From NCBI GenBank assembly GCA_028867785.1, contig JAGWFS010000001.1:1-64000 (forward strand): a stretch of DNA of 64,000 nucleotides, given 5' to 3'. This DNA is from Nitrososphaerota archaeon (lineage in GTDB: Archaea; Thermoproteota; Nitrososphaeria; Nitrososphaerales; Nitrosopumilaceae). A program made the position numbers and the translations under genes. Under the pieces are notes generated by a model that was not told where the DNA came from, searched no databases, and saw only the letters and a program-made list of their open reading frames with translations. Positions 1-64,000 of this stretch are shown here, piece after piece (the first letter of the stretch is position 1; each line of letters starts with the position of its first letter).

Positions 1-6
1 ACCGAG

Positions 7-58
7 TATGGTAACAATACCATAGTATTATGGTATATACACCATAATTATACCATAT
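7..58. repeat. Cluster of alternating TATGGT/ACCATA half-sites
   Basis: Five copies of TATGGT or its complement ACCATA fall within about 50 bp. TATGGTA at 7-13 pairs with TACCATA at 18-24, TTATGGT at 28-34 pairs with ACCATAA at 41-47, and a further TACCATA follows at 51-57. The arrangement looks like a multi-site protein-binding region. No gene start is close by on either strand inside the window; what lies to the left is unseen. Confidence 0.5.
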
Positions 59-351
59 TGTCCTATATTATGATTACCCTATACCACATACTATACACTG
101 TACAATCCTATGGATATACTAGGCTAACCCACCACGGCGGCGACAGGGTGATAGTAGCGTCCAAACTCAGTTTACATGATAAATCAATTCGTTGAAAATT
201 AAATCTTGAATTTCTCGTTTTTAATACAAGAATCAAATAGGATTTAATATGAAACCTGAAGATCTAGTTACTGTTTTGACATAATTTCAGACCCATATTT
301 GCTAAAACTATTAAAATTGATTTGTACATATTCTGCGGTTTTACGATGTTC
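59..351. other. AT-rich intergenic stretch, no gene seen
   Basis: No coding sequence is recognisable here. The stretch is strongly AT-rich apart from a short GC-rich island near 130-165. It lies downstream of the minus-strand nucleotidyltransferase gene, so it may carry its terminator (several T/A runs near 330-355). Confidence 0.4.
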
Positions 352-870
352 TTAATTTTTTGCCAGATATTCCAATGTGGTTTTTAGTGTATCAACTTCA
401 GTTTTGTTTCCTGATAATCTTTCAAGCAGCTTCCAGTCTATTTGTTTTAATCTCTGAACGGCCAAAATTTGCAAGTCAGGATAATCTTGAGACGGCCTAT
501 TTGCTCGAAATTTTGCCAAAATGAGGGCTTCCAATCCCATCGCATTGACGGTGTGACCTTTATTATTAACCTCAAAATCGTGGGAAGTTTCAATTATGGT
601 TTTTATTGGAATTCCGTTCAACGGCCTGCCTGAATACATATCAATTTTGTAATTTCTAGGCGTGTATGTTTTTTCCCTACCATTTTCTACTATGAATCTA
701 TAGCGTTTATCTAAAAGATCTTCTCGAGCTATTGGTTTTGCTATTGCAAAATCCAGATCCTGCGACTCCCTAGTATTCTTACTGTGTAAAAATACTGCAA
801 CTGCACCTACAAACGTCACTGGTCCCAAATCTTTGGTAATTTTTAGTGCTTCACGTATTAATGGGTGCAA
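352..870 (-). CDS. AbiEii-like nucleotidyltransferase (putative type IV toxin)
   Basis: A 172-residue protein of the MNT/AbiEii nucleotidyltransferase fold. Near residues 20-42 it has a glycine-containing strand (FVGAVAVFL) followed by a charged turn and the DLD acid pair, which matches the hG-x-A...D-x-D active site of this superfamily. A later GLEALILAKFRA helix fits the AbiEii pattern. AbiEii proteins are nucleotidyltransferase toxins of type IV toxin-antitoxin/abortive-infection pairs; here that is inferred from fold and neighbour. It overlaps the 3' end of the upstream winged-helix gene by 20 bp, so the two are co-transcribed in the order antitoxin, toxin, as in AbiE systems. It could also be a housekeeping domesticated nucleotidyltransferase. 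Confidence 0.65.
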   Translation of the reverse strand: MHPLIREALKITKDLGPVTFVGAVAVFLHSKNTRESQDLDFAIAKPIAREDLLDKRYRFIVENGREKTYTPRNYKIDMYSGRPLNGIPIKTIIETSHDFEVNNKGHTVNAMGLEALILAKFRANRPSQDYPDLQILAVQRLKQIDWKLLERLSGNKTEVDTLKTTLEYLAKN

Positions 871-1552
871 TTTCTTGTGACCTTTCTGATGGCATATCTT
901 CTTGTACCTTGGTGACTGTTTCTACTGTAAAACGTCCTTTGACAGAAATTTGCTCTGGATAAAGCAATTGAATCGCTACTGCGTCTAGGATACTTCTGCC
1001 CCCATTTGCGATGCAATCCAGATATGTTCGTTCAATTTCATTTTCGAAGGATCCAATTTTTGGCAGCAATACAACATGTCCACGATCACCTTCGCTGAAT
1101 CCACTGTCCTTTAGAAATTTAGCACCAGATTCAATATCATTAACATACATGTAAAGATCATTTGGAAACTGAAACTTTGTCAAAGACCATGCCTGAAAAT
1201 CAAGCGTTACTATTGATGAGTCTGGTTTATGATCAAGTGCAAAATTAATGTCCGCGTTGTTGTATGATCTGCCAAATCTTCGTGCTTGTTTTAATGCCAG
1301 GAGGGATGGCAACATTTTTTCAATCACATCAAGCGGTTGCGAAACAGCTTCTTTTTTTATTGAAAATTGGCCGCGATGAAAAGTTGCAAGACCAAGTGGT
1401 ACTAGCGATTTGATTCTTCGATATGCAGTCTTTTCGGAACCTGCTATTTCTATACCATGCTGCTTTATACTATAGACAGGTCTAGGGTCAAGTCCCTGAG
1501 CAAACAACAATCCAGGGGCTACCTTTTCAATAAGACCGCTTTCATACATCAT
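851..1552 (-). CDS. AbiEi-like winged-helix antitoxin/regulator
   Basis: About 233 residues when started at the ATG at 1552 (a second ATG follows at 1549). The N-terminal 60 residues look like a winged helix (GSEKTAYRRIKSL as recognition-helix region), followed by an alpha/beta C-terminal part as in AbiEi-type antitoxins. The open frame continues upstream to 1639, but those residues are hydrophobic, continue the reading frame of a decayed transposase, and cover the promoter, so I reject the long start. A TATA-like GATATAAGTG near 1577-1586 sits about 25-30 nt from 1552, implying a leaderless mRNA. A palindrome just upstream (1587-1604) is the likely autoregulatory operator. Family assignment rests on layout plus modest sequence resemblance. 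Confidence 0.6.
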   Translation of the reverse strand: MMYESGLIEKVAPGLLFAQGLDPRPVYSIKQHGIEIAGSEKTAYRRIKSLVPLGLATFHRGQFSIKKEAVSQPLDVIEKMLPSLLALKQARRFGRSYNNADINFALDHKPDSSIVTLDFQAWSLTKFQFPNDLYMYVNDIESGAKFLKDSGFSEGDRGHVVLLPKIGSFENEIERTYLDCIANGGRSILDAVAIQLLYPEQISVKGRFTVETVTKVQEDMPSERSQEIAPINT

Positions 1553-1571
1553 GCCATATAACATGATGTTT

Positions 1572-1604
1572 ATACACTTATATCTATTGGTCAATTTTGA
1601 CCAA
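1572..1604 (-). promoter_or_regulatory. Promoter and palindromic operator of the AbiE-like pair
   Basis: On the minus strand the order is a perfect 8-bp inverted repeat TTGGTCAA / TTGACCAA with 2-nt centre (1587-1604), then a TATA-like ATATAAGTG (about 1577-1585), then the proposed leaderless ATG at 1552. AbiEi antitoxins are known to bind inverted repeats at their own promoter, so repression by occluding TATA/BRE is a natural reading. The palindrome and spacing are seen; binding is inferred. Confidence 0.55.
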
Positions 1605-1634
1605 ATACTTAGGAATAACCAATGAAGTACCACC

Positions 1635-1998
1635 GCCACTGACGTATACTGTGATTCGTTGTCGACACTGATTGTAAGACCAGGAAGAGCGGTCTTCTTG
1701 ATGCAACTGCATTGTTGACCTACATGACAGCGTTGTGCCTTGTTGCAGATGTATCAAAGGCACATCCTAGCCACTCTCTTGTAAAGACATCAATGACACT
1801 GAAGAGATAGCACCACCTGTCAGAACCGCACCAGATGTGCGTCATGTCTGCCTCCCAGAGCTGGTCTGGCGCTGCCGGTCTGAGTACCTTTCTGGATGAC
1901 CTGATTATATCAGATTTGGTCTTTCTAGGAACAATCCAACCCAGTCTCCTGCAGATTCTCTGCACCATTTTTAAAGATAAATTAGACTCTAATATCAT
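1635..1998 (-). pseudogene. IS3-family transposase (OrfB) remnant
   Basis: The minus strand encodes a piece of an IS3-type integrase-fold transposase: a region like RICRRLGWIVPRK, then QLWEADMTHIW with the first catalytic Asp and VIDVFTREWLG after it. Past the stop near 1720 a different frame still reads LPGLTISVDNESQYTS (about 1635-1695), the D-N-x-S-Q-Y-T-S block that carries the second catalytic Asp. The N-terminus, the final Glu region and the element ends are missing and there is at least one frameshift/stop, so it is dead. It ends directly upstream of the AbiE-like promoter. Confidence 0.75.
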
Positions 1999-2059
1999 AT
2001 GTACAAATTTGTATAATCCAAATATGTATATACAACGAATTCCTACCTATTGGTAGAAA

Positions 2060-2368
2060 ATGAGCAAAGTTGTCTTGCAGAAGAGATACAGAAAACACAG
2101 TTCGAGAACCGCATCAGCTCACATGCCGCGTCTTGATACTATTGAGATGGTAGAAGAGACAATTTCTGTCAAAAAAGAGTTTAGCTCTAAGAACAGACTC
2201 TGGAGAGCACTCCCAAAGCAGGTTCAATATCACACCTTGCTTACCATATTAAATTACCTAGAAAAATCAAACAAAATAATGTATGACAAAGAGGGCTCCA
2301 TCCTCTGGATATTTGAAGACAATCCGAAGATAAAGAAGTTACGTAGAGAATCAACAATACTCAGATAA
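2060..2368 (+). CDS. Small winged-helix-like protein, hypothetical
   Basis: A 102-residue basic protein. The first 40 residues are polar and probably disordered. Residues about 48-90 (ALPKQVQYHTLLTILNYLEK, then a beta turn ending in ILWIF) read like a winged-helix DNA-binding domain. A TATA-like TGTATATAC at 2025-2033 lies about 27-30 nt before the ATG, suggesting a leaderless start, and a CTACC-TATT-GGTAG inverted repeat (2043-2056) lies between them as a possible operator. It ends 1 bp from the end of the convergent RelE-like gene. An antitoxin role is a guess from that neighbour. Confidence 0.6.
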   Translation: MSKVVLQKRYRKHSSRTASAHMPRLDTIEMVEETISVKKEFSSKNRLWRALPKQVQYHTLLTILNYLEKSNKIMYDKEGSILWIFEDNPKIKKLRRESTILR

Positions 2369-2369
2369 T

Positions 2370-2690
2370 CTAATACCCGAACCTCTTTTCATATTCCTTG
2401 TGATCAAAGACCTCCAAAACAGTGCATGTCTTTTCGTATCTTGTACCAGAAACGGTGTAAATTAGCCTCCAGCCTGACCTTAGATTGTAACGAAACAATG
2501 TATGAATTAGATGTTCCTTGACATATTTTTTGGGCCAACGATCTCTTGGAATTCTGTCTCCTTTGGCATAATCTTTCTTGAGAAGATCCAGTGCGTTGTT
2601 GATCTCTTTGTACAAGGTAGCTTGTTCATCTAAAGAGTTAAAGAACTTCATAAAATCATGAGCTCCACGCACAGATGTTTTCTCTTTCAA
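2370..2690 (-). CDS. RelE/ParE-superfamily toxin-like protein
   Basis: A 106-residue protein with the RelE-type layout: an N-terminal helical pair, then beta strands RYNLRSGWRLIYTV and CTVLEVFDHKEYEKRFGY at the C-terminus, where the RW-RLIY and D-H-x-x-Y-x-x-R-F segments match the family's core strands and the usual C-terminal aromatic end. RelE-fold proteins are ribosome-dependent mRNA endonucleases, usually inhibited by a partner encoded next to them in the same direction. Here no co-directional antitoxin exists; the only close neighbour is the convergent winged-helix gene. The toxin activity is therefore inferred from fold only. Confidence 0.6.
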   Translation of the reverse strand: MKEKTSVRGAHDFMKFFNSLDEQATLYKEINNALDLLKKDYAKGDRIPRDRWPKKYVKEHLIHTLFRYNLRSGWRLIYTVSGTRYEKTCTVLEVFDHKEYEKRFGY

Positions 2691-2753
2691 TACAGGTCTG
2701 ATATGATTACAGAATTCATTATTTAACCATGATTGATGTAATTACAGGCCCAC

Positions 2754-3056
2754 TCAAATTTTGAGAATTTCTTTTGCTTGGTTGATAAAAGTGTCGGCCT
2801 TATCTACAAGGCTTCTTCCTTGCTTTTCAGATACGGAACCTGCTCCATCATACATGGACTCACTCCTTCATAATCTGGCCTTGCTGAATTTCTGGAAAAC
2901 ATCATTTGGAAACTTGTTAGAATAGACTGCCTCCACAAATAAGACTACGGCTACATAATGCTCTGAACTCTTTAGTCCGTATCCTTTTAAAAACATCAAG
3001 GCTCTTCCTGTTTGCAGCATTGCATCATACGCTGCGTCAAAAAGTCTATCTTTCAT
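2754..3056 (-). pseudogene. HEPN-domain protein interrupted by in-frame TGA
   Basis: Residues 1-62 (start 3056) carry the HEPN core pattern: YDAMLQTGRALMFLKGYGLK followed by EHYVAVVLFVEAVY. A TGA at 2868-2870 stops this reading, but the same frame continues without further stops as RSESMYDGAGSVSEKQGRSL and onwards to a TGA at 2754-2756, which matches the usual HEPN C-terminus (R-x-x-x-Y then a helix ending in a lysine-rich tail). The N-terminus also looks short for the family. HEPN proteins act as RNases or as MNT partners. This copy is probably dead unless the stop is a sequencing error. Confidence 0.65.
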
Positions 3057-3230
3057 TTCTTGATGATCTTACTGCTTTTGAAATCTCAATACTGTTGACA
3101 TTTTTGCGTAAGATACGTCCTGTTTTATCATGGTCTCGTGAAAGTCTTTCACAAGGCAAAATCACAAGCAATACACATCTAATTACAAGCAACGGCACCG
3201 TTTTTAACATGACCAGTTAAAGAGTCACAC

Positions 3231-4547
3231 ATGCAGAGCCGCGTATGGCATCCGTACACTCAGATGAAGGAATGGCCGCGTTTTGATGTCATTGTAAAGG
3301 GGAAAGGAATGTGGTTACAAGACATCAGAGGGAATCTGCTGCTTGATGGCGTTGCAAGCATGTGGTGCAACGTATGGGGTCATTCTAAAGAAGAGTTGGT
3401 CAGATCCATCACAATGCAGGCAAAAAAGCTACAGCACTCGTCTCTTTTCAACATTACAAACGACAAGGCAGAAAAGCTTGCAACAAAGCTTGTGAGGCTG
3501 GCACCCAACATGTACAAGGTGTTTTACTCAGACGACGGTTCTACTGCCATGGAAGTTTCTGCAAAGATGGCCCTGCAGTACTGGTACAACAAGGGCGAGA
3601 AGAAAAAAACAAGATTTGCAACGCTTGAAAACGGATACCATGGAGATACAACAGGCGCAATGTCTTTGGGATATGTCCCTGCCTTTTTTTCACGATACAA
3701 GTCGGTTCTGTTTCCCACAATCAGGATTCCATCGCCAAACAGATACAGGATTCCCAGAGGATTTACTTTTGAAGACTATGTGGAATATTGTCTGGACAAG
3801 GTCGAGAAAACATTGTCACAAAACGACAACATTGCCGCTTTTGTGATGGAAAGCGGGGCCCAGGTAGCAGGTGGCGTTACAATATACCCGGACGGATTCC
3901 AGGGAAAGATAAGCAGTTTGTGCAAAAAGCACGGGGTTTTATTCATACTAGATGAGATTGCCACAGGTTTTGGCAGACTTGGGGCCATGGTAGAATACCA
4001 GAGCCAGAAAAGCACGCCTGACATTGTTTCCTTTGGTAAGATGCTAACAGCCGGGTACCTGCCGCTTGCGGTAACACTTGCAAGCAAAAAAGTCTATGAC
4101 GCATTTTTGGGAAAGCATCAGGAGATGAGACATTTCTTCCACGGACATACGTTTACCGGTAACCCACTGGCATGTGCAACTGCACTCACAAATCTAGAGT
4201 TGTACAAAAAATACAACATTATCTCAAAAATCAAGAAAAACTCCTCCTACCTACATAGCAGAATTGATGAGATATCCAGTCTTGACCTTGTGGGAGACGT
4301 AAGGCACAAGGGAATGCTCATGGGAATAGAACTTGTCAGCAACAAGATAAAAAAATCCCCAATTCCCCTGGAAAAACACGTCCATCAGAGAATCTTCAAT
4401 GAGGCAAAAAAGCACAAAATATACCTGAGAACGCTGGGTCATGTAGTAATGATAGTGCCTCCTCTTGCAATCCCAGAGAGAGAACTCGAGTTTTTGATAA
4501 ACGGTACCATAGATACTATTAAAAAAATTTCTGAGAAAATAACGTAA
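3231..4547 (+). CDS. bioA: Adenosylmethionine-8-amino-7-oxononanoate aminotransferase
   Basis: A 438-residue class III PLP aminotransferase that converts 7-keto-8-aminopelargonate to 7,8-diaminopelargonate with S-adenosylmethionine as amino donor. The BioA signature WHPYTQM is at residues 6-12, the ILDEIATGFGR block with the PLP-contacting Asp is at about 239-249, and SFGKML holds the Schiff-base Lys at about 270. Length is normal. In related archaea bioA sits next to the other biotin genes; here bioB-bioF follow 2.1 kb downstream, separated by an insertion element and a broken lectin-like gene. No bioD is visible in the window. Confidence 0.93.
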   Translation: MQSRVWHPYTQMKEWPRFDVIVKGKGMWLQDIRGNLLLDGVASMWCNVWGHSKEELVRSITMQAKKLQHSSLFNITNDKAEKLATKLVRLAPNMYKVFYSDDGSTAMEVSAKMALQYWYNKGEKKKTRFATLENGYHGDTTGAMSLGYVPAFFSRYKSVLFPTIRIPSPNRYRIPRGFTFEDYVEYCLDKVEKTLSQNDNIAAFVMESGAQVAGGVTIYPDGFQGKISSLCKKHGVLFILDEIATGFGRLGAMVEYQSQKSTPDIVSFGKMLTAGYLPLAVTLASKKVYDAFLGKHQEMRHFFHGHTFTGNPLACATALTNLELYKKYNIISKIKKNSSYLHSRIDEISSLDLVGDVRHKGMLMGIELVSNKIKKSPIPLEKHVHQRIFNEAKKHKIYLRTLGHVVMIVPPLAIPERELEFLINGTIDTIKKISEKIT

Positions 4548-4569
4548 TTTAGAATTAGAACGAGTCCTG

Positions 4570-5659
4570 TAGAAACCACCGATTTTTGACAAGGTTGCAT
4601 CTGGACTAGGATAATTAAAAACCTGGTTGCAAAATATTGCAAATTTCAGATACGGATCTCATATTTCAAAACATGGAACCAATCACATGCTGGGCTGCAT
4701 AGAAATCATCCAATTTTATCCAGATTGTAGATCAGAATCAACAGTCAGATCCATTTTGTAGGGTGCCACTTGGCACCCCATGAAAAACAAGTACCAGCGC
4801 ATGATTGCACTCATGCGCCAGATTCTAAGGAAGATGCACGTTCCACTTTATTTGCACAACAAATCGAACCACATCTTTACCTTACACCAGCATGTTATCA
4901 TGCTGGTTCTTAGGCAGTACGAGTCAAAATCCTACGAGTCGTTTGTTGAATGGCTGCATGTCTCTTCCGATATCGTGCAGATGCTTGGCATCAAGACCAT
5001 CCCGCACTATACCACGATACAGAAGGCAGCTGCAAGACTGAGCAGTGCCATGCTGCATCTTGCAATAGGCAGGTTCATTGGACTGGTCTGCCCGGGAAAG
5101 GTCTTTGCAGGAGCAGATGCTACTGGGTTTGAGGACGGCCACGCAGCCTCGTACTATACTTGGCGAGCATCGCTCAAGCGCTCGTTCACAAGAATGGTAG
5201 CAGCATCTGACATGGTAACGCAGCTTGTAATCTCTGCAGTAATACGGAACCATGCCAGTGGCCACGAGATTAGTGATTTTCCAAAACTGTTCAAGAGTTT
5301 GGTTGGAGTCACTACGCCGCGGATATTTGTACTAGACAAGGGATATGATGCAGAATGGGTGCACCAGATGATACGAGGTGAGGGAATACTTTCTGTGATT
5401 GCTGTCAGGAGGCATCAAGACCGTTCCGGTCATATCACAAGAGGAAGATACAGGAAGCAGATGAGAAGGTCCTTTGATGATATCATGTACCACCAGAGGA
5501 ACAAGTGCGAGACAATATTTTCTGTCATAAAGCGGAAGTTTGGCTCTGAGATAAGATCGTACAATGATGCCATGAAAGAGAGAGAACTGTTGTACCGACT
5601 GCTGGCTTACAACTGTCACAGGATGTGTATGATTTCTTGTTTGTTATGGATGGTTTCTA
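4570..5659 (+). mobile_element. IS5-like insertion sequence, candidate boundaries
   Basis: An intact transposase gene lies between bioA and a broken lectin-like gene. Candidate terminal inverted repeats are TAGAAACCAC at 4570-4579 and its near complement ATGGTTTCTA ending at 5659 (9 identical bases plus a few scattered matches beyond). That gives about 1.09 kb, in the normal IS5 range, but places the right end inside the 3' part of the transposase frame, so the last ~45 residues would be host sequence. The repeats are short and no target duplication is obvious, so the exact ends are uncertain. Confidence 0.5.
4761..4778 (+). repeat. 8-bp stem hairpin directly before the transposase ATG
   Basis: GGGTGCCA and TGGCACCC form a perfect 8-bp inverted repeat with a 2-nt loop, ending one nucleotide before the ATG at 4780. 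In RNA made by read-through from outside the element this would bury the start codon region. Such stem-loops are known in several IS families as protection from external transcription; the role here is inferred. Confidence 0.6.
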
Positions 5660-5805
5660 GGGAGCCACATGCTGATCACATTTTTATAGAAAGTTCTTAC
5701 ATATCCAAAGATAATGCAAAACAAATTACTCGCACTGACAACAACTTTCGCAGTAATGAGTCTGATGCTGACAGCATTTGCGTTACCTTATGCTTCAGCA
5801 GATAA
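4780..5805 (+). CDS. IS5-family DDE transposase
   Basis: A DDE transposase of the IS4/IS5 group. The catalytic residues are visible: GADATGFE (first Asp, about residue 112), VLDKGYDAE (second Asp, about 186) and NKCETIFSVIKRKFG (Glu, about 247), with the Y-x-x-R-N-K-x-E-x-x-F-x-x-x-K pattern of the family. Up to about residue 300 it looks like an intact, normal-length enzyme. The last ~40 residues (from FIESSYISK) are not transposase-like: the frame runs through the right end of the element into the promoter and start of the next gene, overlapping it by 92 bp. The hairpin at 4761-4778 abuts its start codon. Confidence 0.88.
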   Translation: MKNKYQRMIALMRQILRKMHVPLYLHNKSNHIFTLHQHVIMLVLRQYESKSYESFVEWLHVSSDIVQMLGIKTIPHYTTIQKAAARLSSAMLHLAIGRFIGLVCPGKVFAGADATGFEDGHAASYYTWRASLKRSFTRMVAASDMVTQLVISAVIRNHASGHEISDFPKLFKSLVGVTTPRIFVLDKGYDAEWVHQMIRGEGILSVIAVRRHQDRSGHITRGRYRKQMRRSFDDIMYHQRNKCETIFSVIKRKFGSEIRSYNDAMKERELLYRLLAYNCHRMCMISCLLWMVSREPHADHIFIESSYISKDNAKQITRTDNNFRSNESDADSICVTLCFSR

Positions 5806-6375
5806 AGGACCGCGTACAGTCACACAAATCTTCCCTGTACCGGCGACATCTGGACCGACAGGGTTTGCTACAGGAACTACAGGCGTGATCGATACAGAAA
5901 TCAATCTAGTTCCAGGCGCATCTGTAAAAATAACTGCGACTGGCACAGGAATCTGGGCAGGTGGCAAATACGGTTGCTACTTTGCAGCAACTCAACGAGG
6001 CCTTAGCATCTCCCAAGTCTGTACTAATTATAACGATCCATGCAAAACAGGCTCTGACGCAGACGGAGTAGGCACTTCTGCAGCAGACGGAAATACCTGT
6101 GGGTACATCGGACCGGTGTTTGGAACACGAGCTTTTCTTGTTCCAAGCTTGACGGATTTAGTCTGATAGGACAGGCTGGCTCCGGATCTTATGTCCAACT
6201 TGGTACAGATACTACAATAACAGGACAATCAGGAGATCTGAAACTGGCATACAATGATGATGTATATGAGGACAATTCTCAGGGATTCACCGTGACAGTG
6301 TCATACACTTGTTACCCGGGCAATGGATTTGGAGACTCTAATCACATACACTGCGGCCCACCTGGACAGAACTAA
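5714..6375 (+). pseudogene. Secreted LecA-like lectin, split by a frameshift
   Basis: Frame one (5714-6166) starts with a signal peptide (MQNKLLALTTTF... ending ASA at about residue 29), then a beta-rich domain with LVPGASVKITATGTGIW. It loses homology at its end. A second frame carries on to the TAA at 6373-6375 with SLIGQAGSGSYVQLG, LKLAYNDDVYEDNSQGFTV and a Cys-containing tail. The two halves together resemble the PA-I/LecA-type galactose-binding fold (YND motif, NSG-like loop, terminal SVxV strand). The shift lies between about 6110 and 6160. A TATA-like TTTTTATAGA about 26 nt upstream suggests a leaderless gene whose promoter survived the IS insertion next door. Sequencing error is the alternative. 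Confidence 0.6.
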
Positions 6376-6566
6376 TACAACCCCCATCTTTTTTGTTTTA
6401 ATAGCAGTTATGATGTTTTAGTTATTTCCAACAGATCATGCGTGAGTGAGCCTTACAGAATTCGAGTTGTATTGGAGTCATGTTGTCAGATATAATCTGT
6501 CCATGGGATTCTAGTCTATAATTTTGTCCAAAATTTATGATCTCTACCGTCTATCGATTATAGTAT
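6376..6566. other. Intergenic region before bioB
   Basis: No gene seen. It is AT-rich; a T run just after the lectin gene (about 6388-6400) could end its transcript. The regulatory part of the region begins at 6567. Confidence 0.4.
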
Positions 6567-6596
6567 TTGTAAACCAGATACATATTCAAGGTTTAC
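6567..6596 (+). promoter_or_regulatory. BirA-type biotin operator upstream of bioB
   Basis: TTGTAAACC (6567-6575), a 14-nt spacer, and GGTTTAC (6590-6596) form an inverted repeat. This is the core of the biotin repressor (BirA) operator known from bacteria, GTAAACC-N14 to N16-GGTTTAC. A TATA-like TTAATTAATAG near 6607-6617 follows, about 26 nt before the bioB ATG, so the site sits immediately upstream of the core promoter of a leaderless bioB-bioF transcript. The match to the known operator is direct; that a BirA with a DNA-binding domain exists in this genome is not shown in the window. Confidence 0.75.
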
Positions 6597-6637
6597 CATA
6601 ATAATGTTAATTAATAGAATGCAAAAAGAATCAAACA

Positions 6638-7618
6638 ATGGATTCTGAGATTGAGTTTATTACGTTGTGCAAGGACAGGGTGCTGTCCGGCCAGAGCATA
6701 ACTTTACAAGAGGCTGAAAGACTTGTCAATGTTTCAGACGAATCACTGCAACTTTTATCAGATGCCGCAAACGAGATAACCCGCAAGATAAGCGGCAACC
6801 TGGTCGACGTGGAATCTCTGATCAACGCAAAGAAAGGCAAATGCCAGGAAGATTGCTCGTTTTGTTCCCAGTCTGCATTCTACAAGAGCGGAATTGACAC
6901 TTACAAATTGCTGCCAGCGGATACGATTTTACAAAATGCAAGGCTCTCAAAAGAAGACGGGGTCAGGAGCTTTTGCCTTGTCTGCGCATGGCGAGGACCC
7001 ACACAGAGCGATTTTGAGCAGATCTGCCATATCATAAGCCAGATTAACGACAAGGTTGGAATCGAGGTGAACTGCTCGCTTGGATTCATAGACGAGTCCA
7101 TGGCGCGCCGGCTCAAGGAATTGAAGGTAAAGCGATACAACCACAACCTGGAAGCGTCCCGAAGTTTCTTTTCAAAAATATGCAGCACCCACACATACGA
7201 CGAGAGAATGAACACCAACCTAATAGTGAAAAAGACAGGCCTTGAGCTGTGCTGCGGCGGAATCATCGGCATGGGGGAGACAAGAATGCAAAGACTCGAG
7301 CTTGGACTTGACTTGGCAAAGCTCAGCCCAGAGGAATGTCCAATCAACATACTTGTGCCACAAAAGGGAACCCCGCTTGAGATGCAGCAAAGAATCTCGC
7401 TGTCAGAGATTCTGAGGACGATAGCCGTGTTTAGATTTCTCATGCCAAAGACCATCCTGAAGATAGCAGGAGGCCGCGAGGTCTACCTTTCAAGCGAGCA
7501 GGAAAAGGCACTTCTAGGCGGTGCAAACGGCATTATCACTGGAGGATACCTCACGATAGGCGGAAATTCCCCCGGCAAAGATTTCGAGATGATATCAAGG
7601 ATAGGGCTTGAAGCCTAG
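6638..7618 (+). CDS. bioB: Biotin synthase
   Basis: A 326-residue radical SAM enzyme that inserts sulfur into dethiobiotin. The cluster motif C-x3-C-x2-C (GKCQEDCSFC) is at residues 69, 73 and 76, followed by the BioB SQSA and the YNHNLEAS block about 100 residues later. GGIIGMGE and the C-terminal NGIITGGYLT match the family, though the C-terminus is short. It overlaps bioF by 11 bp, so they form one operon, downstream of a BirA-type operator. Confidence 0.95.
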   Translation: MDSEIEFITLCKDRVLSGQSITLQEAERLVNVSDESLQLLSDAANEITRKISGNLVDVESLINAKKGKCQEDCSFCSQSAFYKSGIDTYKLLPADTILQNARLSKEDGVRSFCLVCAWRGPTQSDFEQICHIISQINDKVGIEVNCSLGFIDESMARRLKELKVKRYNHNLEASRSFFSKICSTHTYDERMNTNLIVKKTGLELCCGGIIGMGETRMQRLELGLDLAKLSPEECPINILVPQKGTPLEMQQRISLSEILRTIAVFRFLMPKTILKIAGGREVYLSSEQEKALLGGANGIITGGYLTIGGNSPGKDFEMISRIGLEA

Positions 7619-8738
7619 GTTCAATTTTGCGCGCAACAGACTTGGCAAGATAAGAAAAGCAGACCTGTACCGCAGCCTTGTCCGCAACAGGGTCTCCGGG
7701 CCATACATACATGTTGGAAAAAAGAAGCTTGTCAACCTATCATCTAACGACTATCTTGGATTTGGAGTTGTTCGAGTTTCCAGATCTCAGACACAGTCAA
7801 GCTCAAGGCTTGTTGCAGGAAATGACAGTGTATTTGAAAAACTGGAGTCGAGACTTGCGCGCCACAAATCACAGCAGGCATCGCTTGTGTTTCCAACCGG
7901 ATACATGGCAAACTTGGGAATCATCTCAATTCTGCCACAAAAAGGAGATGTCATTCTAAGCGATGAACTAAACCATGCAAGCATCATAGACTCCTGCAAG
8001 CTGTCGCATGCAAAAAAAATGGTGTACAAGCACAATGACATGTCAGACTTGGAAAACAAGATGACACGAAAGGGCCGCCGCAAGTTTGTAATCACGGAAG
8101 GAATATTTTCCATGAACGGGGATTTTTCAAAATTAAAAGAGATTACAGAGATATGCAAAAGACATGACGCAATCTTGATCTTAGACGACGCTCACGGGGA
8201 TTTTGTTGCAGGCCCTGACGGCCGTGGTTCTGGGGCACACCATGGTGTTGCAAGCAAGATCGACGTGTACGTCAGCAGCTTGAGCAAGGGCTTGGGTGCG
8301 TTTGGCGGCTATGCGGCCTCGAAAAAAGAGGTGATGAACCTTGCAGTGAACACATCAAGGCCTTTCATCTATACATCAGCCCTGCCAAATTTTTTGGTAC
8401 AGGACGCACTGGAAAAGATGTCATCAGACAGGGAACAGAAAAGAATCAGATTGTGGAAGAACATTGAACAAATGAGAAGAGGTCTGGAATCTTGCGGATA
8501 CATCATAGATTCACAGAGTCAGATAATCCCGGTCATAATAGGCGAAGAAAAAAAGGCAGTTGATTTTGGCAGGTATCTTTTTGACAATGGAATATTTGCG
8601 CAGCCAATAAGATATCCAACAGTAGGGATGGGCATGGCAAGAATAAGAATATCTGTTACTGCTTGGCTGACAGGCGGTAACATTGCAAGATCACTTGACG
8701 TATTTGAAAAGGCGGGAAAAAAATTCGATATTACATAA
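7608..8738 (+). CDS. bioF: 8-amino-7-oxononanoate synthase
   Basis: A 376-residue alpha-oxoamine synthase that condenses pimeloyl-thioester with L-alanine, the first step of the biotin ring assembly. PLP contacts are visible: LVFPTGYMAN near 93-102, the DDAHGDF block at about 193-199, and the Schiff-base Lys in SSLSKGLGAFGG at about 227. The TTG start at 7608 overlaps the end of bioB by 11 bp and gives the expected N-terminus, indicating translational coupling. Confidence 0.93.
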   Translation: MKPRFNFARNRLGKIRKADLYRSLVRNRVSGPYIHVGKKKLVNLSSNDYLGFGVVRVSRSQTQSSSRLVAGNDSVFEKLESRLARHKSQQASLVFPTGYMANLGIISILPQKGDVILSDELNHASIIDSCKLSHAKKMVYKHNDMSDLENKMTRKGRRKFVITEGIFSMNGDFSKLKEITEICKRHDAILILDDAHGDFVAGPDGRGSGAHHGVASKIDVYVSSLSKGLGAFGGYAASKKEVMNLAVNTSRPFIYTSALPNFLVQDALEKMSSDREQKRIRLWKNIEQMRRGLESCGYIIDSQSQIIPVIIGEEKKAVDFGRYLFDNGIFAQPIRYPTVGMGMARIRISVTAWLTGGNIARSLDVFEKAGKKFDIT

Positions 8739-8799
8739 GGAAACGATTTGGATTAGATTTGGAACAAGGTATTAATAAAAAAAGAGCAATCATTTACTT

Positions 8800-9531
8800 G
8801 TGGCAGAACTAGGCATAGGCATTGCAGCAGTGGCAGGACTGGGCTCTTTTCTTGCGCCATGTATCTTGCCGATGATTCCTGCGTTTCTTGCATATATTTC
8901 CGGCACTACGCTGTCCGAACTTCAGAGAAACAACGGCACTGTCAACCTTGTTGCAAGCAGGCTAAACATTTTGCTGAACACAGTATTTTTTGTTGCAGGG
9001 TTTACCGTTGTATTTTCAATATTGGGCGTGGTGCTCAACAGCGTCTTGTCAAGTACTGCAGGAAAAGCTTTGGCAGACTTTAATCACGTAGGCGGCGTCA
9101 TAATAATTGCATTTGGGACATTTATGCTGCTGTCCTCAAAGATATCCAAGTTGAACTTTGAAAAAAAGATACTCCCGGACAGAAAAAGTGCAAGCTACCC
9201 GCTCTCTTTTGTATTTGGACTTGCCTTTGCCACCGGCTGGACCCCCTGCATCGGGCCAATTTTGGGAAGTATTCTAACTCTTGCTGCAACCTCGCCAGGC
9301 CATGCGTTTGTCCTGCTGCTTTCCTACTCGCTCGGGCTTGGCATACCTTTCATACTGATGGGAGTATTCTTCTCAAGATTTACAAGATTCATAAAATCAA
9401 TGAGCAGGCACCTAAAGTACTATTCTGTAATAATGGGATCATTTATCATCGCGTTGGGAGTCTTGGTCTACACAAACCAGCTTGCAGCAATAGCAAGCTT
9501 TCCCCTGCTAAATAACGCACTGCTAGGTTGA
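8800..9531 (+). CDS. CcdA/DsbD-family transmembrane thiol carrier
   Basis: A 243-residue membrane protein with six hydrophobic segments. Two conserved Cys-Pro type sites are present: FLAPCILPMIPAFLAY in the first membrane span and FATGWTPCIGPILG in the fourth, the redox-active pair of the CcdA family, which passes electrons across the membrane to extracytoplasmic thioredoxins. The start is GTG at 8800. The thioredoxin-domain protein that follows directly is the obvious electron acceptor. Confidence 0.88.
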   Translation: MAELGIGIAAVAGLGSFLAPCILPMIPAFLAYISGTTLSELQRNNGTVNLVASRLNILLNTVFFVAGFTVVFSILGVVLNSVLSSTAGKALADFNHVGGVIIIAFGTFMLLSSKISKLNFEKKILPDRKSASYPLSFVFGLAFATGWTPCIGPILGSILTLAATSPGHAFVLLLSYSLGLGIPFILMGVFFSRFTRFIKSMSRHLKYYSVIMGSFIIALGVLVYTNQLAAIASFPLLNNALLG

Positions 9532-9539
9532 GAGATACA

Positions 9540-10646
9540 ATGAAAAAAGAGATCAAAAACGCAGCCATCGCTGGAATAATTGTAATAGGTGTAATAGCTG
9601 GCATTGCTATGTATTTTACGTCACTTGACAAGCCAGGAGCTTCAGACAACTCCATTTTGACACAGCCGGTTTCAAGCAATGTATCTGAAAGCCAGTATCC
9701 TGCAGCACCAGACCTTGTAGGAATATCAGGATACGTCAATACCACGCCTGACGAGTTAAAAAATGCAATGAAAAACAAGGTCGTGTTGTATGACTTTTGG
9801 ACGTACAGCTGCATCAACTGTCTGCGCACACTTCCCTATCTTGAGGACTGGAATGCAAAGTATGCAGACAAGGGATTGCTCATTGTAGGGATTCATTCCC
9901 CAGAATTCGAATTTGAAAAAAACATTGACAATGTAAAGATGGCAGTCCAAAAATACAACATTACGTATCCTGTCGTACTGGATAACGATCATGCCACGTG
10001 GGATGCCTTTGGCAACAGGTACTGGCCTGCTGAATACATTACAGATTACACAGGACATATACGACATACGCATTTTGGGGAAGGGGATTATGATCTTACA
10101 GAGAAAACAATACAGGAATTATTGGACCAGCGTGCACAGGCGCTGGGACTTGATGTAAATGCCAACATGTCGCTTGTTGATCTGCAGCCGCATCAGTTTT
10201 CAGACCAGCAGACGCCGGAGCTTTATTTCGGATATGATTTTGCAGCAGGGCGAAGCTTTATTGGAAACCAGGAAGGATTCCACCCGAACCTGACTGTAAC
10301 ATATGCACTCCCAACAAACCTGCAGCAGGATCATTTCTATCTTGACGGAGACTGGCAAAACCTATCAGACAGCATGAAGTTATCATCAGATACTGGAAAG
10401 ATTGTCCTGCCATATTATGCAAAAGATGTGCATATCGTAGCAGCAGGCCCAGGAGTCGACGTGCAGGTATTGCTTGACGGAAAACCAGTTGGAAGTAGTG
10501 ACGCGGGGACGGATGTACAAAATGGTACAGTCCACGTCTCAGAGAACCGACTGTACAATGTAATCTCATCCCCGCAGGCAGGCCCGCATACCCTTACCCT
10601 GATAGCAAAGCCGGGATTTCAGATCTACACATTTACGTTTGGCTGA
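9540..10646 (+). CDS. Membrane-anchored thioredoxin (DipZ/TlpA-like)
   Basis: About 368 residues from the ATG at 9540 (a TTG at 9528 would overlap ccdA by 4 bp). One N-terminal transmembrane anchor (AAIAGIIVIGVIAGIAMYF), then a thioredoxin domain whose active site is YSCINCLR at about residues 90-95, followed by a C-terminal beta-sandwich of about 170 residues ending in HTLTLIAKPGFQIYTFTFG. Together with the preceding CcdA protein this equals the two parts of bacterial DipZ-type proteins (CcdA + thioredoxin + carbohydrate-binding-like domain) split into two genes. It most likely reduces disulfides or haem-protein cysteines outside the membrane. Confidence 0.87.
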   Translation: MKKEIKNAAIAGIIVIGVIAGIAMYFTSLDKPGASDNSILTQPVSSNVSESQYPAAPDLVGISGYVNTTPDELKNAMKNKVVLYDFWTYSCINCLRTLPYLEDWNAKYADKGLLIVGIHSPEFEFEKNIDNVKMAVQKYNITYPVVLDNDHATWDAFGNRYWPAEYITDYTGHIRHTHFGEGDYDLTEKTIQELLDQRAQALGLDVNANMSLVDLQPHQFSDQQTPELYFGYDFAAGRSFIGNQEGFHPNLTVTYALPTNLQQDHFYLDGDWQNLSDSMKLSSDTGKIVLPYYAKDVHIVAAGPGVDVQVLLDGKPVGSSDAGTDVQNGTVHVSENRLYNVISSPQAGPHTLTLIAKPGFQIYTFTFG

Positions 10647-10661
10647 CACGCTTGATATATT

Positions 10662-10689
10662 ATATTTCAAAATTCGAATTTAGAAATAT
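10662..10689 (+). repeat. AATTCGAATT-centred palindrome, copy A
   Basis: A 28-bp near-perfect palindrome: AATTCGAATT in the centre, ATATTTC on the left and GAAATAT on the right. The 20 bp after it (to about 10712) match the sequence after copy B at 14291. Three other copies lie within 4 kb. It is 78 bp upstream of the ESCRT-III paralog and could be its operator or part of a shared promoter. Confidence 0.6.
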
Positions 10690-10766
10690 TATTTATCAAA
10701 GATGCAAATCAAAAAGTGTAACTGCGGCATAGTGTCACTGCAGTTACATGCAATTGCAGAACAAGA

Positions 10767-11441
10767 GTGTTTAAAACACCAATTCAGATCATAGGCACAA
10801 TCATGAACTTTGCAGCAAGATGGAACATGCAAAAGGACAGCCTGTCTCAAAAGGTAATAGACAAGGTAAAGCCAGATGCCCCTCTTAGGCCAAAGATTGA
10901 CGAGGCGCAAAAAAGGCTGCAGCTTCAGATTGCAAAACTTGACGGCATTTCAAGGAAATTAAAGGAAAAAGATGATTATATTTTCAAAAAGGTGGTAGAG
11001 TCAGTGCGAACTCACAATAAAGCATATTCCCAGGCATACGCAACTGAGCTACATGAGATCAGAAAGATGACCAACATGGTGGTTGGGGCCAAGCTAGCCA
11101 TGGAGCAGATTCAGCTCAGGTTGAATACAATATCCGAGCTTGGAGATGTCGTGGTGACACTGAGCCCGTGCATGTCAATCATCAAGGGATTGGGTGCTGG
11201 ACTGAGCGGGCTTATGCCAGAGGCAAATTCCTCAATGCAGGACCTGTCAAGCATACTAGGAGATATCATGGCAGGCGCGTCCATGAACTCAGAAAACACA
11301 TTTGCCGTAGAGACTACAAGCTCAGAGACAAACCAGATACTGGAGGAGGCACATGCGGTCTTGGAAGGTCAAGTGAGACAGTCCATCCCAGACCTGCCAT
11401 CAACTCTTCCCCCTACTGTAAAAAGGCAAGAGACTATCTAG
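10767..11441 (+). CDS. ESCRT-III/CdvB-like (Snf7-family) protein
   Basis: A 224-residue protein with the Snf7 helical-core pattern: basic N-terminal helix (about 1-45), long coiled helices to about residue 130 with RPKIDEAQKRLQLQIAKL and IRKMTNMVVGAKLAMEQIQLRL, a SELGDVV turn, then an acidic C-terminal tail with a proline-rich end. ESCRT-III proteins polymerise on membranes; in these archaea CdvB paralogs work in cell division with CdvA and the ATPase CdvC, neither of which is here, so this is likely a secondary paralog. The start is GTG at 10767; an ATG at 10803 is an alternative. Confidence 0.8.
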   Translation: MFKTPIQIIGTIMNFAARWNMQKDSLSQKVIDKVKPDAPLRPKIDEAQKRLQLQIAKLDGISRKLKEKDDYIFKKVVESVRTHNKAYSQAYATELHEIRKMTNMVVGAKLAMEQIQLRLNTISELGDVVVTLSPCMSIIKGLGAGLSGLMPEANSSMQDLSSILGDIMAGASMNSENTFAVETTSSETNQILEEAHAVLEGQVRQSIPDLPSTLPPTVKRQETI

Positions 11442-11775
11442 ACTTTTTTTTGCCCAAGTCAACCAGTATTTTCTTGATTCGAGATATTGTAGGATAGCTG
11501 TATCCCAGTCTTCTGTAATTTGCTATCATCATCTTCCAGTTTTTGAGCCGCCACTGCGCCTGCTCGGACGTAATGGAATGGATCTCTTTTTTGATTATGC
11601 TTTTTCTTCCCACCTTTAGGACTCCGGCGTCCTTTGCCTTCCATCTGTTTTTTGCAAAGTGCAGTCCTGCCAGTATCTCTTCTAGCGGAATTTCTGTAAA
11701 GTGTTCCTGGATTTTTCTTGCCTGTGCATCTGTTGGCTTTTTTGACACCAAGAGCTTGATTTCATATCTTTCCAT
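11434..11775 (-). CDS. Small basic protein with helical C-terminus, hypothetical
   Basis: A 113-residue lysine-rich protein. The C-terminal third (SEQAQWRLKNWKMMIANYRRLGYSYPTI...) looks helix-turn-helix-like, so DNA binding is possible. I do not recognise the family. Copy D of the local palindrome lies immediately upstream of the ATG, which would suit autoregulation. Its end overlaps the convergent ESCRT-III gene by 8 bp. Confidence 0.6.
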   Translation of the reverse strand: MERYEIKLLVSKKPTDAQARKIQEHFTEIPLEEILAGLHFAKNRWKAKDAGVLKVGRKSIIKKEIHSITSEQAQWRLKNWKMMIANYRRLGYSYPTISRIKKILVDLGKKKSR

Positions 11776-11793
11776 ATTCGAATTTTGAAATAT
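11774..11793 (-). repeat. AATTCGAATT-type palindrome, copy D (partial)
   Basis: On the minus strand GATATTTCAAAATTCGAAT runs right up to the ATG at 11775. It equals the left two-thirds of copies A and C; the right arm is replaced by the start codon region. The position is unusual for an activator site and fits a repressor that blocks the start site. Confidence 0.5.
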
Positions 11794-11976
11794 CGTTCCT
11801 AATTAGTGTGAGGGTAAAAACATGTGCCACTTTGGTTTAAAATTTGTACAAGTCATGACTTGAATTCTTTACAATTTCATTTGGAGTATGGAGGCATCAA
11901 AAAACACCTGTAGCGGAATCGGGAATTGACCTAAGAACTTGGACATGACAAGATAAAGGATCTCATAACAAAATCT

Positions 11977-12183
11977 GTGAAATCCAAGGGCAACTTTGCA
12001 ACCCAGTTAGGAAAGAGAATCAAGAAGGTCAACATCGTAAACGAGAAGGATTCCATCAAGATAACCTGCAAGGGATGGATGGAAAGGCAGACTCGGGGAG
12101 AGATAAACGACATACTCAAACTGAGTGGTTTTAACTGGCTGTCCAACGGAAAGGATAGTTGCTGGCTAAAACTACTCTCTTAA
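11977..12183 (+). CDS. Hypothetical small protein
   Basis: A 68-residue basic protein read from GTG at 11977. Codons just upstream (about 11936-11976) also look coding in this frame (ELGHDKIKDLITKS) but have no standard start, so the true N-terminus is uncertain or the 5' end has decayed. I do not recognise the family; a KGWMERQTRGEINDILKL helix region is the most distinctive part. Confidence 0.4.
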   Translation: MKSKGNFATQLGKRIKKVNIVNEKDSIKITCKGWMERQTRGEINDILKLSGFNWLSNGKDSCWLKLLS

Positions 12184-12243
12184 ATTTTTGTTTTAAAATT
12201 CAATTTTTCGTTACTTAAATAAGTAAACTCTTTTGTTGCCTCT

Positions 12244-12438
12244 ATGAGATTTATTGAATGTGGACATCATGTTTTTGAAATAGGATATCAAGAAACGATC
12301 GGTCATCATAAGAATGCCAGGGTAAAACGAGGTCTGCCAAGGTGTGATCACTGTCCTTACGAAACGGAGGAGAATGGTTGGTATGTTATCATTTACGATG
12401 ACATTGTCATACCTGTTCCTACCATAAATCAACCGTAA
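12244..12438 (+). CDS. Small Cys/His protein, hypothetical
   Basis: A 64-residue protein with CGHH at residues 6-9 and CDHC at about 34-37, a plausible single zinc site. A TATA-like ACTTAAATAAG at about 12212-12224 lies about 25 nt before the ATG, which supports a leaderless gene. I do not recognise the family. The opposite strand is open over the same interval but its protein looks less natural. Confidence 0.5.
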   Translation: MRFIECGHHVFEIGYQETIGHHKNARVKRGLPRCDHCPYETEENGWYVIIYDDIVIPVPTINQP

Positions 12439-12573
12439 CTTTACACCCAAAATCTGACATCCAAAAATCAACCGTTTCTTTACAACTTGTTTTGGTCAAT
12501 GATTTGACCCTCTAATTATCCAGTGTAATACTACAATAGATTTAATACTCAAATAGCAAAAATCCAAAAAATC

Positions 12574-12936
12574 CTAGCCTGCTTTCATTCCAGACTTTAC
12601 TGTCCTACTATAGGAATCTATGAACTCCTGCGCATACATGTTGGCATGTCTTTCCGAACCCTTGTGTACCCCAAGTTTTGAGCGAATATGGTGATAATAC
12701 TCGTGCAGTATGACAAATGGATTGCAAAAAATGTCAGAATTTAGTGCGTAAATCTTCTTTTCTGCAGGAACATATACTGCATAAACGGTTCTTCTTTTTC
12801 CCTTGATGGTGCCAACTGCTATTTTTGGTGTTTCAACCCGATAAAACTCGCTTAGTTTTTCAAGTGCGCCCTCTGTTGTTCCATCCAGAATCATCCTGAC
12901 TATCTTTGCTTTTGTCACATCATCAATATCGGGCAC
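12574..12936 (-). CDS. Small HExxH zinc-metallopeptidase-like protein
   Basis: A 120-residue protein with VILHEYYHHIRS at about residues 75-86, the H-E-x-x-H zinc-binding helix of zincins, followed by a third candidate ligand in the GSERHANMYAQEFI helix. The N-terminal half is a short alpha/beta region. It is small, cytosolic (no signal peptide), and may be a minimal peptidase or a domesticated relative; substrate unknown. Confidence 0.65.
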   Translation of the reverse strand: MPDIDDVTKAKIVRMILDGTTEGALEKLSEFYRVETPKIAVGTIKGKRRTVYAVYVPAEKKIYALNSDIFCNPFVILHEYYHHIRSKLGVHKGSERHANMYAQEFIDSYSRTVKSGMKAG

Positions 12937-13002
12937 GAATTCAATCTACCAAATATTTGATATAAGCAATTCAAAGTGTAGCAATTCAGAACAAGATTTG
13001 CA

Positions 13003-13104
13003 CTAATTTTGTGCCTTGCACAGTTCGCAGTCGCAGTCAAACATGCCTGCCTTTCCCATGCATTCTCCGTGCTTTTCGTCGGAGCATTTGTGGCATAGAA
13101 CCAT
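13003..13104 (-). CDS. 33-residue cysteine-rich protein
   Basis: A very short gene: MVLCHKCSDEKHGECMGK then a tail with CDCELC. Six cysteines and two histidines in 33 residues suggest one or two tightly bound metals. A TAAAAATAA element about 20-30 nt upstream on the minus strand could be its TATA box. Function unknown; similar mini zinc proteins are typical of this archaeal group. Confidence 0.6.
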   Translation of the reverse strand: MVLCHKCSDEKHGECMGKAGMFDCDCELCKAQN

Positions 13105-13565
13105 TTTCAATTCTTGGCATGTTTTGGGGTTATTTTTACCCCCCTATTTGTCCCAAAATCATTCCCAAATCAGGCCTCCGCTATCAAGATAAAATGGGTT
13201 TAAAGAGACTTTTCACAAAATCTCGTTTTCTTGAATTCCGCGCCTGAAGGTTAAACCCCTGCTTATTTTTCACGTTCCACGAGGAACGCGATTTTTTCAA
13301 AAAACGCGGTTTTCAGGGGGGGTTTAACATTTGTGCGTGCATATGGCAGCCAAGGGCCAAAACACCCCCATTACCCAGATAGAGTTTCAAACTCTTCTTG
13401 GGTCGCGAATAAAAGCTAAACCCCTGTTTTTTGGCAGCATTTTGCATGAAAGACACTCTTTTTGGCCCCTTTTGCCACACCCCAATATTTTCAAAAACCG
13501 TAATTTTTACAGATGTTTCATGTCCAAGCCCCCCCCCCAGATATCAAAAAGATGTGAAAAAACAG
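13105..13565. other. Gene-free stretch with repeats and homopolymer runs
   Basis: No convincing gene. It holds a nested inverted repeat at 13250-13328, a run of ten C near 13530, and a second AAACCCCTG segment near 13419. On the minus strand the sequence after that segment (QGFSF reading) faintly resembles part of the decayed gene at 13566-13887, which may mean an old duplication. Overall it looks like decaying DNA. Confidence 0.35.
13250..13328. repeat. Nested inverted repeat, about 80 bp
   Basis: Outer arms GTTAAACCCCTG (13250-13261) and CAGGGGGGGTTTAAC (13314-13328) are complementary apart from extra G residues. Inside are CGTTCC-ACGA-GGAACG (13273-13288) and CGCG...CGCG around A/T runs (13287-13308). 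It could be a MITE-like remnant, or a structured RNA. Confidence 0.45.
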
Positions 13566-13887
13566 CTACAGATTTGACTCCAGCGGGTTGCGCCAGATGG
13601 ATGGCAACTTTTCAATTTGCTCCAAAATCTCCAAAGCAGCAACACTGTCCCTTCGTTTTATCGCAGTAGCAAAAGCTAAATCCCAGTTTTATGGCCTCAG
13701 GGGCAAGGTCCTTTACTTTATCGAGGTCTTTGCCCTCTTTTTTTATCCTCTCCCCCAAGGCACAGCATTTCCAGTTGTCAGACATGGATTGTTCACTGTG
13801 TCAGCGGCTCGCGCAGTCTTTGCCTCCAACACTTAGCTCTATTTTTTCAAGCAGGCTTTCAAGTTTTGGAGTATGGAAGACGCGCAT
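13566..13887 (-). pseudogene. Decayed cysteine-containing small protein gene
   Basis: On the minus strand from ATG 13887 the frame reads LESLLEKIELSVGGKDC, meets a TGA, and resumes in the same frame as SEQSMSDNWKCCALGERIKK and on to KLGFSF. A one-base shift in a TTTT run near 13673 is then needed to continue as LEILEQIEKLPSIWRNPLE to the TAG at 13566-13568. The joined product is about 106 residues with C-x(n)-CC zinc-like cysteines and a helical C-terminus, which looks like a real protein family. One stop plus one frameshift argue for decay. Confidence 0.55.
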
Positions 13888-13944
13888 GCTGGATTTGGTT
13901 TGATACAGTAATACTTGTGTTTTTTGCCAGTCTGCAAATAGCAC

Positions 13945-14202
13945 TTAGGCTGAGTTTATGGTTTGTGGAACCTTTTCTCTTGCCTGGACTATCTCTATTT
14001 CCACAGTCTCTAATGGTTCTTCGACCACATTTCGTCTTATTGAGAACATCTTTGGTTTATCAAAATCTTTAGTGCAGTCGGGACATGCATAAACCAGCAC
14101 CCTGTACTCGTTTGGAGCTTTTGGGTTCGAAAGGCGGGGATAGTAAACTAGCCTTCCCCCACAATCCACGCAATACCTATTTGCGCGTCTTGTTCTGGCC
14201 AA
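13945..14202 (-). CDS. Zinc-ribbon protein, hypothetical
   Basis: An 85-residue protein with CVDCGG (residues 11-16) and CPDC (about 40-43) forming one zinc ribbon, then a helical acidic tail. Such single-ribbon proteins are common in this group and may act in nucleic-acid or protein binding; nothing here tells which. Confidence 0.65.
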   Translation of the reverse strand: MARTRRANRYCVDCGGRLVYYPRLSNPKAPNEYRVLVYACPDCTKDFDKPKMFSIRRNVVEEPLETVEIEIVQAREKVPQTINSA

Positions 14203-14290
14203 TGCGGACCTCCTGCATATGTGAGTATGTAGCGATCAGTATTAGATCTATACAGTCTAATAGAATGGACCAAACTGTGATCGTATCATA

Positions 14291-14318
14291 ATCTTTCACA
14301 ATTCGAATTTAGAAATAC
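14291..14318 (+). repeat. AATTCGAATT-centred palindrome, copy B
   Basis: Same palindrome core as copy A with two changes in the left arm. The shared block continues past it: both copies are followed by a T/A-rich stretch and then AAAGATGCAAATCAA, so about 45 bp are duplicated. No clear gene follows on the plus strand (the ATG in the shared block gives only a 13-codon frame). Confidence 0.55.
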
Positions 14319-14371
14319 TATATTACAAAGATGCAAATCAATCAAAACTGCATTACAAGGCAAGAAAAATA

Positions 14372-14399
14372 ATGTTTCAAAATTCGAATTTAGAAATAT
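14372..14399 (+). repeat. AATTCGAATT-centred palindrome, copy C
   Basis: The core and both arms match copy A almost exactly. It lies 5 bp beyond the 3' end of tRNA-Asn (minus strand), where it may also act in ending or protecting that transcript. Confidence 0.55.
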
Positions 14400-14404
14400 T
14401 AAAG

Positions 14405-14478
14405 CGCCACCCGTCAGACTTGAACTGACGACCCGCTGATTAACAGTCAGCTGCTCTACCACGCTGAGCTAGGGCGGC
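14405..14478 (-). tRNA. tRNA-Asn (GTT anticodon)
   Basis: A 74-nt cloverleaf on the minus strand. Acceptor GCCGCCC pairs with GGGTGGC (one G-U pair), discriminator G, anticodon stem GCTGA/TCAGC with loop CTGTTAA giving anticodon GTT, T-loop GTTCAAG. CCA is not encoded. It lies 44 bp after uL6 in the same direction and may be processed from the ribosomal operon's read-through. Confidence 0.93.
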
Positions 14479-14522
14479 AACAGACTTGTTCGTAGGATAA
14501 GCCGATTTAATTCTTGCTGATG

Positions 14523-15080
14523 TTACTTTTCTATTCCGTCGTGTTTTTCAAAAAGATAAATCCCGTCAAGAAAAACTCGCGAGTCCTTGTTTTTAACTTT
14601 GGTGTTTTGTTGCAGACTGGCAGCTGTTTGGGAAACATCTGTCAGAACAGAACCTGTGATCAGAACGTCATCGCCCTTTGCGACAACTTTGGTATCTCCA
14701 AATATTTTTGAGACTCGTGCAGCACGCTCTCCCTGGAAATTCTCGACGTGCACGTGCCCGTCCTTTACCTTTACTGTGATTGGAAAGTGCGCGTATACTA
14801 TCTTCATCTTGAAGGTATATCCTGTCTGGACTCCCTTGATTATTGTTCTGACAAGCGATTCTGCAGTCTTGAAGATTGCATAGTCCCTCTTGCGCGTGCC
14901 AAGTGATTTTATAGTGATGTTTTTGCCATTGACCTTGAGGTCGATTGGGATTTTCTTGAAATTCTTTCTTGTCTTTCCAAGAGGCCCTTCCACGTGCAGG
15001 ATCTTGTGGCTTTCAGATACCTTTACCTTGTCTGGTATCTCAATTGTCGCCTCGTGTATCTCGACTTGCTCAGTAGACAT
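14523..15080 (-). CDS. rpl6: Ribosomal protein uL6
   Basis: A 185-residue large-subunit protein near the sarcin-ricin loop/GTPase centre. The two repeated alpha/beta domains are visible; HFPITVKVKDGHVHVENFQGER corresponds to the family core. It is the last ribosomal gene of the operon in this window and overlaps uS8 by 11 bp. Confidence 0.93.
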   Translation of the reverse strand: MSTEQVEIHEATIEIPDKVKVSESHKILHVEGPLGKTRKNFKKIPIDLKVNGKNITIKSLGTRKRDYAIFKTAESLVRTIIKGVQTGYTFKMKIVYAHFPITVKVKDGHVHVENFQGERAARVSKIFGDTKVVAKGDDVLITGSVLTDVSQTAASLQQNTKVKNKDSRVFLDGIYLFEKHDGIEK

Positions 15081-15462
15081 ATCCCACCAACAATCCTCCT
15101 ATTCCCTTGCTTACGGCGTCATGATGTGACATTACGCCTTGGTTTGTCGTAACAATTAGCATTCCCCTAGAATACGATGGCAGATACTGCTGTTCCCATT
15201 TCGCATATCCGTCCTTGCTTACCTTGAATCTTGGCGTGATTGCGCCGCACTTGTTTATCTTTGCCAGCAGTCGTATCTTGAACTTGCCGCCCTTTTTGTC
15301 GTCCACGTGCTCAAACTCTCCGATGTAGTTGTGGTTTTGAAGAGTCCTGAGTACCTCGGTTGCAAGTTTTGACGTTGGCAGTACCACGCAATCGCCCTTC
15401 CTTCTGGCCTCGCTGTTGTACAGCGTCACAAACATGTTTGCTAGAATATTGGTTGCCGGCAT
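15070..15462 (-). CDS. rps8: Ribosomal protein uS8
   Basis: A 130-residue small-subunit central-domain rRNA-binding protein. The N-terminal NILANMFVTLYNSEARRK and the C-terminal RGMLIVTTNQGVMSHHDA block with the conserved G-x-L-I-x-S/T-T pattern are present. Normal archaeal length; follows uS14 by 4 bp. Confidence 0.95.
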   Translation of the reverse strand: MPATNILANMFVTLYNSEARRKGDCVVLPTSKLATEVLRTLQNHNYIGEFEHVDDKKGGKFKIRLLAKINKCGAITPRFKVSKDGYAKWEQQYLPSYSRGMLIVTTNQGVMSHHDAVSKGIGGLLVGYVY

Positions 15463-15466
15463 ACTA

Positions 15467-15646
15467 TCACCTAAATTTGTTAAACCCCAACGAATTCGCC
15501 ACTTCTCTAAAGCACCGCCTGCACAGTATTAAATCATATTTTTGAATGACGGCGTTGTAATCACCGCACCTTTTGCACCATCTGGAACCCTTGCCATACT
15601 TGTGTTCTTTTCTTCCAGTAATCTTGTAATCGCGATTCTTTGCCAT
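15467..15646 (-). CDS. rps14: Ribosomal protein uS14, zinc-binding form
   Basis: A 59-residue protein between uL5 and uS8. Two C-x2-C pairs are visible (WCKRCGDY near residue 23-30 and LCRRCFRE near 41-48), the zinc site of the short archaeal S14, with a basic N-terminus and the terminal LGFNKFR. The ATG is 2 bp after the uL5 stop. It is needed for late 30S head assembly. Confidence 0.95.
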
Positions 15647-15648
15647 GT

Positions 15649-16182
15649 TTATACCACCTGGATACCAAACGTCTGTGACAGGTATGTCTTGGCGTCATCT
15701 GCAGTTATGATGTGACCGCGTCCAACGCTTGCCTTGTGCTTGCTTCTTATTCTAATGTTAAATCCCGGCCTTGTCAGCGATATCGAGATATTCAGTCCTA
15801 CAATTCCAATGTCTGGGTCATACTTTACGCCTGGAATGTCGATGTGTTCGCGTATTCCAAAAGAAACATTTCCAAAATTGTCAAATGAAGAGCCCTTGAT
15901 CTGGTTTCCCTTTGCCGTAAAGAGTCTTTTTATCAGCTCAATTGCAGACTCTTTTCTTAGTGTTACTGCGACACCAATTGGTTCTCCCTTGTGCACCCCC
16001 CAGTCTCTTTGTGTCGCCTTGGCTGCCCTGGGAGACGGCTTTTGTCCAGATATTTGCTCCAGTGCGCGCTTGGCCCTCTCTATTGGTTCTCCTGACTTTC
16101 CCACTCCCATGTTTAGCACTACCTTTGCCACCGTTATCTTTTTCATTGGGGATTCTGTTTTTTGCGACATGTTTACTATCAC
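15649..16182 (-). CDS. rpl5: Ribosomal protein uL5
   Basis: Contacts 5S rRNA and the P-site tRNA. Up to 177 residues from a GTG at 16182, which overlaps the eS4 stop as GTGA; an ATG at 16170 is also possible. [21 protein letters not shown] and the [22 protein letters not shown] tail are family hallmarks. Confidence 0.95.
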
Positions 16183-16895
16183 TGGATTTGTATTACCGGC
16201 TTGTCTTTTCCGACCGCCATTATAGACTCGGACGGGATTTCAATTTGCCTATCATCAATATCAACTAATGCTCTTTTTGGAAGAACGAATGTCCCTGTCT
16301 CCATCTCTGCTACCCGTCCCATCTTTCCTGCGTTGACTCCGCTTGTTACTATTACCTGCGCGCCTTTTTCGAGTTTTATAATGTCAACTATCTTTGTTTC
16401 TGGAATCTGTACCAGGCATGTATCACCCACACTGACTTTGGCGTCCGATATCAGAACCCGTCCGTCGTGGAAACCAAGCTGTGTTTTTTTGCCCTTGATT
16501 GTTGCCTTCCTTGTTACCTTGAGCAGTTTCTTTGCCTTTTCAGATGCGTTAATTGCAATCGGCCGTAGAACAGTGAGGTCTTTTGGAACAAGCCTGTAGA
16601 CTTCGGGCACTCCCTCTAGCTCTACCACGTCCATGAGCCCTATTCCGTGATGGAGGGATTTGCGAACAATGCCGTCCACTTTGATCTTTCCTCCGTATAT
16701 GACAGACTTGGTTTCCCTAAGCGTGGTTGCAAGTTTTAGCGTATCACGGACAAAGACGGCAGTCGGTATTGAAATATTTTTTTTGTGACCGCCGGGTTTT
16801 ACTGTAACAACAAATCTCTTGTCCTTTCTTGTGATTCCCCAGAAAAGCGGGGCCATCTGTCTTTTCAGTTTCTTGCTTCCTGCTATGCTTACCAT
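16179..16895 (-). CDS. rps4e: Ribosomal protein eS4
   Basis: A 238-residue archaeal/eukaryotic-type small-subunit protein with an S4-like RNA-binding part (DTLKLATTLRETKSVI) followed by the central domain and a KOW-type segment (VIVTSGVNAGKMGRVAEM). The ATG overlaps the uL24 stop (TAATG), so translation is coupled. Confidence 0.95.
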   Translation of the reverse strand: MVSIAGSKKLKRQMAPLFWGITRKDKRFVVTVKPGGHKKNISIPTAVFVRDTLKLATTLRETKSVIYGGKIKVDGIVRKSLHHGIGLMDVVELEGVPEVYRLVPKDLTVLRPIAINASEKAKKLLKVTRKATIKGKKTQLGFHDGRVLISDAKVSVGDTCLVQIPETKIVDIIKLEKGAQVIVTSGVNAGKMGRVAEMETGTFVLPKRALVDIDDRQIEIPSESIMAVGKDKPVIQIQ

Positions 16896-17446
16896 TATTT
16901 ATCACTCTTTTTTGTTTTTGGAGACTTTTTCTCTGTCTTTTGGGTTTTTTCAGCTGCTTTTGTTTCTTTTTGTTTTGGTTTCTGCTCTTCAGATTGTTCT
17001 TTTTGTTTTTGTTCCTTTGGCACACTTTCCTTTGGTTGTTCTTTTGGTTTTGCAGCCTCCCGTGGTTCTTCGGCAGGTTTTTGTTTTACAGTCCCCGGTT
17101 TCTGTCCCTCAAGTCTGCTCTGTCTCCACTTGTCGTCAAGATTTAATGCAGTAATCATTACTTTTGACGGATGAATGTAAATGTCCACGTTTCCTCCCTT
17201 GAGCTTTTCGCGTTTTATTCCTTCTATTGCAACTCCGCGTCTTAGCTTTGACACATTGGTAACTTTGCCTTCTATTCCCTTGAACTCGCCTCTTAGCACC
17301 TTGACGCTGTCACCTTCAACCACGCGTGCACTGTTTTGACGATATTTTTCTTGCAGTTCGTCAGACAGAGGAGCTGCCAGTTGTTTGCTTGCAAGATGCA
17401 TCGGTGCGATGTATATCATTCGGTGTCGTACGGTTGTCGGCTTCAT
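16895..17446 (-). CDS. rpl24: Ribosomal protein uL24 with low-complexity C-terminal extension
   Basis: Residues 1-115 are a normal archaeal uL24: a basic N-terminus and the KOW segment DSVKVLRGEFKGIEGKV at about 46-62. After about residue 115 there is a tail of roughly 70 residues made almost only of Lys, Glu, Gln, Pro and Ala. That tail is probably disordered and surface-exposed, near the exit tunnel in the family structure. It lengthens the protein to 183 residues. Confidence 0.93.
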   Translation of the reverse strand: MKPTTVRHRMIYIAPMHLASKQLAAPLSDELQEKYRQNSARVVEGDSVKVLRGEFKGIEGKVTNVSKLRRGVAIEGIKREKLKGGNVDIYIHPSKVMITALNLDDKWRQSRLEGQKPGTVKQKPAEEPREAAKPKEQPKESVPKEQKQKEQSEEQKPKQKETKAAEKTQKTEKKSPKTKKSDK

Positions 17447-17447
17447 T

Positions 17448-17885
17448 TTATACCACCATTGATGCCAGGTTTGCTATCCTTGGCCATTTTTCTGATGCCT
17501 CTACTGCAACCGGGCCTTTGATCTCAGTTCCCTTGATTTCACCCTCAGGGGTGACAAGCACCGCCGCATTATCCTCAAATGTTACTCTAACACCGCTTAA
17601 TCTTCGAATCGCGTATTTTTGTCGGATTACAACTGCTCCAAATATTTGTCCTCTCAGTTCACCCGGCCCTTTCTTAACTACAACGTTCACAAAATCTCCT
17701 ACTGCTGCAGACGGATATCTTGCCACCCTGGTCTTTGTCTTTTGCACCATTATAATCTCCAGTATCTTGGCACCCGTATTGTCTGCACATACGACTTGTG
17801 CACCAAGTGGAAGCGGCCTTGTAACATATGGCCTAAATTCTTGTACGCCCTTTGCAGATACTGCACGACTCTTTGTTGCCGCCAT
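17448..17885 (-). CDS. rpl14: Ribosomal protein uL14
   Basis: 145 residues from the ATG at 17885, which overlaps the uS17 stop as TAATG; the longer open frame to 17981 overlaps uS17 and is not used. The core QVVCADNTGAKILEIIMV and KKGPGELRGQIFGAVVIRQK are family hallmarks. It binds 23S rRNA at the subunit interface. Confidence 0.95.
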   Translation of the reverse strand: MAATKSRAVSAKGVQEFRPYVTRPLPLGAQVVCADNTGAKILEIIMVQKTKTRVARYPSAAVGDFVNVVVKKGPGELRGQIFGAVVIRQKYAIRRLSGVRVTFEDNAAVLVTPEGEIKGTEIKGPVAVEASEKWPRIANLASMVV

Positions 17886-18208
17886 TATGACACAACCTCC
17901 ACCACTACAAATGATACGCTCTTTGACAGAGGCCTGCACTCTGCTGTCAGTACAATGTCTCCCTCCTTGATATCGATGCAAAGAGGCCTGTGAGCATGAA
18001 TTTTGCTTTGGCTACGCGCATACCTTTTATATTTTGGAACAAATTTCGGGGCTTCTTGTTGCACTACGACCATTTTCGGAGCCTTGGCGCTGACTACTTT
18101 GCCTTGAATCAGTTTTCCCCTGATGCTCAGGGTACCATGGAACGGGCAGTCGTCGTCTTTGCATTCTGATTTTGGCTCAGTCACCTGAAGTCCGATGTTT
18201 CTAGTCAC
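17885..18208 (-). CDS. rps17: Ribosomal protein uS17
   Basis: A 107-residue OB-fold protein binding 16S rRNA. An archaeal N-terminal extension with a cysteine pair precedes GKLIQGKVVSAKAPKMVVV, and KIHAHRPLCIDIKEGDIVLTAECRPLSKSVSFVVVE is the conserved end. GTG start overlapping the Rpp29 stop. Confidence 0.95.
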   Translation of the reverse strand: MTRNIGLQVTEPKSECKDDDCPFHGTLSIRGKLIQGKVVSAKAPKMVVVQQEAPKFVPKYKRYARSQSKIHAHRPLCIDIKEGDIVLTAECRPLSKSVSFVVVEVVS

Positions 18209-18471
18209 GCCTTTACTCCCATTCGTTCGTATGATCTCTTGGTTAATTTAGTTCCATCTATTTGGGCCGTACCGCCATTAAAGACAAACTTCCATTCTGC
18301 AGAGTCTTTTGGGAAACTTTTGAGCCCTTTTTCAGTGTCAAGTGTAAGCATGTATTTTGTTTCGTCCACAATTTTGCCAGATACGCCAACAATCTGTGCG
18401 TTTTCAGACTGGATGATCTCCGCATGTAGTCCAATTAATTCATGTGATGCAATGTTGTCTCTTGTTATCAT
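18205..18471 (-). CDS. rnp1: RNase P protein component 1 (Rpp29/Pop4)
   Basis: An 88-residue Sm-like beta-barrel protein of archaeal RNase P, which trims tRNA 5' leaders. ELIGLHAEIIQSENAQIVGVSGKIVDETKYML is the recognisable core and SYERMGVKA the usual end. Its place between uL29 and uS17 is standard in archaea. Start and end both overlap neighbours by 4 bp. Confidence 0.93.
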   Translation of the reverse strand: MITRDNIASHELIGLHAEIIQSENAQIVGVSGKIVDETKYMLTLDTEKGLKSFPKDSAEWKFVFNGGTAQIDGTKLTKRSYERMGVKA

Positions 18472-18671
18472 TTTTTCTTCAACTCGTTTAGTCTTGTCAG
18501 CACTCTTGCAATGTCTCTTCGCGTTGGTTTTACCTTTCCGCTGTCCTTTCGAAGAGTTCCTTTTGATGATTCGATTCTAAGCTTTGTAAGTTCAGAGCGC
18601 AGCTGGTCAAGCCTGTCTTTTAGATCGGTTTCATTAAGCTCGCGTAAAGTCTTCATCTTCAGTCTTGTCAT
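18468..18671 (-). CDS. rpl29: Ribosomal protein uL29
   Basis: A 67-residue two-helix protein next to the exit tunnel. ELNETDLKDRLDQLRSELTKLR and the C-terminal RRDIARVLTRLNE are the family pattern. The ATG overlaps the uS3 stop by 1 bp. Confidence 0.93.
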   Translation of the reverse strand: MTRLKMKTLRELNETDLKDRLDQLRSELTKLRIESSKGTLRKDSGKVKPTRRDIARVLTRLNELKKK

Positions 18672-19444
18672 TACTTGAGCTCCTCCTCTACTTCTTCAAA
18701 TGTTTCAACTGTCTCTATGAGCTTCTCCTCAATCTCCACGGCTTCACTTTCTGTGCGTGGTTTACCGTGATCAATTTGTGACTCGTCTAGCACTTCGACT
18801 TCTTCTTTCTCATCCAGTGGAGGTTCTGCAATTTTCTTTGTTACAACCTCTTTTCGCGCCTTCATTTCAAATTCCGGTACGAACATCTCTTTTCGTGCAA
18901 TTCTGATTCTAATGCCGATTAGACCCATCTTGGTCTCCACGTGTACAATGTCTTCGGATACTATCACTCCTGCCTGATATCCAGCTCGTGGCAAGATTCC
19001 TTTGCTATGCTTTTCAAATGATGAACGCTCCCCTCTGAGCTTTCCAGATATTGTTATTTGTACTCCCATTGCGCCTGCTTCCATGATTGTCTGCAGTGTC
19101 CACATGACTGCCCGCCTGAATGCAGTCCCACGTGCAAGGTGTTGCGACATTCTGTTGCACATTACGCTTGGCTCAAGTTCTGGACGAGGAATTTCAATTA
19201 CGGAAATTTGTGGACTCTTGAGGCCAAAGTCTTTTTCCAAAACTTTTGTAAGGTCACGTATTCCGCTACCCTTTCTTCCGATTACAATTCCAGGCCTTGT
19301 AACATGTAGTCCCACTCTGGTACCTGTCGGAGTTTTCTGAATGTCGACACCTGAAAAGCCGGCTTCTTTTATTGCGACTCTAAGATAATCTTTCAAAAGC
19401 ATCAGTTTGTAGCTGTCCTGAATTACGTTTTTTACTGATGACAT
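18671..19444 (-). CDS. rps3: Ribosomal protein uS3
   Basis: A 257-residue small-subunit protein at the mRNA entry. The KH domain with the GRKGSGI loop is at about residues 56-64, and [17 protein letters not shown] marks the C-terminal domain. After about 205 the chain becomes a Glu/Lys-rich acidic tail, a common archaeal extension. Confidence 0.95.
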
Positions 19445-19445
19445 G

Positions 19446-19910
19446 TCAAAGCTCCTGAGCTACAAGCTCGACGTGTGTTAGAATGTCAACCTTGGGTGTT
19501 GCTCTGCCTTGTGCACGCGGAGTAAATCTTTCAATCTTTCTTCCCTTGTGAACTGTTGCGTTGATTATCTTTAATCTGTCAAGATCCATTCCTTTGTATT
19601 CTGCATTTGATTCCAGGTTGTCAAGCAAGCGTGAAAATTCGGTAGCTGCTTTCTTTGGGTATCTTCCTGACATGACGCCAGTGTCTGACTTGTGTCCTAC
19701 CTCGTTGTTGTACCTGCGAAACGGCACTGCTCTCTCCAAATTGACAACTGCCTGCAGATAGTTTCTTGCCTTTTCAATTGACATACCCTTGATTGAAACT
19801 GCGATTTCACGTGCATGTTTGTGAGATATTGTCTTTTCCCTCAAAGAGGCGCGAACATGTCGCGTTTGGTCATAATTTTGAAAGGAATACTCAAAATGCA
19901 TGAAAATCAC
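19446..19910 (-). CDS. rpl22: Ribosomal protein uL22
   Basis: Up to 154 residues from a GTG at 19910 that overlaps the uS19 stop as GTGA; an ATG at 19901 gives 151. [24 protein letters not shown] and [19 protein letters not shown] are the family blocks; the latter is the beta-hairpin lining the exit tunnel. Confidence 0.95.
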
Positions 19911-20302
19911 TTTAATGGCACGTACAGACTGGACCTTGATGCTCCCACACCAGGTGCTCCGTGAACTACTCTTTTGTTTGTCATGGCAAACTCACCGAGA
20001 TAGTGCCCCACCATCTCTGGTTTGATATCGACTGCTAGAAATTCCTTACCGGAAAATACGCCAATGTTTATACCAACCATGTATGGCAGAATTATTACAT
20101 CCCTAAGGTGGGTTTTGATAGGAGTCTTCAGTTTTCCTGCCTTGGCAAGTTTTGTCTCCTCAAGCAACTTTCTTTTGCCGTCCGTGATTCCCCTTGTCAA
20201 TGACCTTCTTGCGCGCGCTGGCAGAAGCTCAAATAACTTTTCAAGCGAGAGGCCCTGCAGTTCTTCTACTGACATGCCGCGATACTTGAATTCTTTAACC
20301 AA
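19907..20302 (-). CDS. rps19: Ribosomal protein uS19
   Basis: A 131-residue archaeal S19. [26 protein letters not shown] and [28 protein letters not shown] are typical. It starts 41 bp after uL23; in most archaea uL2 lies in that position, but here there is no room for it. Confidence 0.95.
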
Positions 20303-20343
20303 TTATTTCCACCTTTATCTGAATTCGTTCGCGAAGGACCATA

Positions 20344-20610
20344 TTATAGCATTCCTATCTTAGTTGCAAGGTCTCTTGCCTTTTCGATTGTCTCGAACTT
20401 TACAAAAGCTTTCTTGCCATACACCGTTCTGCATACGTTTACTCCCAATGGAGTTTCGTTGTATAGCACTTTGATGGCTTCTGCTATCTTTGTCTTGGTC
20501 GTGCTTTCATTCACCAAAAAACATATCCTGCTTTCATTTTCAACTAGTGCAAATGTCTTTTCAGTTACATACGGTTTGAGTATGATGTGAACTGCTTCGT
20601 CTACATTCAT
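20344..20610 (-). CDS. rpl23: Ribosomal protein uL23
   Basis: An 88-residue exit-tunnel protein that docks SRP. HIILKPYVTEKTFALVE and NVCRTVYGKKAFVKF are the family core. ATG overlaps the uL4 stop by 4 bp. Confidence 0.95.
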   Translation of the reverse strand: MNVDEAVHIILKPYVTEKTFALVENESRICFLVNESTTKTKIAEAIKVLYNETPLGVNVCRTVYGKKAFVKFETIEKARDLATKIGML

Positions 20611-21422
20611 TTCAATGCCACCATTAATTCAAGATGTGAAGACTTGAGTTTCCCAATCTCTTCCAGTGCTCCTTTGGAATATGCGGTTAGTCGTATTGGT
20701 TTTGCGCCAGGTGCCAAGTCAACTACGCTCAAGTTTTTGGCCTCGACAACGTCTACTCCTGTGACAGAGCCGCATGCCCTGGAAAGTTTCTTTGCGTCTT
20801 TTACCACAAGTAGGATGCTCTTTCCTACCTTGGTGCTTCTTCCACGCAACTGCGGTTTGCCTGAACGACGTTTGAGTCTGTCTTCGAGTCTGGCAATGTC
20901 GTCAGATACGTGCAGAGAATCCAAAACTTTTGAGAGTTCTTTTGACTTTGATATTGATTCTACCTGATCAGACAGTACGATTGGGAATGCCTCTATCTTG
21001 TCAACCTTGTGACCCCTGAGTTTTACAAAAAAGGCAGACGATGTTGCTGCTATTGCAGAGCACAGCGCTAGCCTGTTTTCTTTTTTATTCAATAATTTGT
21101 ATATGACTTTGTCAGAGGTTGGAGGATGTGCCTGTCGTCCCTTTCTTACCATTGCAACACCACCACCTTGGCCTTGTCTTCCCCCTCCGCCTCCACGCAT
21201 ACGAGCGACTCTTGCAGCATGATGTCCCGTCGGAGGGCTGTTTGACTCTGCCACCACATCCATACCTGCGTTTGGATATCTTCCTTGTCTTTGAAAACCG
21301 TGAGACTCTAGATGCACGTATGCTTTGTGGATCAGATCATTTCTGACAGGAGTTGAAAATACCAGCGGTAGTTCTACTTCTCCGTCTTTTGCTCCAGAAG
21401 TTGACATTACTGGAACTTTCAT
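20607..21422 (-). CDS. rpl4: Ribosomal protein uL4
   Basis: A 271-residue large-subunit protein. It has the extended loop with GHHAARVARMRGGGGGRQGQ near residues 67-88 that reaches into the exit tunnel, and ENRLALCSAIAATS of the globular domain. Overlaps uL3 by 4 bp. Confidence 0.95.
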   Translation of the reverse strand: MKVPVMSTSGAKDGEVELPLVFSTPVRNDLIHKAYVHLESHGFQRQGRYPNAGMDVVAESNSPPTGHHAARVARMRGGGGGRQGQGGGVAMVRKGRQAHPPTSDKVIYKLLNKKENRLALCSAIAATSSAFFVKLRGHKVDKIEAFPIVLSDQVESISKSKELSKVLDSLHVSDDIARLEDRLKRRSGKPQLRGRSTKVGKSILLVVKDAKKLSRACGSVTGVDVVEAKNLSVVDLAPGAKPIRLTAYSKGALEEIGKLKSSHLELMVALK

Positions 21423-22411
21423 ATCATTATCTCCAGAATTTTTGGCTGGGTGATCTTGGATATTTTAGGTCTTGTAGGTGCGCGAAGTTTTACCATCCTG
21501 CTGTAAGTTCCAGGAATTGAGCCGCGCAAAATAATGTAATCGCCTTTTACTATTCCAAAATGTTTGAACCCACCAGAGCGATTGATTTTGTATTCTTCGC
21601 TTTCAGAAGTTCCCATTATCATGATTCTGTTGTTGTATTGAGTTCTTTGGTGAAAACCTCTCTGGCCTGCTCTTGGTACGGTGTACATTATTGTTGCAGG
21701 ACTGATAGGACCCAGAGTACCAAGTGCTCTTACACTCTTTCTTGACTTGTGTTGTTTCTTTTTTACTCCCCATCTGGCAATCGGGCCTTCAAATCCTTTT
21801 CCTTTTGTGATTGCCGCAACATCCACTTCAGCGCCCTTTTGGAATACCTGATCAATCTTTACTTCCTTTCCCAAGAGTTCTTTGAGAAACGCAAATTGTT
21901 TTTGAGTATCTCCACCTTTGACAGCAATTTCAAATACAAACGGTTTTTTCTGCTCAAGTCCTGCACGTCCAGGCAGCACGCATGCAACTGCATAGAGTTC
22001 TTCGGTTCTGCCAAGTGTCTTTTCTGCTTTTTCGACGCTTTTCTCATCATGCTTTGTCTTGAAAAGCCGCGAGAGTTCTTTTGGCAGGTCCTTTGCATAA
22101 ACATCATAAATCGAATCAAGTCCGTATCTATCCTTTGAATATCCTCTGATTCCGATAATTGTCATTGGCGGGGTAACAACAACGGTTCCAAGACTTACAA
22201 GCTGTTTTCCAAAGTTCGGGGTCTTTTCCCTGTCATCGATGCTGGCAATGCGCATGCATGCTGCCTTGAATCCTGCGTGTCCCTGCAGTTTTGGCTCGTC
22301 GGCTTTGAGATCAGGCCAAGTACGAATTCTGGCCTCCATGCTCTTCGCTCTAGACCTTGGCAAATATGCAAGGCTTCCCCTCCTTGGCTGACTATGCTTC
22401 CTATGGCCCAT
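21419..22411 (-). CDS. rpl3: Ribosomal protein uL3
   Basis: A 330-residue protein with archaeal N-terminus MGHRKHSQPRRGSLAYLPR. KGKGFEGPIARWGVKKKQHKSRKSVRALG and the tip GQRGFHQRTQYNNRI near the peptidyl-transferase centre identify it. It is the first gene of this ribosomal operon. TATA-like elements at 22439-22455 lie about 28-40 nt upstream. Confidence 0.96.
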   Translation of the reverse strand: MGHRKHSQPRRGSLAYLPRSRAKSMEARIRTWPDLKADEPKLQGHAGFKAACMRIASIDDREKTPNFGKQLVSLGTVVVTPPMTIIGIRGYSKDRYGLDSIYDVYAKDLPKELSRLFKTKHDEKSVEKAEKTLGRTEELYAVACVLPGRAGLEQKKPFVFEIAVKGGDTQKQFAFLKELLGKEVKIDQVFQKGAEVDVAAITKGKGFEGPIARWGVKKKQHKSRKSVRALGTLGPISPATIMYTVPRAGQRGFHQRTQYNNRIMIMGTSESEEYKINRSGGFKHFGIVKGDYIILRGSIPGTYSRMVKLRAPTRPKISKITQPKILEIMI

Positions 22412-22438
22412 TGATAAACGCTAAAAGTCGAGTACCCC

Positions 22439-22455
22439 ATTATAAGTCTATAAGT
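22439..22455 (-). promoter_or_regulatory. Promoter of the ribosomal operon
   Basis: On the minus strand CTTATAGACTTATAATGG holds two overlapping TATA-like boxes. The nearer one (about 22439-22446) is about 30 nt before the uL3 ATG, which fits a leaderless or near-leaderless transcript. Confidence 0.5.
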
Positions 22456-22499
22456 AGAAAAGACAACTTGTGATTATTTTTTTGTAAAACTTGACAGTT

Positions 22500-22604
22500 T
22501 TATAAAAAATGCACAAGACGTGTTGCAATAACTAGACTTCCGATGACAATTCCCACAATTCCAGCCATGATTGCAACCACAAGAAATCTTTTGTCTTTCA
22601 ACAA
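22500..22604 (-). CDS. Single-span membrane mini-protein (SecE-like size)
   Basis: From a TTG at 22604 the frame gives 34 residues: a short basic start (LKDKRF) and one long hydrophobic span (LVVAIMAGIVGIVIGSLVIA) with a basic C-terminus. It lies between the SPOUT methyltransferase and uL3, same strand. There is no ATG start, so the gene is plausible but unproven. I do not recognise the family. Confidence 0.4.
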   Translation of the reverse strand: MLKDKRFLVVAIMAGIVGIVIGSLVIATRLVHFL

Positions 22605-22633
22605 CCAAAACGTGTCCAGTATTCAATATTAAA

Positions 22634-23449
22634 CTAGTTGCGCGACAGTACGTTCAAGATCGCAAGTGTTCCAAGTATTGCCTCCTCCAGTCGGACCGTT
22701 TCCGTGGCCTGATCGGGAAAAAAGTTCAGGATCTGAGATCGCGGTACGTTTCCCAAAGTCTTACCAAGAATTTCGTGGACTCCCCTTTTTGGAGAGCCAA
22801 AGACCACTAACACTTCCGAGTCCGCAATCTCCTGAAAATATTTTTGTGTTTTGCTTACAGGCTTGCCTTTTCTTGAAGTAAATATTACCGGGGCATTCCA
22901 CGCGGAAAGCAGGTTGGCAAGACTGGAAGACTCTTTGACTTCATATCCCCAGTACTGCTTTATCTCATCGCGCCTGATCTGCTTTACTGAAAAATTTGGA
23001 AACTCCTCTTTGAACTGTATGATTATTCTTTTCCCAACTTCGTCAGGCCCGTGATAGGGTATGAACTGCTCAAATCCGACATCCACATACTTTTGTCCTC
23101 TTGCAAAGACTACAACGCCATCACGAATGTCTCCCTGTCTTACTTTTTTTGGATCTGGCGTCTGGACATGTGACGGGATTTTGAGAGGGCTGAGGCTTCC
23201 TGCAAACCTTAGATCGTCTGTCTTCCTGAACAACGTTCGGCGCAGATACTGTGGAGTTTCAAGAAAGCGCAGTATCAGGCGCAAGAGTGATCGGTCCCTA
23301 TCCCGGCCGTCTGCCTCATGGTAGACATAGATTGTATTTACCCGAAATATCGAACATGCCCTTGCAATCTGAGATATCTTCATCGACTTGTCAAGCGGAG
23401 TGGGCTCTTCCATCAACGATGAATCAGGAATGGCAACTGAAACTTTCAA
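22634..23449 (-). CDS. Archaeal SPOUT-fold RNA methyltransferase
   Basis: A 271-residue protein of the archaeal SPOUT/DUF171 type placed upstream of the uL3 operon in many archaea. The SPOUT part is split by an OB-like insert (about residues 100-165, QGDIRDGVVVFARGQKYVDVG). The C-terminal knot region shows SEVLVVFGSPKRGVHEIL and the cofactor loop FPDQATETVRLEEAILGTLAIL. Likely rRNA base methylation (relatives modify uridines or pseudouridines); target not deducible. Confidence 0.85.
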   Translation of the reverse strand: MKVSVAIPDSSLMEEPTPLDKSMKISQIARACSIFRVNTIYVYHEADGRDRDRSLLRLILRFLETPQYLRRTLFRKTDDLRFAGSLSPLKIPSHVQTPDPKKVRQGDIRDGVVVFARGQKYVDVGFEQFIPYHGPDEVGKRIIIQFKEEFPNFSVKQIRRDEIKQYWGYEVKESSSLANLLSAWNAPVIFTSRKGKPVSKTQKYFQEIADSEVLVVFGSPKRGVHEILGKTLGNVPRSQILNFFPDQATETVRLEEAILGTLAILNVLSRN

Positions 23450-23484
23450 TATTGCAAGTGCTTGGCCGCGTTATAAAATACTAG

Positions 23485-24225
23485 TTACTTTTGCTGTCTC
23501 TTTGAGACATTTTCTTTTGCCTTGACTGCGTATTTTTCAATGTCTTTTTCCGCAGTTTTTGTCATAACCTTAGAATCATTTAGAATTTGGGCCATCTTGA
23601 TGTGTTTTACTCCGTCTTTCTCTTCGCTTACAAGATAGATTGATTCGATTGCCAGTGCTGCCGCATCATCAAACGATAGATCTTTTTTGTAGTATTTTTC
23701 CAGATATTCCGTCACTTGATCAGCGCCTGCCCCAATTGCTACCGCATCATATGAGATGTATGTGCCGCTAGGATCCGTCAGATAAATCGTACTTCCACTC
23801 TTGTCTATCCCTGCGATGATTAGTGCAACGCCAAACGGTCGAACTCCTGCATACTGGGTAAACTGCTGACACTGGTCAGCAAGATGTTTTGCAACTGATT
23901 CCACCTCAATCGGCTCGTCGTAGATCATCCTGTTGCTTTGTGAGAAGAATCTTGCGTTATCTACTTGCGATCTTGCATCAGGTATGTACCCTGCTGCTGC
24001 CACTCCAATGTGATCGTCTACTTGGAATATTTTTTGAGTGATATCGGAATTTTGTAATTTTCTTGGTTTTTCTTCTACTGCCAAGACAATGCCATCCTTG
24101 CTTTTGACTCCTATTGCAAGCGTTCCGCGTCTTACTGTTTCAATGGCATATTCAACCTGGTAGAGTCTGCCGTCAGGAGAAAATACAGTTATCGCCCTAT
24201 CATAACCTGCTGCTGCTGGAAGCAT
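23485..24225 (-). CDS. psmA: Proteasome subunit alpha
   Basis: A 246-residue archaeal alpha subunit forming the outer rings of the 20S proteasome. The N-terminal gate helix region YDRAITVFSPDGRLYQVEYA and the KSKDGIVLAVEEK strand are hallmark. No catalytic Thr is expected. A basic C-terminal tail ends the protein. Confidence 0.96.
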   Translation of the reverse strand: MLPAAAGYDRAITVFSPDGRLYQVEYAIETVRRGTLAIGVKSKDGIVLAVEEKPRKLQNSDITQKIFQVDDHIGVAAAGYIPDARSQVDNARFFSQSNRMIYDEPIEVESVAKHLADQCQQFTQYAGVRPFGVALIIAGIDKSGSTIYLTDPSGTYISYDAVAIGAGADQVTEYLEKYYKKDLSFDDAAALAIESIYLVSEEKDGVKHIKMAQILNDSKVMTKTAEKDIEKYAVKAKENVSKRQQK

Positions 24226-24278
24226 TTCAAAATTCCTACCTTTGAAGGTTTAATTTAAGTTTATACAAGTTGAAAATC

Positions 24279-24695
24279 ATGCGTTTTGAGATCCCTTTCT
24301 ATGGTCATGAAAACATCAGATCATTGCATCCAAAAACAATCGAGATAACAACCGAGTCGCGTCTTACTACAAACGGAGACTGCATCATAGGAGTAGGAGC
24401 AAGCTCAGGATGTAGCGACTTGCCAGAAAAAATGAAAATACTTTTGCAAAATTCAAAATCAAGTGTTGTCTGTACAATTTCAGTAAGAGATTTTACGTTC
24501 AAAGTAAAAGGGATGGGAAACGACAAATTGACACTTACAAATCCTCACGACATAGTGATTAGGAAAAGCTCATTTGTGTGTCCAAGAACTTTGGCCACCA
24601 ACTGCGATGCCGCGTCTGATTTGCTTCCAAGGCAAATGGTAAAGATCTTGCAAAATCCTGATGCAAGAGGGATTTTTTCAATAGATGTAGCCTGA
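24279..24695 (+). CDS. DUF371-family protein
   Basis: About 138 residues from ATG 24279 (TTG 24270 adds three). It matches the archaeal DUF371 pattern: FYGHENIRSLHPKTIEITTESRLTTNGDCIIGVGA at the start and NPHDIVIRKSSFVCPRTLATN further on. The function of the family is unknown. Divergent from psmA; ends 0 bp from the convergent ArsR-like gene. Confidence 0.85.
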   Translation: MRFEIPFYGHENIRSLHPKTIEITTESRLTTNGDCIIGVGASSGCSDLPEKMKILLQNSKSSVVCTISVRDFTFKVKGMGNDKLTLTNPHDIVIRKSSFVCPRTLATNCDAASDLLPRQMVKILQNPDARGIFSIDVA

Positions 24696-25229
24696 CTATT
24701 TTTGCAGTATAGAATTATTTTCCTCAAACACGCGTGTCATTGCTCGGTTCATTATTTCCACCAAGATGTATTCTTCATAGTGCGGCTCGGGATTGTTTTT
24801 TGCAGAAGATTTCTTCTTCATTTTTGTTCCCGCGCTTTGGGCAATGTTTTTCATTATTTTTTCCAGCCTTACTGACGCTTCGGTTATTGTTTTGGAGAAC
24901 TCGGTTTCAAAGTTTGGTGGCAGCTTGTGCCCAAGTACTTTGACTGTTGTTCCATAGTACTTTAGAACAGCCCCCCGGATTTCCTCCATCTTTACAATCT
25001 CTACGAGTCCTGCATCTTTTAGTACGTCAAGATGATGCCTTATTGTAGTGGTTGCTTTTTTGTATCCCTCCTTGTGTAGTTCTTCCACAATTTGCTCCGT
25101 TGAAAGTTGCTTGTGGTACAATATTTGCAGAATTCGGATTCGGGCATAATCGTCAAGGGCTTTGGCTTGTTCGATATTCGTGGCAAGGGTTTTGTTTATC
25201 TTTATTTCTTTTTGCAGTAAAGTTGACAT
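24696..25229 (-). CDS. ArsR-like winged-helix transcription regulator
   Basis: A 177-residue regulator. Residues about 25-90 form the winged helix: RIRILQILYHKQLSTEQIVEEL, recognition helix KKATTTIRHHLDVLKDAGLV, then the wing. The C-terminal half is helical and lysine-rich, possibly for dimerisation. No metal-binding cysteines are present, so it is not a classic metal sensor. Repeated sites upstream at 25383-25430 may be its operator. Confidence 0.8.
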   Translation of the reverse strand: MSTLLQKEIKINKTLATNIEQAKALDDYARIRILQILYHKQLSTEQIVEELHKEGYKKATTTIRHHLDVLKDAGLVEIVKMEEIRGAVLKYYGTTVKVLGHKLPPNFETEFSKTITEASVRLEKIMKNIAQSAGTKMKKKSSAKNNPEPHYEEYILVEIMNRAMTRVFEENNSILQK

Positions 25230-25545
25230 TTCCTGATTTGAGTTTTAATGCAGCCTAAAAGATCAAGAGATCATAATTTTTTCGTTTAATACATAGTTTT
25301 TTTTCACGCTACAATTATCATAAAAAAGCTCCTAGTTTTCCCTCTTTGCTATAATCAATATTATTTCAAAACTAAGTAAATGGTATCATTATCACAGAAT
25401 TAGTATCATTATTACATACATCATACCATTACAATAAAATTAAAAATTCAGAAATTTTTGAATTTTTTGGAAAAAGTTCCCATGACAGGGCAGAAGGGTA
25501 CACGGGAAGGCAGTTTTGCACTATGGTCCCAAAACAAAATTCGAG
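25230..25545. promoter_or_regulatory. Regulatory/terminator intergenic region
   Basis: No gene. GTATCATTAT occurs at 25383-25392 and again at 25403-25412, exactly 20 bp apart, and ATACCATT (25423-25430) is inverted relative to AATGGTAT (25379-25386). These look like stacked operator half-sites upstream of the ArsR-like gene. AAAAATTC and GAATTTTT (25440-25465) form an inverted repeat followed on the minus strand by a T-rich run, a possible terminator for the purine operon. Confidence 0.45.
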
Positions 25546-26385
25546 TTAAAGACGAGTACCTGCAATGCGCTCGTAAGAGGAGACATATCTTGAAGACAAT
25601 TCGCTGCACAGCTCAGACGGAAGCGATGGTGCAACAGGCTCTTTTCCCTGATTTCGTTCATCTTCAAACTTTTTTTGCAGGCCCCTAGCTGCAAGCCAGT
25701 CGCGCAGCAACTGCTTGTCATAGCTTTCCTGGATCTTGCCTACAGCATAGGATTCTTTTGGCCACATCCTGTATTCGTCAGGTCCAATCGAATCTCCCAG
25801 AACAATTTCGTTTCCTATCTTTCCAAACTCCATCTTCAAGTCCGCAAGTATGAATCCGGCCTTGTCTGCGATTTCTGACATTTGGCAATAGATTTCAAGC
25901 GAGGTCTTTTCAAGCCAGTCGTACTCTTCCGGGCGTGCAAGTTTCACCTTCAGTGCGTCGTCTCTTGTTATAGGTATGTCATGTGTTTCGGATTTTGTCG
26001 TAGGATCAAAGATTGGTCTTGGAAGCCTTGCTGCCATGCTAGTGTCCGTACCCTCCGGAATCCTAACCCGACCTTCCTTCCATCTCTGAATCAGGCTTCC
26101 ATAGAAATATCCGCGTACGACACATTCGATTGGAATCATATCCATCTTCTTGACCACTATCTTGTCTTTTGCCTCGGTCCTGACATAATGGTTCTTGATC
26201 GGCAGTTTTTTGAACCAAAACTCTGCAAAGCTGCACAGGACCTCGCCTTTTCTAGGTATGGGGGTTGGAAATTTTACGTCAAAGGCAGATATCCTGTCTG
26301 AAAAGTGGAACAAGACATGTTCTTTGTCTACTTCGTATATGTCCTTGACCTTACCTGAGCGTAAAAACCTCAAGACAGGCGTCAT
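25546..26385 (-). CDS. purC: SAICAR synthetase
   Basis: A 279-residue ATP-dependent ligase that joins aspartate to CAIR in purine synthesis. GKVKDIYEV, then DRISAFDV, IPIECVVRGYFYGS and the DLKMEFG loop are the signature blocks. Last gene of the minus-strand purine operon. Confidence 0.95.
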   Translation of the reverse strand: MTPVLRFLRSGKVKDIYEVDKEHVLFHFSDRISAFDVKFPTPIPRKGEVLCSFAEFWFKKLPIKNHYVRTEAKDKIVVKKMDMIPIECVVRGYFYGSLIQRWKEGRVRIPEGTDTSMAARLPRPIFDPTTKSETHDIPITRDDALKVKLARPEEYDWLEKTSLEIYCQMSEIADKAGFILADLKMEFGKIGNEIVLGDSIGPDEYRMWPKESYAVGKIQESYDKQLLRDWLAARGLQKKFEDERNQGKEPVAPSLPSELCSELSSRYVSSYERIAGTRL

Positions 26386-26446
26386 AAGGCTGCCTAGAAT
26401 TTAAGTTGATAGAAGATCCGTCTGGTTTTTGATTCTAGCGCGAAAG

Positions 26447-26692
26447 TTATTTTTTACCTTGGCCCGGAATGACTGGCAGTGTGGTAGTAGATATCACGTT
26501 TGGTATTTTGCGCAGATCTTTTGTGATTATTTTTTCAACCTCAGATCGGCTTTGGACTTGGACCTTGACGAAGACGTCATACTGGCCATATGTTCCCATG
26601 ACTTCTTTTATCCCGTCTATCTTGAGTATGTTATTCATCACTTCCATTTCATGCCCCATCTTGCTTTTTACAAGAACAAACGCCAGTTCCAA
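26447..26692 (-). CDS. Stand-alone RAM (Lrp/AsnC ligand-binding) domain protein
   Basis: An 81-residue protein with only the effector-binding half of Lrp/AsnC regulators: AFVLVKSKMGHEMEVMNNILKIDGIKEVMGTYGQYDVFVKV. It has no DNA-binding helix-turn-helix. RAM domains form dimers/octamers that bind amino acids. It lies between purF (1 nt away) and purC, so it is co-expressed with purine synthesis. A second copy of the fold is at 35676. Confidence 0.85.
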   Translation of the reverse strand: MELAFVLVKSKMGHEMEVMNNILKIDGIKEVMGTYGQYDVFVKVQVQSRSEVEKIITKDLRKIPNVISTTTLPVIPGQGKK

Positions 26693-26693
26693 T

Positions 26694-28130
26694 TTACTCG
26701 CCCTTGATTTCAGCCCTGCTCTTAAACGTAGGCTTTATTCCCAGAGTGGAATAGTCCCCAGTGTAACAGGTAAAGCACATGGAATTGCTATCCATCCCTA
26801 CCGCGTCTGCGAGATTTTTAGCGTCATTGTACCCAAGAAAGTCCGCGCCAATCAGCTGTCTTACTCTTTCTGTGACTTCTTCTTCGGTGTAATCCCTCCC
26901 GTCGCCAAGATATGTCACAAGCTCATCCTGAGATGGAAAATCAATTCCTGCATAGCACGGAAACCTGATTGGAGGAAAAGTTATCACCATGCTGATCTTT
27001 CTTGCACCAGCCCTTCGCAGTGCCTTGATGATTGCTTTTGAGCTGGTACCACGCACAAGGCTGTCGTCAACTACAACAACATGCTTTCCGCTAATCACCT
27101 GTGTTATTGGAATTATCCATCGATTTATCTCCACTCTGTCGCTTTGATGCGGCTCGATGAAACTTCGAAGTGGTCCCTTTCTGCTGTATCTGTCCTTTAG
27201 TAGTCCTTCTTCAAATGGAACCCCAAGCTCTTGCGCATATCCAAGCGCGGCAGGCCTTGCCGAGTCTGGTACAGGTACGACAATGTCGGCATCCTTGATC
27301 GGATACTTTTTTGCCAGAAACTGCCCAATCCTCTTTCTTGCTACGTAGATGTTAGAGCCTTCCATGACGCTTGACGGGTGGGCAAAATAGGTGAATTCAA
27401 AAGAGCAGTGGGCAGGTTTTTTCTCGTCTGAGAACATTTCTGATTCAAGCCCAGCATCGCTTATTTTTACAAGCTCGCCCGGTTTTACATCTCTTACAAG
27501 CTGTGCGCCCACTGCAGAAAGTGCCACTGATTCTGACGCCACGATGTAAGAGTTGTTGTCTTTTCTGTACCCTATCACCATTGGTCGGAATCCTCTTGGG
27601 TCGCGGGCGGCATACACAGCATTGTCGTCTGAAACAAACGTAAAGCAAAAAGAGCCAATCATCTCATTTTTTAAAATCGAAAGTGCGCTTCCAAGTTTTG
27701 CGTTCTCGGACATGAGCGAGACCAGCCTTTGCGCCGCAACAAGTGTATCGCTTGCATTTTGCGGTGTGAAGGTGCACCCGCCAACCATCCCTGCCAGCTC
27801 TTCCACGTTAGATATTGTTCCGTTGTGTGCTATGCACAGGTCCCTTACCTTTAGCGGCTGGGCGTTTTCCAGGTTACTTTTCCCAATTGTCGAATATCTG
27901 ACGTGGCCTATAGCTGAAGGCGATGCATAGTCACGCGTAATCTTGTCAAACTCAGATACTGCAGAAGACACCAGCCCGAGTTGTTTGTGTGGTTGCTTTT
28001 TTGGAACCGCTACCCCCCATGCTTCCTGTCCTCTGTGTTGTAGAGCACGCAGTGCATCAATTACCATTGGGATGACGTTTGCGCCGTCTAGGCTGAAAAC
28101 TCCAACTACGCCGCAGTTTTCCTTAACCAT
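26694..28130 (-). CDS. purF: Amidophosphoribosyltransferase
   Basis: A 478-residue enzyme that makes phosphoribosylamine from PRPP and glutamine. The short propeptide MVKEN precedes Cys6, the N-terminal nucleophile of the glutaminase domain (CGVVGVF). The PRPP loop VVVVDDSLVRGTSSK marks the C-terminal PRTase domain. Cysteines near the C-terminus (CYAGIDF, CFTCYTGDY) could be iron-sulfur ligands as in the Bacillus-type enzymes. Overlaps purL by 8 bp. Confidence 0.95.
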   Translation of the reverse strand: MVKENCGVVGVFSLDGANVIPMVIDALRALQHRGQEAWGVAVPKKQPHKQLGLVSSAVSEFDKITRDYASPSAIGHVRYSTIGKSNLENAQPLKVRDLCIAHNGTISNVEELAGMVGGCTFTPQNASDTLVAAQRLVSLMSENAKLGSALSILKNEMIGSFCFTFVSDDNAVYAARDPRGFRPMVIGYRKDNNSYIVASESVALSAVGAQLVRDVKPGELVKISDAGLESEMFSDEKKPAHCSFEFTYFAHPSSVMEGSNIYVARKRIGQFLAKKYPIKDADIVVPVPDSARPAALGYAQELGVPFEEGLLKDRYSRKGPLRSFIEPHQSDRVEINRWIIPITQVISGKHVVVVDDSLVRGTSSKAIIKALRRAGARKISMVITFPPIRFPCYAGIDFPSQDELVTYLGDGRDYTEEEVTERVRQLIGADFLGYNDAKNLADAVGMDSNSMCFTCYTGDYSTLGIKPTFKSRAEIKGE

Positions 28131-30285
28131 GGCTAACCAATGATCCCAACGAGTTTAACCATTTTTCTTGTGCCTTATCAACCATTACACTTGCAACCAC
28201 CTTGGTCTTGTTCTTAAACACAATGTTTTTTCCAGAAAACTTTCCTATGATACCATGCTTGACTCTGCGTTTTTCAAGCAATGCCTTTGCAGCCTTTATC
28301 TTTGAAGGCGCTACAATCAACAGAAATCTGGAATGAGATTCTGAAAAGAGCAGCTCGTCTTCTGCAAGTCTCCCAGACGGTATCTTGTCAAACGACACCA
28401 GGCATCCTGTTTCGTGCGTTATGCAAAGTTCCGATATTGCCACGCCAAGCCCGCCCTTTGAGCAGTCATGTACGGCCTTTGTCATGTCTTGGCCTATCAT
28501 TTCAAGTACTGCCTCTTGGTTTGATCGTGAGGATTCCATGTCAACAGCTGGACACGTCCCGCCCACTATATCATGTATGTATTCATAATATTCAGAGCCC
28601 CCAAGCTCGTCCTTTGTAAGCCCCACCATGACAAGCAGGTCGCCTTTTTTTGCTTTCTTTGGAATCAGGGGCTTGTCCTCGATTATGCCCAGCACCCCTA
28701 TGAGCGGGGTTGGCTTGATTGGTCCGTCATCAGTCTCGTTGTACAGACTCACTTTACCACCCACGCATGGAATCTCAAAATACTTGGCGTACTCGGTTAT
28801 GCCCTCAACTGACTCTTTGAACGTCCAGAAGATTTCTGAGTCTTCCGGATTTCCAAACTGGAGATGGTCCACCATGCCAATTGGTGTGGCTCCAGTGCAG
28901 ACTATATTTCTACACGCTTCATCAAAGCATCCAATAACTCCCTGCCTTGGATTGACATAGCAATGCTTTGAGTTACCGTCTATCTTCACTGATAGGAACT
29001 TTCCATTATCAAGTCTTAAAACAGAGGCGTCCTGTCCAGGTTTGATGACTGTTCGAATTCCTACCTCATGATCGTACTGGGTGTATACCCAGTGCTTGCT
29101 TGCAATGTTTGGGTTTGAAAGCATCCTCAATAATGTTTGCGACAGATTTGGAGCTTTTGGTTTTCTAATTGATGAGATCTTTTCCAGATATTTCGGTACG
29201 CTTGCAGGCCTGTCAAGAAGCGGAGCATTTGCAACCACGTCGCTTGGCAGTTTTGCCACAGTATCTTTGTCATATTTTATCTGCATCATATTGCCCTCAG
29301 TCACCCTACCTACAACAGAATATGATACGCGTAACTTTTCACAGATCTCTTTCAATGCATGTAGTTTTTCAGGCGATGTTATTACAAGCATTCTTTCTTG
29401 CGATTCAGATACCATGAGTTCGGTAGGCGACATGTTCTGCTCTCTTTTGTGCACCAGAGCAACGTCAAGATCAATGCCAACTGACAGTGCGTCCGATGTT
29501 TCTGAGATTGCACATGACAGCCCGCCTCCCCCAAGATCTTTCATGGCCTTGATGCATTTCTGGTTTCTAGCTTCCAAGATTGCCTCTATTACCAGCTTTT
29601 CAATGAATGGGTCTGGAATTTGCACTGCAGAGCGGTTCTCAGATTCTAATTTGTCAGATGCGAACTGCGAGCCACCGATTCCATCTCTCCCAGTTGAACC
29701 TCCTATCAATACCACATAATCACCCTTGTCTGCCCTGTTTTGTATGAGCCTCTCTTTTTTTCCAAACCCTATAGAAGCAACATCTACCAGTGCATAGTTT
29801 GTAAAGCACCTGTCAAACTCTATCTCTCCCCCGATTGTTGGAATTCCAAGGCAATTTCCATAATCGGCAATTCCGCGTACGGCATTTTTGAAGAGCCATC
29901 TTGCATGTGTGTCTTTTTCAACATCCCCAAACCTGAGGCCGTCCAAGATTGCAATCGGTCTTGTACCCGCAGACAGGATGTCGCGTATGACACCGCCCAC
30001 CCCTGTTGCAGCTCCGCCGTATGGCTCTACTGCAGACGGATGGTTATGGCTTTCAATGTGTACAGTGACGACATATCCGTTGCCGACATCTAACACGCCT
30101 GAATCATATCCGGGACCGGAGATGACCCTTCTTCCCTCTCGTGGAAGGGTTTTGAGATGTTTCTTTGATGATTTGTAGGAGCAGTGCTCTGACCATTCTG
30201 CTGCAACTATTTGAAGTTCTACAGGATTTGGTTTTCTTCCTATTTTTTTTTCAAGATAGGCAGATTCTTGCGGAGTTAGGCTCAT
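28123..30285 (-). CDS. purL: Phosphoribosylformylglycinamidine synthase subunit PurL
   Basis: A 720-residue small-type PurL, the ATP-dependent synthetase half of FGAM synthase; works with PurQ and PurS. EWSEHCSYKSSKKHLKTLP near residue 30 carries the catalytic His, and two PurM-like repeats each show G-G-G/S-rich loops (DLGGGGLS, CSKGGLGVAISE). It overlaps purQ by 4 bp. Confidence 0.96.
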   Translation of the reverse strand: MSLTPQESAYLEKKIGRKPNPVELQIVAAEWSEHCSYKSSKKHLKTLPREGRRVISGPGYDSGVLDVGNGYVVTVHIESHNHPSAVEPYGGAATGVGGVIRDILSAGTRPIAILDGLRFGDVEKDTHARWLFKNAVRGIADYGNCLGIPTIGGEIEFDRCFTNYALVDVASIGFGKKERLIQNRADKGDYVVLIGGSTGRDGIGGSQFASDKLESENRSAVQIPDPFIEKLVIEAILEARNQKCIKAMKDLGGGGLSCAISETSDALSVGIDLDVALVHKREQNMSPTELMVSESQERMLVITSPEKLHALKEICEKLRVSYSVVGRVTEGNMMQIKYDKDTVAKLPSDVVANAPLLDRPASVPKYLEKISSIRKPKAPNLSQTLLRMLSNPNIASKHWVYTQYDHEVGIRTVIKPGQDASVLRLDNGKFLSVKIDGNSKHCYVNPRQGVIGCFDEACRNIVCTGATPIGMVDHLQFGNPEDSEIFWTFKESVEGITEYAKYFEIPCVGGKVSLYNETDDGPIKPTPLIGVLGIIEDKPLIPKKAKKGDLLVMVGLTKDELGGSEYYEYIHDIVGGTCPAVDMESSRSNQEAVLEMIGQDMTKAVHDCSKGGLGVAISELCITHETGCLVSFDKIPSGRLAEDELLFSESHSRFLLIVAPSKIKAAKALLEKRRVKHGIIGKFSGKNIVFKNKTKVVASVMVDKAQEKWLNSLGSLVSHG

Positions 30286-30962
30286 ACAGTAACACCCAGA
30301 GTCTTTAGCAGAGACTCGAAGATCATAGATGCCGGTTTGGCATCTTTTGGATTAAGAATTTGTTCGGCAGACCTTTCAGGATGCGGCATCATGCCTACAA
30401 CGTTTCCTTCTTTGTTGCATATGCTTGCAATCTTCATTGTTGCTCCGTTGATGTCCTCCCCATAGGTAAAGACGATTTGGTTGTTTTTCCTTAGCGTGTG
30501 CAGTGTTTTCTTGTCTGCATAATAGCGCCCCTCGCCGTTTGCAATTGCAATCGGTATCCTCTGGTTTAGCTTGAATCTGTTTGTAAACGGAGTCTTGTTG
30601 TTTTTTACAATGATTTCAGTCCATTTGCATATGTAACTGAGCGACGTGTTCTTCAAAAGCGCGCCTGGCAAAAGGCCTGACTCGGTCAATATCTGAAAGC
30701 CGTTGCAGACGCCAAGTATCGGCATCCCTTTTTCTGCCATCTTTTTTACCTGCGCAATAATCGGACTGTGAGCTGCGATGACACCTGCCCTCAGTCTGTC
30801 GCCATAAGAAAACCCTCCAGGCAGTACGATGGCATCAACGTTCCTTGGCAGATCATCAGTGTGCCATACAAGTTGTGATTGAAGCTTGAACACGTCTGTC
30901 AAGACATGGTGCATGTCTCGATCGCAATTGCTTCCAGGAAAAACTATTACTGCAACCCTCAC
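30282..30962 (-). CDS. purQ: Phosphoribosylformylglycinamidine synthase subunit PurQ
   Basis: A 226-residue class I glutaminase supplying ammonia to PurL. The nucleophile is the Cys of ILGVCNGFQIL (about residue 84), with the catalytic His/Glu in MPHPERSAE near the C-terminus. First gene of the purine operon; promoter should lie in 30963-31000. Confidence 0.95.
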   Translation of the reverse strand: MRVAVIVFPGSNCDRDMHHVLTDVFKLQSQLVWHTDDLPRNVDAIVLPGGFSYGDRLRAGVIAAHSPIIAQVKKMAEKGMPILGVCNGFQILTESGLLPGALLKNTSLSYICKWTEIIVKNNKTPFTNRFKLNQRIPIAIANGEGRYYADKKTLHTLRKNNQIVFTYGEDINGATMKIASICNKEGNVVGMMPHPERSAEQILNPKDAKPASMIFESLLKTLGVTV

Positions 30963-31165
30963 AGATACCCTTAGTTGCCAGCAATATTAAATCGAATCGC
31001 AGAGTTTTCAGATTATAGAAAATCTTACAGAAGATTTTTAGCAAAACTGCGATCAGGTTTGTAGTGTCAGTGCGATGCGTTGAAAAATCCAACGGTGAAA
31101 ATTGCCAAAAAATTCTTGCCGCTGCACATCATCATTTATTATGCAAAGGGGATTTTGAACAGTAA

Positions 31166-31786
31166 ATGATGAGACTTTTGGGCCATCCTCCTCCCGTTAC
31201 CATTATTTTGGTAGTCATCAATGCGGCAATCTTTGCATACGGGATGCTAAGCCAGACACAGAGCCAGATAATCGCGCATTATGGTTTTATCCCAGATGAG
31301 ATGTTTCGGGCCAACAACTCATTGTTGCCAGACAGCCTTTTGCGTCTTTTTACCTCAATGTTTGTCCATGCAAACATTGCGCACATTGCATTCAATCTCT
31401 TTGCGTTAATTTACATGGGCGGTTTTGCCGAGAGATCAATCGGTGTTCCAAGATTTGTCTTGCTGTACATAGTTGCAGGCCTTGGCGGCGGACTGTTGCA
31501 CGGGGTTGTTGCATCATACGTACTGTCAAGCGGCGACAGCATCCTGATTGGCGCGTCTGGCGCAATTTCTGGCATTCTTGGAGTATCGGCAGCTCTTGGA
31601 GACATACGCGGATACTATTGGCTTGGAATCCAGGTTTTGTACGCCTTTATCGGATCTTTTGCATCGCTTTCGATAGCTTTCATGGCACATGTCGGAGGAT
31701 TTGTTACAGGACTGTTACTGACAAAGGTACTGATAGAGATAGAACGCAGGAAGAGGGACTGGCGCTCCAATATGTTTTCCACTTAG
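31166..31786 (+). CDS. Rhomboid-family intramembrane serine protease
   Basis: A 206-residue protein with six hydrophobic spans. The catalytic Ser is in GASGAISGI (about residue 131) and the His in AHVGGFVTGLL (about 175); the HNLFAL-like segment HIAFNLFAL after FVHANIAH matches span 2. It cuts transmembrane substrates, which are not identifiable here. Confidence 0.9.
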   Translation: MMRLLGHPPPVTIILVVINAAIFAYGMLSQTQSQIIAHYGFIPDEMFRANNSLLPDSLLRLFTSMFVHANIAHIAFNLFALIYMGGFAERSIGVPRFVLLYIVAGLGGGLLHGVVASYVLSSGDSILIGASGAISGILGVSAALGDIRGYYWLGIQVLYAFIGSFASLSIAFMAHVGGFVTGLLLTKVLIEIERRKRDWRSNMFST

Positions 31787-31804
31787 AGTTTTGCCTAAAA
31801 TAGG

Positions 31805-31866
31805 AAACTGCGGAACTGTTTTCTGGTAGGGAGTGCAGCCCGCAGCCTCTTGCCTGAGAGTAACAA
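31805..31866. other. GC-rich structured segment, possible small RNA
   Basis: Between the rhomboid and CBS genes, CTGCGG (31808-31813) pairs with CCGCAG (31840-31845), and CTCT-TGCCTG-AGAG (31847-31860) makes a second small hairpin, followed by ACA at 31863. The base composition is well above the surrounding AT-rich spacer. An H/ACA-type guide or another structured RNA is possible; no conserved motif proves it. Confidence 0.3.
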
Positions 31867-32022
31867 CTCCACATAATTAAGAAGGGCGTATACTGAGCAA
31901 GTAACTGCAAACTTGTATTTCTTTATCAACCAGAACAAGATTATGAAATTTTTGCAACAGTATCTTCGGTTTGGTATCAATTGAGCAAATCGTTTTTATT
32001 CCAATACCCTTTGGTACTGGCT

Positions 32023-32463
32023 ATGGGCCTGGTTCGTGACATCATGGTAAACAATGTGATCACCATTGAACATGACAAGACTGCAAAAGACGTTGCAATT
32101 CTCATGACAGAAAAAAGCATCAGCTCACTTGTCGTGGTAAAAGACGGAACTCCAATAGGGCTTGTTACGGAAAGAGATCTTGCACGTAAGGTTTCAACCA
32201 CTGACAAGAAGAGCTCCGAAATACCGCTGTCGGAGATAATGTCTGCAAACTTTAGGTGGGTAGAGCCCATGACACCAATCGAGGATGCCGTACAGAGAAT
32301 GACAAACAAGAACATACGAAGACTCTTGGTGCTGGACAATGGAAAGCTGGCAGGCATCATAACTGAGACAGACCTGGCAAGATATCTGCGCAGCAAACTC
32401 CTCATAGACGGAGCCATGGACGACGTCTCTGCACTGAACAGAAAAGTAGTAAAAAACGGCTAG
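32023..32463 (+). CDS. Two-CBS-domain protein
   Basis: 146 residues from ATG 32023 (the frame is open back to TTG 31981). Two CBS units follow each other: VRDIMVNNVITIEHDKTAKDVAILM ... GLVTERDLA, then LSEIMSANFRWVEPMTPIEDAVQ ... AGIITETDLA. Such stand-alone pairs bind adenine nucleotides or SAM and modulate partner proteins. Converges on purS with a 4-bp overlap. Confidence 0.88.
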   Translation: MGLVRDIMVNNVITIEHDKTAKDVAILMTEKSISSLVVVKDGTPIGLVTERDLARKVSTTDKKSSEIPLSEIMSANFRWVEPMTPIEDAVQRMTNKNIRRLLVLDNGKLAGIITETDLARYLRSKLLIDGAMDDVSALNRKVVKNG

Positions 32464-32720
32464 ATGTTCAGAGTCTCTACTGACATCTTGCTTACCAGGG
32501 GATTATATATCCTAAATTGATTGCACAGGTCAACGACCGTCTTTTCTGCAGACTCCTTGCTCTTTGCCTCTATCTGAAATTTCAACATCTTGGCAGAGCG
32601 TATAGTCTTGACAGGAGTCTTTTTGTCTTTTAGTACAAGATCATTTAGGATAGTATTGCCCTCTGGGTCGACTATCTCGGGCTTGTTTTCAATTGTCACG
32701 TTAACCAAAAAAGATGGCAT
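32460..32720 (-). CDS. purS: Phosphoribosylformylglycinamidine synthase subunit PurS
   Basis: 86 residues from ATG 32720; the longer open frame upstream is not used. VTIENKPEIVDPEGNTILNDLVL then KMLKFQIEAKSKESAEKTVVDLCNQF and the NPLVSKMSVETL end match PurS, the small structural subunit that bridges PurL and PurQ. It is on the same strand as the purine operon but 1.5 kb upstream of purQ, with two plus-strand genes in between. Confidence 0.88.
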   Translation of the reverse strand: MPSFLVNVTIENKPEIVDPEGNTILNDLVLKDKKTPVKTIRSAKMLKFQIEAKSKESAEKTVVDLCNQFRIYNPLVSKMSVETLNI

Positions 32721-32752
32721 GGAATCAGTACGGGAAATAAATAATTTAAGCT

Positions 32753-33604
32753 TTGAGCAAGAAAAATACCGAGATGCCGGTTTTTGATCCCATAGAATAC
32801 AAGATAAACTCCAGAACAAACTGGAATACGGTTGCGCCGGATTATCACTATGGATGGGCAAACAAGCACGTAGGACCATTCAAGTCAACTTTAGAAGTAG
32901 TGCGAATGGCAGAAATAAATCCGCAAGATAAAGTGCTCGATATTGCATGTGGGACTGGCGTGGTATCTAGCGAGGTATCGCGCCATATTGACAAAGACGG
33001 ACTGTTGATAGGGGTTGACATGTCAAGGACTGCCCTGTCCATTGCAAGACATTCTCTGGGCAAGAGCAATATCAATTTTTTTGAGATGGATGCAGAAAAC
33101 ATGGCATTTCGTTTTACATTTGACAAGATACTGTGCCAGTATGGAATCATGTTTTTCCCAAATGTCGGCAAGGTACTGGATACTGCAAGAAAGATGCTCA
33201 AGGGCAAGATCGTCCTAGCTGTTCACGGCACAGCAGAAGACGTGCCGTATTTTAGTTCCATAATGAGGCCCGTATTGAAACACATTCCCGACATCAGGCC
33301 AGAAGGCTCGCCTAACGTGCACAGATTTGGAAATGCAACGGATTTGAAAGAGGAGCTAGAAAGGACTGGCTTTTCAGACATTACGGTTGCAAGGCATGTT
33401 TTCAGTTATGATGCAGGAACTTTTGATGAATATTGGCACGACTATATGCATTCTACTGCCAATTCCATCAGAAAAAAAATCGAAGACATGGGAAATAAGA
33501 TAGTGCAGTCAATAAAAGAAGAAGCAAGGCAGAATGTATCGGTCTACACAAGAGAAGACAGGATAATTTTTCCGTGGACTGTCATTGTGGTATCGGCATC
33601 CTGA
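32753..33604 (+). CDS. SAM-dependent methyltransferase (UbiE-like class I)
   Basis: About 283 residues from TTG 32753, or 276 from ATG 32774. The SAM site is clear: VLDIACGTGVVSSEVSR (motif I, about residues 62-78), GVDMS (motif II) and FFEMDAENMAF (motif III). The rest of the protein has no catalytic clue, so the substrate is open; small lipophilic molecules are typical for this group. Divergent from purS with 32 bp between them. Confidence 0.85.
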   Translation: MSKKNTEMPVFDPIEYKINSRTNWNTVAPDYHYGWANKHVGPFKSTLEVVRMAEINPQDKVLDIACGTGVVSSEVSRHIDKDGLLIGVDMSRTALSIARHSLGKSNINFFEMDAENMAFRFTFDKILCQYGIMFFPNVGKVLDTARKMLKGKIVLAVHGTAEDVPYFSSIMRPVLKHIPDIRPEGSPNVHRFGNATDLKEELERTGFSDITVARHVFSYDAGTFDEYWHDYMHSTANSIRKKIEDMGNKIVQSIKEEARQNVSVYTREDRIIFPWTVIVVSAS

Positions 33605-33615
33605 TGCTTAAAGTG

Positions 33616-34095
33616 TCAAGATATCCTTACTGCAATGGACTTGAAATTAGAATCATACCAGATTGTTCGTGCTTCCTTTCTTTGTGCTGAAAATCCATTA
33701 AATGCAACATGTGCAAAGCTCTTGCCTCGAATTGCACCATGCCAATGAAGCGTGTTTTTCGGTATGCATGCAATGTCACCTGCCTTTAGCATTGTCTTTG
33801 TTTCCTGTTTTATCACAGTGGTTTTGCCATGCACCCTGATTTTTTTGTACAAGACAAGTGTGCCTGTGCCTTGCGTGACTACCAGCACCTGGCTTCCCTC
33901 GTGATGATGAAGTTTTGTCTTTGCTCCGTTTTTAAATGCTGCATAGTAGACCTTTTGGTCTTTAACCCCAATGTTTTTTGAAATGTCATGCAGTATTATG
34001 CCGCCCAGAAAATAATTCCTTTTTTTAGCCAGAAGCGACTTGTCAACTGTGATCTTGTAAAAATTTTCTTTTTGCATCTTTGGGTTTTCATTCAT
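33616..34095 (-). CDS. Cupin-fold protein
   Basis: A 159-residue single cupin. Motif 1 reads KTKLHHHEGSQVLVVTQGTG (three His plus Glu/Gln) and motif 2 PKNTLHWHGAIRG, so a metal site is likely. The family covers dioxygenases, isomerases and sensors; no closer call is possible. Lies before tRNA-Thr on the other strand. Confidence 0.75.
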   Translation of the reverse strand: MNENPKMQKENFYKITVDKSLLAKKRNYFLGGIILHDISKNIGVKDQKVYYAAFKNGAKTKLHHHEGSQVLVVTQGTGTLVLYKKIRVHGKTTVIKQETKTMLKAGDIACIPKNTLHWHGAIRGKSFAHVAFNGFSAQRKEARTIWYDSNFKSIAVRIS

Positions 34096-34260
34096 ATTAT
34101 AATTAGTCGTTTCTTTTTGGACTTGAATATGCTCTGTCAGTAAGAGGACAGTTTTTCAAGATTGCATTGGGCTGGCAGATAAGACGATGCGCAGGCACAT
34201 CTTCAACCAGATTGTTGTGTAATAACATTTTAAACCACCCTCCAAATGCCAATACCTGAT

Positions 34261-34335
34261 GCCAATGTAGCTCAGCCTGGCTAGAGCATCTGACTTGTAA
34301 TCAGAAGGTCGGGGGTCCAAATCCCCTCATTGGCT
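34261..34335 (+). tRNA. tRNA-Thr (TGT anticodon)
   Basis: A 75-nt cloverleaf. Acceptor GCCAATG/CATTGGC with discriminator T, D-arm GCTCAGCCTGGCTAGAGC, anticodon stem TCTGA/TCAGA with loop CTTGTAA giving anticodon TGT, T-arm GGGGG/CCCCT around GTCCAAATC. No encoded CCA. No intron seen. Confidence 0.95.
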
Positions 34336-34417
34336 TTATCAACTAAGGTTAAAGACCTGCCATATGACGTGAAGAAAAGGTCCACTTTCAGCAATGTCTG
34401 AATGGCTGCCACAGATA

Positions 34418-35428
34418 CTAGAATTTTATCCTCGTCTTTCCCAGATATACTATCACGTCATCGCCCAGAATCTCGTCTTTTGTGGGATTTACAAGAATGT
34501 TGTTTGAGCGTTTCAAGGCCATTGCGATACAGTTTCTCTCAATCACATATGTACGCAGATCCCCATACCTTTTTCCTTTCATTGCAGGCGGAATTGGGTC
34601 TTCAAATATCTGCTGCCCCGAGTTTGAAGAGAGCAGGATTTTCATCATGTCTACAGTGCCTGGATACAGGGCGGCATGTGCCAGGAGCTTTGCTGCCATG
34701 TCTCCCTGCACTACTACCTCGTTTGCTCCGGCAAGTCGTGCGTTATCTGCGCTGTCTGACTTGAGCATCTCTGCCATGATTCGTACATTGGGATTTATTC
34801 TTCGGGCGTTCATTATGCCAAGGATCGTCTTGGCATCTATCGCGCTTGCAAGTTCTTCATTCCAGAGTTTTTCTGCCATAATTATGACCAAGTCAGCGTC
34901 TTTTACACTGACGCTCTCAAGGTCATACAGATTCAGACATGTGCCGTTAAAAAATTTAATATTCTCGATTGGGTTTTTTTCGAGCGGAGCCAAGAGTATC
35001 AGGTCTACATTCTCTTTTAGCAGAGCATTTACAATCTCCCCTGCAAGAGAATTCCAGTTACACAGGACTATGTGACCCTTGTTCCTCAACAATATCTCTC
35101 CGGCTCTTTTTCCCATGGAGTGCTGTATAAAACTAGAGGTCATTTTTGTTGTAAAGAAGCCAAGGGTTCCAATTCCTACAAGCATGAAGGCAATTGCATT
35201 AATCCTGCCGGCAAGTGTGATGACCGGCGTGTCCCCATATCCTACAGTTGTGATTGTCTGCACTACAAACCAAAGGCTGTCAAACAGGCTTTTTATTCCA
35301 GATCCCTGTACGTCGTGCTCCAGGTAATATTCCGAGAACGTACCATAGATTATCAACAATACGAGGGTTATTGCAATGCGTGCCAGGGTGCTTTCAGTCG
35401 AATACTTGATTCTTTTCATGATGACCAT
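34418..35428 (-). CDS. Potassium channel with RCK-type regulatory domain
   Basis: A 336-residue protein. Two transmembrane helices flank a pore loop with the K+ selectivity filter TTVGYGD at about residues 60-66, followed by an RCK N-like domain (GHIVLCNWNSLAGEIVNALL, in place of the usual GxGxxG) and an RCK C-like end. The modified nucleotide loop suggests a different ligand or none. Likely sets membrane potential or osmotic balance. Confidence 0.9.
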   Translation of the reverse strand: MVIMKRIKYSTESTLARIAITLVLLIIYGTFSEYYLEHDVQGSGIKSLFDSLWFVVQTITTVGYGDTPVITLAGRINAIAFMLVGIGTLGFFTTKMTSSFIQHSMGKRAGEILLRNKGHIVLCNWNSLAGEIVNALLKENVDLILLAPLEKNPIENIKFFNGTCLNLYDLESVSVKDADLVIIMAEKLWNEELASAIDAKTILGIMNARRINPNVRIMAEMLKSDSADNARLAGANEVVVQGDMAAKLLAHAALYPGTVDMMKILLSSNSGQQIFEDPIPPAMKGKRYGDLRTYVIERNCIAMALKRSNNILVNPTKDEILGDDVIVYLGKTRIKF

Positions 35429-35514
35429 GAGAACTAGGTAAAGATGAGTTTGGGATCGTAATAATTTTTATTGCCATATAAGTTGGTTTTCTGATTTATC
35501 CAAGGTCAGTTTTC

Positions 35515-35655
35515 ATGCGTTCTTGGGGCAATTCTGGGCTTGCCCGAGTAATGTTCCAGGCAGTTCTGCAGGCACGACATGCGTGTGAGGCTGAAAGTGC
35601 TTCAAGAGAAGAATACTTTTTTGAAACTTGGAAAACGACAGACAAAGTTAAGTAA
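35515..35655 (+). CDS. 46-residue hypothetical protein
   Basis: A short open frame MRSWGNSGLARVMFQAVLQ with an amphipathic helix and a charged end. ATATAAG about 35-40 nt upstream could be its TATA box. It lies 20 bp before the RAM protein gene on the same strand. No family recognised; plausible but unproven. Confidence 0.4.
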   Translation: MRSWGNSGLARVMFQAVLQARHACEAESASREEYFFETWKTTDKVK

Positions 35656-35675
35656 GTTGAGGATTTGAGAAAAAT

Positions 35676-35912
35676 ATGGAAAAGGGGTTTGTCCTAATCA
35701 ATTGCGATATTGGTGCTGAGGAATACGTGGTCGAGGAGCTAAAGCTTTTGCCACAGGTGAAAGGTGCGCACATAACATTTGGTGCCTACGACGTGGTAGC
35801 AGAGGTGCAGGCGTCCACTTCAGAAGAGTTTGATCAGACAGTATCCCGCAGGATCAGAAACATATCAAGAGTGGAGAGCACCATGACACTCAAGGTAACT
35901 GGCGCGCAGTAA
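35676..35912 (+). CDS. Stand-alone RAM (Lrp/AsnC ligand-binding) domain protein
   Basis: A 78-residue single RAM domain: KGFVLINCDIGAEEYVVEEL, then VKGAHITFGAYDVVAEV, and RRIRNISRVESTMTLKV at the end. No DNA-binding part. Same fold as the protein in the purine operon at 26447 but clearly diverged. Probably an amino-acid sensor that partners full-length Lrp proteins. Confidence 0.83.
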   Translation: MEKGFVLINCDIGAEEYVVEELKLLPQVKGAHITFGAYDVVAEVQASTSEEFDQTVSRRIRNISRVESTMTLKVTGAQ

Positions 35913-35960
35913 TTTTTGCTTCAGATAGCTTTAAAAAAACGCTAATTTGCTGATAAACAG

Positions 35961-36248
35961 TTGGAAAAAATCGATTACGAAGGAACCGTCTGGGCCATAA
36001 ACCATGGACTTCCCCAACAGTTGCTTGATCACTGTATCAAAAAATTAACGGATTATGGAATAAGAAAGGAAGACATACAGATGACGGATGCCCCAAGCGA
36101 TGTTAAGGTCGGGACGGTAGTGGTAAACGTATGGCCGTATCACTTGGATGTAGGACGTGTCAGAACAGTAAGAAATGACTCGTACATCAGCGGTAGCGTC
36201 ATGACAATAGAATTAAAAACCGATCCGGATGGAAATTACATAGGTTAG
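35961..36248 (+). CDS. Hypothetical protein, 95 residues
   Basis: An acidic small protein of alpha/beta type (WAINHGLPQQLLDHCIKKL helix, then VGTVVVNVWPYHLDVGRV strands) read from TTG 35961. No family recognised. Upstream GCTTTAAAAAA at about 35929 could be its TATA box, about 26 nt from the start. Confidence 0.65.
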   Translation: MEKIDYEGTVWAINHGLPQQLLDHCIKKLTDYGIRKEDIQMTDAPSDVKVGTVVVNVWPYHLDVGRVRTVRNDSYISGSVMTIELKTDPDGNYIG

Positions 36249-36317
36249 AACATTCCAAGCATATTCACTTTCTAGTCTTCAATAAACAATTTATTCCAGA
36301 ATACAACTAGTCGGCTT

Positions 36318-36833
36318 GTGAAGAAAAAGAAACCAGAGAAAGTCCCCAACCCAAAGAGAAATCTGCGGATTGCAATCATGGTAGGCGTAGCAATAATTGT
36401 TGCAGTCGTTGCAGTTGATTACAATCTTGACCAGGCAAATCTCAAGGGACAAAGATTTGGAAATAATCTGGCCATTATTCAGGCAGACCTTAACAACGAA
36501 ACTTCAAGTTTTGACGCCAAGCTTACAGCGTATGAAAAGGGGCAGATACCAAAGGACCAGATGCTAAACATGACGGACATGCACATTGCAAAAATGCAAA
36601 ACATTCTGACAAGATACGATAGCCTCAGCCCGCCTGAACCGTTTGTCGCATCGTTACAGCTTTTTAGATTGTCAACACAGGCACAGATAGAAAGCGATGG
36701 CGCATTAAAGGAATGGGTACAGACAGGCGACAATGCGACAAGATCAAAATCAGACCAGCTATTGCAGGAATCTTTTCAATATGAGATGAACGCACTGCAA
36801 TCATACAACAAGGCCAAGACAGGCAGCTCATAG
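36318..36833 (+). CDS. Membrane-anchored helical protein, hypothetical
   Basis: 171 residues from GTG 36318: a basic cytosolic N-terminus, one transmembrane span (IAIMVGVAIIVAVVAV, about residues 19-34), then about 130 residues of helices facing outside, predicted by charge. No enzyme motif. Its end overlaps the convergent gene by 6 bp. Confidence 0.7.
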   Translation: MKKKKPEKVPNPKRNLRIAIMVGVAIIVAVVAVDYNLDQANLKGQRFGNNLAIIQADLNNETSSFDAKLTAYEKGQIPKDQMLNMTDMHIAKMQNILTRYDSLSPPEPFVASLQLFRLSTQAQIESDGALKEWVQTGDNATRSKSDQLLQESFQYEMNALQSYNKAKTGSS

Positions 36834-37280
36834 CAGACCAAGTGCCTGAAGAGGATCTAGTATTTTTCCAACCTGGTTCTGCACTGCATTTTTTTCAAGC
36901 TCGACAGGGGGAGAAAGCACAATGCGCAGTGTTATACTTAGCATATCGCTATCAGTATGAGATACAGTGATTTTATACTGATTCATGCCCCTGCCAGAGA
37001 TAAAGTCTATCCAGTAATCCAAGCGCGTTTTTACGTCATCTAGCTGTCGTGCCAGATAGTCCAGATGCATATCTCGCCCGTCAAAGATTCCAAATTTTAA
37101 CATCGGAATCATAAGATATCCGCTTGCTATCTTGTCATGTCTTTTGTGCATCTGGTCAATTATCTCGTCTGCTTTTTCTTCTGGATAGATGTTACCGTAT
37201 TCGGGGGCAAAATAGCCCACCAGATTCTTTTTCTTGTCATATATTTTGAAATAATGGCCGTCTCGCTCTATCTTCCACAT
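36828..37280 (-). CDS. Hypothetical protein, 150 residues
   Basis: A soluble alpha/beta protein starting MWKIERDGHYFKIYDKKKNLVG, which reads like a small beta-sheet domain, then a helical middle and a terminal beta region. No recognised family. Upstream on the same strand is a 39-residue zinc-ribbon gene. Confidence 0.65.
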   Translation of the reverse strand: MWKIERDGHYFKIYDKKKNLVGYFAPEYGNIYPEEKADEIIDQMHKRHDKIASGYLMIPMLKFGIFDGRDMHLDYLARQLDDVKTRLDYWIDFISGRGMNQYKITVSHTDSDMLSITLRIVLSPPVELEKNAVQNQVGKILDPLQALGLL

Positions 37281-37308
37281 TATGTTTTATTTGAAAACAA
37301 CCTGTTGA

Positions 37309-37428
37309 TTAGGATATGGAAATAGAATTGAGACATTTGCCACAAAAATAGCCCTTTCCGGTGTCGAACAAGGTAGAGTTTTTGCATTGCGGGCATTCCC
37401 TATTGATGCGGTTAATTTCAATCGGCAT
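37309..37428 (-). CDS. 39-residue zinc-ribbon mini-protein
   Basis: Reads MPIEINRINRECPQCKNS then FDTGKGYFCGKCLN. Two C-x2-C pairs separated by 13-16 residues form a single complete zinc ribbon with little else. It lies 28 bp upstream of the 150-residue hypothetical gene, so they may share a transcript. Function unknown. Confidence 0.6.
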   Translation of the reverse strand: MPIEINRINRECPQCKNSTLFDTGKGYFCGKCLNSISIS

Positions 37429-37529
37429 AGGTATCCATTATTGTTTTTCTACAAAAGAAACGAGGTCAAATAATATTTGCAATGTCTCTAAAATCAAACA
37501 TTATAAAGAATAGAAAGCAATCCTAGTTT

Positions 37530-37811
37530 GTGATTTCTGAATCAACCCGGAGCTTCATTGACAGTCTTGTCGACTATTACATAAGTGAATCTGGGTCATA
37601 CAGGCAGATGGCAAAGTCGTACGCAGAGGAAGTGGGGGACATACCGTCGGCTACCTTTGGAATCATACTTGGCTCGATATATTCTGCATTTATCCAGTCA
37701 TATACAAACCAGCAGCAAAAGCCGTCTCTAGAGGACATTCAGGAGTTTACGCATATTGTTAAAAAAAGAGCCGCCCAGATTAAGCGCAGCGTACTTGATG
37801 CCAAAGTCTAG
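37530..37811 (+). CDS. Hypothetical helical protein, 93 residues
   Basis: An all-helical small protein (ESTRSFIDSLVDYYISESGS, then FGIILGSIYSAFIQSYTNQ) read from TTG/GTG-type start at 37530. No family recognised. Independent single gene between a zinc-ribbon gene on the other strand and the DUF192 gene. Confidence 0.65.
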   Translation: MISESTRSFIDSLVDYYISESGSYRQMAKSYAEEVGDIPSATFGIILGSIYSAFIQSYTNQQQKPSLEDIQEFTHIVKKRAAQIKRSVLDAKV

Positions 37812-37877
37812 AGTTCTCTGCATCGCAGGGAAAAACAATTCAAGCTTTTTAATACACTGGCAGAAAGATACCAAAAC

Positions 37878-38726
37878 ATGCCGAGCATGAAAACATTGTT
37901 TGTCTGCCTTGTGTTCACAGTTGCATTATTGTCGGTGAACGGATACCCAATACAAAAACAGACGCAGAATTACAGTGCATTTGCGCAGCCATCTGGAAAC
38001 AATGCCGCAAATACACAATCCTTTGAAAACACCTTGCCAGTTCCAGACTGGATCAAAAACGATACAGGTCTTTGGACAAAAGGAAAGATTGACGATTCCC
38101 AGTTTATGTTAGGTATTAGATATCTTGTTGCAAACAACATCATGTATCTTCCTCCCCAATATGTCAACTCGGATTTGCAAAGGCCCATCCCCTCATGGGT
38201 GAAAGACGTTGCCACATGGTGGGTAAACGGTAACGTTTCAGATTATGACTTTCTGTCAGACGTGCAATATCTCGTAGGCAGCGGAGAGATCAAGCTTGAG
38301 CCTGACGAAAACAAGACTGCAGGCCAAGACTCTGACATGCTGTTAAATAATTTTCCAAGTGGCAGGATAAAGATAGACAATACCGTACTTGATGTCCAGA
38401 TTGCCGATACCCCAGACAGGATGACTGAAGGATTGCAATTTCAAAAACAACTTTCATACAACCAGGGGATGATCTTCGTATTTCCGCAGCCGCAGATAGT
38501 TGCAATGTGGATGAAAGACATGCAGTTCCCGCTTGACATGATCTGGTTTGACAACAGCGGAAATGTTGTGCACATTGAAAAAGATTTGCCCCCGTGCAGC
38601 AACAACCAACCATGCCCGACATACGACGGAGACAGGCAGAGCACAAGATATGTTCTTGAAGTCACTGCAGGATTTGTGGGCAAGTTTAACGTCACAGAAG
38701 GATCAAAACTTACCATGTCAGGATAG
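37878..38726 (+). CDS. Secreted DUF192 protein with tryptophan-rich repeats
   Basis: 282 residues: signal peptide (1-25), then two copies of a about 35-residue repeat of the form P-x-W-I/V-K-x-x-x-x-x-W-x-x-G-x-I/V-x-D-x-x-F (about 54-90 and 97-133), then a DUF192 domain (about 160-282) with MTEGLQFQKQLSYNQGMIFVF and the MWMKDMQFPLDMIW core. DUF192 proteins are small extracytoplasmic beta-barrels of unknown role. The repeats recur in the protein at 48950. Confidence 0.83.
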   Translation: MPSMKTLFVCLVFTVALLSVNGYPIQKQTQNYSAFAQPSGNNAANTQSFENTLPVPDWIKNDTGLWTKGKIDDSQFMLGIRYLVANNIMYLPPQYVNSDLQRPIPSWVKDVATWWVNGNVSDYDFLSDVQYLVGSGEIKLEPDENKTAGQDSDMLLNNFPSGRIKIDNTVLDVQIADTPDRMTEGLQFQKQLSYNQGMIFVFPQPQIVAMWMKDMQFPLDMIWFDNSGNVVHIEKDLPPCSNNQPCPTYDGDRQSTRYVLEVTAGFVGKFNVTEGSKLTMSG

Positions 38727-38812
38727 CAGATGCGCGTGTTTGTCAGGGACTGGCTGTTTTGCAATGGTTTTTGCAGCATACAGATAAATCCCAACATATT
38801 GAATCATAACGC

Positions 38813-39133
38813 ATGTCTGAGATTGTACAATACCAGATTCAGCAGCTAGTTGACAATGGTCAAACAGTGCAGCTTACTCTAGTTGAAGACGTGCAGACAG
38901 AGCCGGTCTCGCAAAAGCAGCTCATGCTTGAGGCAATCAATAAAAAGCTAGACCCCGAGCTCAAGGACCAGATTCTTCCATTTTTAGAGGCCATACTTCA
39001 AGCCCAGCCAACCATTGCAATCAAGAGCTATGCCCAGACTGCAATAACAATAACCATGCCAAAGCGCAGGTATGAGAGGATGGGGAGCCCGCAGGTAGGA
39101 CAGAGACTTGAGATCAACATCAAGAAAGTCTAG
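38813..39133 (+). CDS. Hypothetical protein, 106 residues
   Basis: A soluble protein with a helical middle ([17 protein letters not shown]) and a beta-type end rich in Lys/Arg. No family recognised. Its end overlaps the convergent DUF255 gene by 4 bp. Confidence 0.65.
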
Positions 39134-41169
39134 ACTAGTTTTTCCACTTCTTCAATTGTTTCAAGCGGCAGGGAGCACGTAAAATCCTTGCATACGTAGA
39201 CGCGTGTCTTGGTTTCATCAAATTCCTTTCCTGAGAAAAACGGCAGTGTCTGGAGATCCTTGAGGTTTGTCGGGCTTTCAACATTTACAAGTATTGATTC
39301 TGGAAGGAATTTTTTTTCAAGATATGAGCACAGTTCCTTGTTTGAATGATTTACCATTGTTATCTCGGTTGGTTTTTTCAGGTACATGTAGATGACGTTT
39401 AGCAATTGCCCAAAACCAAATGGGTTTTCAGCAGCCATAGTAGAGAGCGATTCCATCACCTTCAAAGATGTGTCAAGATATCTCTTGTCTTGTGTGACAT
39501 GGTACAGCCTCAGCAACGCCCCTGCAGCCACAGAGTTTCCAGAAGGCATGGACAGGTCGTAGATGCTCTTTGTTCTGACAATCAGCTTTTCATGGTTGTC
39601 TGCTGTAAAGTAGAAGTTTTTTTCTGATTCGTCCCAGAAATGTTCAATCAAATAATTTGCGTAATGCACTGCAAGATCAAGATATTTTCTGGTCGGTCTT
39701 ACCTCGAAATAATCAACAAGCGCGTTTACAAAATAGGCATAATCGTCAAGATATGCCCTAAGCTTTGCGTGTCCGTCCTTGTATGTATGCAGTATCTCCC
39801 CATCTCGAGTCATCTTTTGCTCTATGAACTTGATGCAGTTTTCTGCAGCCCCGAGAAATCGCTTATCCCTTGTGACGCGGTATCCCCGCAGGAAGCCGGT
39901 TATCATCAGAGCATTCCAGCCAGCAAGGACCTTGTCATCCCTTCCAGGCCTGATTCGTTTGTCTCTTGCCTCCAAAAGTTTTGTCTTGCTTCTTTCAATG
40001 ATCTCTTTGGCCTCAGACTCGGTCTTGCCGAACTGAAATGCCGCTGATGAGAGATTCATGCTGTTATACAGTATAGTACTTCCCTCAAAATTTCCCCCGT
40101 CTGTTACGTCATAGTACAGGCAAAACAGGTCAGAATCTGCTCCAAGTATTTTTTGTACCTCGCTTTTTTTCCACACATAGTATTTGCCTTCTTCTCCTTC
40201 CGAATCTGCATCCTGTGCAGAATAAAACCCGCCATCAGGCGAGGTCATCTCTCTTAGGATGTAATCCAGCGTTCTGTTTATCACCTCAATATATCTCGGA
40301 TCCTTTGTTATCTGGTATGCTTCTGCATACACTACAGGAAGCAGTGCGTTGTCATAGAGCATCTTTTCAAAATGTGGCACGAGCCATCTCGAGTCGGTAG
40401 AATACCTGTGAAATCCCCCGCCAACCTGATCACATATTCCTCCATTTGCCATCCTAGTCAGGGTTCGCAATACAAATTCCTGAAACTTAGATATTCCAGA
40501 GAGTTTGGAATATCGTAGCATAAATGAAAGATTTGCGGCATTTGGGAATTTTGGAGCGTGTCCAAATCCGCCATTTGTTGGATCACCAAGCGAGAGAAGA
40601 TTCATTGCAGCTTCATCAAGTACGGATTTTTCCAGTTTGGAGGGTTGCGAGATAGATTCGGTCTTTTGCAACGCGTTGACGAAATTTTCAGCAGCTGCCT
40701 CAACATCACGAGGTTTTTCCTTCCAAGCCTGTGCAAGCTGTCTGACAATGCTTCCAAATCCAGGTCGCCCATAGCTGTCAAGTGGAGGAAAATACGTACC
40801 TACGTAAAACGGCCTCTGGTCTGGAGTAAGAAAGACACTGAGTGGCCATCCACCGTTTCCAGTGTTTAGCTGACACACCTTTTGGTAAATGTCATCAATG
40901 TCAGGTCTTTCCTCCCTGTCCACTTTGATATTGACAAAATTTTCGTTCATTGCCTGTGCGATCTCTTCATTTTCAAAAGATTCGTGCGCCATGACATGAC
41001 ACCAGTGGCATGCGCTGTAACCCACGCTGAGAAATATCGGCTTGTTCTCATCTTTTGCCTTTTTTAGTGCCTCATCGCACCATGCATACCACTTTACAGG
41101 GTTGTAGGCATGCTGCAAAAGGTACGGACTTGATTCATGAACCAGATGATTGGCCTCCACAATGTCCAA
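39130..41169 (-). CDS. Thioredoxin-fold/DUF255 protein (YyaL/SSP411-like)
   Basis: A 679-residue cytosolic protein. The N-terminal thioredoxin-like DUF255 domain has [17 protein letters not shown] and the motif [14 protein letters not shown] (about residues 50-63). After about residue 180 an (alpha/alpha)6-barrel like that of glycosidases/epimerases follows ([25 protein letters not shown]). This two-domain build is the YyaL/spermatogenesis-associated-20 family; activity unproven, possibly a sugar epimerase/isomerase under redox control. Confidence 0.9.
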
Positions 41170-41253
41170 GAGATGAAAATGACTATTTGTATTGTTCCAT
41201 GGTTGTTTTGGAATTTTTTCAAATATTAAATAGCAGCGAAAATCCCTTCAGGT

Positions 41254-41406
41254 ATGAACTGTAAGCGTTGCCATCACACAGATGCTGCGCATGAACATTC
41301 AAGCAAAAGTCATTCGGTCATAAAAGCTGGCAAGTGCATCATACCGAATTGCTCATGCAGACAGTATCTTGATCCAATAGACGAGATTGACGAGGAACTA
41401 ATCTAA
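41254..41406 (+). CDS. 50-residue Cys/His-rich protein
   Basis: Reads MNCKRCHHTDAAHEHSSKSH then GKCIIPNCSCRQYLDPI and an acidic end. Five Cys and several His suggest a metal-binding mini-protein. TATTAAATAG at about 41224-41233 is a good TATA box at about 25 nt from the ATG, so it should be leaderless. Divergent from the DUF255 gene. No family name known to me. Confidence 0.55.
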   Translation: MNCKRCHHTDAAHEHSSKSHSVIKAGKCIIPNCSCRQYLDPIDEIDEELI

Positions 41407-41409
41407 AAC

Positions 41410-42732
41410 CTACTTGCTTGCCGCTGTAATTCCTATTGTCTCGTTCAGGTCGACAGTTTTTGAGGCACCCGTCGTATTACCACTGTTTGGCTGAATAGTT
41501 TGACTCGAGGCGCCAACAATTATCTTTCCAGTCATCCATGGATGGACCATGCAAAAGTACTGGTAGGTTCCCGCTTTGGTGAATGCAGGTGTTGTGTATG
41601 TGGTACCAGATTTTATCATGGCGCTGTCCCAGATAGTTCCAACTGACGTATCTGACTCGTTTCCGTCATAATATGTTGCAGTATGTGCAGCATTGTCAGC
41701 ATTTGTCCAAGTTACAGTATCTCCAACATTGACGTTTACAACTTGTGGGTTGAAACAGGTTGTTGCACTGCACTTTCCAGCTGTAGCGCTTGCGCCCTTG
41801 GCAATTGTTACTGTTGTACCAGACGATGTGTTTGCAGTTGTTGCATTCAGACTTGTTTGTGGCAACACATTGGTTTTGTTTGTGCTTGCAACCGTGACTG
41901 CAGTCATGTTTGCTGCGGACGCTGTCTTGTTGTTTGTCATTGTTTGATTATTTACCATGGCAGCTGAACCAGAGTGCATCAGCGGTACGACCGCAGTTGC
42001 ATTGGTGCTGTTTGCAAGTTGTGCGGCCTTTTGGGCCTCTTCTGCAGCAGCAATTTGCGCCATGCTTGTTTGGTTGTCTGCCAGGGATACAAAATAGGAC
42101 ATCGGTGGAATCGAGCTGGTAATCATTTTCAGATCATCCTTGAAAGAGTCGGTAAAAATTAAAACCTGTATAGGCTGCCCCTGCAGATTGTCTTCCTGTT
42201 GTTTCTGATAATCTGTGGCGTTGGCAAGCAAGTCCTCGTGTATTCCCATTGTCAGCTTGTGCCCAACTGGCATGGATGGATCATACAAGATTACGTTGTA
42301 CCCTAGCGGTGGAACCTTGAGGAATACCTCTGCATTGGCCATCAGGTCAAGATTATGACTGCGTGTAGCATTAAAGGCCAATACCTGAATCGTGTTTCCG
42401 GTATTCTGCTTTGCGTCCTCATCTCTCATGGCTTGTGCCTCATCAAATGTGTCTGCATGATCAAGCAACTTTAGTTTAGAGCCAACAGGCTGCGAAACGT
42501 CAAGCGCGACAATGTTGTATCCTGCCTTGGGGGTCATGGCATCCACTTCTTGCCCGGCCATGATATTAGTGGAATAGTGCCAGTCGTCACCTATTGCCCA
42601 CACGAGCAGGGCAATTATTACCAGAAATACAGAAATCACAATCATCGCAAAGCCCACCTTTCTATAGTTATGCGGATTCTTCTCTTTCACAACAGGTTTT
42701 GGATTGTTTGCAGGCTCTGGCGGGGCAGACAT
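41410..42732 (-). CDS. Membrane-anchored plastocyanin-like copper protein
   Basis: 440 residues: cytosolic N-terminus, one transmembrane span (about 27-47), a 200-residue extracytoplasmic region with two related segments (TPKAGYNIVALDVSQPVGSKL and PPLGYNVILYDPSMPVGHKL), an Asn/Thr-rich linker, and a cupredoxin domain at about 310-405. Copper ligands are the His of NAAHTATYY and the Cys, His and Met of YFCMVHPWMTGK. Ammonia-oxidising archaea use many such blue-copper proteins as electron carriers. Confidence 0.9.
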   Translation of the reverse strand: MSAPPEPANNPKPVVKEKNPHNYRKVGFAMIVISVFLVIIALLVWAIGDDWHYSTNIMAGQEVDAMTPKAGYNIVALDVSQPVGSKLKLLDHADTFDEAQAMRDEDAKQNTGNTIQVLAFNATRSHNLDLMANAEVFLKVPPLGYNVILYDPSMPVGHKLTMGIHEDLLANATDYQKQQEDNLQGQPIQVLIFTDSFKDDLKMITSSIPPMSYFVSLADNQTSMAQIAAAEEAQKAAQLANSTNATAVVPLMHSGSAAMVNNQTMTNNKTASAANMTAVTVASTNKTNVLPQTSLNATTANTSSGTTVTIAKGASATAGKCSATTCFNPQVVNVNVGDTVTWTNADNAAHTATYYDGNESDTSVGTIWDSAMIKSGTTYTTPAFTKAGTYQYFCMVHPWMTGKIIVGASSQTIQPNSGNTTGASKTVDLNETIGITAASK

Positions 42733-42816
42733 TTGTTGTCCAAAAAATATCGGCTGAATTTAATCTTTATTAATAAACCACCAAGCCTCCAGACTGGATG
42801 GGTTCTGGTTTTATTC

Positions 42817-43047
42817 TCACAAATCAAGTCTTTTTTCTACTTTGAATATCTGAAGTGTGAGCAGATCTATTGCCTTTTTCAAGTGCTCAAATTCGTCTAC
42901 AAGGTGCTTTTGGTTTTCCGCCAGACCTTTGAGGACGCTTATCACAGACTTTTGGTACCTGTCGTCAGACGAGGCCTCTAGCGCATCAAGTCTTGACTCC
43001 ATGACATCCAGATCTTTTTTCATCTTCTTGCCGTGCGATATTTCCAC
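42817..43047 (-). CDS. Small coiled-coil protein, hypothetical
   Basis: A 76-residue, strongly charged helical protein (MKKDLDVMESRLDALEASS ... LVDEFEHLKKAIDLLTLQI) that should form a coiled coil. No family recognised. Opposite strand is open but has no natural composition. Confidence 0.6.
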   Translation of the reverse strand: MEISHGKKMKKDLDVMESRLDALEASSDDRYQKSVISVLKGLAENQKHLVDEFEHLKKAIDLLTLQIFKVEKRLDL

Positions 43048-43087
43048 AGTCAGATTTTCCTTGCACCATATATCAACATAAAGTTAA

Positions 43088-43573
43088 ATGATTCACAAAA
43101 CAAGCAGATTTGTGATTGACGAAAAACTTGCCTTGCTGAACATCTCGCTCCCCAATCCTCCCAAGCCCGCAGGCTCGTACATACCAGTTGTACGAACAGG
43201 AAACTTGGTGTTTGTCTCAGGACAGATTCCAGTCAAAGAGGGCAAGGTAGAGTTCCAGGGAAAGGTTCCAACGGATGTGCCAATAGAGGTGGCACAGCAG
43301 GCAGCCAAGCTCTGCATCATAAACGTGCTGTCTCAGCTCAAGGCAGAGGTTGGAGACCTGGACATGGTCTCAAGGATTGTCAGAGTATCTGGCTTTGTAA
43401 ACAGTGCAGGCGATTTTTTCGAGCAGCCAAAAATTATCAACGCTGCATCAGACCTGCTGTTTGAGATATTTGGAGAAAAGGGAAAACACTCCAGAGTTGC
43501 AGTCGGGGTTGCAAGTCTTCCCCTAAATTCCACAGTAGAGATAGACATGGTGGCCGAGATCAGCCAATCTTAG
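43088..43573 (+). CDS. RidA/YjgF-family protein
   Basis: 161 residues (start ATG 43088; the domain proper begins at IDEKLALLNI). GNLVFVSGQIPVKEGKVEFQGKVP and VSRIVRVSGFVNSAGDFFEQPKIINAASDLLFEIFGEKGKHSRVAVGVASLP match the long RidA subgroup. RidA hydrolyses reactive enamine/imine intermediates; the key Arg is at RVAVG. Overlaps the convergent DHH gene by 14 bp. Confidence 0.88.
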   Translation: MIHKTSRFVIDEKLALLNISLPNPPKPAGSYIPVVRTGNLVFVSGQIPVKEGKVEFQGKVPTDVPIEVAQQAAKLCIINVLSQLKAEVGDLDMVSRIVRVSGFVNSAGDFFEQPKIINAASDLLFEIFGEKGKHSRVAVGVASLPLNSTVEIDMVAEISQS

Positions 43574-44540
43574 AATTGAATTTTTTTATAAACTGCGAGA
43601 TTTTCTCTTTTGGTATGACCGCACCGCATGCCTTGTCATGCCCGCCCCCTGAACCACCAAGATCTGTTGCAAGCTGGTTGACAATCCTTCCAAGATGCAG
43701 TTTGCAGGATTTTGAGCCTCTTATGGATACTGCGTAGATTCCCTTTTCCTCTCGGAACTTGTATGAAACTCCGACGTCTTTTCCTGAAAGTCCCAGTACG
43801 AAATTTACGACCATACTTGCTCCTGAATCTGTGACTTCCATGTATGCCAGATTTTTCATCTTCTTCATGTTATCCTTGACTTTTTGAATCACTCCGGAAA
43901 TTCTTTCGGCCTGTATGCGAGCAAATTCAAAAGTGTTTGGAATGTCATGGGGATATTTTAGTTGGCTGAGCTCATCAACAAGATACAGGAGATATTCATT
44001 GTCCTTTTGATGGCTCACAATGGTAAATGTGAGAACTGTTGCTTCCAGTAGAATGAATTGCCTGTCAAATCTCTGCAGCAGTTTTGAGCCTATTGGCCTG
44101 TCTTCCATGTAATCTGTAACTGCAGAGCATGCCGCAATCAGAGAGCTGTGGTCGTTTAGTTTTGACTTGAATGCGTCATAGACTTGCACCGTAGTGCATT
44201 CGTTTACAGTATGAACCAGCTTGACCTTGAGGGACTGGATTTTTTTCCTTATGCTGTCGTCCAAGTCATGATGATCAATGTAGGTTACCGTAACGCGCCT
44301 TTTTCTCAGATCTTTCAAGAGCTCGACGAATTGGTCTTGGTTTGTCTTGCTCAATCCAAGGTCGCATATGTATACTGCTTTTATCGAGTCGTCATTTCTC
44401 AGCTGTTCAAGCTCTGTCATGAGTCCTGGGTAATCGACGAGTCTTGTATCCCCGCCAAAAGCCTGCCTTATCAGCGATGCCGCACCTATGCCATCGGCAT
44501 CTTCCTTGTGAGAGATGCAGACCACTTTTGTTCTTGCCAA
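43560..44540 (-). CDS. DHH-family phosphoesterase
   Basis: A 326-residue protein. Metal-binding motifs in order: HKEDADGIGAA (about residue 11-21), YICDLGLSKTN (about 55), and YIDHHDLDDS (about 90); the DHHA1-like end is GSGGGHDKACGAVI. Relatives are nano-RNases, cyclic-dinucleotide phosphodiesterases or RecJ-like nucleases. Without long inserts, an oligonucleotide or dinucleotide substrate is likeliest. Confidence 0.88.
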   Translation of the reverse strand: MARTKVVCISHKEDADGIGAASLIRQAFGGDTRLVDYPGLMTELEQLRNDDSIKAVYICDLGLSKTNQDQFVELLKDLRKRRVTVTYIDHHDLDDSIRKKIQSLKVKLVHTVNECTTVQVYDAFKSKLNDHSSLIAACSAVTDYMEDRPIGSKLLQRFDRQFILLEATVLTFTIVSHQKDNEYLLYLVDELSQLKYPHDIPNTFEFARIQAERISGVIQKVKDNMKKMKNLAYMEVTDSGASMVVNFVLGLSGKDVGVSYKFREEKGIYAVSIRGSKSCKLHLGRIVNQLATDLGGSGGGHDKACGAVIPKEKISQFIKKFNSKIG

Positions 44541-44601
44541 GAATTAACAAGGCAGAACCACCCTCATTTAAACCAAAAACGGCAATGTTTTCAATTTTGA
44601 T

Positions 44602-44835
44602 CTAGACTGCGAAAGTAGCGGGTTTTTTGAGGTTCATGTAGGTCTTAAACTCTGAGACAAGAGATTTGTGTTTTGTCCCATCTTGGACTATCACGCAATA
44701 CATGTCATAAAACGAGATTCCAAGCAGCCTTGATTCCTCGTCAAGCTGCGATATCTCGGCCAGGATTTTCGGATCCTTTGTTTCCACCACGAAACTGTCT
44801 ACTAGATTTATGAAATCTTCTTCCAGTTGAACCAT
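44602..44835 (-). CDS. Small acidic helical protein, family with 46881-47087
   Basis: 77 residues: EEDFINLVDSFVVETKDPKIL then EESRLLGISFYDMYCVIVQ. The order F-x-N-x-VD...DP...D-x-E...G-I-x-F-Y-x-M is shared with the 68-residue protein at 46881, so they are paralogs. No known family. Faces citrate synthase divergently. Confidence 0.65.
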   Translation of the reverse strand: MVQLEEDFINLVDSFVVETKDPKILAEISQLDEESRLLGISFYDMYCVIVQDGTKHKSLVSEFKTYMNLKKPATFAV

Positions 44836-44961
44836 TTTAAACAGTTCATTGAAAATTTTGCTATATGCGCCATAGTTGTTAGATTAGACCAAGTGCTTAA
44901 TTTTTTACCGTTTTCAACCCTTAGCAATAACTTAATACACATTTTTCTCAATATTACACAG

Positions 44962-46134
44962 GTGGAGACAAAGAACATCGGGCTTCGCAATATCGAAGTT
45001 GCCGATACAAAGATTTGTGCAATAGACGGGATTAACGGCAAGCTGATCTATAGGGGGTACGACATCTTGGATCTTGTAAAAAAATCAAACTTTGAGGAGA
45101 CGGCCTGTCTTCTTCTCAATGACGACCTTCCGACTGAAAATGTCCTGTCAGATTTTGCAAGCAGGCTAGTAGAGGTTCGAAACATACCAGATGATGTTGA
45201 AAAAAACCTGCAGCATCTTCCGAAAACTGCCAACCCCATGGATGTCATCCAGTCCCGCATATCAGAGCTTGCAGCATATGACAAGGAGAAAGGGGACGAC
45301 AGGAATGCAAATTACAGCAGGGCAATCGACCTCATATCAAAGATTCCAATAATCATAGCGTACTGGGACCGAATCAGAAATGGAAAAGAGATCATACCTC
45401 CCTCGGCCAAGCTTGGGCATGCTGGAAACTTTCTCTACATGCTCACAGGAAAAGAGCCCGACTCGGAGATTGCCAGAATCTTTGATATCTGTTTGATCTT
45501 GCACGCAGAGCACAGTTTTAACGCATCCACATTTGCTGCAAGGGAGGTCGCCTCAACTAGAGCCCACATGTATGCGGCAGTGAGTGCTGCAATTGGCGCG
45601 CTAAGCGGAGAGCTTCACGGCGGGGCAAACTTCCAGGTGATGAAGATGCTTCTTGAGATAAAGACAGAAGACAGGGTCGAGTCTGTGATAAAAGAAAAGC
45701 TTGCAAAAGGAGGACGAATAATGGGCATGGGGCATGCAGTATACAAGACGTTTGACCCAAGGGCCGAGGTTCTAAGGGAGCTATCACGCAGGTTATCAGA
45801 GAAGACAGGCCAGCCATGGTATAAAATTACAAAAAAAGTCGAGGATGTCACGGAAGAGGAGATGAAAAAAGTAAAGGGCTCTGACATTTTTCCAAATGTT
45901 GACTTGTACAGCGCTTCAGCGTATTACATGCTTGGCATACCGATGGATCTTAACACGCCGATCTTTGCAATTTCACGAACTGCAGGATGGACGGCGCACG
46001 TGATTGAAGAAAAATTTGCAGAGGCACAGCCAAAGCCAATGCTATACAGACCAAAGGCAGTATACGTTGGGAAATACTGCGGCCCGTCAGGCTGCGAATA
46101 CATACCAATTGAGAAAAGACTGACACCAACCTGA
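44962..46134 (+). CDS. Citrate synthase
   Basis: 390 residues from GTG 44962; the long open frame back to 44827 lacks family similarity. It condenses acetyl-CoA with oxaloacetate. LHAEHSFNASTFAAREVAST and GMGHAVYKTFDPRAEVLRE contain the catalytic His residues, and MDLNTPIFAISRTAGWTAHVIEE the C-terminal Asp/Arg region. TATA-like CTTAATAC at about 44930 supports the short start. The carbon enters biosynthesis via citrate/2-oxoglutarate. Confidence 0.94.
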   Translation: METKNIGLRNIEVADTKICAIDGINGKLIYRGYDILDLVKKSNFEETACLLLNDDLPTENVLSDFASRLVEVRNIPDDVEKNLQHLPKTANPMDVIQSRISELAAYDKEKGDDRNANYSRAIDLISKIPIIIAYWDRIRNGKEIIPPSAKLGHAGNFLYMLTGKEPDSEIARIFDICLILHAEHSFNASTFAAREVASTRAHMYAAVSAAIGALSGELHGGANFQVMKMLLEIKTEDRVESVIKEKLAKGGRIMGMGHAVYKTFDPRAEVLRELSRRLSEKTGQPWYKITKKVEDVTEEEMKKVKGSDIFPNVDLYSASAYYMLGIPMDLNTPIFAISRTAGWTAHVIEEKFAEAQPKPMLYRPKAVYVGKYCGPSGCEYIPIEKRLTPT

Positions 46135-46186
46135 AATTAAAAATCAGTTAAATGATTATTATACAGGCCGGATACACTGCCAGACC

Positions 46187-46369
46187 ATGAAGGTACCTTT
46201 TGGCATCATAATTTTAATTGGCGGCCTGCTGGTAGCCGTCTTTGTCATGGCGGATTTCATCATCCCGCATGTAATCTGCAAGCTAATTCCTCACGAAGCC
46301 AGCATCAAACAGTATGCAGGGCAGTACAACCCAGACGTCTTTGGCGACATCTGCTCAGCACTTCATTGA
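46187..46369 (+). CDS. Small membrane protein, hypothetical
   Basis: 60 residues: one hydrophobic span (PFGIIILIGGLLVAVFVMADFIIP, about 4-27) then a soluble 30-residue tail with two Cys (ICKLIP, GDICSAL). No family recognised. Its 3' end overlaps the convergent Nudix gene by 15 bp. Confidence 0.55.
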   Translation: MKVPFGIIILIGGLLVAVFVMADFIIPHVICKLIPHEASIKQYAGQYNPDVFGDICSALH

Positions 46370-46819
46370 TCTTTTCTTGAGAATGACCTGTGCATCACGC
46401 AGTATCTTTTTCTGGTATGGCACCATGTCACGAGGCAGATTTTTGAACGGCCGGACATCGCTGCTCTGAAAGTCTCTTGTCACGGTTCCATTTACAACAG
46501 ATGCAAGAAAAACATGCGATATGTCATGTCTTGACTGCATAGGGTTTTCATAGACTCCCAAAAACCCCTCAATCTTGACTGCAAGATTGAGCTCATCTTT
46601 TGCCACCCTTTTTGCAGCGTCAGACAGTTTTTCTGTTTTAAATACAATCCCACCAGGCAGGTTCCATTTGTTTTTGTACGGCGGAATTGCCCTTTTGGCC
46701 AGAATAAAAGAGGCATTGCCCCGTATCACGACGTCCACCGTGGAATGCGGAAAATATGATGAAAATCTGTCAAATAACTTTTTTGGCGCTTTGCGGAATC
46801 TCTTTGTCACAGCAAGCAT
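46355..46819 (-). CDS. Nudix hydrolase, divergent Nudix box
   Basis: 154 residues. WNLPGGIVFKTEKLSDAAKRVAKDELNL (about 52-79) is a Nudix box in which the usual R-E-x-x-E-E reads R-V-A-K-D-E, so one or more metal-binding Glu are changed. GDP-mannose hydrolase-type relatives also vary there. Substrate unknown; a role in clearing nucleoside-diphosphate derivatives is only a family inference. Confidence 0.82.
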   Translation of the reverse strand: MLAVTKRFRKAPKKLFDRFSSYFPHSTVDVVIRGNASFILAKRAIPPYKNKWNLPGGIVFKTEKLSDAAKRVAKDELNLAVKIEGFLGVYENPMQSRHDISHVFLASVVNGTVTRDFQSSDVRPFKNLPRDMVPYQKKILRDAQVILKKRSMKC

Positions 46820-46880
46820 ACCGTTCAGCTGATCTTAAAGATTGTTTTATGGCCAATTATCGTTTTGGAAAAATCCGGAT

Positions 46881-47087
46881 TTAATTTCTTTTGGCAAGCC
46901 AGTCCTTTGCGCGAGTGTCTACGTCATATCTATGCAGAACATGGAAGACCATTTCGTAGAATGTGATTCCGCGCTTTTGAGCCTCGCTGTCTATCCACTT
47001 GAGACCTTCTGCAAGTTCAGGATCGTATGCGGAGAACTCTACCAACTCGTCTACCATATTTGTGAAGAATGAATTGGCTTCTAGCAC
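46881..47087 (-). CDS. Small acidic helical protein, paralog of 44602-44835
   Basis: 68 residues: FTNMVDELVEFSAYDPELA then DSEAQKRGITFYEMVFHVL. It shares length, charge and the V-D...D-P...E...G-I-x-F-Y-x-M order with the gene at 44602. No known function. Confidence 0.62.
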   Translation of the reverse strand: MLEANSFFTNMVDELVEFSAYDPELAEGLKWIDSEAQKRGITFYEMVFHVLHRYDVDTRAKDWLAKRN

Positions 47088-47163
47088 GAAAACAAGTTTT
47101 TATTTTTGTTATTCAGTTGTATATTCAAAATATATAGACAATCAACGCCTTTTTGATTGACAC

Positions 47164-47547
47164 ATGGAGCATACATATTATTTTGACGGAAACACAAAAA
47201 AGATCTCGTGGACGATCGAGAGCAATGAAACAAGATCAGATCAGACAAGGATCCACACTGAAGACTATTATGAAAAAATATCAGTCGAACAATCAAAGTA
47301 TGTTGCACTGCACACGGGTATTTTTTGGGGCATTGGAAGGTTCATAATAAAAAATGGAGACATGGTAAACATCATGCTTGATCTCAAGTCGATGTTCGAG
47401 CATCTTGCAGAAAACAAGACGATCAATGATACATTTGTGAATACCCGAGTCGGATTCATTCGGCAATTAGTAGATCAACGCAGGCTTGTGATCAAGTACC
47501 AGACAATTGATCAAAAAAACAACAAGGCGACGGCCTTACTTGCGTAG
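47164..47547 (+). CDS. Hypothetical protein, 127 residues
   Basis: An alpha/beta protein: N-terminal beta region MEHTYYFDGNTKKISWTIE, then KYVALHTGIFWGIGRFIIKNGD, then a helical C-terminus. A TATA-like AAAATATATAG lies about 25 nt before the ATG. No family recognised. Overlaps the convergent kinase gene by 12 bp. Confidence 0.6.
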   Translation: MEHTYYFDGNTKKISWTIESNETRSDQTRIHTEDYYEKISVEQSKYVALHTGIFWGIGRFIIKNGDMVNIMLDLKSMFEHLAENKTINDTFVNTRVGFIRQLVDQRRLVIKYQTIDQKNNKATALLA

Positions 47548-48816
47548 GATCAGGCCAATATCCATCAGATTAGTGTGGGTTGGACCTGTGAAAATCGCTC
47601 CCCCATATTTTTTAAAATAACAATACGAGTTATTCTGGTTCAGATATGCATCGATGTATTTTGATTGTGCCGTGGAATCTACGATTGCCCCTGCCGCTCG
47701 CGTATTTCCGTCAATTCCGTCAGTGCCAACAGATACGACAATCACTTTTTCTTTTCGATCTTTTAATTTCTTCACCAGATTCAGGACGAGTTCCTGGTTT
47801 CTTCCCCCCCTTCCTTTTCCCCTGACTGTAACAGTAGTCTCCCCTCCAAAAACAATGCACGAATTCTGGCTTGGAAAATGTCGCAAGAGTTTTGACGCGG
47901 CAGATTTTACATCCCCCTCCAAGGGCCAGACTGTTTTTGTGTCAAGCCCGAACTTTTTTGCATGTTTTTCCATCGCGTAAATGCAGGCCCTATTTGTAGA
48001 CACTACATAATTTTTTATCTTGGGTTTTTTGGGGGTCTCAGGTATTGCTCCTTTGGTTCCAAGAACAATCCTCTTCCAGACAGATTTTGGGACAAGATTT
48101 TTGCGATCATACTTTAACAGGATTTTTTTTGCGTCTGAAAATGTCGACTGGTCACAATACGTGATTCCAGAGGCAATCACTGAGAGATCATCCCCTATCA
48201 CGTCAGACATCACAAGCGATACTGCGCTGCATCGAAGCGATTCGACTAGTTTTCCCCCCTTTACCTTGGATAGATGCTTTCTTACGCAGTTGACATCGCG
48301 TATGCTTGCTCCAGACTTTAACAAGAGGCAGGTTACCCGTTGCTTGTCTTTTAGCGATATCCCATCAGGAAGCGCGACAAGTGACGATGCCCCGCCAGAG
48401 ATAAGAAAGATGACAAGATCTGTCTTGTCAAGAGACTTGAGGAAACCGACAATCTTCCTTGCAGCAGCGATGCTTTTTGCAGTCGGAACCGGGTGGCTTG
48501 ACTGCAATACCGAGAATTTTTTCCCGGCAATCAAAGAACACGTGTTGCTAGGCATTACCACGATCCCGCCGTGTAGTCTGGTACGCGAGTCTACCACTCT
48601 TGTCATCAGGTCGGCTGATTTGCCAATGGCGACTACATGGATGCGGCCATACCCTCTGAGAGACAGCCTTTTGCGTCCGATTTTCAGGTACGATGATTTG
48701 ACAATTTTCTCAAGTGAATTGTTTGGTAGAGATGCTTCAAGACCCCGTTCAACAATTTCCAATGCCAGTTTTTTATTACGGTCCAATGCGAGTTGCCTGA
48801 AATTTTGAATGATCAT
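47536..48816 (-). CDS. Glycerate 2-kinase (GckA/MOFRL family)
   Basis: About 426 residues from ATG 48816 (10 more if from 48846). VVAIGKSADLMTRVV, then SGGASSLVALPDGISLKDK, and the C-terminal MOFRL domain with FGGETTVTVRGKGRGGRNQELVLNL and SVGTDGIDGNTRAAGAIVD are the family blocks. It phosphorylates D-glycerate to 2-phosphoglycerate, feeding gluconeogenesis. Confidence 0.93.
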   Translation of the reverse strand: MIIQNFRQLALDRNKKLALEIVERGLEASLPNNSLEKIVKSSYLKIGRKRLSLRGYGRIHVVAIGKSADLMTRVVDSRTRLHGGIVVMPSNTCSLIAGKKFSVLQSSHPVPTAKSIAAARKIVGFLKSLDKTDLVIFLISGGASSLVALPDGISLKDKQRVTCLLLKSGASIRDVNCVRKHLSKVKGGKLVESLRCSAVSLVMSDVIGDDLSVIASGITYCDQSTFSDAKKILLKYDRKNLVPKSVWKRIVLGTKGAIPETPKKPKIKNYVVSTNRACIYAMEKHAKKFGLDTKTVWPLEGDVKSAASKLLRHFPSQNSCIVFGGETTVTVRGKGRGGRNQELVLNLVKKLKDRKEKVIVVSVGTDGIDGNTRAAGAIVDSTAQSKYIDAYLNQNNSYCYFKKYGGAIFTGPTHTNLMDIGLILRK

Positions 48817-48949
48817 TCCCTTGCCCTTTGTATAAGTAGAGAACACCAGTGAATTTTGAATCTTTTTGGCAAAACATTTGATCTGAGTTTAAAAGTGATG
48901 CGTACCCTTGTTACAGTTTTTTTATATATAGTATAGAACAATATAACTT

Positions 48950-49720
48950 ATGAAATGTGCTGATTTTCTTTCCAAGAGGAATCTGTCAGTATACATTGGA
49001 CTTTTTTCAATTGCCATAATAATCATGATTCCGGCCTATGCAGATCCAATAGTCAAACCGACAAGCGGCGGAACTCTGAACGTAAAATTTGACACAGATC
49101 CTGCAACTCCAGATACGTCAAGCCAGACCATGCTAAAGATAAGCTTTATCGATAAAAAAACTCAGGCTGTGCAGCCCCACATTGACTATTACGTAACTGT
49201 GACACAAGGCGATCAGCAAATCACGGGGGCAGGATCACCTGACCAGCCCCTCCACACAGCAGAGGGCTCAATCAGCATCCCCATACAGTTTCCAGCTGAC
49301 GGCACATACCAGGTAAACGTCGGGGTTGAAGGAATAGTGTTCCAGCCCATTCCCCCTGAAACAGTTTCGTTTACTGTAAATGTCGGTAGTACAGGCACTG
49401 GTAATAATACTCCAAGCAACAACACTTCACAGTCACAAACAGGAAACATTGCAATCCCGTCATGGATTAAGAACAATGCCAAGTGGTGGTCGCAGGGACA
49501 AGTTGGTGACCAGGATTTTGTCAAGGGAATACAGTATTTGATTCAAAAGGGAATAATGCAGATACCTACACAGTCAAACTCTTCTGCAACAAGTGGTGCA
49601 CAGCATATTCCAGCTTGGATAAAGACAAATGCAGGCTGGTGGGCCAGCGGACAAATATCTGATCAGGACTTTGTAAAAGGAATACAGTGGCTTGTCTCAA
49701 ACGGTATAATCATGGTCTGA
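48950..49720 (+). CDS. Secreted Ig-like protein with tryptophan-rich repeats
   Basis: 256 residues: signal peptide ending near ADA at about residue 27, an Ig-like beta domain (about 35-155), a Gly/Asn/Ser/Thr linker, and two about 40-residue repeats (IPSWIKNNAKWWSQGQVGDQ... and IPAWIKTNAGWWASGQISDQ..., about 163-203 and 215-256). The same repeat is in the DUF192 protein at 37878. It is probably a surface or S-layer-associated binding module. Confidence 0.8.
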   Translation: MKCADFLSKRNLSVYIGLFSIAIIIMIPAYADPIVKPTSGGTLNVKFDTDPATPDTSSQTMLKISFIDKKTQAVQPHIDYYVTVTQGDQQITGAGSPDQPLHTAEGSISIPIQFPADGTYQVNVGVEGIVFQPIPPETVSFTVNVGSTGTGNNTPSNNTSQSQTGNIAIPSWIKNNAKWWSQGQVGDQDFVKGIQYLIQKGIMQIPTQSNSSATSGAQHIPAWIKTNAGWWASGQISDQDFVKGIQWLVSNGIIMV

Positions 49721-49804
49721 TACAAATGACAAATCATTTCAAAGAACCGAACACTAATCTTGTTACGCAATGCTTAAGCAACATTATACCATATGGTGTC
49801 ATAC

Positions 49805-50350
49805 ATGTCAGGAAATAATCCAGACCTAAGAGACAAGGTGGATGAAAGCCGCGGCTTTTTCAAAAAACTGCAGCTTGTCATACCCGGTCTCAAGGAATAT
49901 CGTAAGCTTGAGGACATTAGAGCTGCAGACGAACTTCTCAGAAAGCAGGTATTTGACAGGCTTGATGGCGCAAAAAGCAAGCTTGAGATGATAAGAAAGG
50001 CAATGTCAGACAAGGGAGATTTTAACAGCCTCACTTCAATTGGTTCCATTATTTCACAGTTGCAGCAGATATCTGGCGAGGTGTTTCACTCCCAGCAAGG
50101 ATCTGCAGGAATCTCGCCTAACATCAGGATAGACGAGGGTACGCTAAACAGGTTGTACGAGTATGATTATAATTTTGTAAACAGTGCAGAGCAGATCTTT
50201 TCCACGATTACAAGTTCGCTTGGAGATTACACATCAGGAACAGCAACGGCGCAGGCAATTGCCGCAAAGATTGGCCCTATGCTCGAAGACTTCAAGCATG
50301 CTTGGAAACAAAGGCTTGAATCGGTTGAAAACATACTGGTAACAAAATAG
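49805..50350 (+). CDS. Helical protein of the SPFH gene cluster
   Basis: About 181 residues from ATG 49805 (GTG 49793 adds four). All-helical: FFKKLQLVIPGLKEYRKLEDIRAADELLRKQ, which fits a helix with the Y-R-x-x-x-x-x-R-x-A-D-x-x-L-R pattern I associate with proteins next to bacterial SPFH/zinc-ribbon genes, then DRLDGAKSKLEMIRKAM and a long C-terminal helical pair. No membrane span. 49 bp before the SPFH gene, so one operon. It may be a scaffold or a PspA-like partner, but it is too short and different to be called PspA. Confidence 0.65.
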   Translation: MSGNNPDLRDKVDESRGFFKKLQLVIPGLKEYRKLEDIRAADELLRKQVFDRLDGAKSKLEMIRKAMSDKGDFNSLTSIGSIISQLQQISGEVFHSQQGSAGISPNIRIDEGTLNRLYEYDYNFVNSAEQIFSTITSSLGDYTSGTATAQAIAAKIGPMLEDFKHAWKQRLESVENILVTK

Positions 50351-50399
50351 GAGACAAATGAAAATGATAATAACAAGAAAGACAAAAAGTGAGACATAG

Positions 50400-51488
50400 A
50401 TGTTCGGACATAAAAAAGACCCAGACTTTGGCGGAGGAAGCGTCGTCGGTTCCACAACAATAGAATGGGATTCCCAGTACAAAGAAGGAAACATCATGTG
50501 GAAGGTCCCACGGCTGATAAGACTAAACGACAACATCGTAGTAAGAGAGGACGAGATTGCGGCATTTTTCAGAGACGGAAAGGTGCTGACATATTTTGAC
50601 AAGCCAAACAGATACGCCCTGACTGATTTTAACGCGCCAATAGTTGGCGGCCTTTTAAAGTTCTTCACAGGCGTTCAGCAAGCTGCAGAGGTATACTATT
50701 TACAGAACAGATACATTGACGGAAAGTTTGGCTCGACACAGCCATACCAGTTTGTCGACCCGGTCTTTGGCATAGTGAATCTTCGAATCTTTGGAGAGTA
50801 CAGGTGGAAGATATCCCAGCCGGAAAACTTTGTCAACCAGTTTGTCGGCACTTTTGCCGCCCAGACTTCGGATGATATCGAATCAAGGCTCAAAGAACAG
50901 ATGATTCTGCTGGTATTCAATGCGGTAGGAAAGATGAAGGACAACGGCCTGAAGGTGACAGAACTTGCGGCCAACCTTCAAAATATAGAACAGGTCGTGC
51001 TTGCTAACGCGTCAACCAATTTTGGTCAGTACGGAATTGAGATTAACAAGATATCAGGACTTACAATAAGCTTACCAGAAGAGGTCCAAAAGGCAATCGA
51101 TACAAAATCTCAAATGTCCGTTCTCGGGGTCAACTACCTCCAGTATCAGGCAGGCCAGGCGCTGACTGATGCTGCAAAAAATTCAGGAGGCATGGCAGGC
51201 GTAGGATCAGGACTCGGGGTCGGATTGGGAGCAGGTACTGGATTAGGATACGTGATGGCAGGCCAGATGGCACAGGGAATGTACCAGCCTCCAATGAAAC
51301 AGTGTATCAAGTGCGGCATGGCTATGCCGGTATCAAACAACTTTTGCCCAAACTGCGGTGCAGGCCAGCAGCAGCAAGTCCAGCAACCAAAACCGCAAGA
51401 GGGAATACTGTGCCCGCAGTGCGGGGCACACATTGCCACAGATTCCAAGTTCTGCTCAAGCTGCGGCAAGTCATTGAAAACAAGTTAG
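50400..51488 (+). CDS. SPFH-domain protein with two C-terminal zinc ribbons (YdjI-like)
   Basis: 362 residues: N-terminal beta region (IEWDSQYKEGNIMWKVPRLIRLNDNIVVREDEIAAFFRDGKVL, about residues 20-62), the SPFH domain to about 240 with DIESRLKEQMILLVFNAVGKMK, a Gly-rich hinge with hydrophobic turns (about 265-290), and two ribbons, CIKCG...CPNCG (about 301-323) and CPQCG...CSSCG (about 338-359). This is the build of the virion-core/YdjI-type SPFH proteins. SPFH proteins organise membranes; the ribbons probably recruit partners. First gene of the pair that follows by 10 bp. Confidence 0.85.
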   Translation: MFGHKKDPDFGGGSVVGSTTIEWDSQYKEGNIMWKVPRLIRLNDNIVVREDEIAAFFRDGKVLTYFDKPNRYALTDFNAPIVGGLLKFFTGVQQAAEVYYLQNRYIDGKFGSTQPYQFVDPVFGIVNLRIFGEYRWKISQPENFVNQFVGTFAAQTSDDIESRLKEQMILLVFNAVGKMKDNGLKVTELAANLQNIEQVVLANASTNFGQYGIEINKISGLTISLPEEVQKAIDTKSQMSVLGVNYLQYQAGQALTDAAKNSGGMAGVGSGLGVGLGAGTGLGYVMAGQMAQGMYQPPMKQCIKCGMAMPVSNNFCPNCGAGQQQQVQQPKPQEGILCPQCGAHIATDSKFCSSCGKSLKTS

Positions 51489-51498
51489 GAGAAAAAAC

Positions 51499-52530
51499 AT
51501 GTATTGTATAAAATGCGGTTCTCAACTTCCAGATGATGCGACCTTTTGCGCCAAGTGTGGTGCAAGACAAGAGACACAATCACCGCCTGCCTCCCAACCA
51601 AAACAGCAAGATGGACCATCAGTACAGTCGCAGGAGACAAAGGAGATCAAGTGCCCAAGTTGTGGCGCACCGATATCTCCAAAATTTGGCGAGATGGTCA
51701 TAACATGCGAATACTGTGGCAGTAGTGTAACTTTGGAAAACAGCGGCTGGAAAAACATTGCAAGACATACAATGCTGCCAATAACCATAGTTGACAAAGA
51801 TGACGTCACTGGAAAATTGAAAAAAATGATGGACAAGGGCCTGTTTCACAGGCACTTGCAGGAGAGCTCCGCACTAGAAGAGATCAACCTTAGCATGATA
51901 CCATACTGGGTGATACCGGTTGCAGCTAGAACCAATCTTGTTGCTACAGACATTGCGGCGGAAGTTGGAAGCATTGCCACGACTGCGGCCTTGTTTGGCG
52001 TCATGGGGGGAGCCATGGGCGGAGGATTTGGCGGACAAGGTGGAGGCAATAGAGGAAACTTTGGAGGCGGAATGATGGACGGCATGCTCATGGGCAGCAT
52101 GCTAGGTGGAGGAGGAATGATGGGCTCTGCAAACACAAAGAAAGCATATACAATTGATGAAAATTACAATTGTCCTGTAATTGCACTCAAGGCGCTGACA
52201 TTGTATCAGCCCCATGACTATGAATTTGCACTAGATGGAAGGGTCGATTTTGATCCAAAAAAGATCCCAAAATCAGTCAAGATCCTAAACGGCGACATAA
52301 ACGAAGATGTTGCAAAAAATCAGGCCAAGACAATAGCAGACAAGCTACAGTCAGACGCGGCTCATTCCAAATACCACATGATACAGCAAATGCAGACTGA
52401 GATGGACGTCTCAAGCGGCGAACTCTTGCACGCACCAATTTGGTTTGCAAGGTATGATCACAAGGGGAAAAAAATAGTCCTAGTTGTTGATGCAAATTCT
52501 GGCGCTGTAATAAACAGCATAGGCCTGTAG
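51499..52530 (+). CDS. Zinc-ribbon, glycine-rich partner of the SPFH protein
   Basis: 343 residues: zinc ribbon CIKCG...CAKCG (about 3-21), second ribbon CPSCG...CEYCG (about 51-74), a beta domain with TMLPITIVDKDDVTGKLKKMMDKGLF and MIPYWVIPVAA, a long Gly/Met-rich hydrophobic segment (about 155-210, GGAMGGGFGGQGGGNRG...), and a C-terminal alpha/beta domain ending with LVVDANSGAVINSIGL. The double-ribbon start plus hydrophobic stretch resembles Bacillus YdjG. 10 bp after the SPFH gene. Confidence 0.75.
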   Translation: MYCIKCGSQLPDDATFCAKCGARQETQSPPASQPKQQDGPSVQSQETKEIKCPSCGAPISPKFGEMVITCEYCGSSVTLENSGWKNIARHTMLPITIVDKDDVTGKLKKMMDKGLFHRHLQESSALEEINLSMIPYWVIPVAARTNLVATDIAAEVGSIATTAALFGVMGGAMGGGFGGQGGGNRGNFGGGMMDGMLMGSMLGGGGMMGSANTKKAYTIDENYNCPVIALKALTLYQPHDYEFALDGRVDFDPKKIPKSVKILNGDINEDVAKNQAKTIADKLQSDAAHSKYHMIQQMQTEMDVSSGELLHAPIWFARYDHKGKKIVLVVDANSGAVINSIGL

Positions 52531-52534
52531 GAAT

Positions 52535-52840
52535 TTATTTTCCAAGGAAATACGTTTTCACTGACTCGAGTGCGTCGCGCACTGGCCCGACATGGCCAAA
52601 CTCGTCCATTACCAAGTCGTGCGATTCAAGTATCTTTCGCTTGTTATCAGGCTCGTCCTTTAGAAGTATTATCATGTCTTCAAGCCTGTCTGCCAGTTTC
52701 AGCTGGTCCTCCGATTCTACGTCGTTGAGCGCCTTGATGTCATCTTGGTCCAACGCATTGCCATGCGGTGAAGCTTTTGAAAGTACGCGTATCATAGAGT
52801 CAACCTTTGAGATTGTTTCGTCTGCGTTCTTTGGGCTCAT
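52535..52840 (-). CDS. Helical acidic protein, hypothetical
   Basis: 101 residues, all-helical and acidic (DQDDIKALNDVESEDQLKLADRLEDMIILL ... PVRDALESVKTYFLGK). No family recognised. Convergent to the SPFH cluster with a 4-bp spacer. Confidence 0.6.
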   Translation of the reverse strand: MSPKNADETISKVDSMIRVLSKASPHGNALDQDDIKALNDVESEDQLKLADRLEDMIILLKDEPDNKRKILESHDLVMDEFGHVGPVRDALESVKTYFLGK

Positions 52841-52988
52841 TTCTTAAGGTAATCCATAATTTGTTGATATAAAAATCACACCTTTATTCCCAGCCGCTTG
52901 GCAGATCAAAAATTCTGTCATGCATTTTACATTACGATTTTGGCAGTCCAAGCAATAGTATAATAATAATTGTAGATCTCATTGTTCT

Positions 52989-53933
52989 ATGAATACAGTA
53001 AGAATTCCAAAAACAATTAACTACGGTAAAGATGCGTTATCTGAAACGCAATATCCAAAAAACGCCCTCGTTGTCACAACGGCCCCCCCAGATGTGTCAA
53101 AAAAATGGCTTGCCAGAATGAAGATTACAGATTACATGCTCTATGACAAGGTAGAACCAGAGCCGTCCATTGAGACAGTAAACAGAGTGGTCGAAGAGTT
53201 CAAGCCAAAAAACCCGTCTGCCATAATCGGACTGGGCGGAGGAAGCTCACTTGATGTTGCAAAATATGCAAGTGTCGAGATGAAGATACCAAAGATACTC
53301 ATACCGACCACGTTTGGAACAGGCGCCGAAATGACGACATACTGCGTACTAAAGTTCGATGGAAAAAAGAAGCTCCTGCAGGACGAGCGATTCCTTGCGG
53401 ATGTCGCAGTAATAGACGCATACTTTATGGATGGAACCCCAGAGGCGATAGTCAAGAACTCGGTCTGCGATGCATGTGCGCAAGCAACAGAAGGATACGA
53501 CAGCAAGAGAGGCAACGAGTTTACACAGATGATGTGCAAATCCGCCTTTGACGTGCTATATGATGCAATAATGAACAACAAGCCAGAGAACTATCCATTC
53601 GGTTCAATGCTGTCAGGAATAGGTTTTGGCAACGCATCGACCACACTTGGGCATGCGCTCTCATACGTATTCTCAAACGAGGGCGTACCACACGGATACT
53701 CGTTATCGTCATGCACCACGGTGGCACACAGATTTAACAAGTCAGTCTTTTATGACAAATTCAAGCAAGTGATTGAAAAGCTAAAGTTTGACAGGCTGCC
53801 GCTCAAGGCACCGTTTGATCAAGCAGCAGACACTGTCATGACAGACAGGGGCCATCTTGATCCAAACCCAATCCCCGTTACAAAGCAGGATATAGTCCAG
53901 CTATTGCAGGACATTGTAAACGGCAAACTGTAG
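52989..53933 (+). CDS. Iron-type alcohol dehydrogenase family protein (candidate semialdehyde reductase)
   Basis: 314 residues. The NAD(P) loop GLGGGSSLDVAKY is at about 81-93. In the metal site, SVCDACAQATEGY (about 158-170) keeps Asp161 but has Gln165 in place of the usual His, while His222 (LGHALSY) and His235 (VPHGYS) remain. The chain is about 70 residues shorter than typical members. In Nitrosopumilus an iron-ADH homolog acts as succinic/malonic semialdehyde reductase in the 3-hydroxypropionate/4-hydroxybutyrate cycle; that this is its ortholog is my inference. Confidence 0.8.
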   Translation: MNTVRIPKTINYGKDALSETQYPKNALVVTTAPPDVSKKWLARMKITDYMLYDKVEPEPSIETVNRVVEEFKPKNPSAIIGLGGGSSLDVAKYASVEMKIPKILIPTTFGTGAEMTTYCVLKFDGKKKLLQDERFLADVAVIDAYFMDGTPEAIVKNSVCDACAQATEGYDSKRGNEFTQMMCKSAFDVLYDAIMNNKPENYPFGSMLSGIGFGNASTTLGHALSYVFSNEGVPHGYSLSSCTTVAHRFNKSVFYDKFKQVIEKLKFDRLPLKAPFDQAADTVMTDRGHLDPNPIPVTKQDIVQLLQDIVNGKL

Positions 53934-54065
53934 GACGGATTCTTTTCATCCCACCTTCATTTGTGGCATACATTATGACAAATTCAATATTTACAACCAC
54001 ATAGTGTAATTTTTTCATTTCAGATTAAGCTTTTATGCCACCAGCCACAAACAACTAAAGTTCCA

Positions 54066-55391
54066 ATGCAAGAACTATACAGCACAAATGACCTAAGGGA
54101 GAAAATAGTAAAAATTCTAAACAGTGCTGGATTTGACTCTCAGTGTTATTGCAAGATACTTGATTATACCATAGACCTGTTCCACCAAAAGGGCCTCGGA
54201 ATAGACTATTACGGATATCATAACATAGTGCACGAGCTTGAAGTGACATATGTCACCTTGGTGGCGGCCCAATGGCAGAGCCTGCAAGACACCATTTCCA
54301 AAGAGGACATAAAGTACCTCTTTGCAGCCGCCTTGTTTCATGACTATGATCCTCAAAAACGCATTGACAAGCCACACGAACCAGATGCAGTAAACTTTGT
54401 CAAGACGGATAAAATGTTAGGCATTCTTCTAAAAGAAGCAGACATAGACTCTAACATTGTAGCATCACTCATACTGCGAACAACATATCCCTGGCACGGA
54501 GACAAGAAAGAAAAGGCAGAATTGCTCATTGACAACTTTTATTCCATGTCCGACATAACAAGAGACATTCCATCCCAGATTGAATACTACAAAAAACTCG
54601 GGTGGTTTCTCTCCGTGGCAGACAGGATAGGCGGGTATGCGCTTGGTAATTTTTCATACGCGCTTGAAATGGCAAAAAAGAATGCGCATTCGCTTGCATG
54701 GCATCCAAGCCTCATAGCAATACGCTCTGTTGCATACTTTGAGGATCTCTTAAACAACGAATCAGAAATGTGCAATCAGATTCTTGAGGCACTGCCAAGA
54801 ACCATGCGCAAGTCCTTTATGGACAATGTTCTTGGATTCATGAAGCTCAGACAGACTGAGATACAAAACCAAGCCTCTGTAATACATGATAAGGTCAAGC
54901 TTGTACCTACAATAGATCCAATCAAGACAAGAGATAGCGAAGAGTTTGCTAATGCACTCTTTGAAATTTTCCAGGAACTGCCATACCCACTGCAATTTAC
55001 AAAAGCAAACTTTGCCGACTCTATTCGCGATCCAGACGTACTGCTCAATACGCTAAGATTTGGAGACGAGAACGGTCCGATTGTCGGTTTTGTCAAAGGC
55101 AGGGCACTTGAAAGCTACAAGCTTCGCCAAGGCATAGACGACCCACACTTTGGAAAAAAAGATACGGTATTTCTGGAGCCCATCGCGTTGAAGATGGGAT
55201 ACTGGGGGTTGAGGGGAGGGCGCGAGATGCGATTACTGTTTTTGATGCAGGCCCAGTCAAAAGGATACAAATATCTCTCAAGTTTTGCACTTCGTGACGT
55301 CATACAGGAGAGAATGAAGAGAAACGAAAAGATCGAGTTTGTAAAGCAATTTGATCCTGAACGGTGGGACTATTACAGAGTGAAATTATAG
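54066..55391 (+). CDS. HD-domain protein with C-terminal GNAT-like domain
   Basis: 441 residues. N-terminal HD phosphohydrolase: NIVHELEVTYVTLVAA (His near 56), ALFHDYDPQ (HD at 92-93) and a later SVADRIGGYALG (Asp near 187), a full set of metal ligands. From about 290, DSEEFANALFEIFQELPYPLQF ... GPIVGFVKGRALESYKLR ... LEPIALKMGYWGLRGGREMRLLFLMQAQSKGYKYLSSFALRDVIQERMKR resembles an acetyltransferase (GNAT-like) fold. An HD plus GNAT-like fusion is unusual; substrate unknown. Confidence 0.7.
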   Translation: MQELYSTNDLREKIVKILNSAGFDSQCYCKILDYTIDLFHQKGLGIDYYGYHNIVHELEVTYVTLVAAQWQSLQDTISKEDIKYLFAAALFHDYDPQKRIDKPHEPDAVNFVKTDKMLGILLKEADIDSNIVASLILRTTYPWHGDKKEKAELLIDNFYSMSDITRDIPSQIEYYKKLGWFLSVADRIGGYALGNFSYALEMAKKNAHSLAWHPSLIAIRSVAYFEDLLNNESEMCNQILEALPRTMRKSFMDNVLGFMKLRQTEIQNQASVIHDKVKLVPTIDPIKTRDSEEFANALFEIFQELPYPLQFTKANFADSIRDPDVLLNTLRFGDENGPIVGFVKGRALESYKLRQGIDDPHFGKKDTVFLEPIALKMGYWGLRGGREMRLLFLMQAQSKGYKYLSSFALRDVIQERMKRNEKIEFVKQFDPERWDYYRVKL

Positions 55392-55521
55392 AACTTTTGC
55401 AGGATGTCTTTTCTTTCAAATTTTTCAGCAATTTTGCTTGTCCAAATTGGAACCGGGTTCCCCCTTACTAGACTTAAATATCGCTTTCAATTGACCAAAT
55501 TGCAACAGGATTTCGAATAAA

Positions 55522-56607
55522 ATGATCAAGTTTGGAATTCAGCAGGGGTTGAATGTTGCTCGGCTTGGGCTAACAGAAGATCAAATCCTAACGGCATGCG
55601 TACTTGCTGACAAGGTAGGATATGACTCGATCTGGTACATGGACCACAGCAATGTACCCCAGTGGAATCATGCAATTGTAAACGACCCGTGGGTTATGCT
55701 CTCGGCCATTGCTTCAATTACAAACAAGGTAGAGCTTGGCACCTGTGTAACAGATGCTGTCAGGAGACACCCTTCAAACATTGCACTTGCCACGATCACG
55801 CTTGACAGGGTTTCGCACGGGAGAGGAACTCTTGGAATTGGAGCAGGCGAGGCCCAAAACATCAAGGAATTCAAAATACAATGGGACAAGCCAGTCGGAA
55901 GATTCGAGGAACAGCTTCAGGTAATCAAATTGCTTTTCGGTTCTTCTCCAGAACACAGGGTCAATTTCAAGGGAGAGTTTTATCAGCTTGAAGAGGCATG
56001 CCTGCAGGCAAAACCTGTACGAGATCCACATCCCCCAATCTATATGGCAGCTGGCGCACCCCGTACCCTTGCACTGTGTGGAAAATATGGAGATGGGTGG
56101 ATTCCAATAGGATACACTCCAGAGCTTTACGAAGAGCATGTCAAAGCAATCAAACAATCCATGAAGGAAAATGGCAGGGATGGTTCCAAATTCCAGTTTG
56201 GCGTAGACATTGACGTTTACTTTGCAGACGATGCAGAGGTAGCATGGGCAAAGATGAAAAATGCAGTAAAGGTGAGCTTGTTCAAGCCAGAGGTCCTCAA
56301 GGTGCACGGAGTCAAGGATGTTGCAGGTTTTGATTTCAAGAAATATTTCACGGAATATTCAATGTCAAACCAAGAATGGATAGTAAAGATGAGAGAGGCG
56401 GCACAGACAATTCCAGACAAGGTGGCACGCTCTTCAATAGGCATGGGAACACCAGATGATATCATACCGGTCTTTGAGAGATTCATAAAAGCAGGAGTCA
56501 ACCATTTCATTGTAAGGTTCTGGGGTTCTGGATACTTTGGCTCGATAGACAAGTTTGCATCTACCGTACTGCCATACTTTAAGGACCAGAACAACCCGCG
56601 AAAATAA
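55522..56607 (+). CDS. LLM-class F420-dependent oxidoreductase
   Basis: 361 residues of the luciferase-like monooxygenase family. Family marks are GYDSIWYMDHSN near 33-44, ELGTCVTDAVRRHPSNIALATITLD near 72-96, and RGTLGIGAGEAQNIKEF. The Mer-like form is F420-dependent and typical of archaea that make F420. Substrate unknown. Starts after TTGACCAAATTG with ATG at 55522. Confidence 0.87.
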   Translation: MIKFGIQQGLNVARLGLTEDQILTACVLADKVGYDSIWYMDHSNVPQWNHAIVNDPWVMLSAIASITNKVELGTCVTDAVRRHPSNIALATITLDRVSHGRGTLGIGAGEAQNIKEFKIQWDKPVGRFEEQLQVIKLLFGSSPEHRVNFKGEFYQLEEACLQAKPVRDPHPPIYMAAGAPRTLALCGKYGDGWIPIGYTPELYEEHVKAIKQSMKENGRDGSKFQFGVDIDVYFADDAEVAWAKMKNAVKVSLFKPEVLKVHGVKDVAGFDFKKYFTEYSMSNQEWIVKMREAAQTIPDKVARSSIGMGTPDDIIPVFERFIKAGVNHFIVRFWGSGYFGSIDKFASTVLPYFKDQNNPRK

Positions 56608-56622
56608 TCTAAAAAATACTTT

Positions 56623-57057
56623 TTACAGATATCTGAAAATAGTCATCTTGTCAGAGTTTGGCAGGTCGGAGACGAGTGCAAAGTTGTACAGAGGATATGA
56701 TTTCTTGTACTGCTTCATAAAGCTCCACGCTACGTCATGTGTCTTAAACTCTGACCTCATGCCTTCAATGTCAAACTCCTTGCCAAAAACGTCAAATACC
56801 TTGATGAGGTATCTTGTCGGCTTTTTGTGGGGCTTTGCCTTTAGCAGCCATGCAACAGCAAATGCAAAGACTGCCAGCATTATCAGCGCGGCGCCGATCT
56901 CTTTTAGGTGCACCCAGAATACTGACGGGATTGTATCGCCAAACAGCCTGTATACAAAACTTGAAAATCCAGCAACAGAAGAGCCGATCAGTATGAATGC
57001 TCCAAAACTGCGCTGTCCTCTGTCAGATTTCATGCCTCGGTAGTATACCATCCCCAA
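56623..57057 (-). CDS. Two-span membrane protein, hypothetical
   Basis: 144 residues: two hydrophobic segments (FGAFILIGSSVAGFSSFVYRLF and IGAALIMLAVFAFAVAWLL) separated by a short loop, then a cytosolic C-terminal domain of about 65 residues (YLIKVFDVFGKEFDIEGMRSEFKTHDVAWSFMKQYKK). No family recognised. Confidence 0.65.
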   Translation of the reverse strand: MGMVYYRGMKSDRGQRSFGAFILIGSSVAGFSSFVYRLFGDTIPSVFWVHLKEIGAALIMLAVFAFAVAWLLKAKPHKKPTRYLIKVFDVFGKEFDIEGMRSEFKTHDVAWSFMKQYKKSYPLYNFALVSDLPNSDKMTIFRYL

Positions 57058-57108
57058 TTTAACTATTAAAGATATACGCAGAAATACTAACGCTGAGAAT
57101 CAAAAATT

Positions 57109-57741
57109 ATGCAGCTACTTGGCAGGCTAGAGATAAAATCAAGGGAGAAGATAATAGAATTCCTAAACAGTCTGGAAACTGGCAGAATCTGCAGCATAGA
57201 CAAGGACGGATACCCGCAGATAATCCCCATGAACTTTGTTTATGCAAAAGACGCCATCTACATGCACTCGCACACCAAGGGCGAGAAGCTTGAGAACATA
57301 TCAAGAAACCACAAGGTTGGCTTTGAGGTGGACAAGAGTCTGGAATTTCTGCCTTCATACTTTGGCCACCCGACAGATGCATCGCAGGCAGATACGTTTT
57401 ACATCAGCGTAGTCATCAAGGGACACGGAACCCTTGTAATAGACAGAAAGGAAAAGGCGTTTGCGCTAAATTCCCTGATGGAAAAATACCAGCCAGAGGG
57501 CAGATACGAGAAGATAGACCAAGACATGCATGTAGTAGACGAGGTTGCCATAATCAAGGTGGTGCCAGAGACTATGCGAGGCAAGTACAAGATAGGACAG
57601 CACCTTGACAGGAAGACAAGGATTGCCCTGGCAAAACTAATCCTTGAGAGAAACTCGCCTACAGCAAGAGACACCGTAAAGACTATGGGAATAACGCAGA
57701 CAAAAGACGGACTTGACATATCAGAAGAGCCTAGCTGGTAA
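57109..57741 (+). CDS. Pyridoxamine-5'-phosphate-oxidase-like FMN protein
   Basis: 210 residues with the split beta-barrel PNPOx pattern: ETGRICSIDKDGYPQIIPMNFVYAKDAIYMHSHTKGEKLENI, VGFEVD, and VVIKGHGTLVID. A C-terminal helical extension of about 50 residues follows. Members bind FMN, F420 or haem; the related nim-type proteins use FMN. The exact cofactor is not certain. Confidence 0.85.
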   Translation: MQLLGRLEIKSREKIIEFLNSLETGRICSIDKDGYPQIIPMNFVYAKDAIYMHSHTKGEKLENISRNHKVGFEVDKSLEFLPSYFGHPTDASQADTFYISVVIKGHGTLVIDRKEKAFALNSLMEKYQPEGRYEKIDQDMHVVDEVAIIKVVPETMRGKYKIGQHLDRKTRIALAKLILERNSPTARDTVKTMGITQTKDGLDISEEPSW

Positions 57742-57809
57742 AACACTGCATGACTGGGATTTTTCACACATAGACAGCTCAAGTCAATAACGAACAGATC
57801 TCAAAGTTT

Positions 57810-59777
57810 TTGTTAGGAATCGCTCAAGATAATGACATCTTGCTGCAAAACCCAACCTTTGAGCTTGTGTCTGACTTTTCCCCAACAGGCGACCAGCCGC
57901 AGGCAATAGAGATGCTTGCCGAAGGAATAAGAAAAAAGAAGATACAGACATTGCTTGGTGTTACAGGAAGCGGCAAGACGTTTACAATAGCTAACGCCAT
58001 AAAAAAGACTGGAAAAAACACGCTTGTCATATCCCACAACAAGACGCTTGCAGCACAGCTTTATTCCGAACTAAAGCAGTTCTTCCCAAACAACAATGTC
58101 GGATATTTTGTCAGCTACTATGATTACTATCAGCCTGAAAGCTACATACCGCAGACTGACACATACATAGAAAAGGATACCCAGATAAATGAAAAAATCG
58201 AACGCATGAGACTAGAGGCTACTGCCATGCTGCTCTCAGGCGAGCCAACCGTCATAGTTGCAACAGTCTCCTGCATATACTCGCTTGGCTCCCCCCGTGA
58301 CTGGGAGACAATGTCCATTACAGTAGAGCATGGAAAAGAGATTGGGCGCTCCACACTAATCAAACAGCTTGTCAATGCAAGATACGAACGAAACGATACA
58401 GAGCTTGCACCCGGCAGGTTCAGGATAAAGGGAGATACAATAGACATCATACCGGCATATTCTGATTCGGTTGTCAGAATCTCAATGTTTGGCGACGATG
58501 TTGAAAAGATTGCCATCTGTGATCACGTATCACTCAAAGAAAAAAAGCAGGTTTCCAAGATCAAGATATACCCTGCAAAGCACTATCTTGTTGCCGCCGA
58601 TGCCAGGAAAAAAGCAACCGAATCCATAAGAAATGAGCTGAAAGAGCGGCTTGCCGAACTGCCGGAGCTTGAGCGACAGAGACTGGAGATGAGGACAAGG
58701 TATGACCTTGAGATGATCGAGGAGCTCGGATACTGTTCAGGGATTGAGAACTATTCAAGACACTTTGATGGCAGGCTCCCAGGCGAGCCCCCGTTCTGCC
58801 TCCTTGATTTTTTTGGAGACGACTTTTTGCTTGTAGTAGACGAGTCACATGTTACACTCCCCCAGCTGCACGGAATGTACAACGGGGATCATACAAGAAA
58901 AAAATCCCTCATAGATTACGGGTTTAGGCTCACAAGCGCGTTTGACAACCGCCCCCTAAAGTTTGACGAGTTTGAAAAATATGTGAGAAACACAATCTTC
59001 GTCTCTGCGACTCCAGGAGAGTATGAGCGCAAGAAAAGTTCCCGGATAGTCGAGCAGCTTATCAGGCCGACAGGACTTGTAGACCCGCAGGTTGAAGTAA
59101 GAAGGACAGAAAACCAGATGGATGACCTCATACTTGAGATAAAAAAGCGCACCGAGAAAAACCAGAGGGTTCTTGTGACAACGCTCACAAAACGCATGGC
59201 AGAAGACCTGGCAGAATATCTCTCAAAGCACAAGGTAAAGGTAAGATACCTGCATTCTGAGATAGAAAACCTCCAGAGGACAGAATTGATCAGGCTTTTG
59301 AGGCTTGGCGAGTTTGACGTCATGGTAGGGATAAACCTACTTCGAGAAGGACTTGACATACCGGAGGTCTCCCTTGTTGCAATCCTTGACGCCGACAAGG
59401 AGGGGTTTTTGAGAAACGTCACAAGCCTGATTCAGACTTTCGGGAGGGCTGCAAGAAACGTGGACGGCGCAGTAATAATGTATGCAAGTTCCACAACCCA
59501 GTCCATGAAGCTTGCAATGCTTGAGACCGAGAGAAGGCGCAAAAAACAGCTAGAATACAACAAAAAAATGAAAATAACGCCGACCACCATAGTCAAGGCA
59601 ATACCGCAGCAGACAATACAGCTTGACGAGACAAAACACATGTCGCGCCACGATCTTGAGGTTTATGCTATAGAACTCGAGTCTTCCATGAAAAGATTTG
59701 CCGAGGAGCTTGACTTTGAGCGGGCAATAGAATATAGAGACAAGCTGACAAAAATTCAAAAAGAACTGGCAAAATGA
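57810..59777 (+). CDS. uvrB: Excinuclease ABC subunit B
   Basis: 655 residues, normal length, from TTG 57810. Walker A LLGVTGSGKTFTIAN, beta-hairpin YYDYYQPESYIPQTDTYIEKD, DESHVTLPQ, helicase motif VI QTFGRAARN and the C-terminal UVR segment (LDFERAIEYRDKL) that binds UvrC. It is the damage-verifying helicase of bacterial-type nucleotide excision repair. Overlaps uvrA by 4 bp. Confidence 0.97.
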   Translation: MLGIAQDNDILLQNPTFELVSDFSPTGDQPQAIEMLAEGIRKKKIQTLLGVTGSGKTFTIANAIKKTGKNTLVISHNKTLAAQLYSELKQFFPNNNVGYFVSYYDYYQPESYIPQTDTYIEKDTQINEKIERMRLEATAMLLSGEPTVIVATVSCIYSLGSPRDWETMSITVEHGKEIGRSTLIKQLVNARYERNDTELAPGRFRIKGDTIDIIPAYSDSVVRISMFGDDVEKIAICDHVSLKEKKQVSKIKIYPAKHYLVAADARKKATESIRNELKERLAELPELERQRLEMRTRYDLEMIEELGYCSGIENYSRHFDGRLPGEPPFCLLDFFGDDFLLVVDESHVTLPQLHGMYNGDHTRKKSLIDYGFRLTSAFDNRPLKFDEFEKYVRNTIFVSATPGEYERKKSSRIVEQLIRPTGLVDPQVEVRRTENQMDDLILEIKKRTEKNQRVLVTTLTKRMAEDLAEYLSKHKVKVRYLHSEIENLQRTELIRLLRLGEFDVMVGINLLREGLDIPEVSLVAILDADKEGFLRNVTSLIQTFGRAARNVDGAVIMYASSTTQSMKLAMLETERRRKKQLEYNKKMKITPTTIVKAIPQQTIQLDETKHMSRHDLEVYAIELESSMKRFAEELDFERAIEYRDKLTKIQKELAK

Positions 59778-62593
59778 ACGACAAGCTAATCATCCGCGGT
59801 GCAAGACACCACAACTTGAAAAATATCAATCTCGACATACCAAAAAACAAGATTGTGGTGATAACAGGCCTCTCAGGATCTGGCAAGTCCACCCTTGCCT
59901 TTGATACCATATATGCGGAGGGCCAGAGGAGATACGTCGAGTCGCTTTCCGCCTATGCGAGGCAGTTTTTGGAAATGATGGACAAGCCAGACGTTGATTC
60001 AATCGAGGGCCTTTCTCCTGCCATATCAATTCAGCAAAAGACCACAAGCAGAAACCCAAGATCTACTGTTGGTACCATTACTGAAATCTATGACTATCTG
60101 AGACTGCTTTATGCAAGAATCGGAGTCCCGCACTGTCCAAGATGCTCAAGGAAGATATCAAACCAGTCAGTAGAGTCAATATGCGAGTCAATTCTCAAAG
60201 AATCAGAAGGGCAAAAGATAATGATTCTTGCTCCCCTCATACAGAGAAAAAAGGGGACGTACGAGAAACTGTTCGAGCAGGTCAAAAAATCAGGCTATTC
60301 AAGAATCCGGGTGGATGGCGACGTGGTTGAGCTAAATGGAGAGTTTCCAATACTTGACAAACAGAAATGGCACAACATTGAGATCATAGTCGACAGACTA
60401 AAGGCATCATGGGAGGAAAAAAGCAGGCTCTTCGAGTCCATCCAGACTGCCACCAAGGCAAGCAGGGGGACAGTCATGGTACTCAACGGCGAGGCAAAGA
60501 CTTTTTCTCAAAATAACGCATGCCCGCACTGCGGCATTACGATTGGGGAGCTAGAGCCCAGGGCATTCTCTTTCAACTCGCCTTTTGGGGCATGCAAGAC
60601 ATGCCATGGGCTTGGCGTAAAGATGGAATTTGACCCGGATCTCCTGATTCCTGACAAGACAAAATCAATTCTTGACGGCGCAATCATACCGTGGTCTGGA
60701 AGATTTTCCTCCTTTAGGAGGCAGACACTAAGAGACGTCGGAAAAAAATTCGGTTTTGACCTGATGACGCCAATTGACAAGATGACGCCAAGACAGCTCA
60801 ATGTCATATTGCACGGCACGGACGAGCTTGTCAAGTTCTCCTACGAGGCACAGACAACAGACTCGCGGTGGCAATACACAAACACCTTTAGCGGCGTCAT
60901 ACCAAGCCTTCAGAAAAATTTTGCCGAGACTGATTCTGAATCAAAAAGAGAGGACCTGAGCAGGTTTATGCGAGAGACTCCCTGCAACTCTTGCAAGGGA
61001 AAAAGACTCAAAGAAGAGGCGCTGGCAGTGATGATAAGCTCCATGTCAATCATGGGAGTGTGCGAACTTTCAATTGATTCCTGCTACGAGTTTTTCAACA
61101 GCTTAAAGCTTACAGATACCGAGAAATACATTGCAAAATCCATACTCAAGGAGATTCTATCAAGACTAGAGTTTTTGAAAAATGTCGGATTGAATTATCT
61201 GACGCTCAACAGGGTAAGCGCCACGCTTTCAGGAGGAGAGTCGCAGAGAATCAGGCTTGCAACCCAGATAGGCTCGAACCTTACCGGGGTGCTATACGTA
61301 CTTGACGAGCCGACAATCGGGCTTCATCAGAGGGACAATGCCAAGCTTATCAAGACCCTGCTCAAGCTTCGAGACCTTGGAAATACAATACTTGTCGTAG
61401 AGCACGATGAAGAAGTCATGCGGAGTTCCGACTGGATTGTGGATCTCGGCCCAGGCGCCGGAGTCCACGGAGGAAATGTCGTCTACACTGGAACGGTGGA
61501 CGGAATCCAGAAGAGCCGTGAATCAGTCACAGGCCAGTATCTTCGAAACCACAATGCAATCAGGCTTGCAAAAAAAATACGCCAGCAAAAAGACAAGATG
61601 GTTGTAAAGGGCGCATCTGAGAACAACCTCAAAAATATAAACGTCGAGTTTCCCCTGGGTCTCATGATATGCGTCACCGGAGTATCAGGCTCTGGCAAGT
61701 CAACCCTGGTAAACGACATACTGTTTAACGCACTTGCATCTCATTTTTACGGCTCTGTGGAAAGGGCCGGAAAACACAAGTCAATACAGGGCCTGGAACA
61801 TGTAGACAAGGCGATAGGAATAGACCAGTCCCCAATAGGAAGAACTCCGCGTTCAAACCCTGCCACATACATAGGAGCGTTTACACCGATAAGGGAGCTT
61901 TATGCAGGAACAGAGCTTTCAAAGGAGCGAGGATATGCCCCCGGCCAGTTCTCATTTAACGTGGCAGACGGGAGGTGCTTTGCATGCGAGGGAGACGGCG
62001 TGAAAAAAATAGAGATGCAGTTCCTGTCAGACGTATACGTGGTATGCGATGAATGTAAGGGCAAAAGATACAATTCTGAGACACTCTCCGTACTATACAA
62101 GGGAAAGAATATCTCCGACATTCTTGCAATGACAGTCGATGAGGCGCTAGAGTTTTTTGAAAACATTCCGGCAATACAGAGAAAGCTTCAGACAGTAGCA
62201 GACGTCGGCTTGGGATACATCAAGCTGGGCCAGCCTGCGACTACGTTATCGGGAGGCGAGGCGCAGAGGGTAAAGCTGGCATCGGAGCTTTCAAAGCGTG
62301 ACACGGGACGGACGCTGTACATACTGGATGAGCCCACAACAGGACTGCATTTTGCAGACGTTCAAAAGCTGCTCGAAGTCCTAAACAGGCTTGTCAATCT
62401 TGGAAACACGGTAATAATCATAGAACACAACATGGATGTCATCAAAAATTCCGACTGGATAATAGATCTGGGCCCGGAGGGAGGTCAGGGAGGAGGGACG
62501 GTTGTTGCACATGGCACTCCGGAAAAGATTGCACAAAATCCGAAAAGTTACACGGGCCAATACCTGAAGCCCTTGTTGAAACATGGTCTTTGA
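59774..62593 (+). CDS. uvrA: Excinuclease ABC subunit A
   Basis: 939 residues. Two ABC ATPase cassettes ([12 protein letters not shown] and [11 protein letters not shown], with LSGGESQR and LSGGEAQR signatures) and four-Cys zinc modules (CPRC; CPHCG with CKTC; CNSC; CEGDG/CDEC). It scans DNA for lesions with UvrB. Second gene in the operon. Confidence 0.97.
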
Positions 62594-64000
62594 CATATCG
62601 TCCCTGAGCATCCCGCCGCACTATGGAATCTACATCATGAAAGATTCCGATGACAAGATACTGTACATAGGAAAGGCAAAGAATCTGAAGAACAGGGTAA
62701 GATCATACTTTGTCAAGAACCAGAACTACAAGACGCAAAAGCTGGTCGAAAAGATACGCGATATCGAGTTTGTTCTGACTGACAACGAGGAGGAGGCGTT
62801 CTTGCTTGAATCAAACATGATAAAGCGCTACAGGCCGCCGTACAACATTGAGCTAAAAGACCAGCAGAGGTACACCTATCTTAGAATCACAAACGAGGAA
62901 TTTCCGCGCCTGATGGTGGCAAGAAGAACAAGAACCGGCGAGTTTCTTGGAGGAGGCAGGGTGTACGGCCCATTTACCCACGGCAGCTCAAAGATGCTCT
63001 CAATCGGGCTGTTAAGAAAGACGTTCAAGATAAGAATATGCAAGAGACTGCCAAAAGAGGCATGCCTAGAGTATCACCTAGGTAACTGCGAGGCGCCGTG
63101 CCAGTTCAAGGATGGCCGCAAGCGGTATCCAGGGCATGTCGCAGAGCTAGAGTCTATCCTGAAAGGAAAGCAGAGGCTTGGAGATTTTGTAGAGAGACTA
63201 GAGTCGGAGATGAGAGAGGCATCATCGAATCTCCAGTATGAACGGGCAAAAGAGATTCGCGAGACCTTGCAGAGGCTGCAGAACTTGCAGACAAGGCAAA
63301 AGATGGAGACAGTCGGAGGCACTGACGAAGAGTATTTTGGCATCAGGACAGGAGAGCACACCGCACACGTGATGAGCTTCAGGCAGATACGCGGCGTCAT
63401 AAAAGACAGGAACAAGTTTTCATTTGACCTTGTGGGGGACAATTCTTTTTCAAACTTTTTATCACAGTATTATTTGACAAACCCAATTCCAAAATACATC
63501 ATAGTAAGCCAGATGCCAGACAAGAAAGAGATCCTAGAAGAGATATTTTCTCGCTCTGCCGGATTCAAGGTCAGCATATCTGTACCGTCAGGCGGAAAAC
63601 GAAAAGAGATGATAGGACTCATAATCAGAAACATAGATCTCTTACTGTCAAGGGGTGCAGACCCCGCACTGGTTGAACTCCAGGAAAAATTGAATCTGGA
63701 ACACATTCCAAAAAAGATAGAGTGTTTTGACATATCAAACCAGGGAGCAGACTATGCCGTGGGTTCCATGTCATGCCTTGTGGACGCAGAGCCCTTCAAG
63801 TCAGGATATCGCAGGTTTAGAATCAAGACAGTAACAGGCAGGGACGATTTTGCAATGATAAACGAGGTTATAAAGAGAAGATACCTGAGATTAAAACAGG
63901 AAAAATCCAGTATGCCAGACCTGGTCCTAATTGACGGAGGAAGGGGGCAGCTAAATGCCGCACTTGGGGCACTCAGGTCCATTGGTGCAAGCATACCGGT
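62583..64000 (+). CDS. uvrC: Excinuclease ABC subunit C (runs off the window)
   Basis: Starts at ATG 62583, overlapping uvrA by 11 bp, and is open to the edge (472 codons seen). N-terminal GIY-YIG nuclease: HYGIYIMKDSDDKILYIGKAKNLKNRVRSYF; a Cys cluster C-K-R-x4-C-L-E-Y...C-E-A-P-C; the UVR segment LQYERAKEIRETL (about 213-225); and the RNase H-like nuclease part beginning CFDISNQGADYAVGSM and ending in LVLIDGGRGQL. Makes the dual incisions. Confidence 0.96.
   Translation, partial: MVFDISSLSIPPHYGIYIMKDSDDKILYIGKAKNLKNRVRSYFVKNQNYKTQKLVEKIRDIEFVLTDNEEEAFLLESNMIKRYRPPYNIELKDQQRYTYLRITNEEFPRLMVARRTRTGEFLGGGRVYGPFTHGSSKMLSIGLLRKTFKIRICKRLPKEACLEYHLGNCEAPCQFKDGRKRYPGHVAELESILKGKQRLGDFVERLESEMREASSNLQYERAKEIRETLQRLQNLQTRQKMETVGGTDEEYFGIRTGEHTAHVMSFRQIRGVIKDRNKFSFDLVGDNSFSNFLSQYYLTNPIPKYIIVSQMPDKKEILEEIFSRSAGFKVSISVPSGGKRKEMIGLIIRNIDLLLSRGADPALVELQEKLNLEHIPKKIECFDISNQGADYAVGSMSCLVDAEPFKSGYRRFRIKTVTGRDDFAMINEVIKRRYLRLKQEKSSMPDLVLIDGGRGQLNAALGALRSIGASIP

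Follow-up and report, generated by a model that had tools for sequence, protein, structure and literature searches.

A conserved SPFH/zinc-ribbon gene unit of ammonia-oxidising archaea as a candidate membrane-maintenance system outside the PspA family

In Bacillus subtilis the PspA gene forms a unit with ydjG, ydjH and ydjI, in which YdjG and YdjH are membrane proteins and YdjI is required for the recruitment of PspA to the membrane (PMC8581546). In YdjG a pair of zinc ribbons precedes a YpeB-related domain, and proteins with DUF4178 and DUF350 have been reported as partners in other PspA operons (PMC11237479). In archaea, genes for SPFH-zinc-ribbon proteins have been noted in ESCRT-related loci (PMC10936438), and a survey of 2009 gave no characterisation of SPFH subfamilies 6-12. 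Here we describe a three-gene locus that may be compared with these systems, its distribution among archaea and bacteria, and the function that may be proposed for it.

The analysed window is a stretch of 64,000 nucleotides from an archaeal contig. The three genes, called A, B and C here, are contiguous and co-directional on the forward strand: gene A (49805..50350, an open reading frame with a weak NF047596 match) for a 181-residue helical protein that is the putative effector in the PspA position, gene B (50400..51488, assigned by PF13421) for an SPFH protein of 362 residues with a Gly-rich segment and two C-terminal zinc ribbons, and gene C (51499..52530, assigned by zinc ribbon families and AlphaFold2) for a protein of 343 residues with two N-terminal zinc ribbons and an alpha/beta domain. 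The gaps are 49 bp between A and B and 10 bp between B and C, and the open reading frames thus bear out the layout given in the preliminary description. The host is an ammonia-oxidising archaeon, as archaeal AmoA is encoded in its assembly. Two archaeal AmoA genes were seen in this assembly of 2.5 Mb and 327 contigs (G000:C261:213874-214422 and G000:C222:130037-130585), which means either two copies or a mixed assembly.

Although the frame of A has its earliest ATG at 49793, both an alignment with relatives and a conserved promoter-like element speak for 49805 as the start codon. This element, GTTACGCAATGCTTAAGC (18 bp, 49762..49779, forward strand), ends about 25 bp before the start codon and is kept in 12 related loci whose intergenic DNA is otherwise divergent; at the corresponding position the sister clade carries GTTCTCGGAATCTTTAAG. 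It is a probable promoter (BRE/TATA), as its distance from the ATG presumably agrees with that of a TATA/BRE in front of a near-leaderless transcript. No second exact copy exists in the host genome, and the one further site found within two mismatches equals the level of a reversed-pattern control. A regulon with a common upstream element was thus not found in the genome, the element being unique to the A-B-C operon. Further upstream, positions 48950-49720 encode a secreted-looking protein with the repeated motif IP.WIK.NA.WW..GQ..DQDFVKGIQ.L...GI; the end of this protein is kept upstream of A in the clade of the window and not in the sister clade.

Protein A has no Pfam match above cut-off, and neither PF04012 nor Snf7 was matched by it. 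The sole annotated family that resembles it is NCBIfam NF047596 (LIMLP_15305 family, from Leptospira), to which no function is assigned (E=9e-10 over residues 14-171, 38.7 bits against a cut-off of 210). A is therefore not a member of this family as defined; its distant homology to relatives in Spirochaetota is supported by the profile alignment given below. The AlphaFold2 model is all-helical (pLDDT 81.5, pTM 0.76), with predicted helices at residues 6-25, 35-70, 73-94, 111-143 and 149-179; the longest has at most 36 residues, and the long hairpin of PspA and ESCRT-III is not found in this predicted model. When 54 A sequences were searched together, PF04012 and Snf7 were not among the best 25 of the 106 families matched. 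A profile search of the PDB to E=1 returned no PspA, Vipp1 or CHMP chain, and the fold search with the model gave none of these among its 50 best PDB matches and no match at all at E<=0.001. By hhalign the probability against three archaeal PspA sequences was 0.1%. These tests do not place A in the PspA/ESCRT-III family, and from its sequence and predicted model it appears to be a small helical bundle outside that family, in agreement with the earlier claim that the helical first gene belongs to a family different from PspA. Text searches of literature other than subscription papers and preprints found no description of A or of a unit of A with an SPFH gene; in the searched literature LIMLP_15305 appears in a single paper, where a table lists it among the neighbours of a non-coding RNA.

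Protein B can be assigned with confidence to the SPFH proteins by its sequence profiles. It matches PF13421 (Band_7_1) over residues 40-240 (E=5e-33, 114.9 bits against a cut-off of 24) and PF01145 with 28.5 bits against 23.6, and its zinc ribbons lie near residues 298-320 and 338-360. In the PDB a profile of the B family gave weak hits (E about 0.003-0.03 each) to chains of flotillin, stomatin, prohibitin and HflC. The SPFH assignment, whose failure had been named as a ground for giving up the proposal, stands by these sequence profiles. No window of 19 residues in B reaches transmembrane strength.

Protein C was described beforehand as a double-zinc-ribbon protein with a long hydrophobic segment rich in Gly and Met. 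The ribbons were located at residues 2-23 and about 52-74, and of the 64 residues at about 151-214, 23 are Gly and 9 are Met. With 1.47 as the best hydropathy over 19 residues, the stretch can fairly be called hydrophobic, but a confident transmembrane helix is not established. In the AlphaFold2 model (pLDDT 81.4) this segment is disordered and internal to the alpha/beta domain; the fold search with the model gave no PDB match, and the non-ribbon part of the sequence matched nothing in Pfam or the PDB. Several homologues of C have transmembrane hairpins. The ends of C homologues (e.g. LLHAPIWFARYDHKGKKIVLVVDANSGAVI) look by eye like a motif of PepSY/YpeB type, a resemblance that Pfam and Foldseek did not confirm. 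One homologue (L107:3065-4567) has an Arrestin_N-like domain at its N-terminus, before the zinc ribbon, with an E of 3e-5 that falls slightly short of the cut-off; this domain is a possible link to adaptin-like systems.

A, B and C are one evolutionary unit that is gained and lost as a block under purifying selection. Their presence pattern is identical across 61 relatives. All three genes are present in 28 genomes of the genus and absent from 9, of which two are 99% complete; as complete genomes of the genus can do without the unit, it is dispensable. The order A-B-C is constant across the genus wherever contigs allow, some C genes being on a separate contig at assembly breaks. The dN/dS values of A, B and C of the window against relatives are 0.02-0.10 and, given this together with the order kept across the genus, A-B-C is not a chance array. 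Pairwise distances of A correlate with those of B (r=0.94) and of C (r=0.93), to which shared ancestry alone contributes. In one genome (G017) a second copy is partly broken, in another (G036) C is split into several frames, and in an order-level relative (L064) two C genes are divergent from A-B.

The spread of A was sampled in one archaeal phylum, in Spirochaetota and on bacterial plasmids. The NF047596 search found A homologues in 111 of 250 genomes of the archaeal phylum, none over the cut-off of that family. From these, 40 loci of 24 other families of the phylum were chosen by A alone and with their neighbours disregarded; B follows A directly, on the same strand and within about 150 bp, in 37 of them, the exceptions being L092, L093 and L095. 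Co-occurrence beyond this strain, on which the preliminary description had made its proposal depend, is hence seen for all three genes in the genus and for A with B across distant families. In 24 of the 40 loci the few kb that were fetched include homologues of C, often as two tandem copies. These counts use the non-ribbon part of C only, because a profile that includes the zinc ribbons also picks up B; by this measure L088, L106 and L115 have no C gene. A small protein of about 110-125 residues with 3-4 transmembrane helices and no Pfam family adjoins A-B in 21 loci (within L080-L117), and a second, related small transmembrane family stands beside A-B in 5 more. No small transmembrane partner of this kind was found in the window, and the idea that the first of the two is a relative of DUF350 was not supported.

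In the same phylum PspA is over cut-off in 3 of 250 genomes, while 9 of 14 control genomes match. The host genome has no PspA match, and one genome (G057) has both A and PspA. That A prevails where PspA is rare is a suggestive pattern and not proof that A has replaced PspA, because it comes from one phylum whose lineages share history. Contamination of metagenome-assembled genomes might distort individual loci, though not the pattern as a whole. ESCRT-III proteins are native to these archaea.

The system had been proposed as an archaeal one, which proved too narrow because A-B pairs also occur in Spirochaetota. This phylum was entered through contigs bearing 16S genes, and NF047596 had matches first in 7 of 27 genomes and then in 17 of 247. 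In each of the 16 neighbourhoods read, A is followed by B, and in at least 14 of them the next genes are for a zinc-ribbon/DUF4178 protein, a longer DUF4178 protein and DUF350. Profiles of the archaeal and spirochaete A proteins align over their full length by hhalign (probability 99.8%, E=1.8e-29, 15% identity), and the positions kept in both are PG, E, D and R in the first third, G in the middle, and YD/W and R later. The third gene of the Spirochaetota operons has no homology to C beyond the zinc ribbon. A YlbF-family gene was seen upstream of A in 9 Spirochaetota loci (e.g. L179:5793-6197). The locus with the top scorer against NF047596 among Spirochaetota (L175) has a B gene (L175:4114-5118) in which, by eye, a SHOCT-like segment replaces the C-terminal zinc ribbons. 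On bacterial plasmids tblastn with A gave no match, and no A was present in the six SPFH-zinc-ribbon loci inspected there, one of which has the known SPFH-DUF4178-DUF350-polyamine arrangement.

Taken with the known PspA units, these data lead us to propose, tentatively and at somewhat less than an even balance of belief, that A, B and C form one membrane-associated machine similar to PspA-YdjGHI, in which an unrelated effector, A, is recruited by an SPFH/zinc-ribbon platform. The genome context supports the assembly of the three proteins, and the function in membrane stress is one that we infer. C, and in many other archaea the small protein with 3-4 transmembrane helices, would give contact with the membrane and would probably sense its state. 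B, which has no transmembrane helix of its own, would oligomerise into a platform on the cytoplasmic face, and its zinc ribbons may tie it to those of C. The platform would then recruit A, as a soluble helical bundle, to its site, where A may stabilise the membrane or remodel a membrane complex, which is the part of PspA in B. subtilis. It counts against this proposal that in this genome a confident transmembrane helix is found in none of A, B and C, that the window shows no small transmembrane partner and that YdjH has no counterpart. Because A is a short bundle with no detectable structural similarity to PspA, its action on membranes may differ from that of PspA.

HflKC and prohibitin are SPFH platforms for client membrane proteins. 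The main rival explanation, which we consider doubtful, is built on such platforms: B would form a chaperone or quality-control platform for membrane proteins, and A would serve as a regulator of the SPFH assembly or as one of its structural parts, and not as a PspA-like membrane effector. SPFH proteins do form cages or scaffolds around membrane enzymes, and no other gene is linked with A nearly as closely as B is, which is what a dedicated SPFH subunit or adaptor would show; Band-7 proteins have moreover been argued to be chaperone-like in PspA operons (PMC11237479), which is counted on the same side. However, the conserved neighbourhood of the unit contains no protease, NfeD or other client gene, and the DUF4178 and DUF350 partners in Spirochaetota are those of PspA operons.

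It is improbable that the unit is a trafficking or cell-division scaffold tied to archaeal ESCRT or adaptin-like systems. SPFH-coiled coil-zinc ribbon proteins of some archaeal ESCRT (Meth_adaptin) loci (PMC10936438) and the Arrestin_N-like domain of the one C homologue (E=3e-5, L107) point in that direction, but neither Vps4 nor ESCRT-III was recognised as a recurring neighbour, the unit is dispensable, being absent from complete genomes of the genus, and it is present in bacteria as well. A housekeeping or metal operon, whose zinc ribbons sense or store zinc with no membrane role, is more improbable still: B and C both have zinc ribbons and the membrane role is deduced, but the SPFH domain, the small transmembrane partners, the transmembrane hairpins of several C homologues and the PspA-type partners in bacteria speak against it, and no metal-transport genes are conserved nearby. 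The least credible reading, that A is a highly diverged PspA/ESCRT-III protein in an ordinary PSP system, has operon position, the all-helical fold and the small size of ESCRT-III relatives in archaea in its favour and is disfavoured by Pfam, PDB profile and fold matches without PspA or ESCRT-III and by the hhalign result. An anti-phage defence system was considered separately and rejected, as PADLOC models gave no significant match for A, B or C.

If the PspA-like machine is the right reading, Thermoproteota, including ammonia oxidisers, may protect their membranes without PspA, and the A-B core is a concrete candidate on which this can be tested. The pairing of A with B across archaea and spirochaetes suggests an uncharacterised membrane-maintenance machine in lineages mostly without PspA. 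In a wider and more speculative form, the A-SPFH core may be a widespread PspA-independent class of membrane protection, found in many families of Thermoproteota and some Spirochaetota, in which A took the effector role of PspA and the sensor parts vary (zinc-ribbon proteins of the C kind and small transmembrane proteins in archaea, DUF4178/DUF350 in bacteria). If true, SPFH/zinc-ribbon proteins would stay constant across such systems, and the helical effector would be the part that can be exchanged.

The locus can finally be set against the known systems one by one. The Spirochaetota homologues matched by NF047596 precede an SPFH gene, as A does. The archaeal Meth_adaptin ESCRT loci (Makarova et al. 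2024) differ in that no ESCRT-III, Vps4 or adaptin gene was recognised with A-B-C, and they likewise have an SPFH + zinc ribbon protein in a conserved membrane-related locus. The CesT/Tir, DUF350 and DUF4178 PspA operons (Ravi et al. 2024) contain a CesT/Tir-PspA pair where A and SPFH stand here, and the archaeal units are without DUF4178; DUF4178 and DUF350 are common to those operons and to the A-B operons of Spirochaetota. The likeness to the unit of B. subtilis that was drawn beforehand holds in part. The gene order is pspA-ydjG-ydjH-ydjI there and A-B-C here, A is not PspA, C has no confident transmembrane helix unlike the B. subtilis unit, and a YdjH counterpart is missing, as PF04536 (the TPM domain of YdjH) has no match in the host genome. 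B is of the YdjI type, both being SPFH proteins with a C-terminal zinc ribbon and no transmembrane helix, and its Pfam family PF13421 also occurs in B. subtilis. C is like YdjG in the order of its parts, as judged by description, another domain following the pair of N-terminal zinc ribbons, and the first gene encodes a helical protein in both units, PspA in B. subtilis and A at the same place here.
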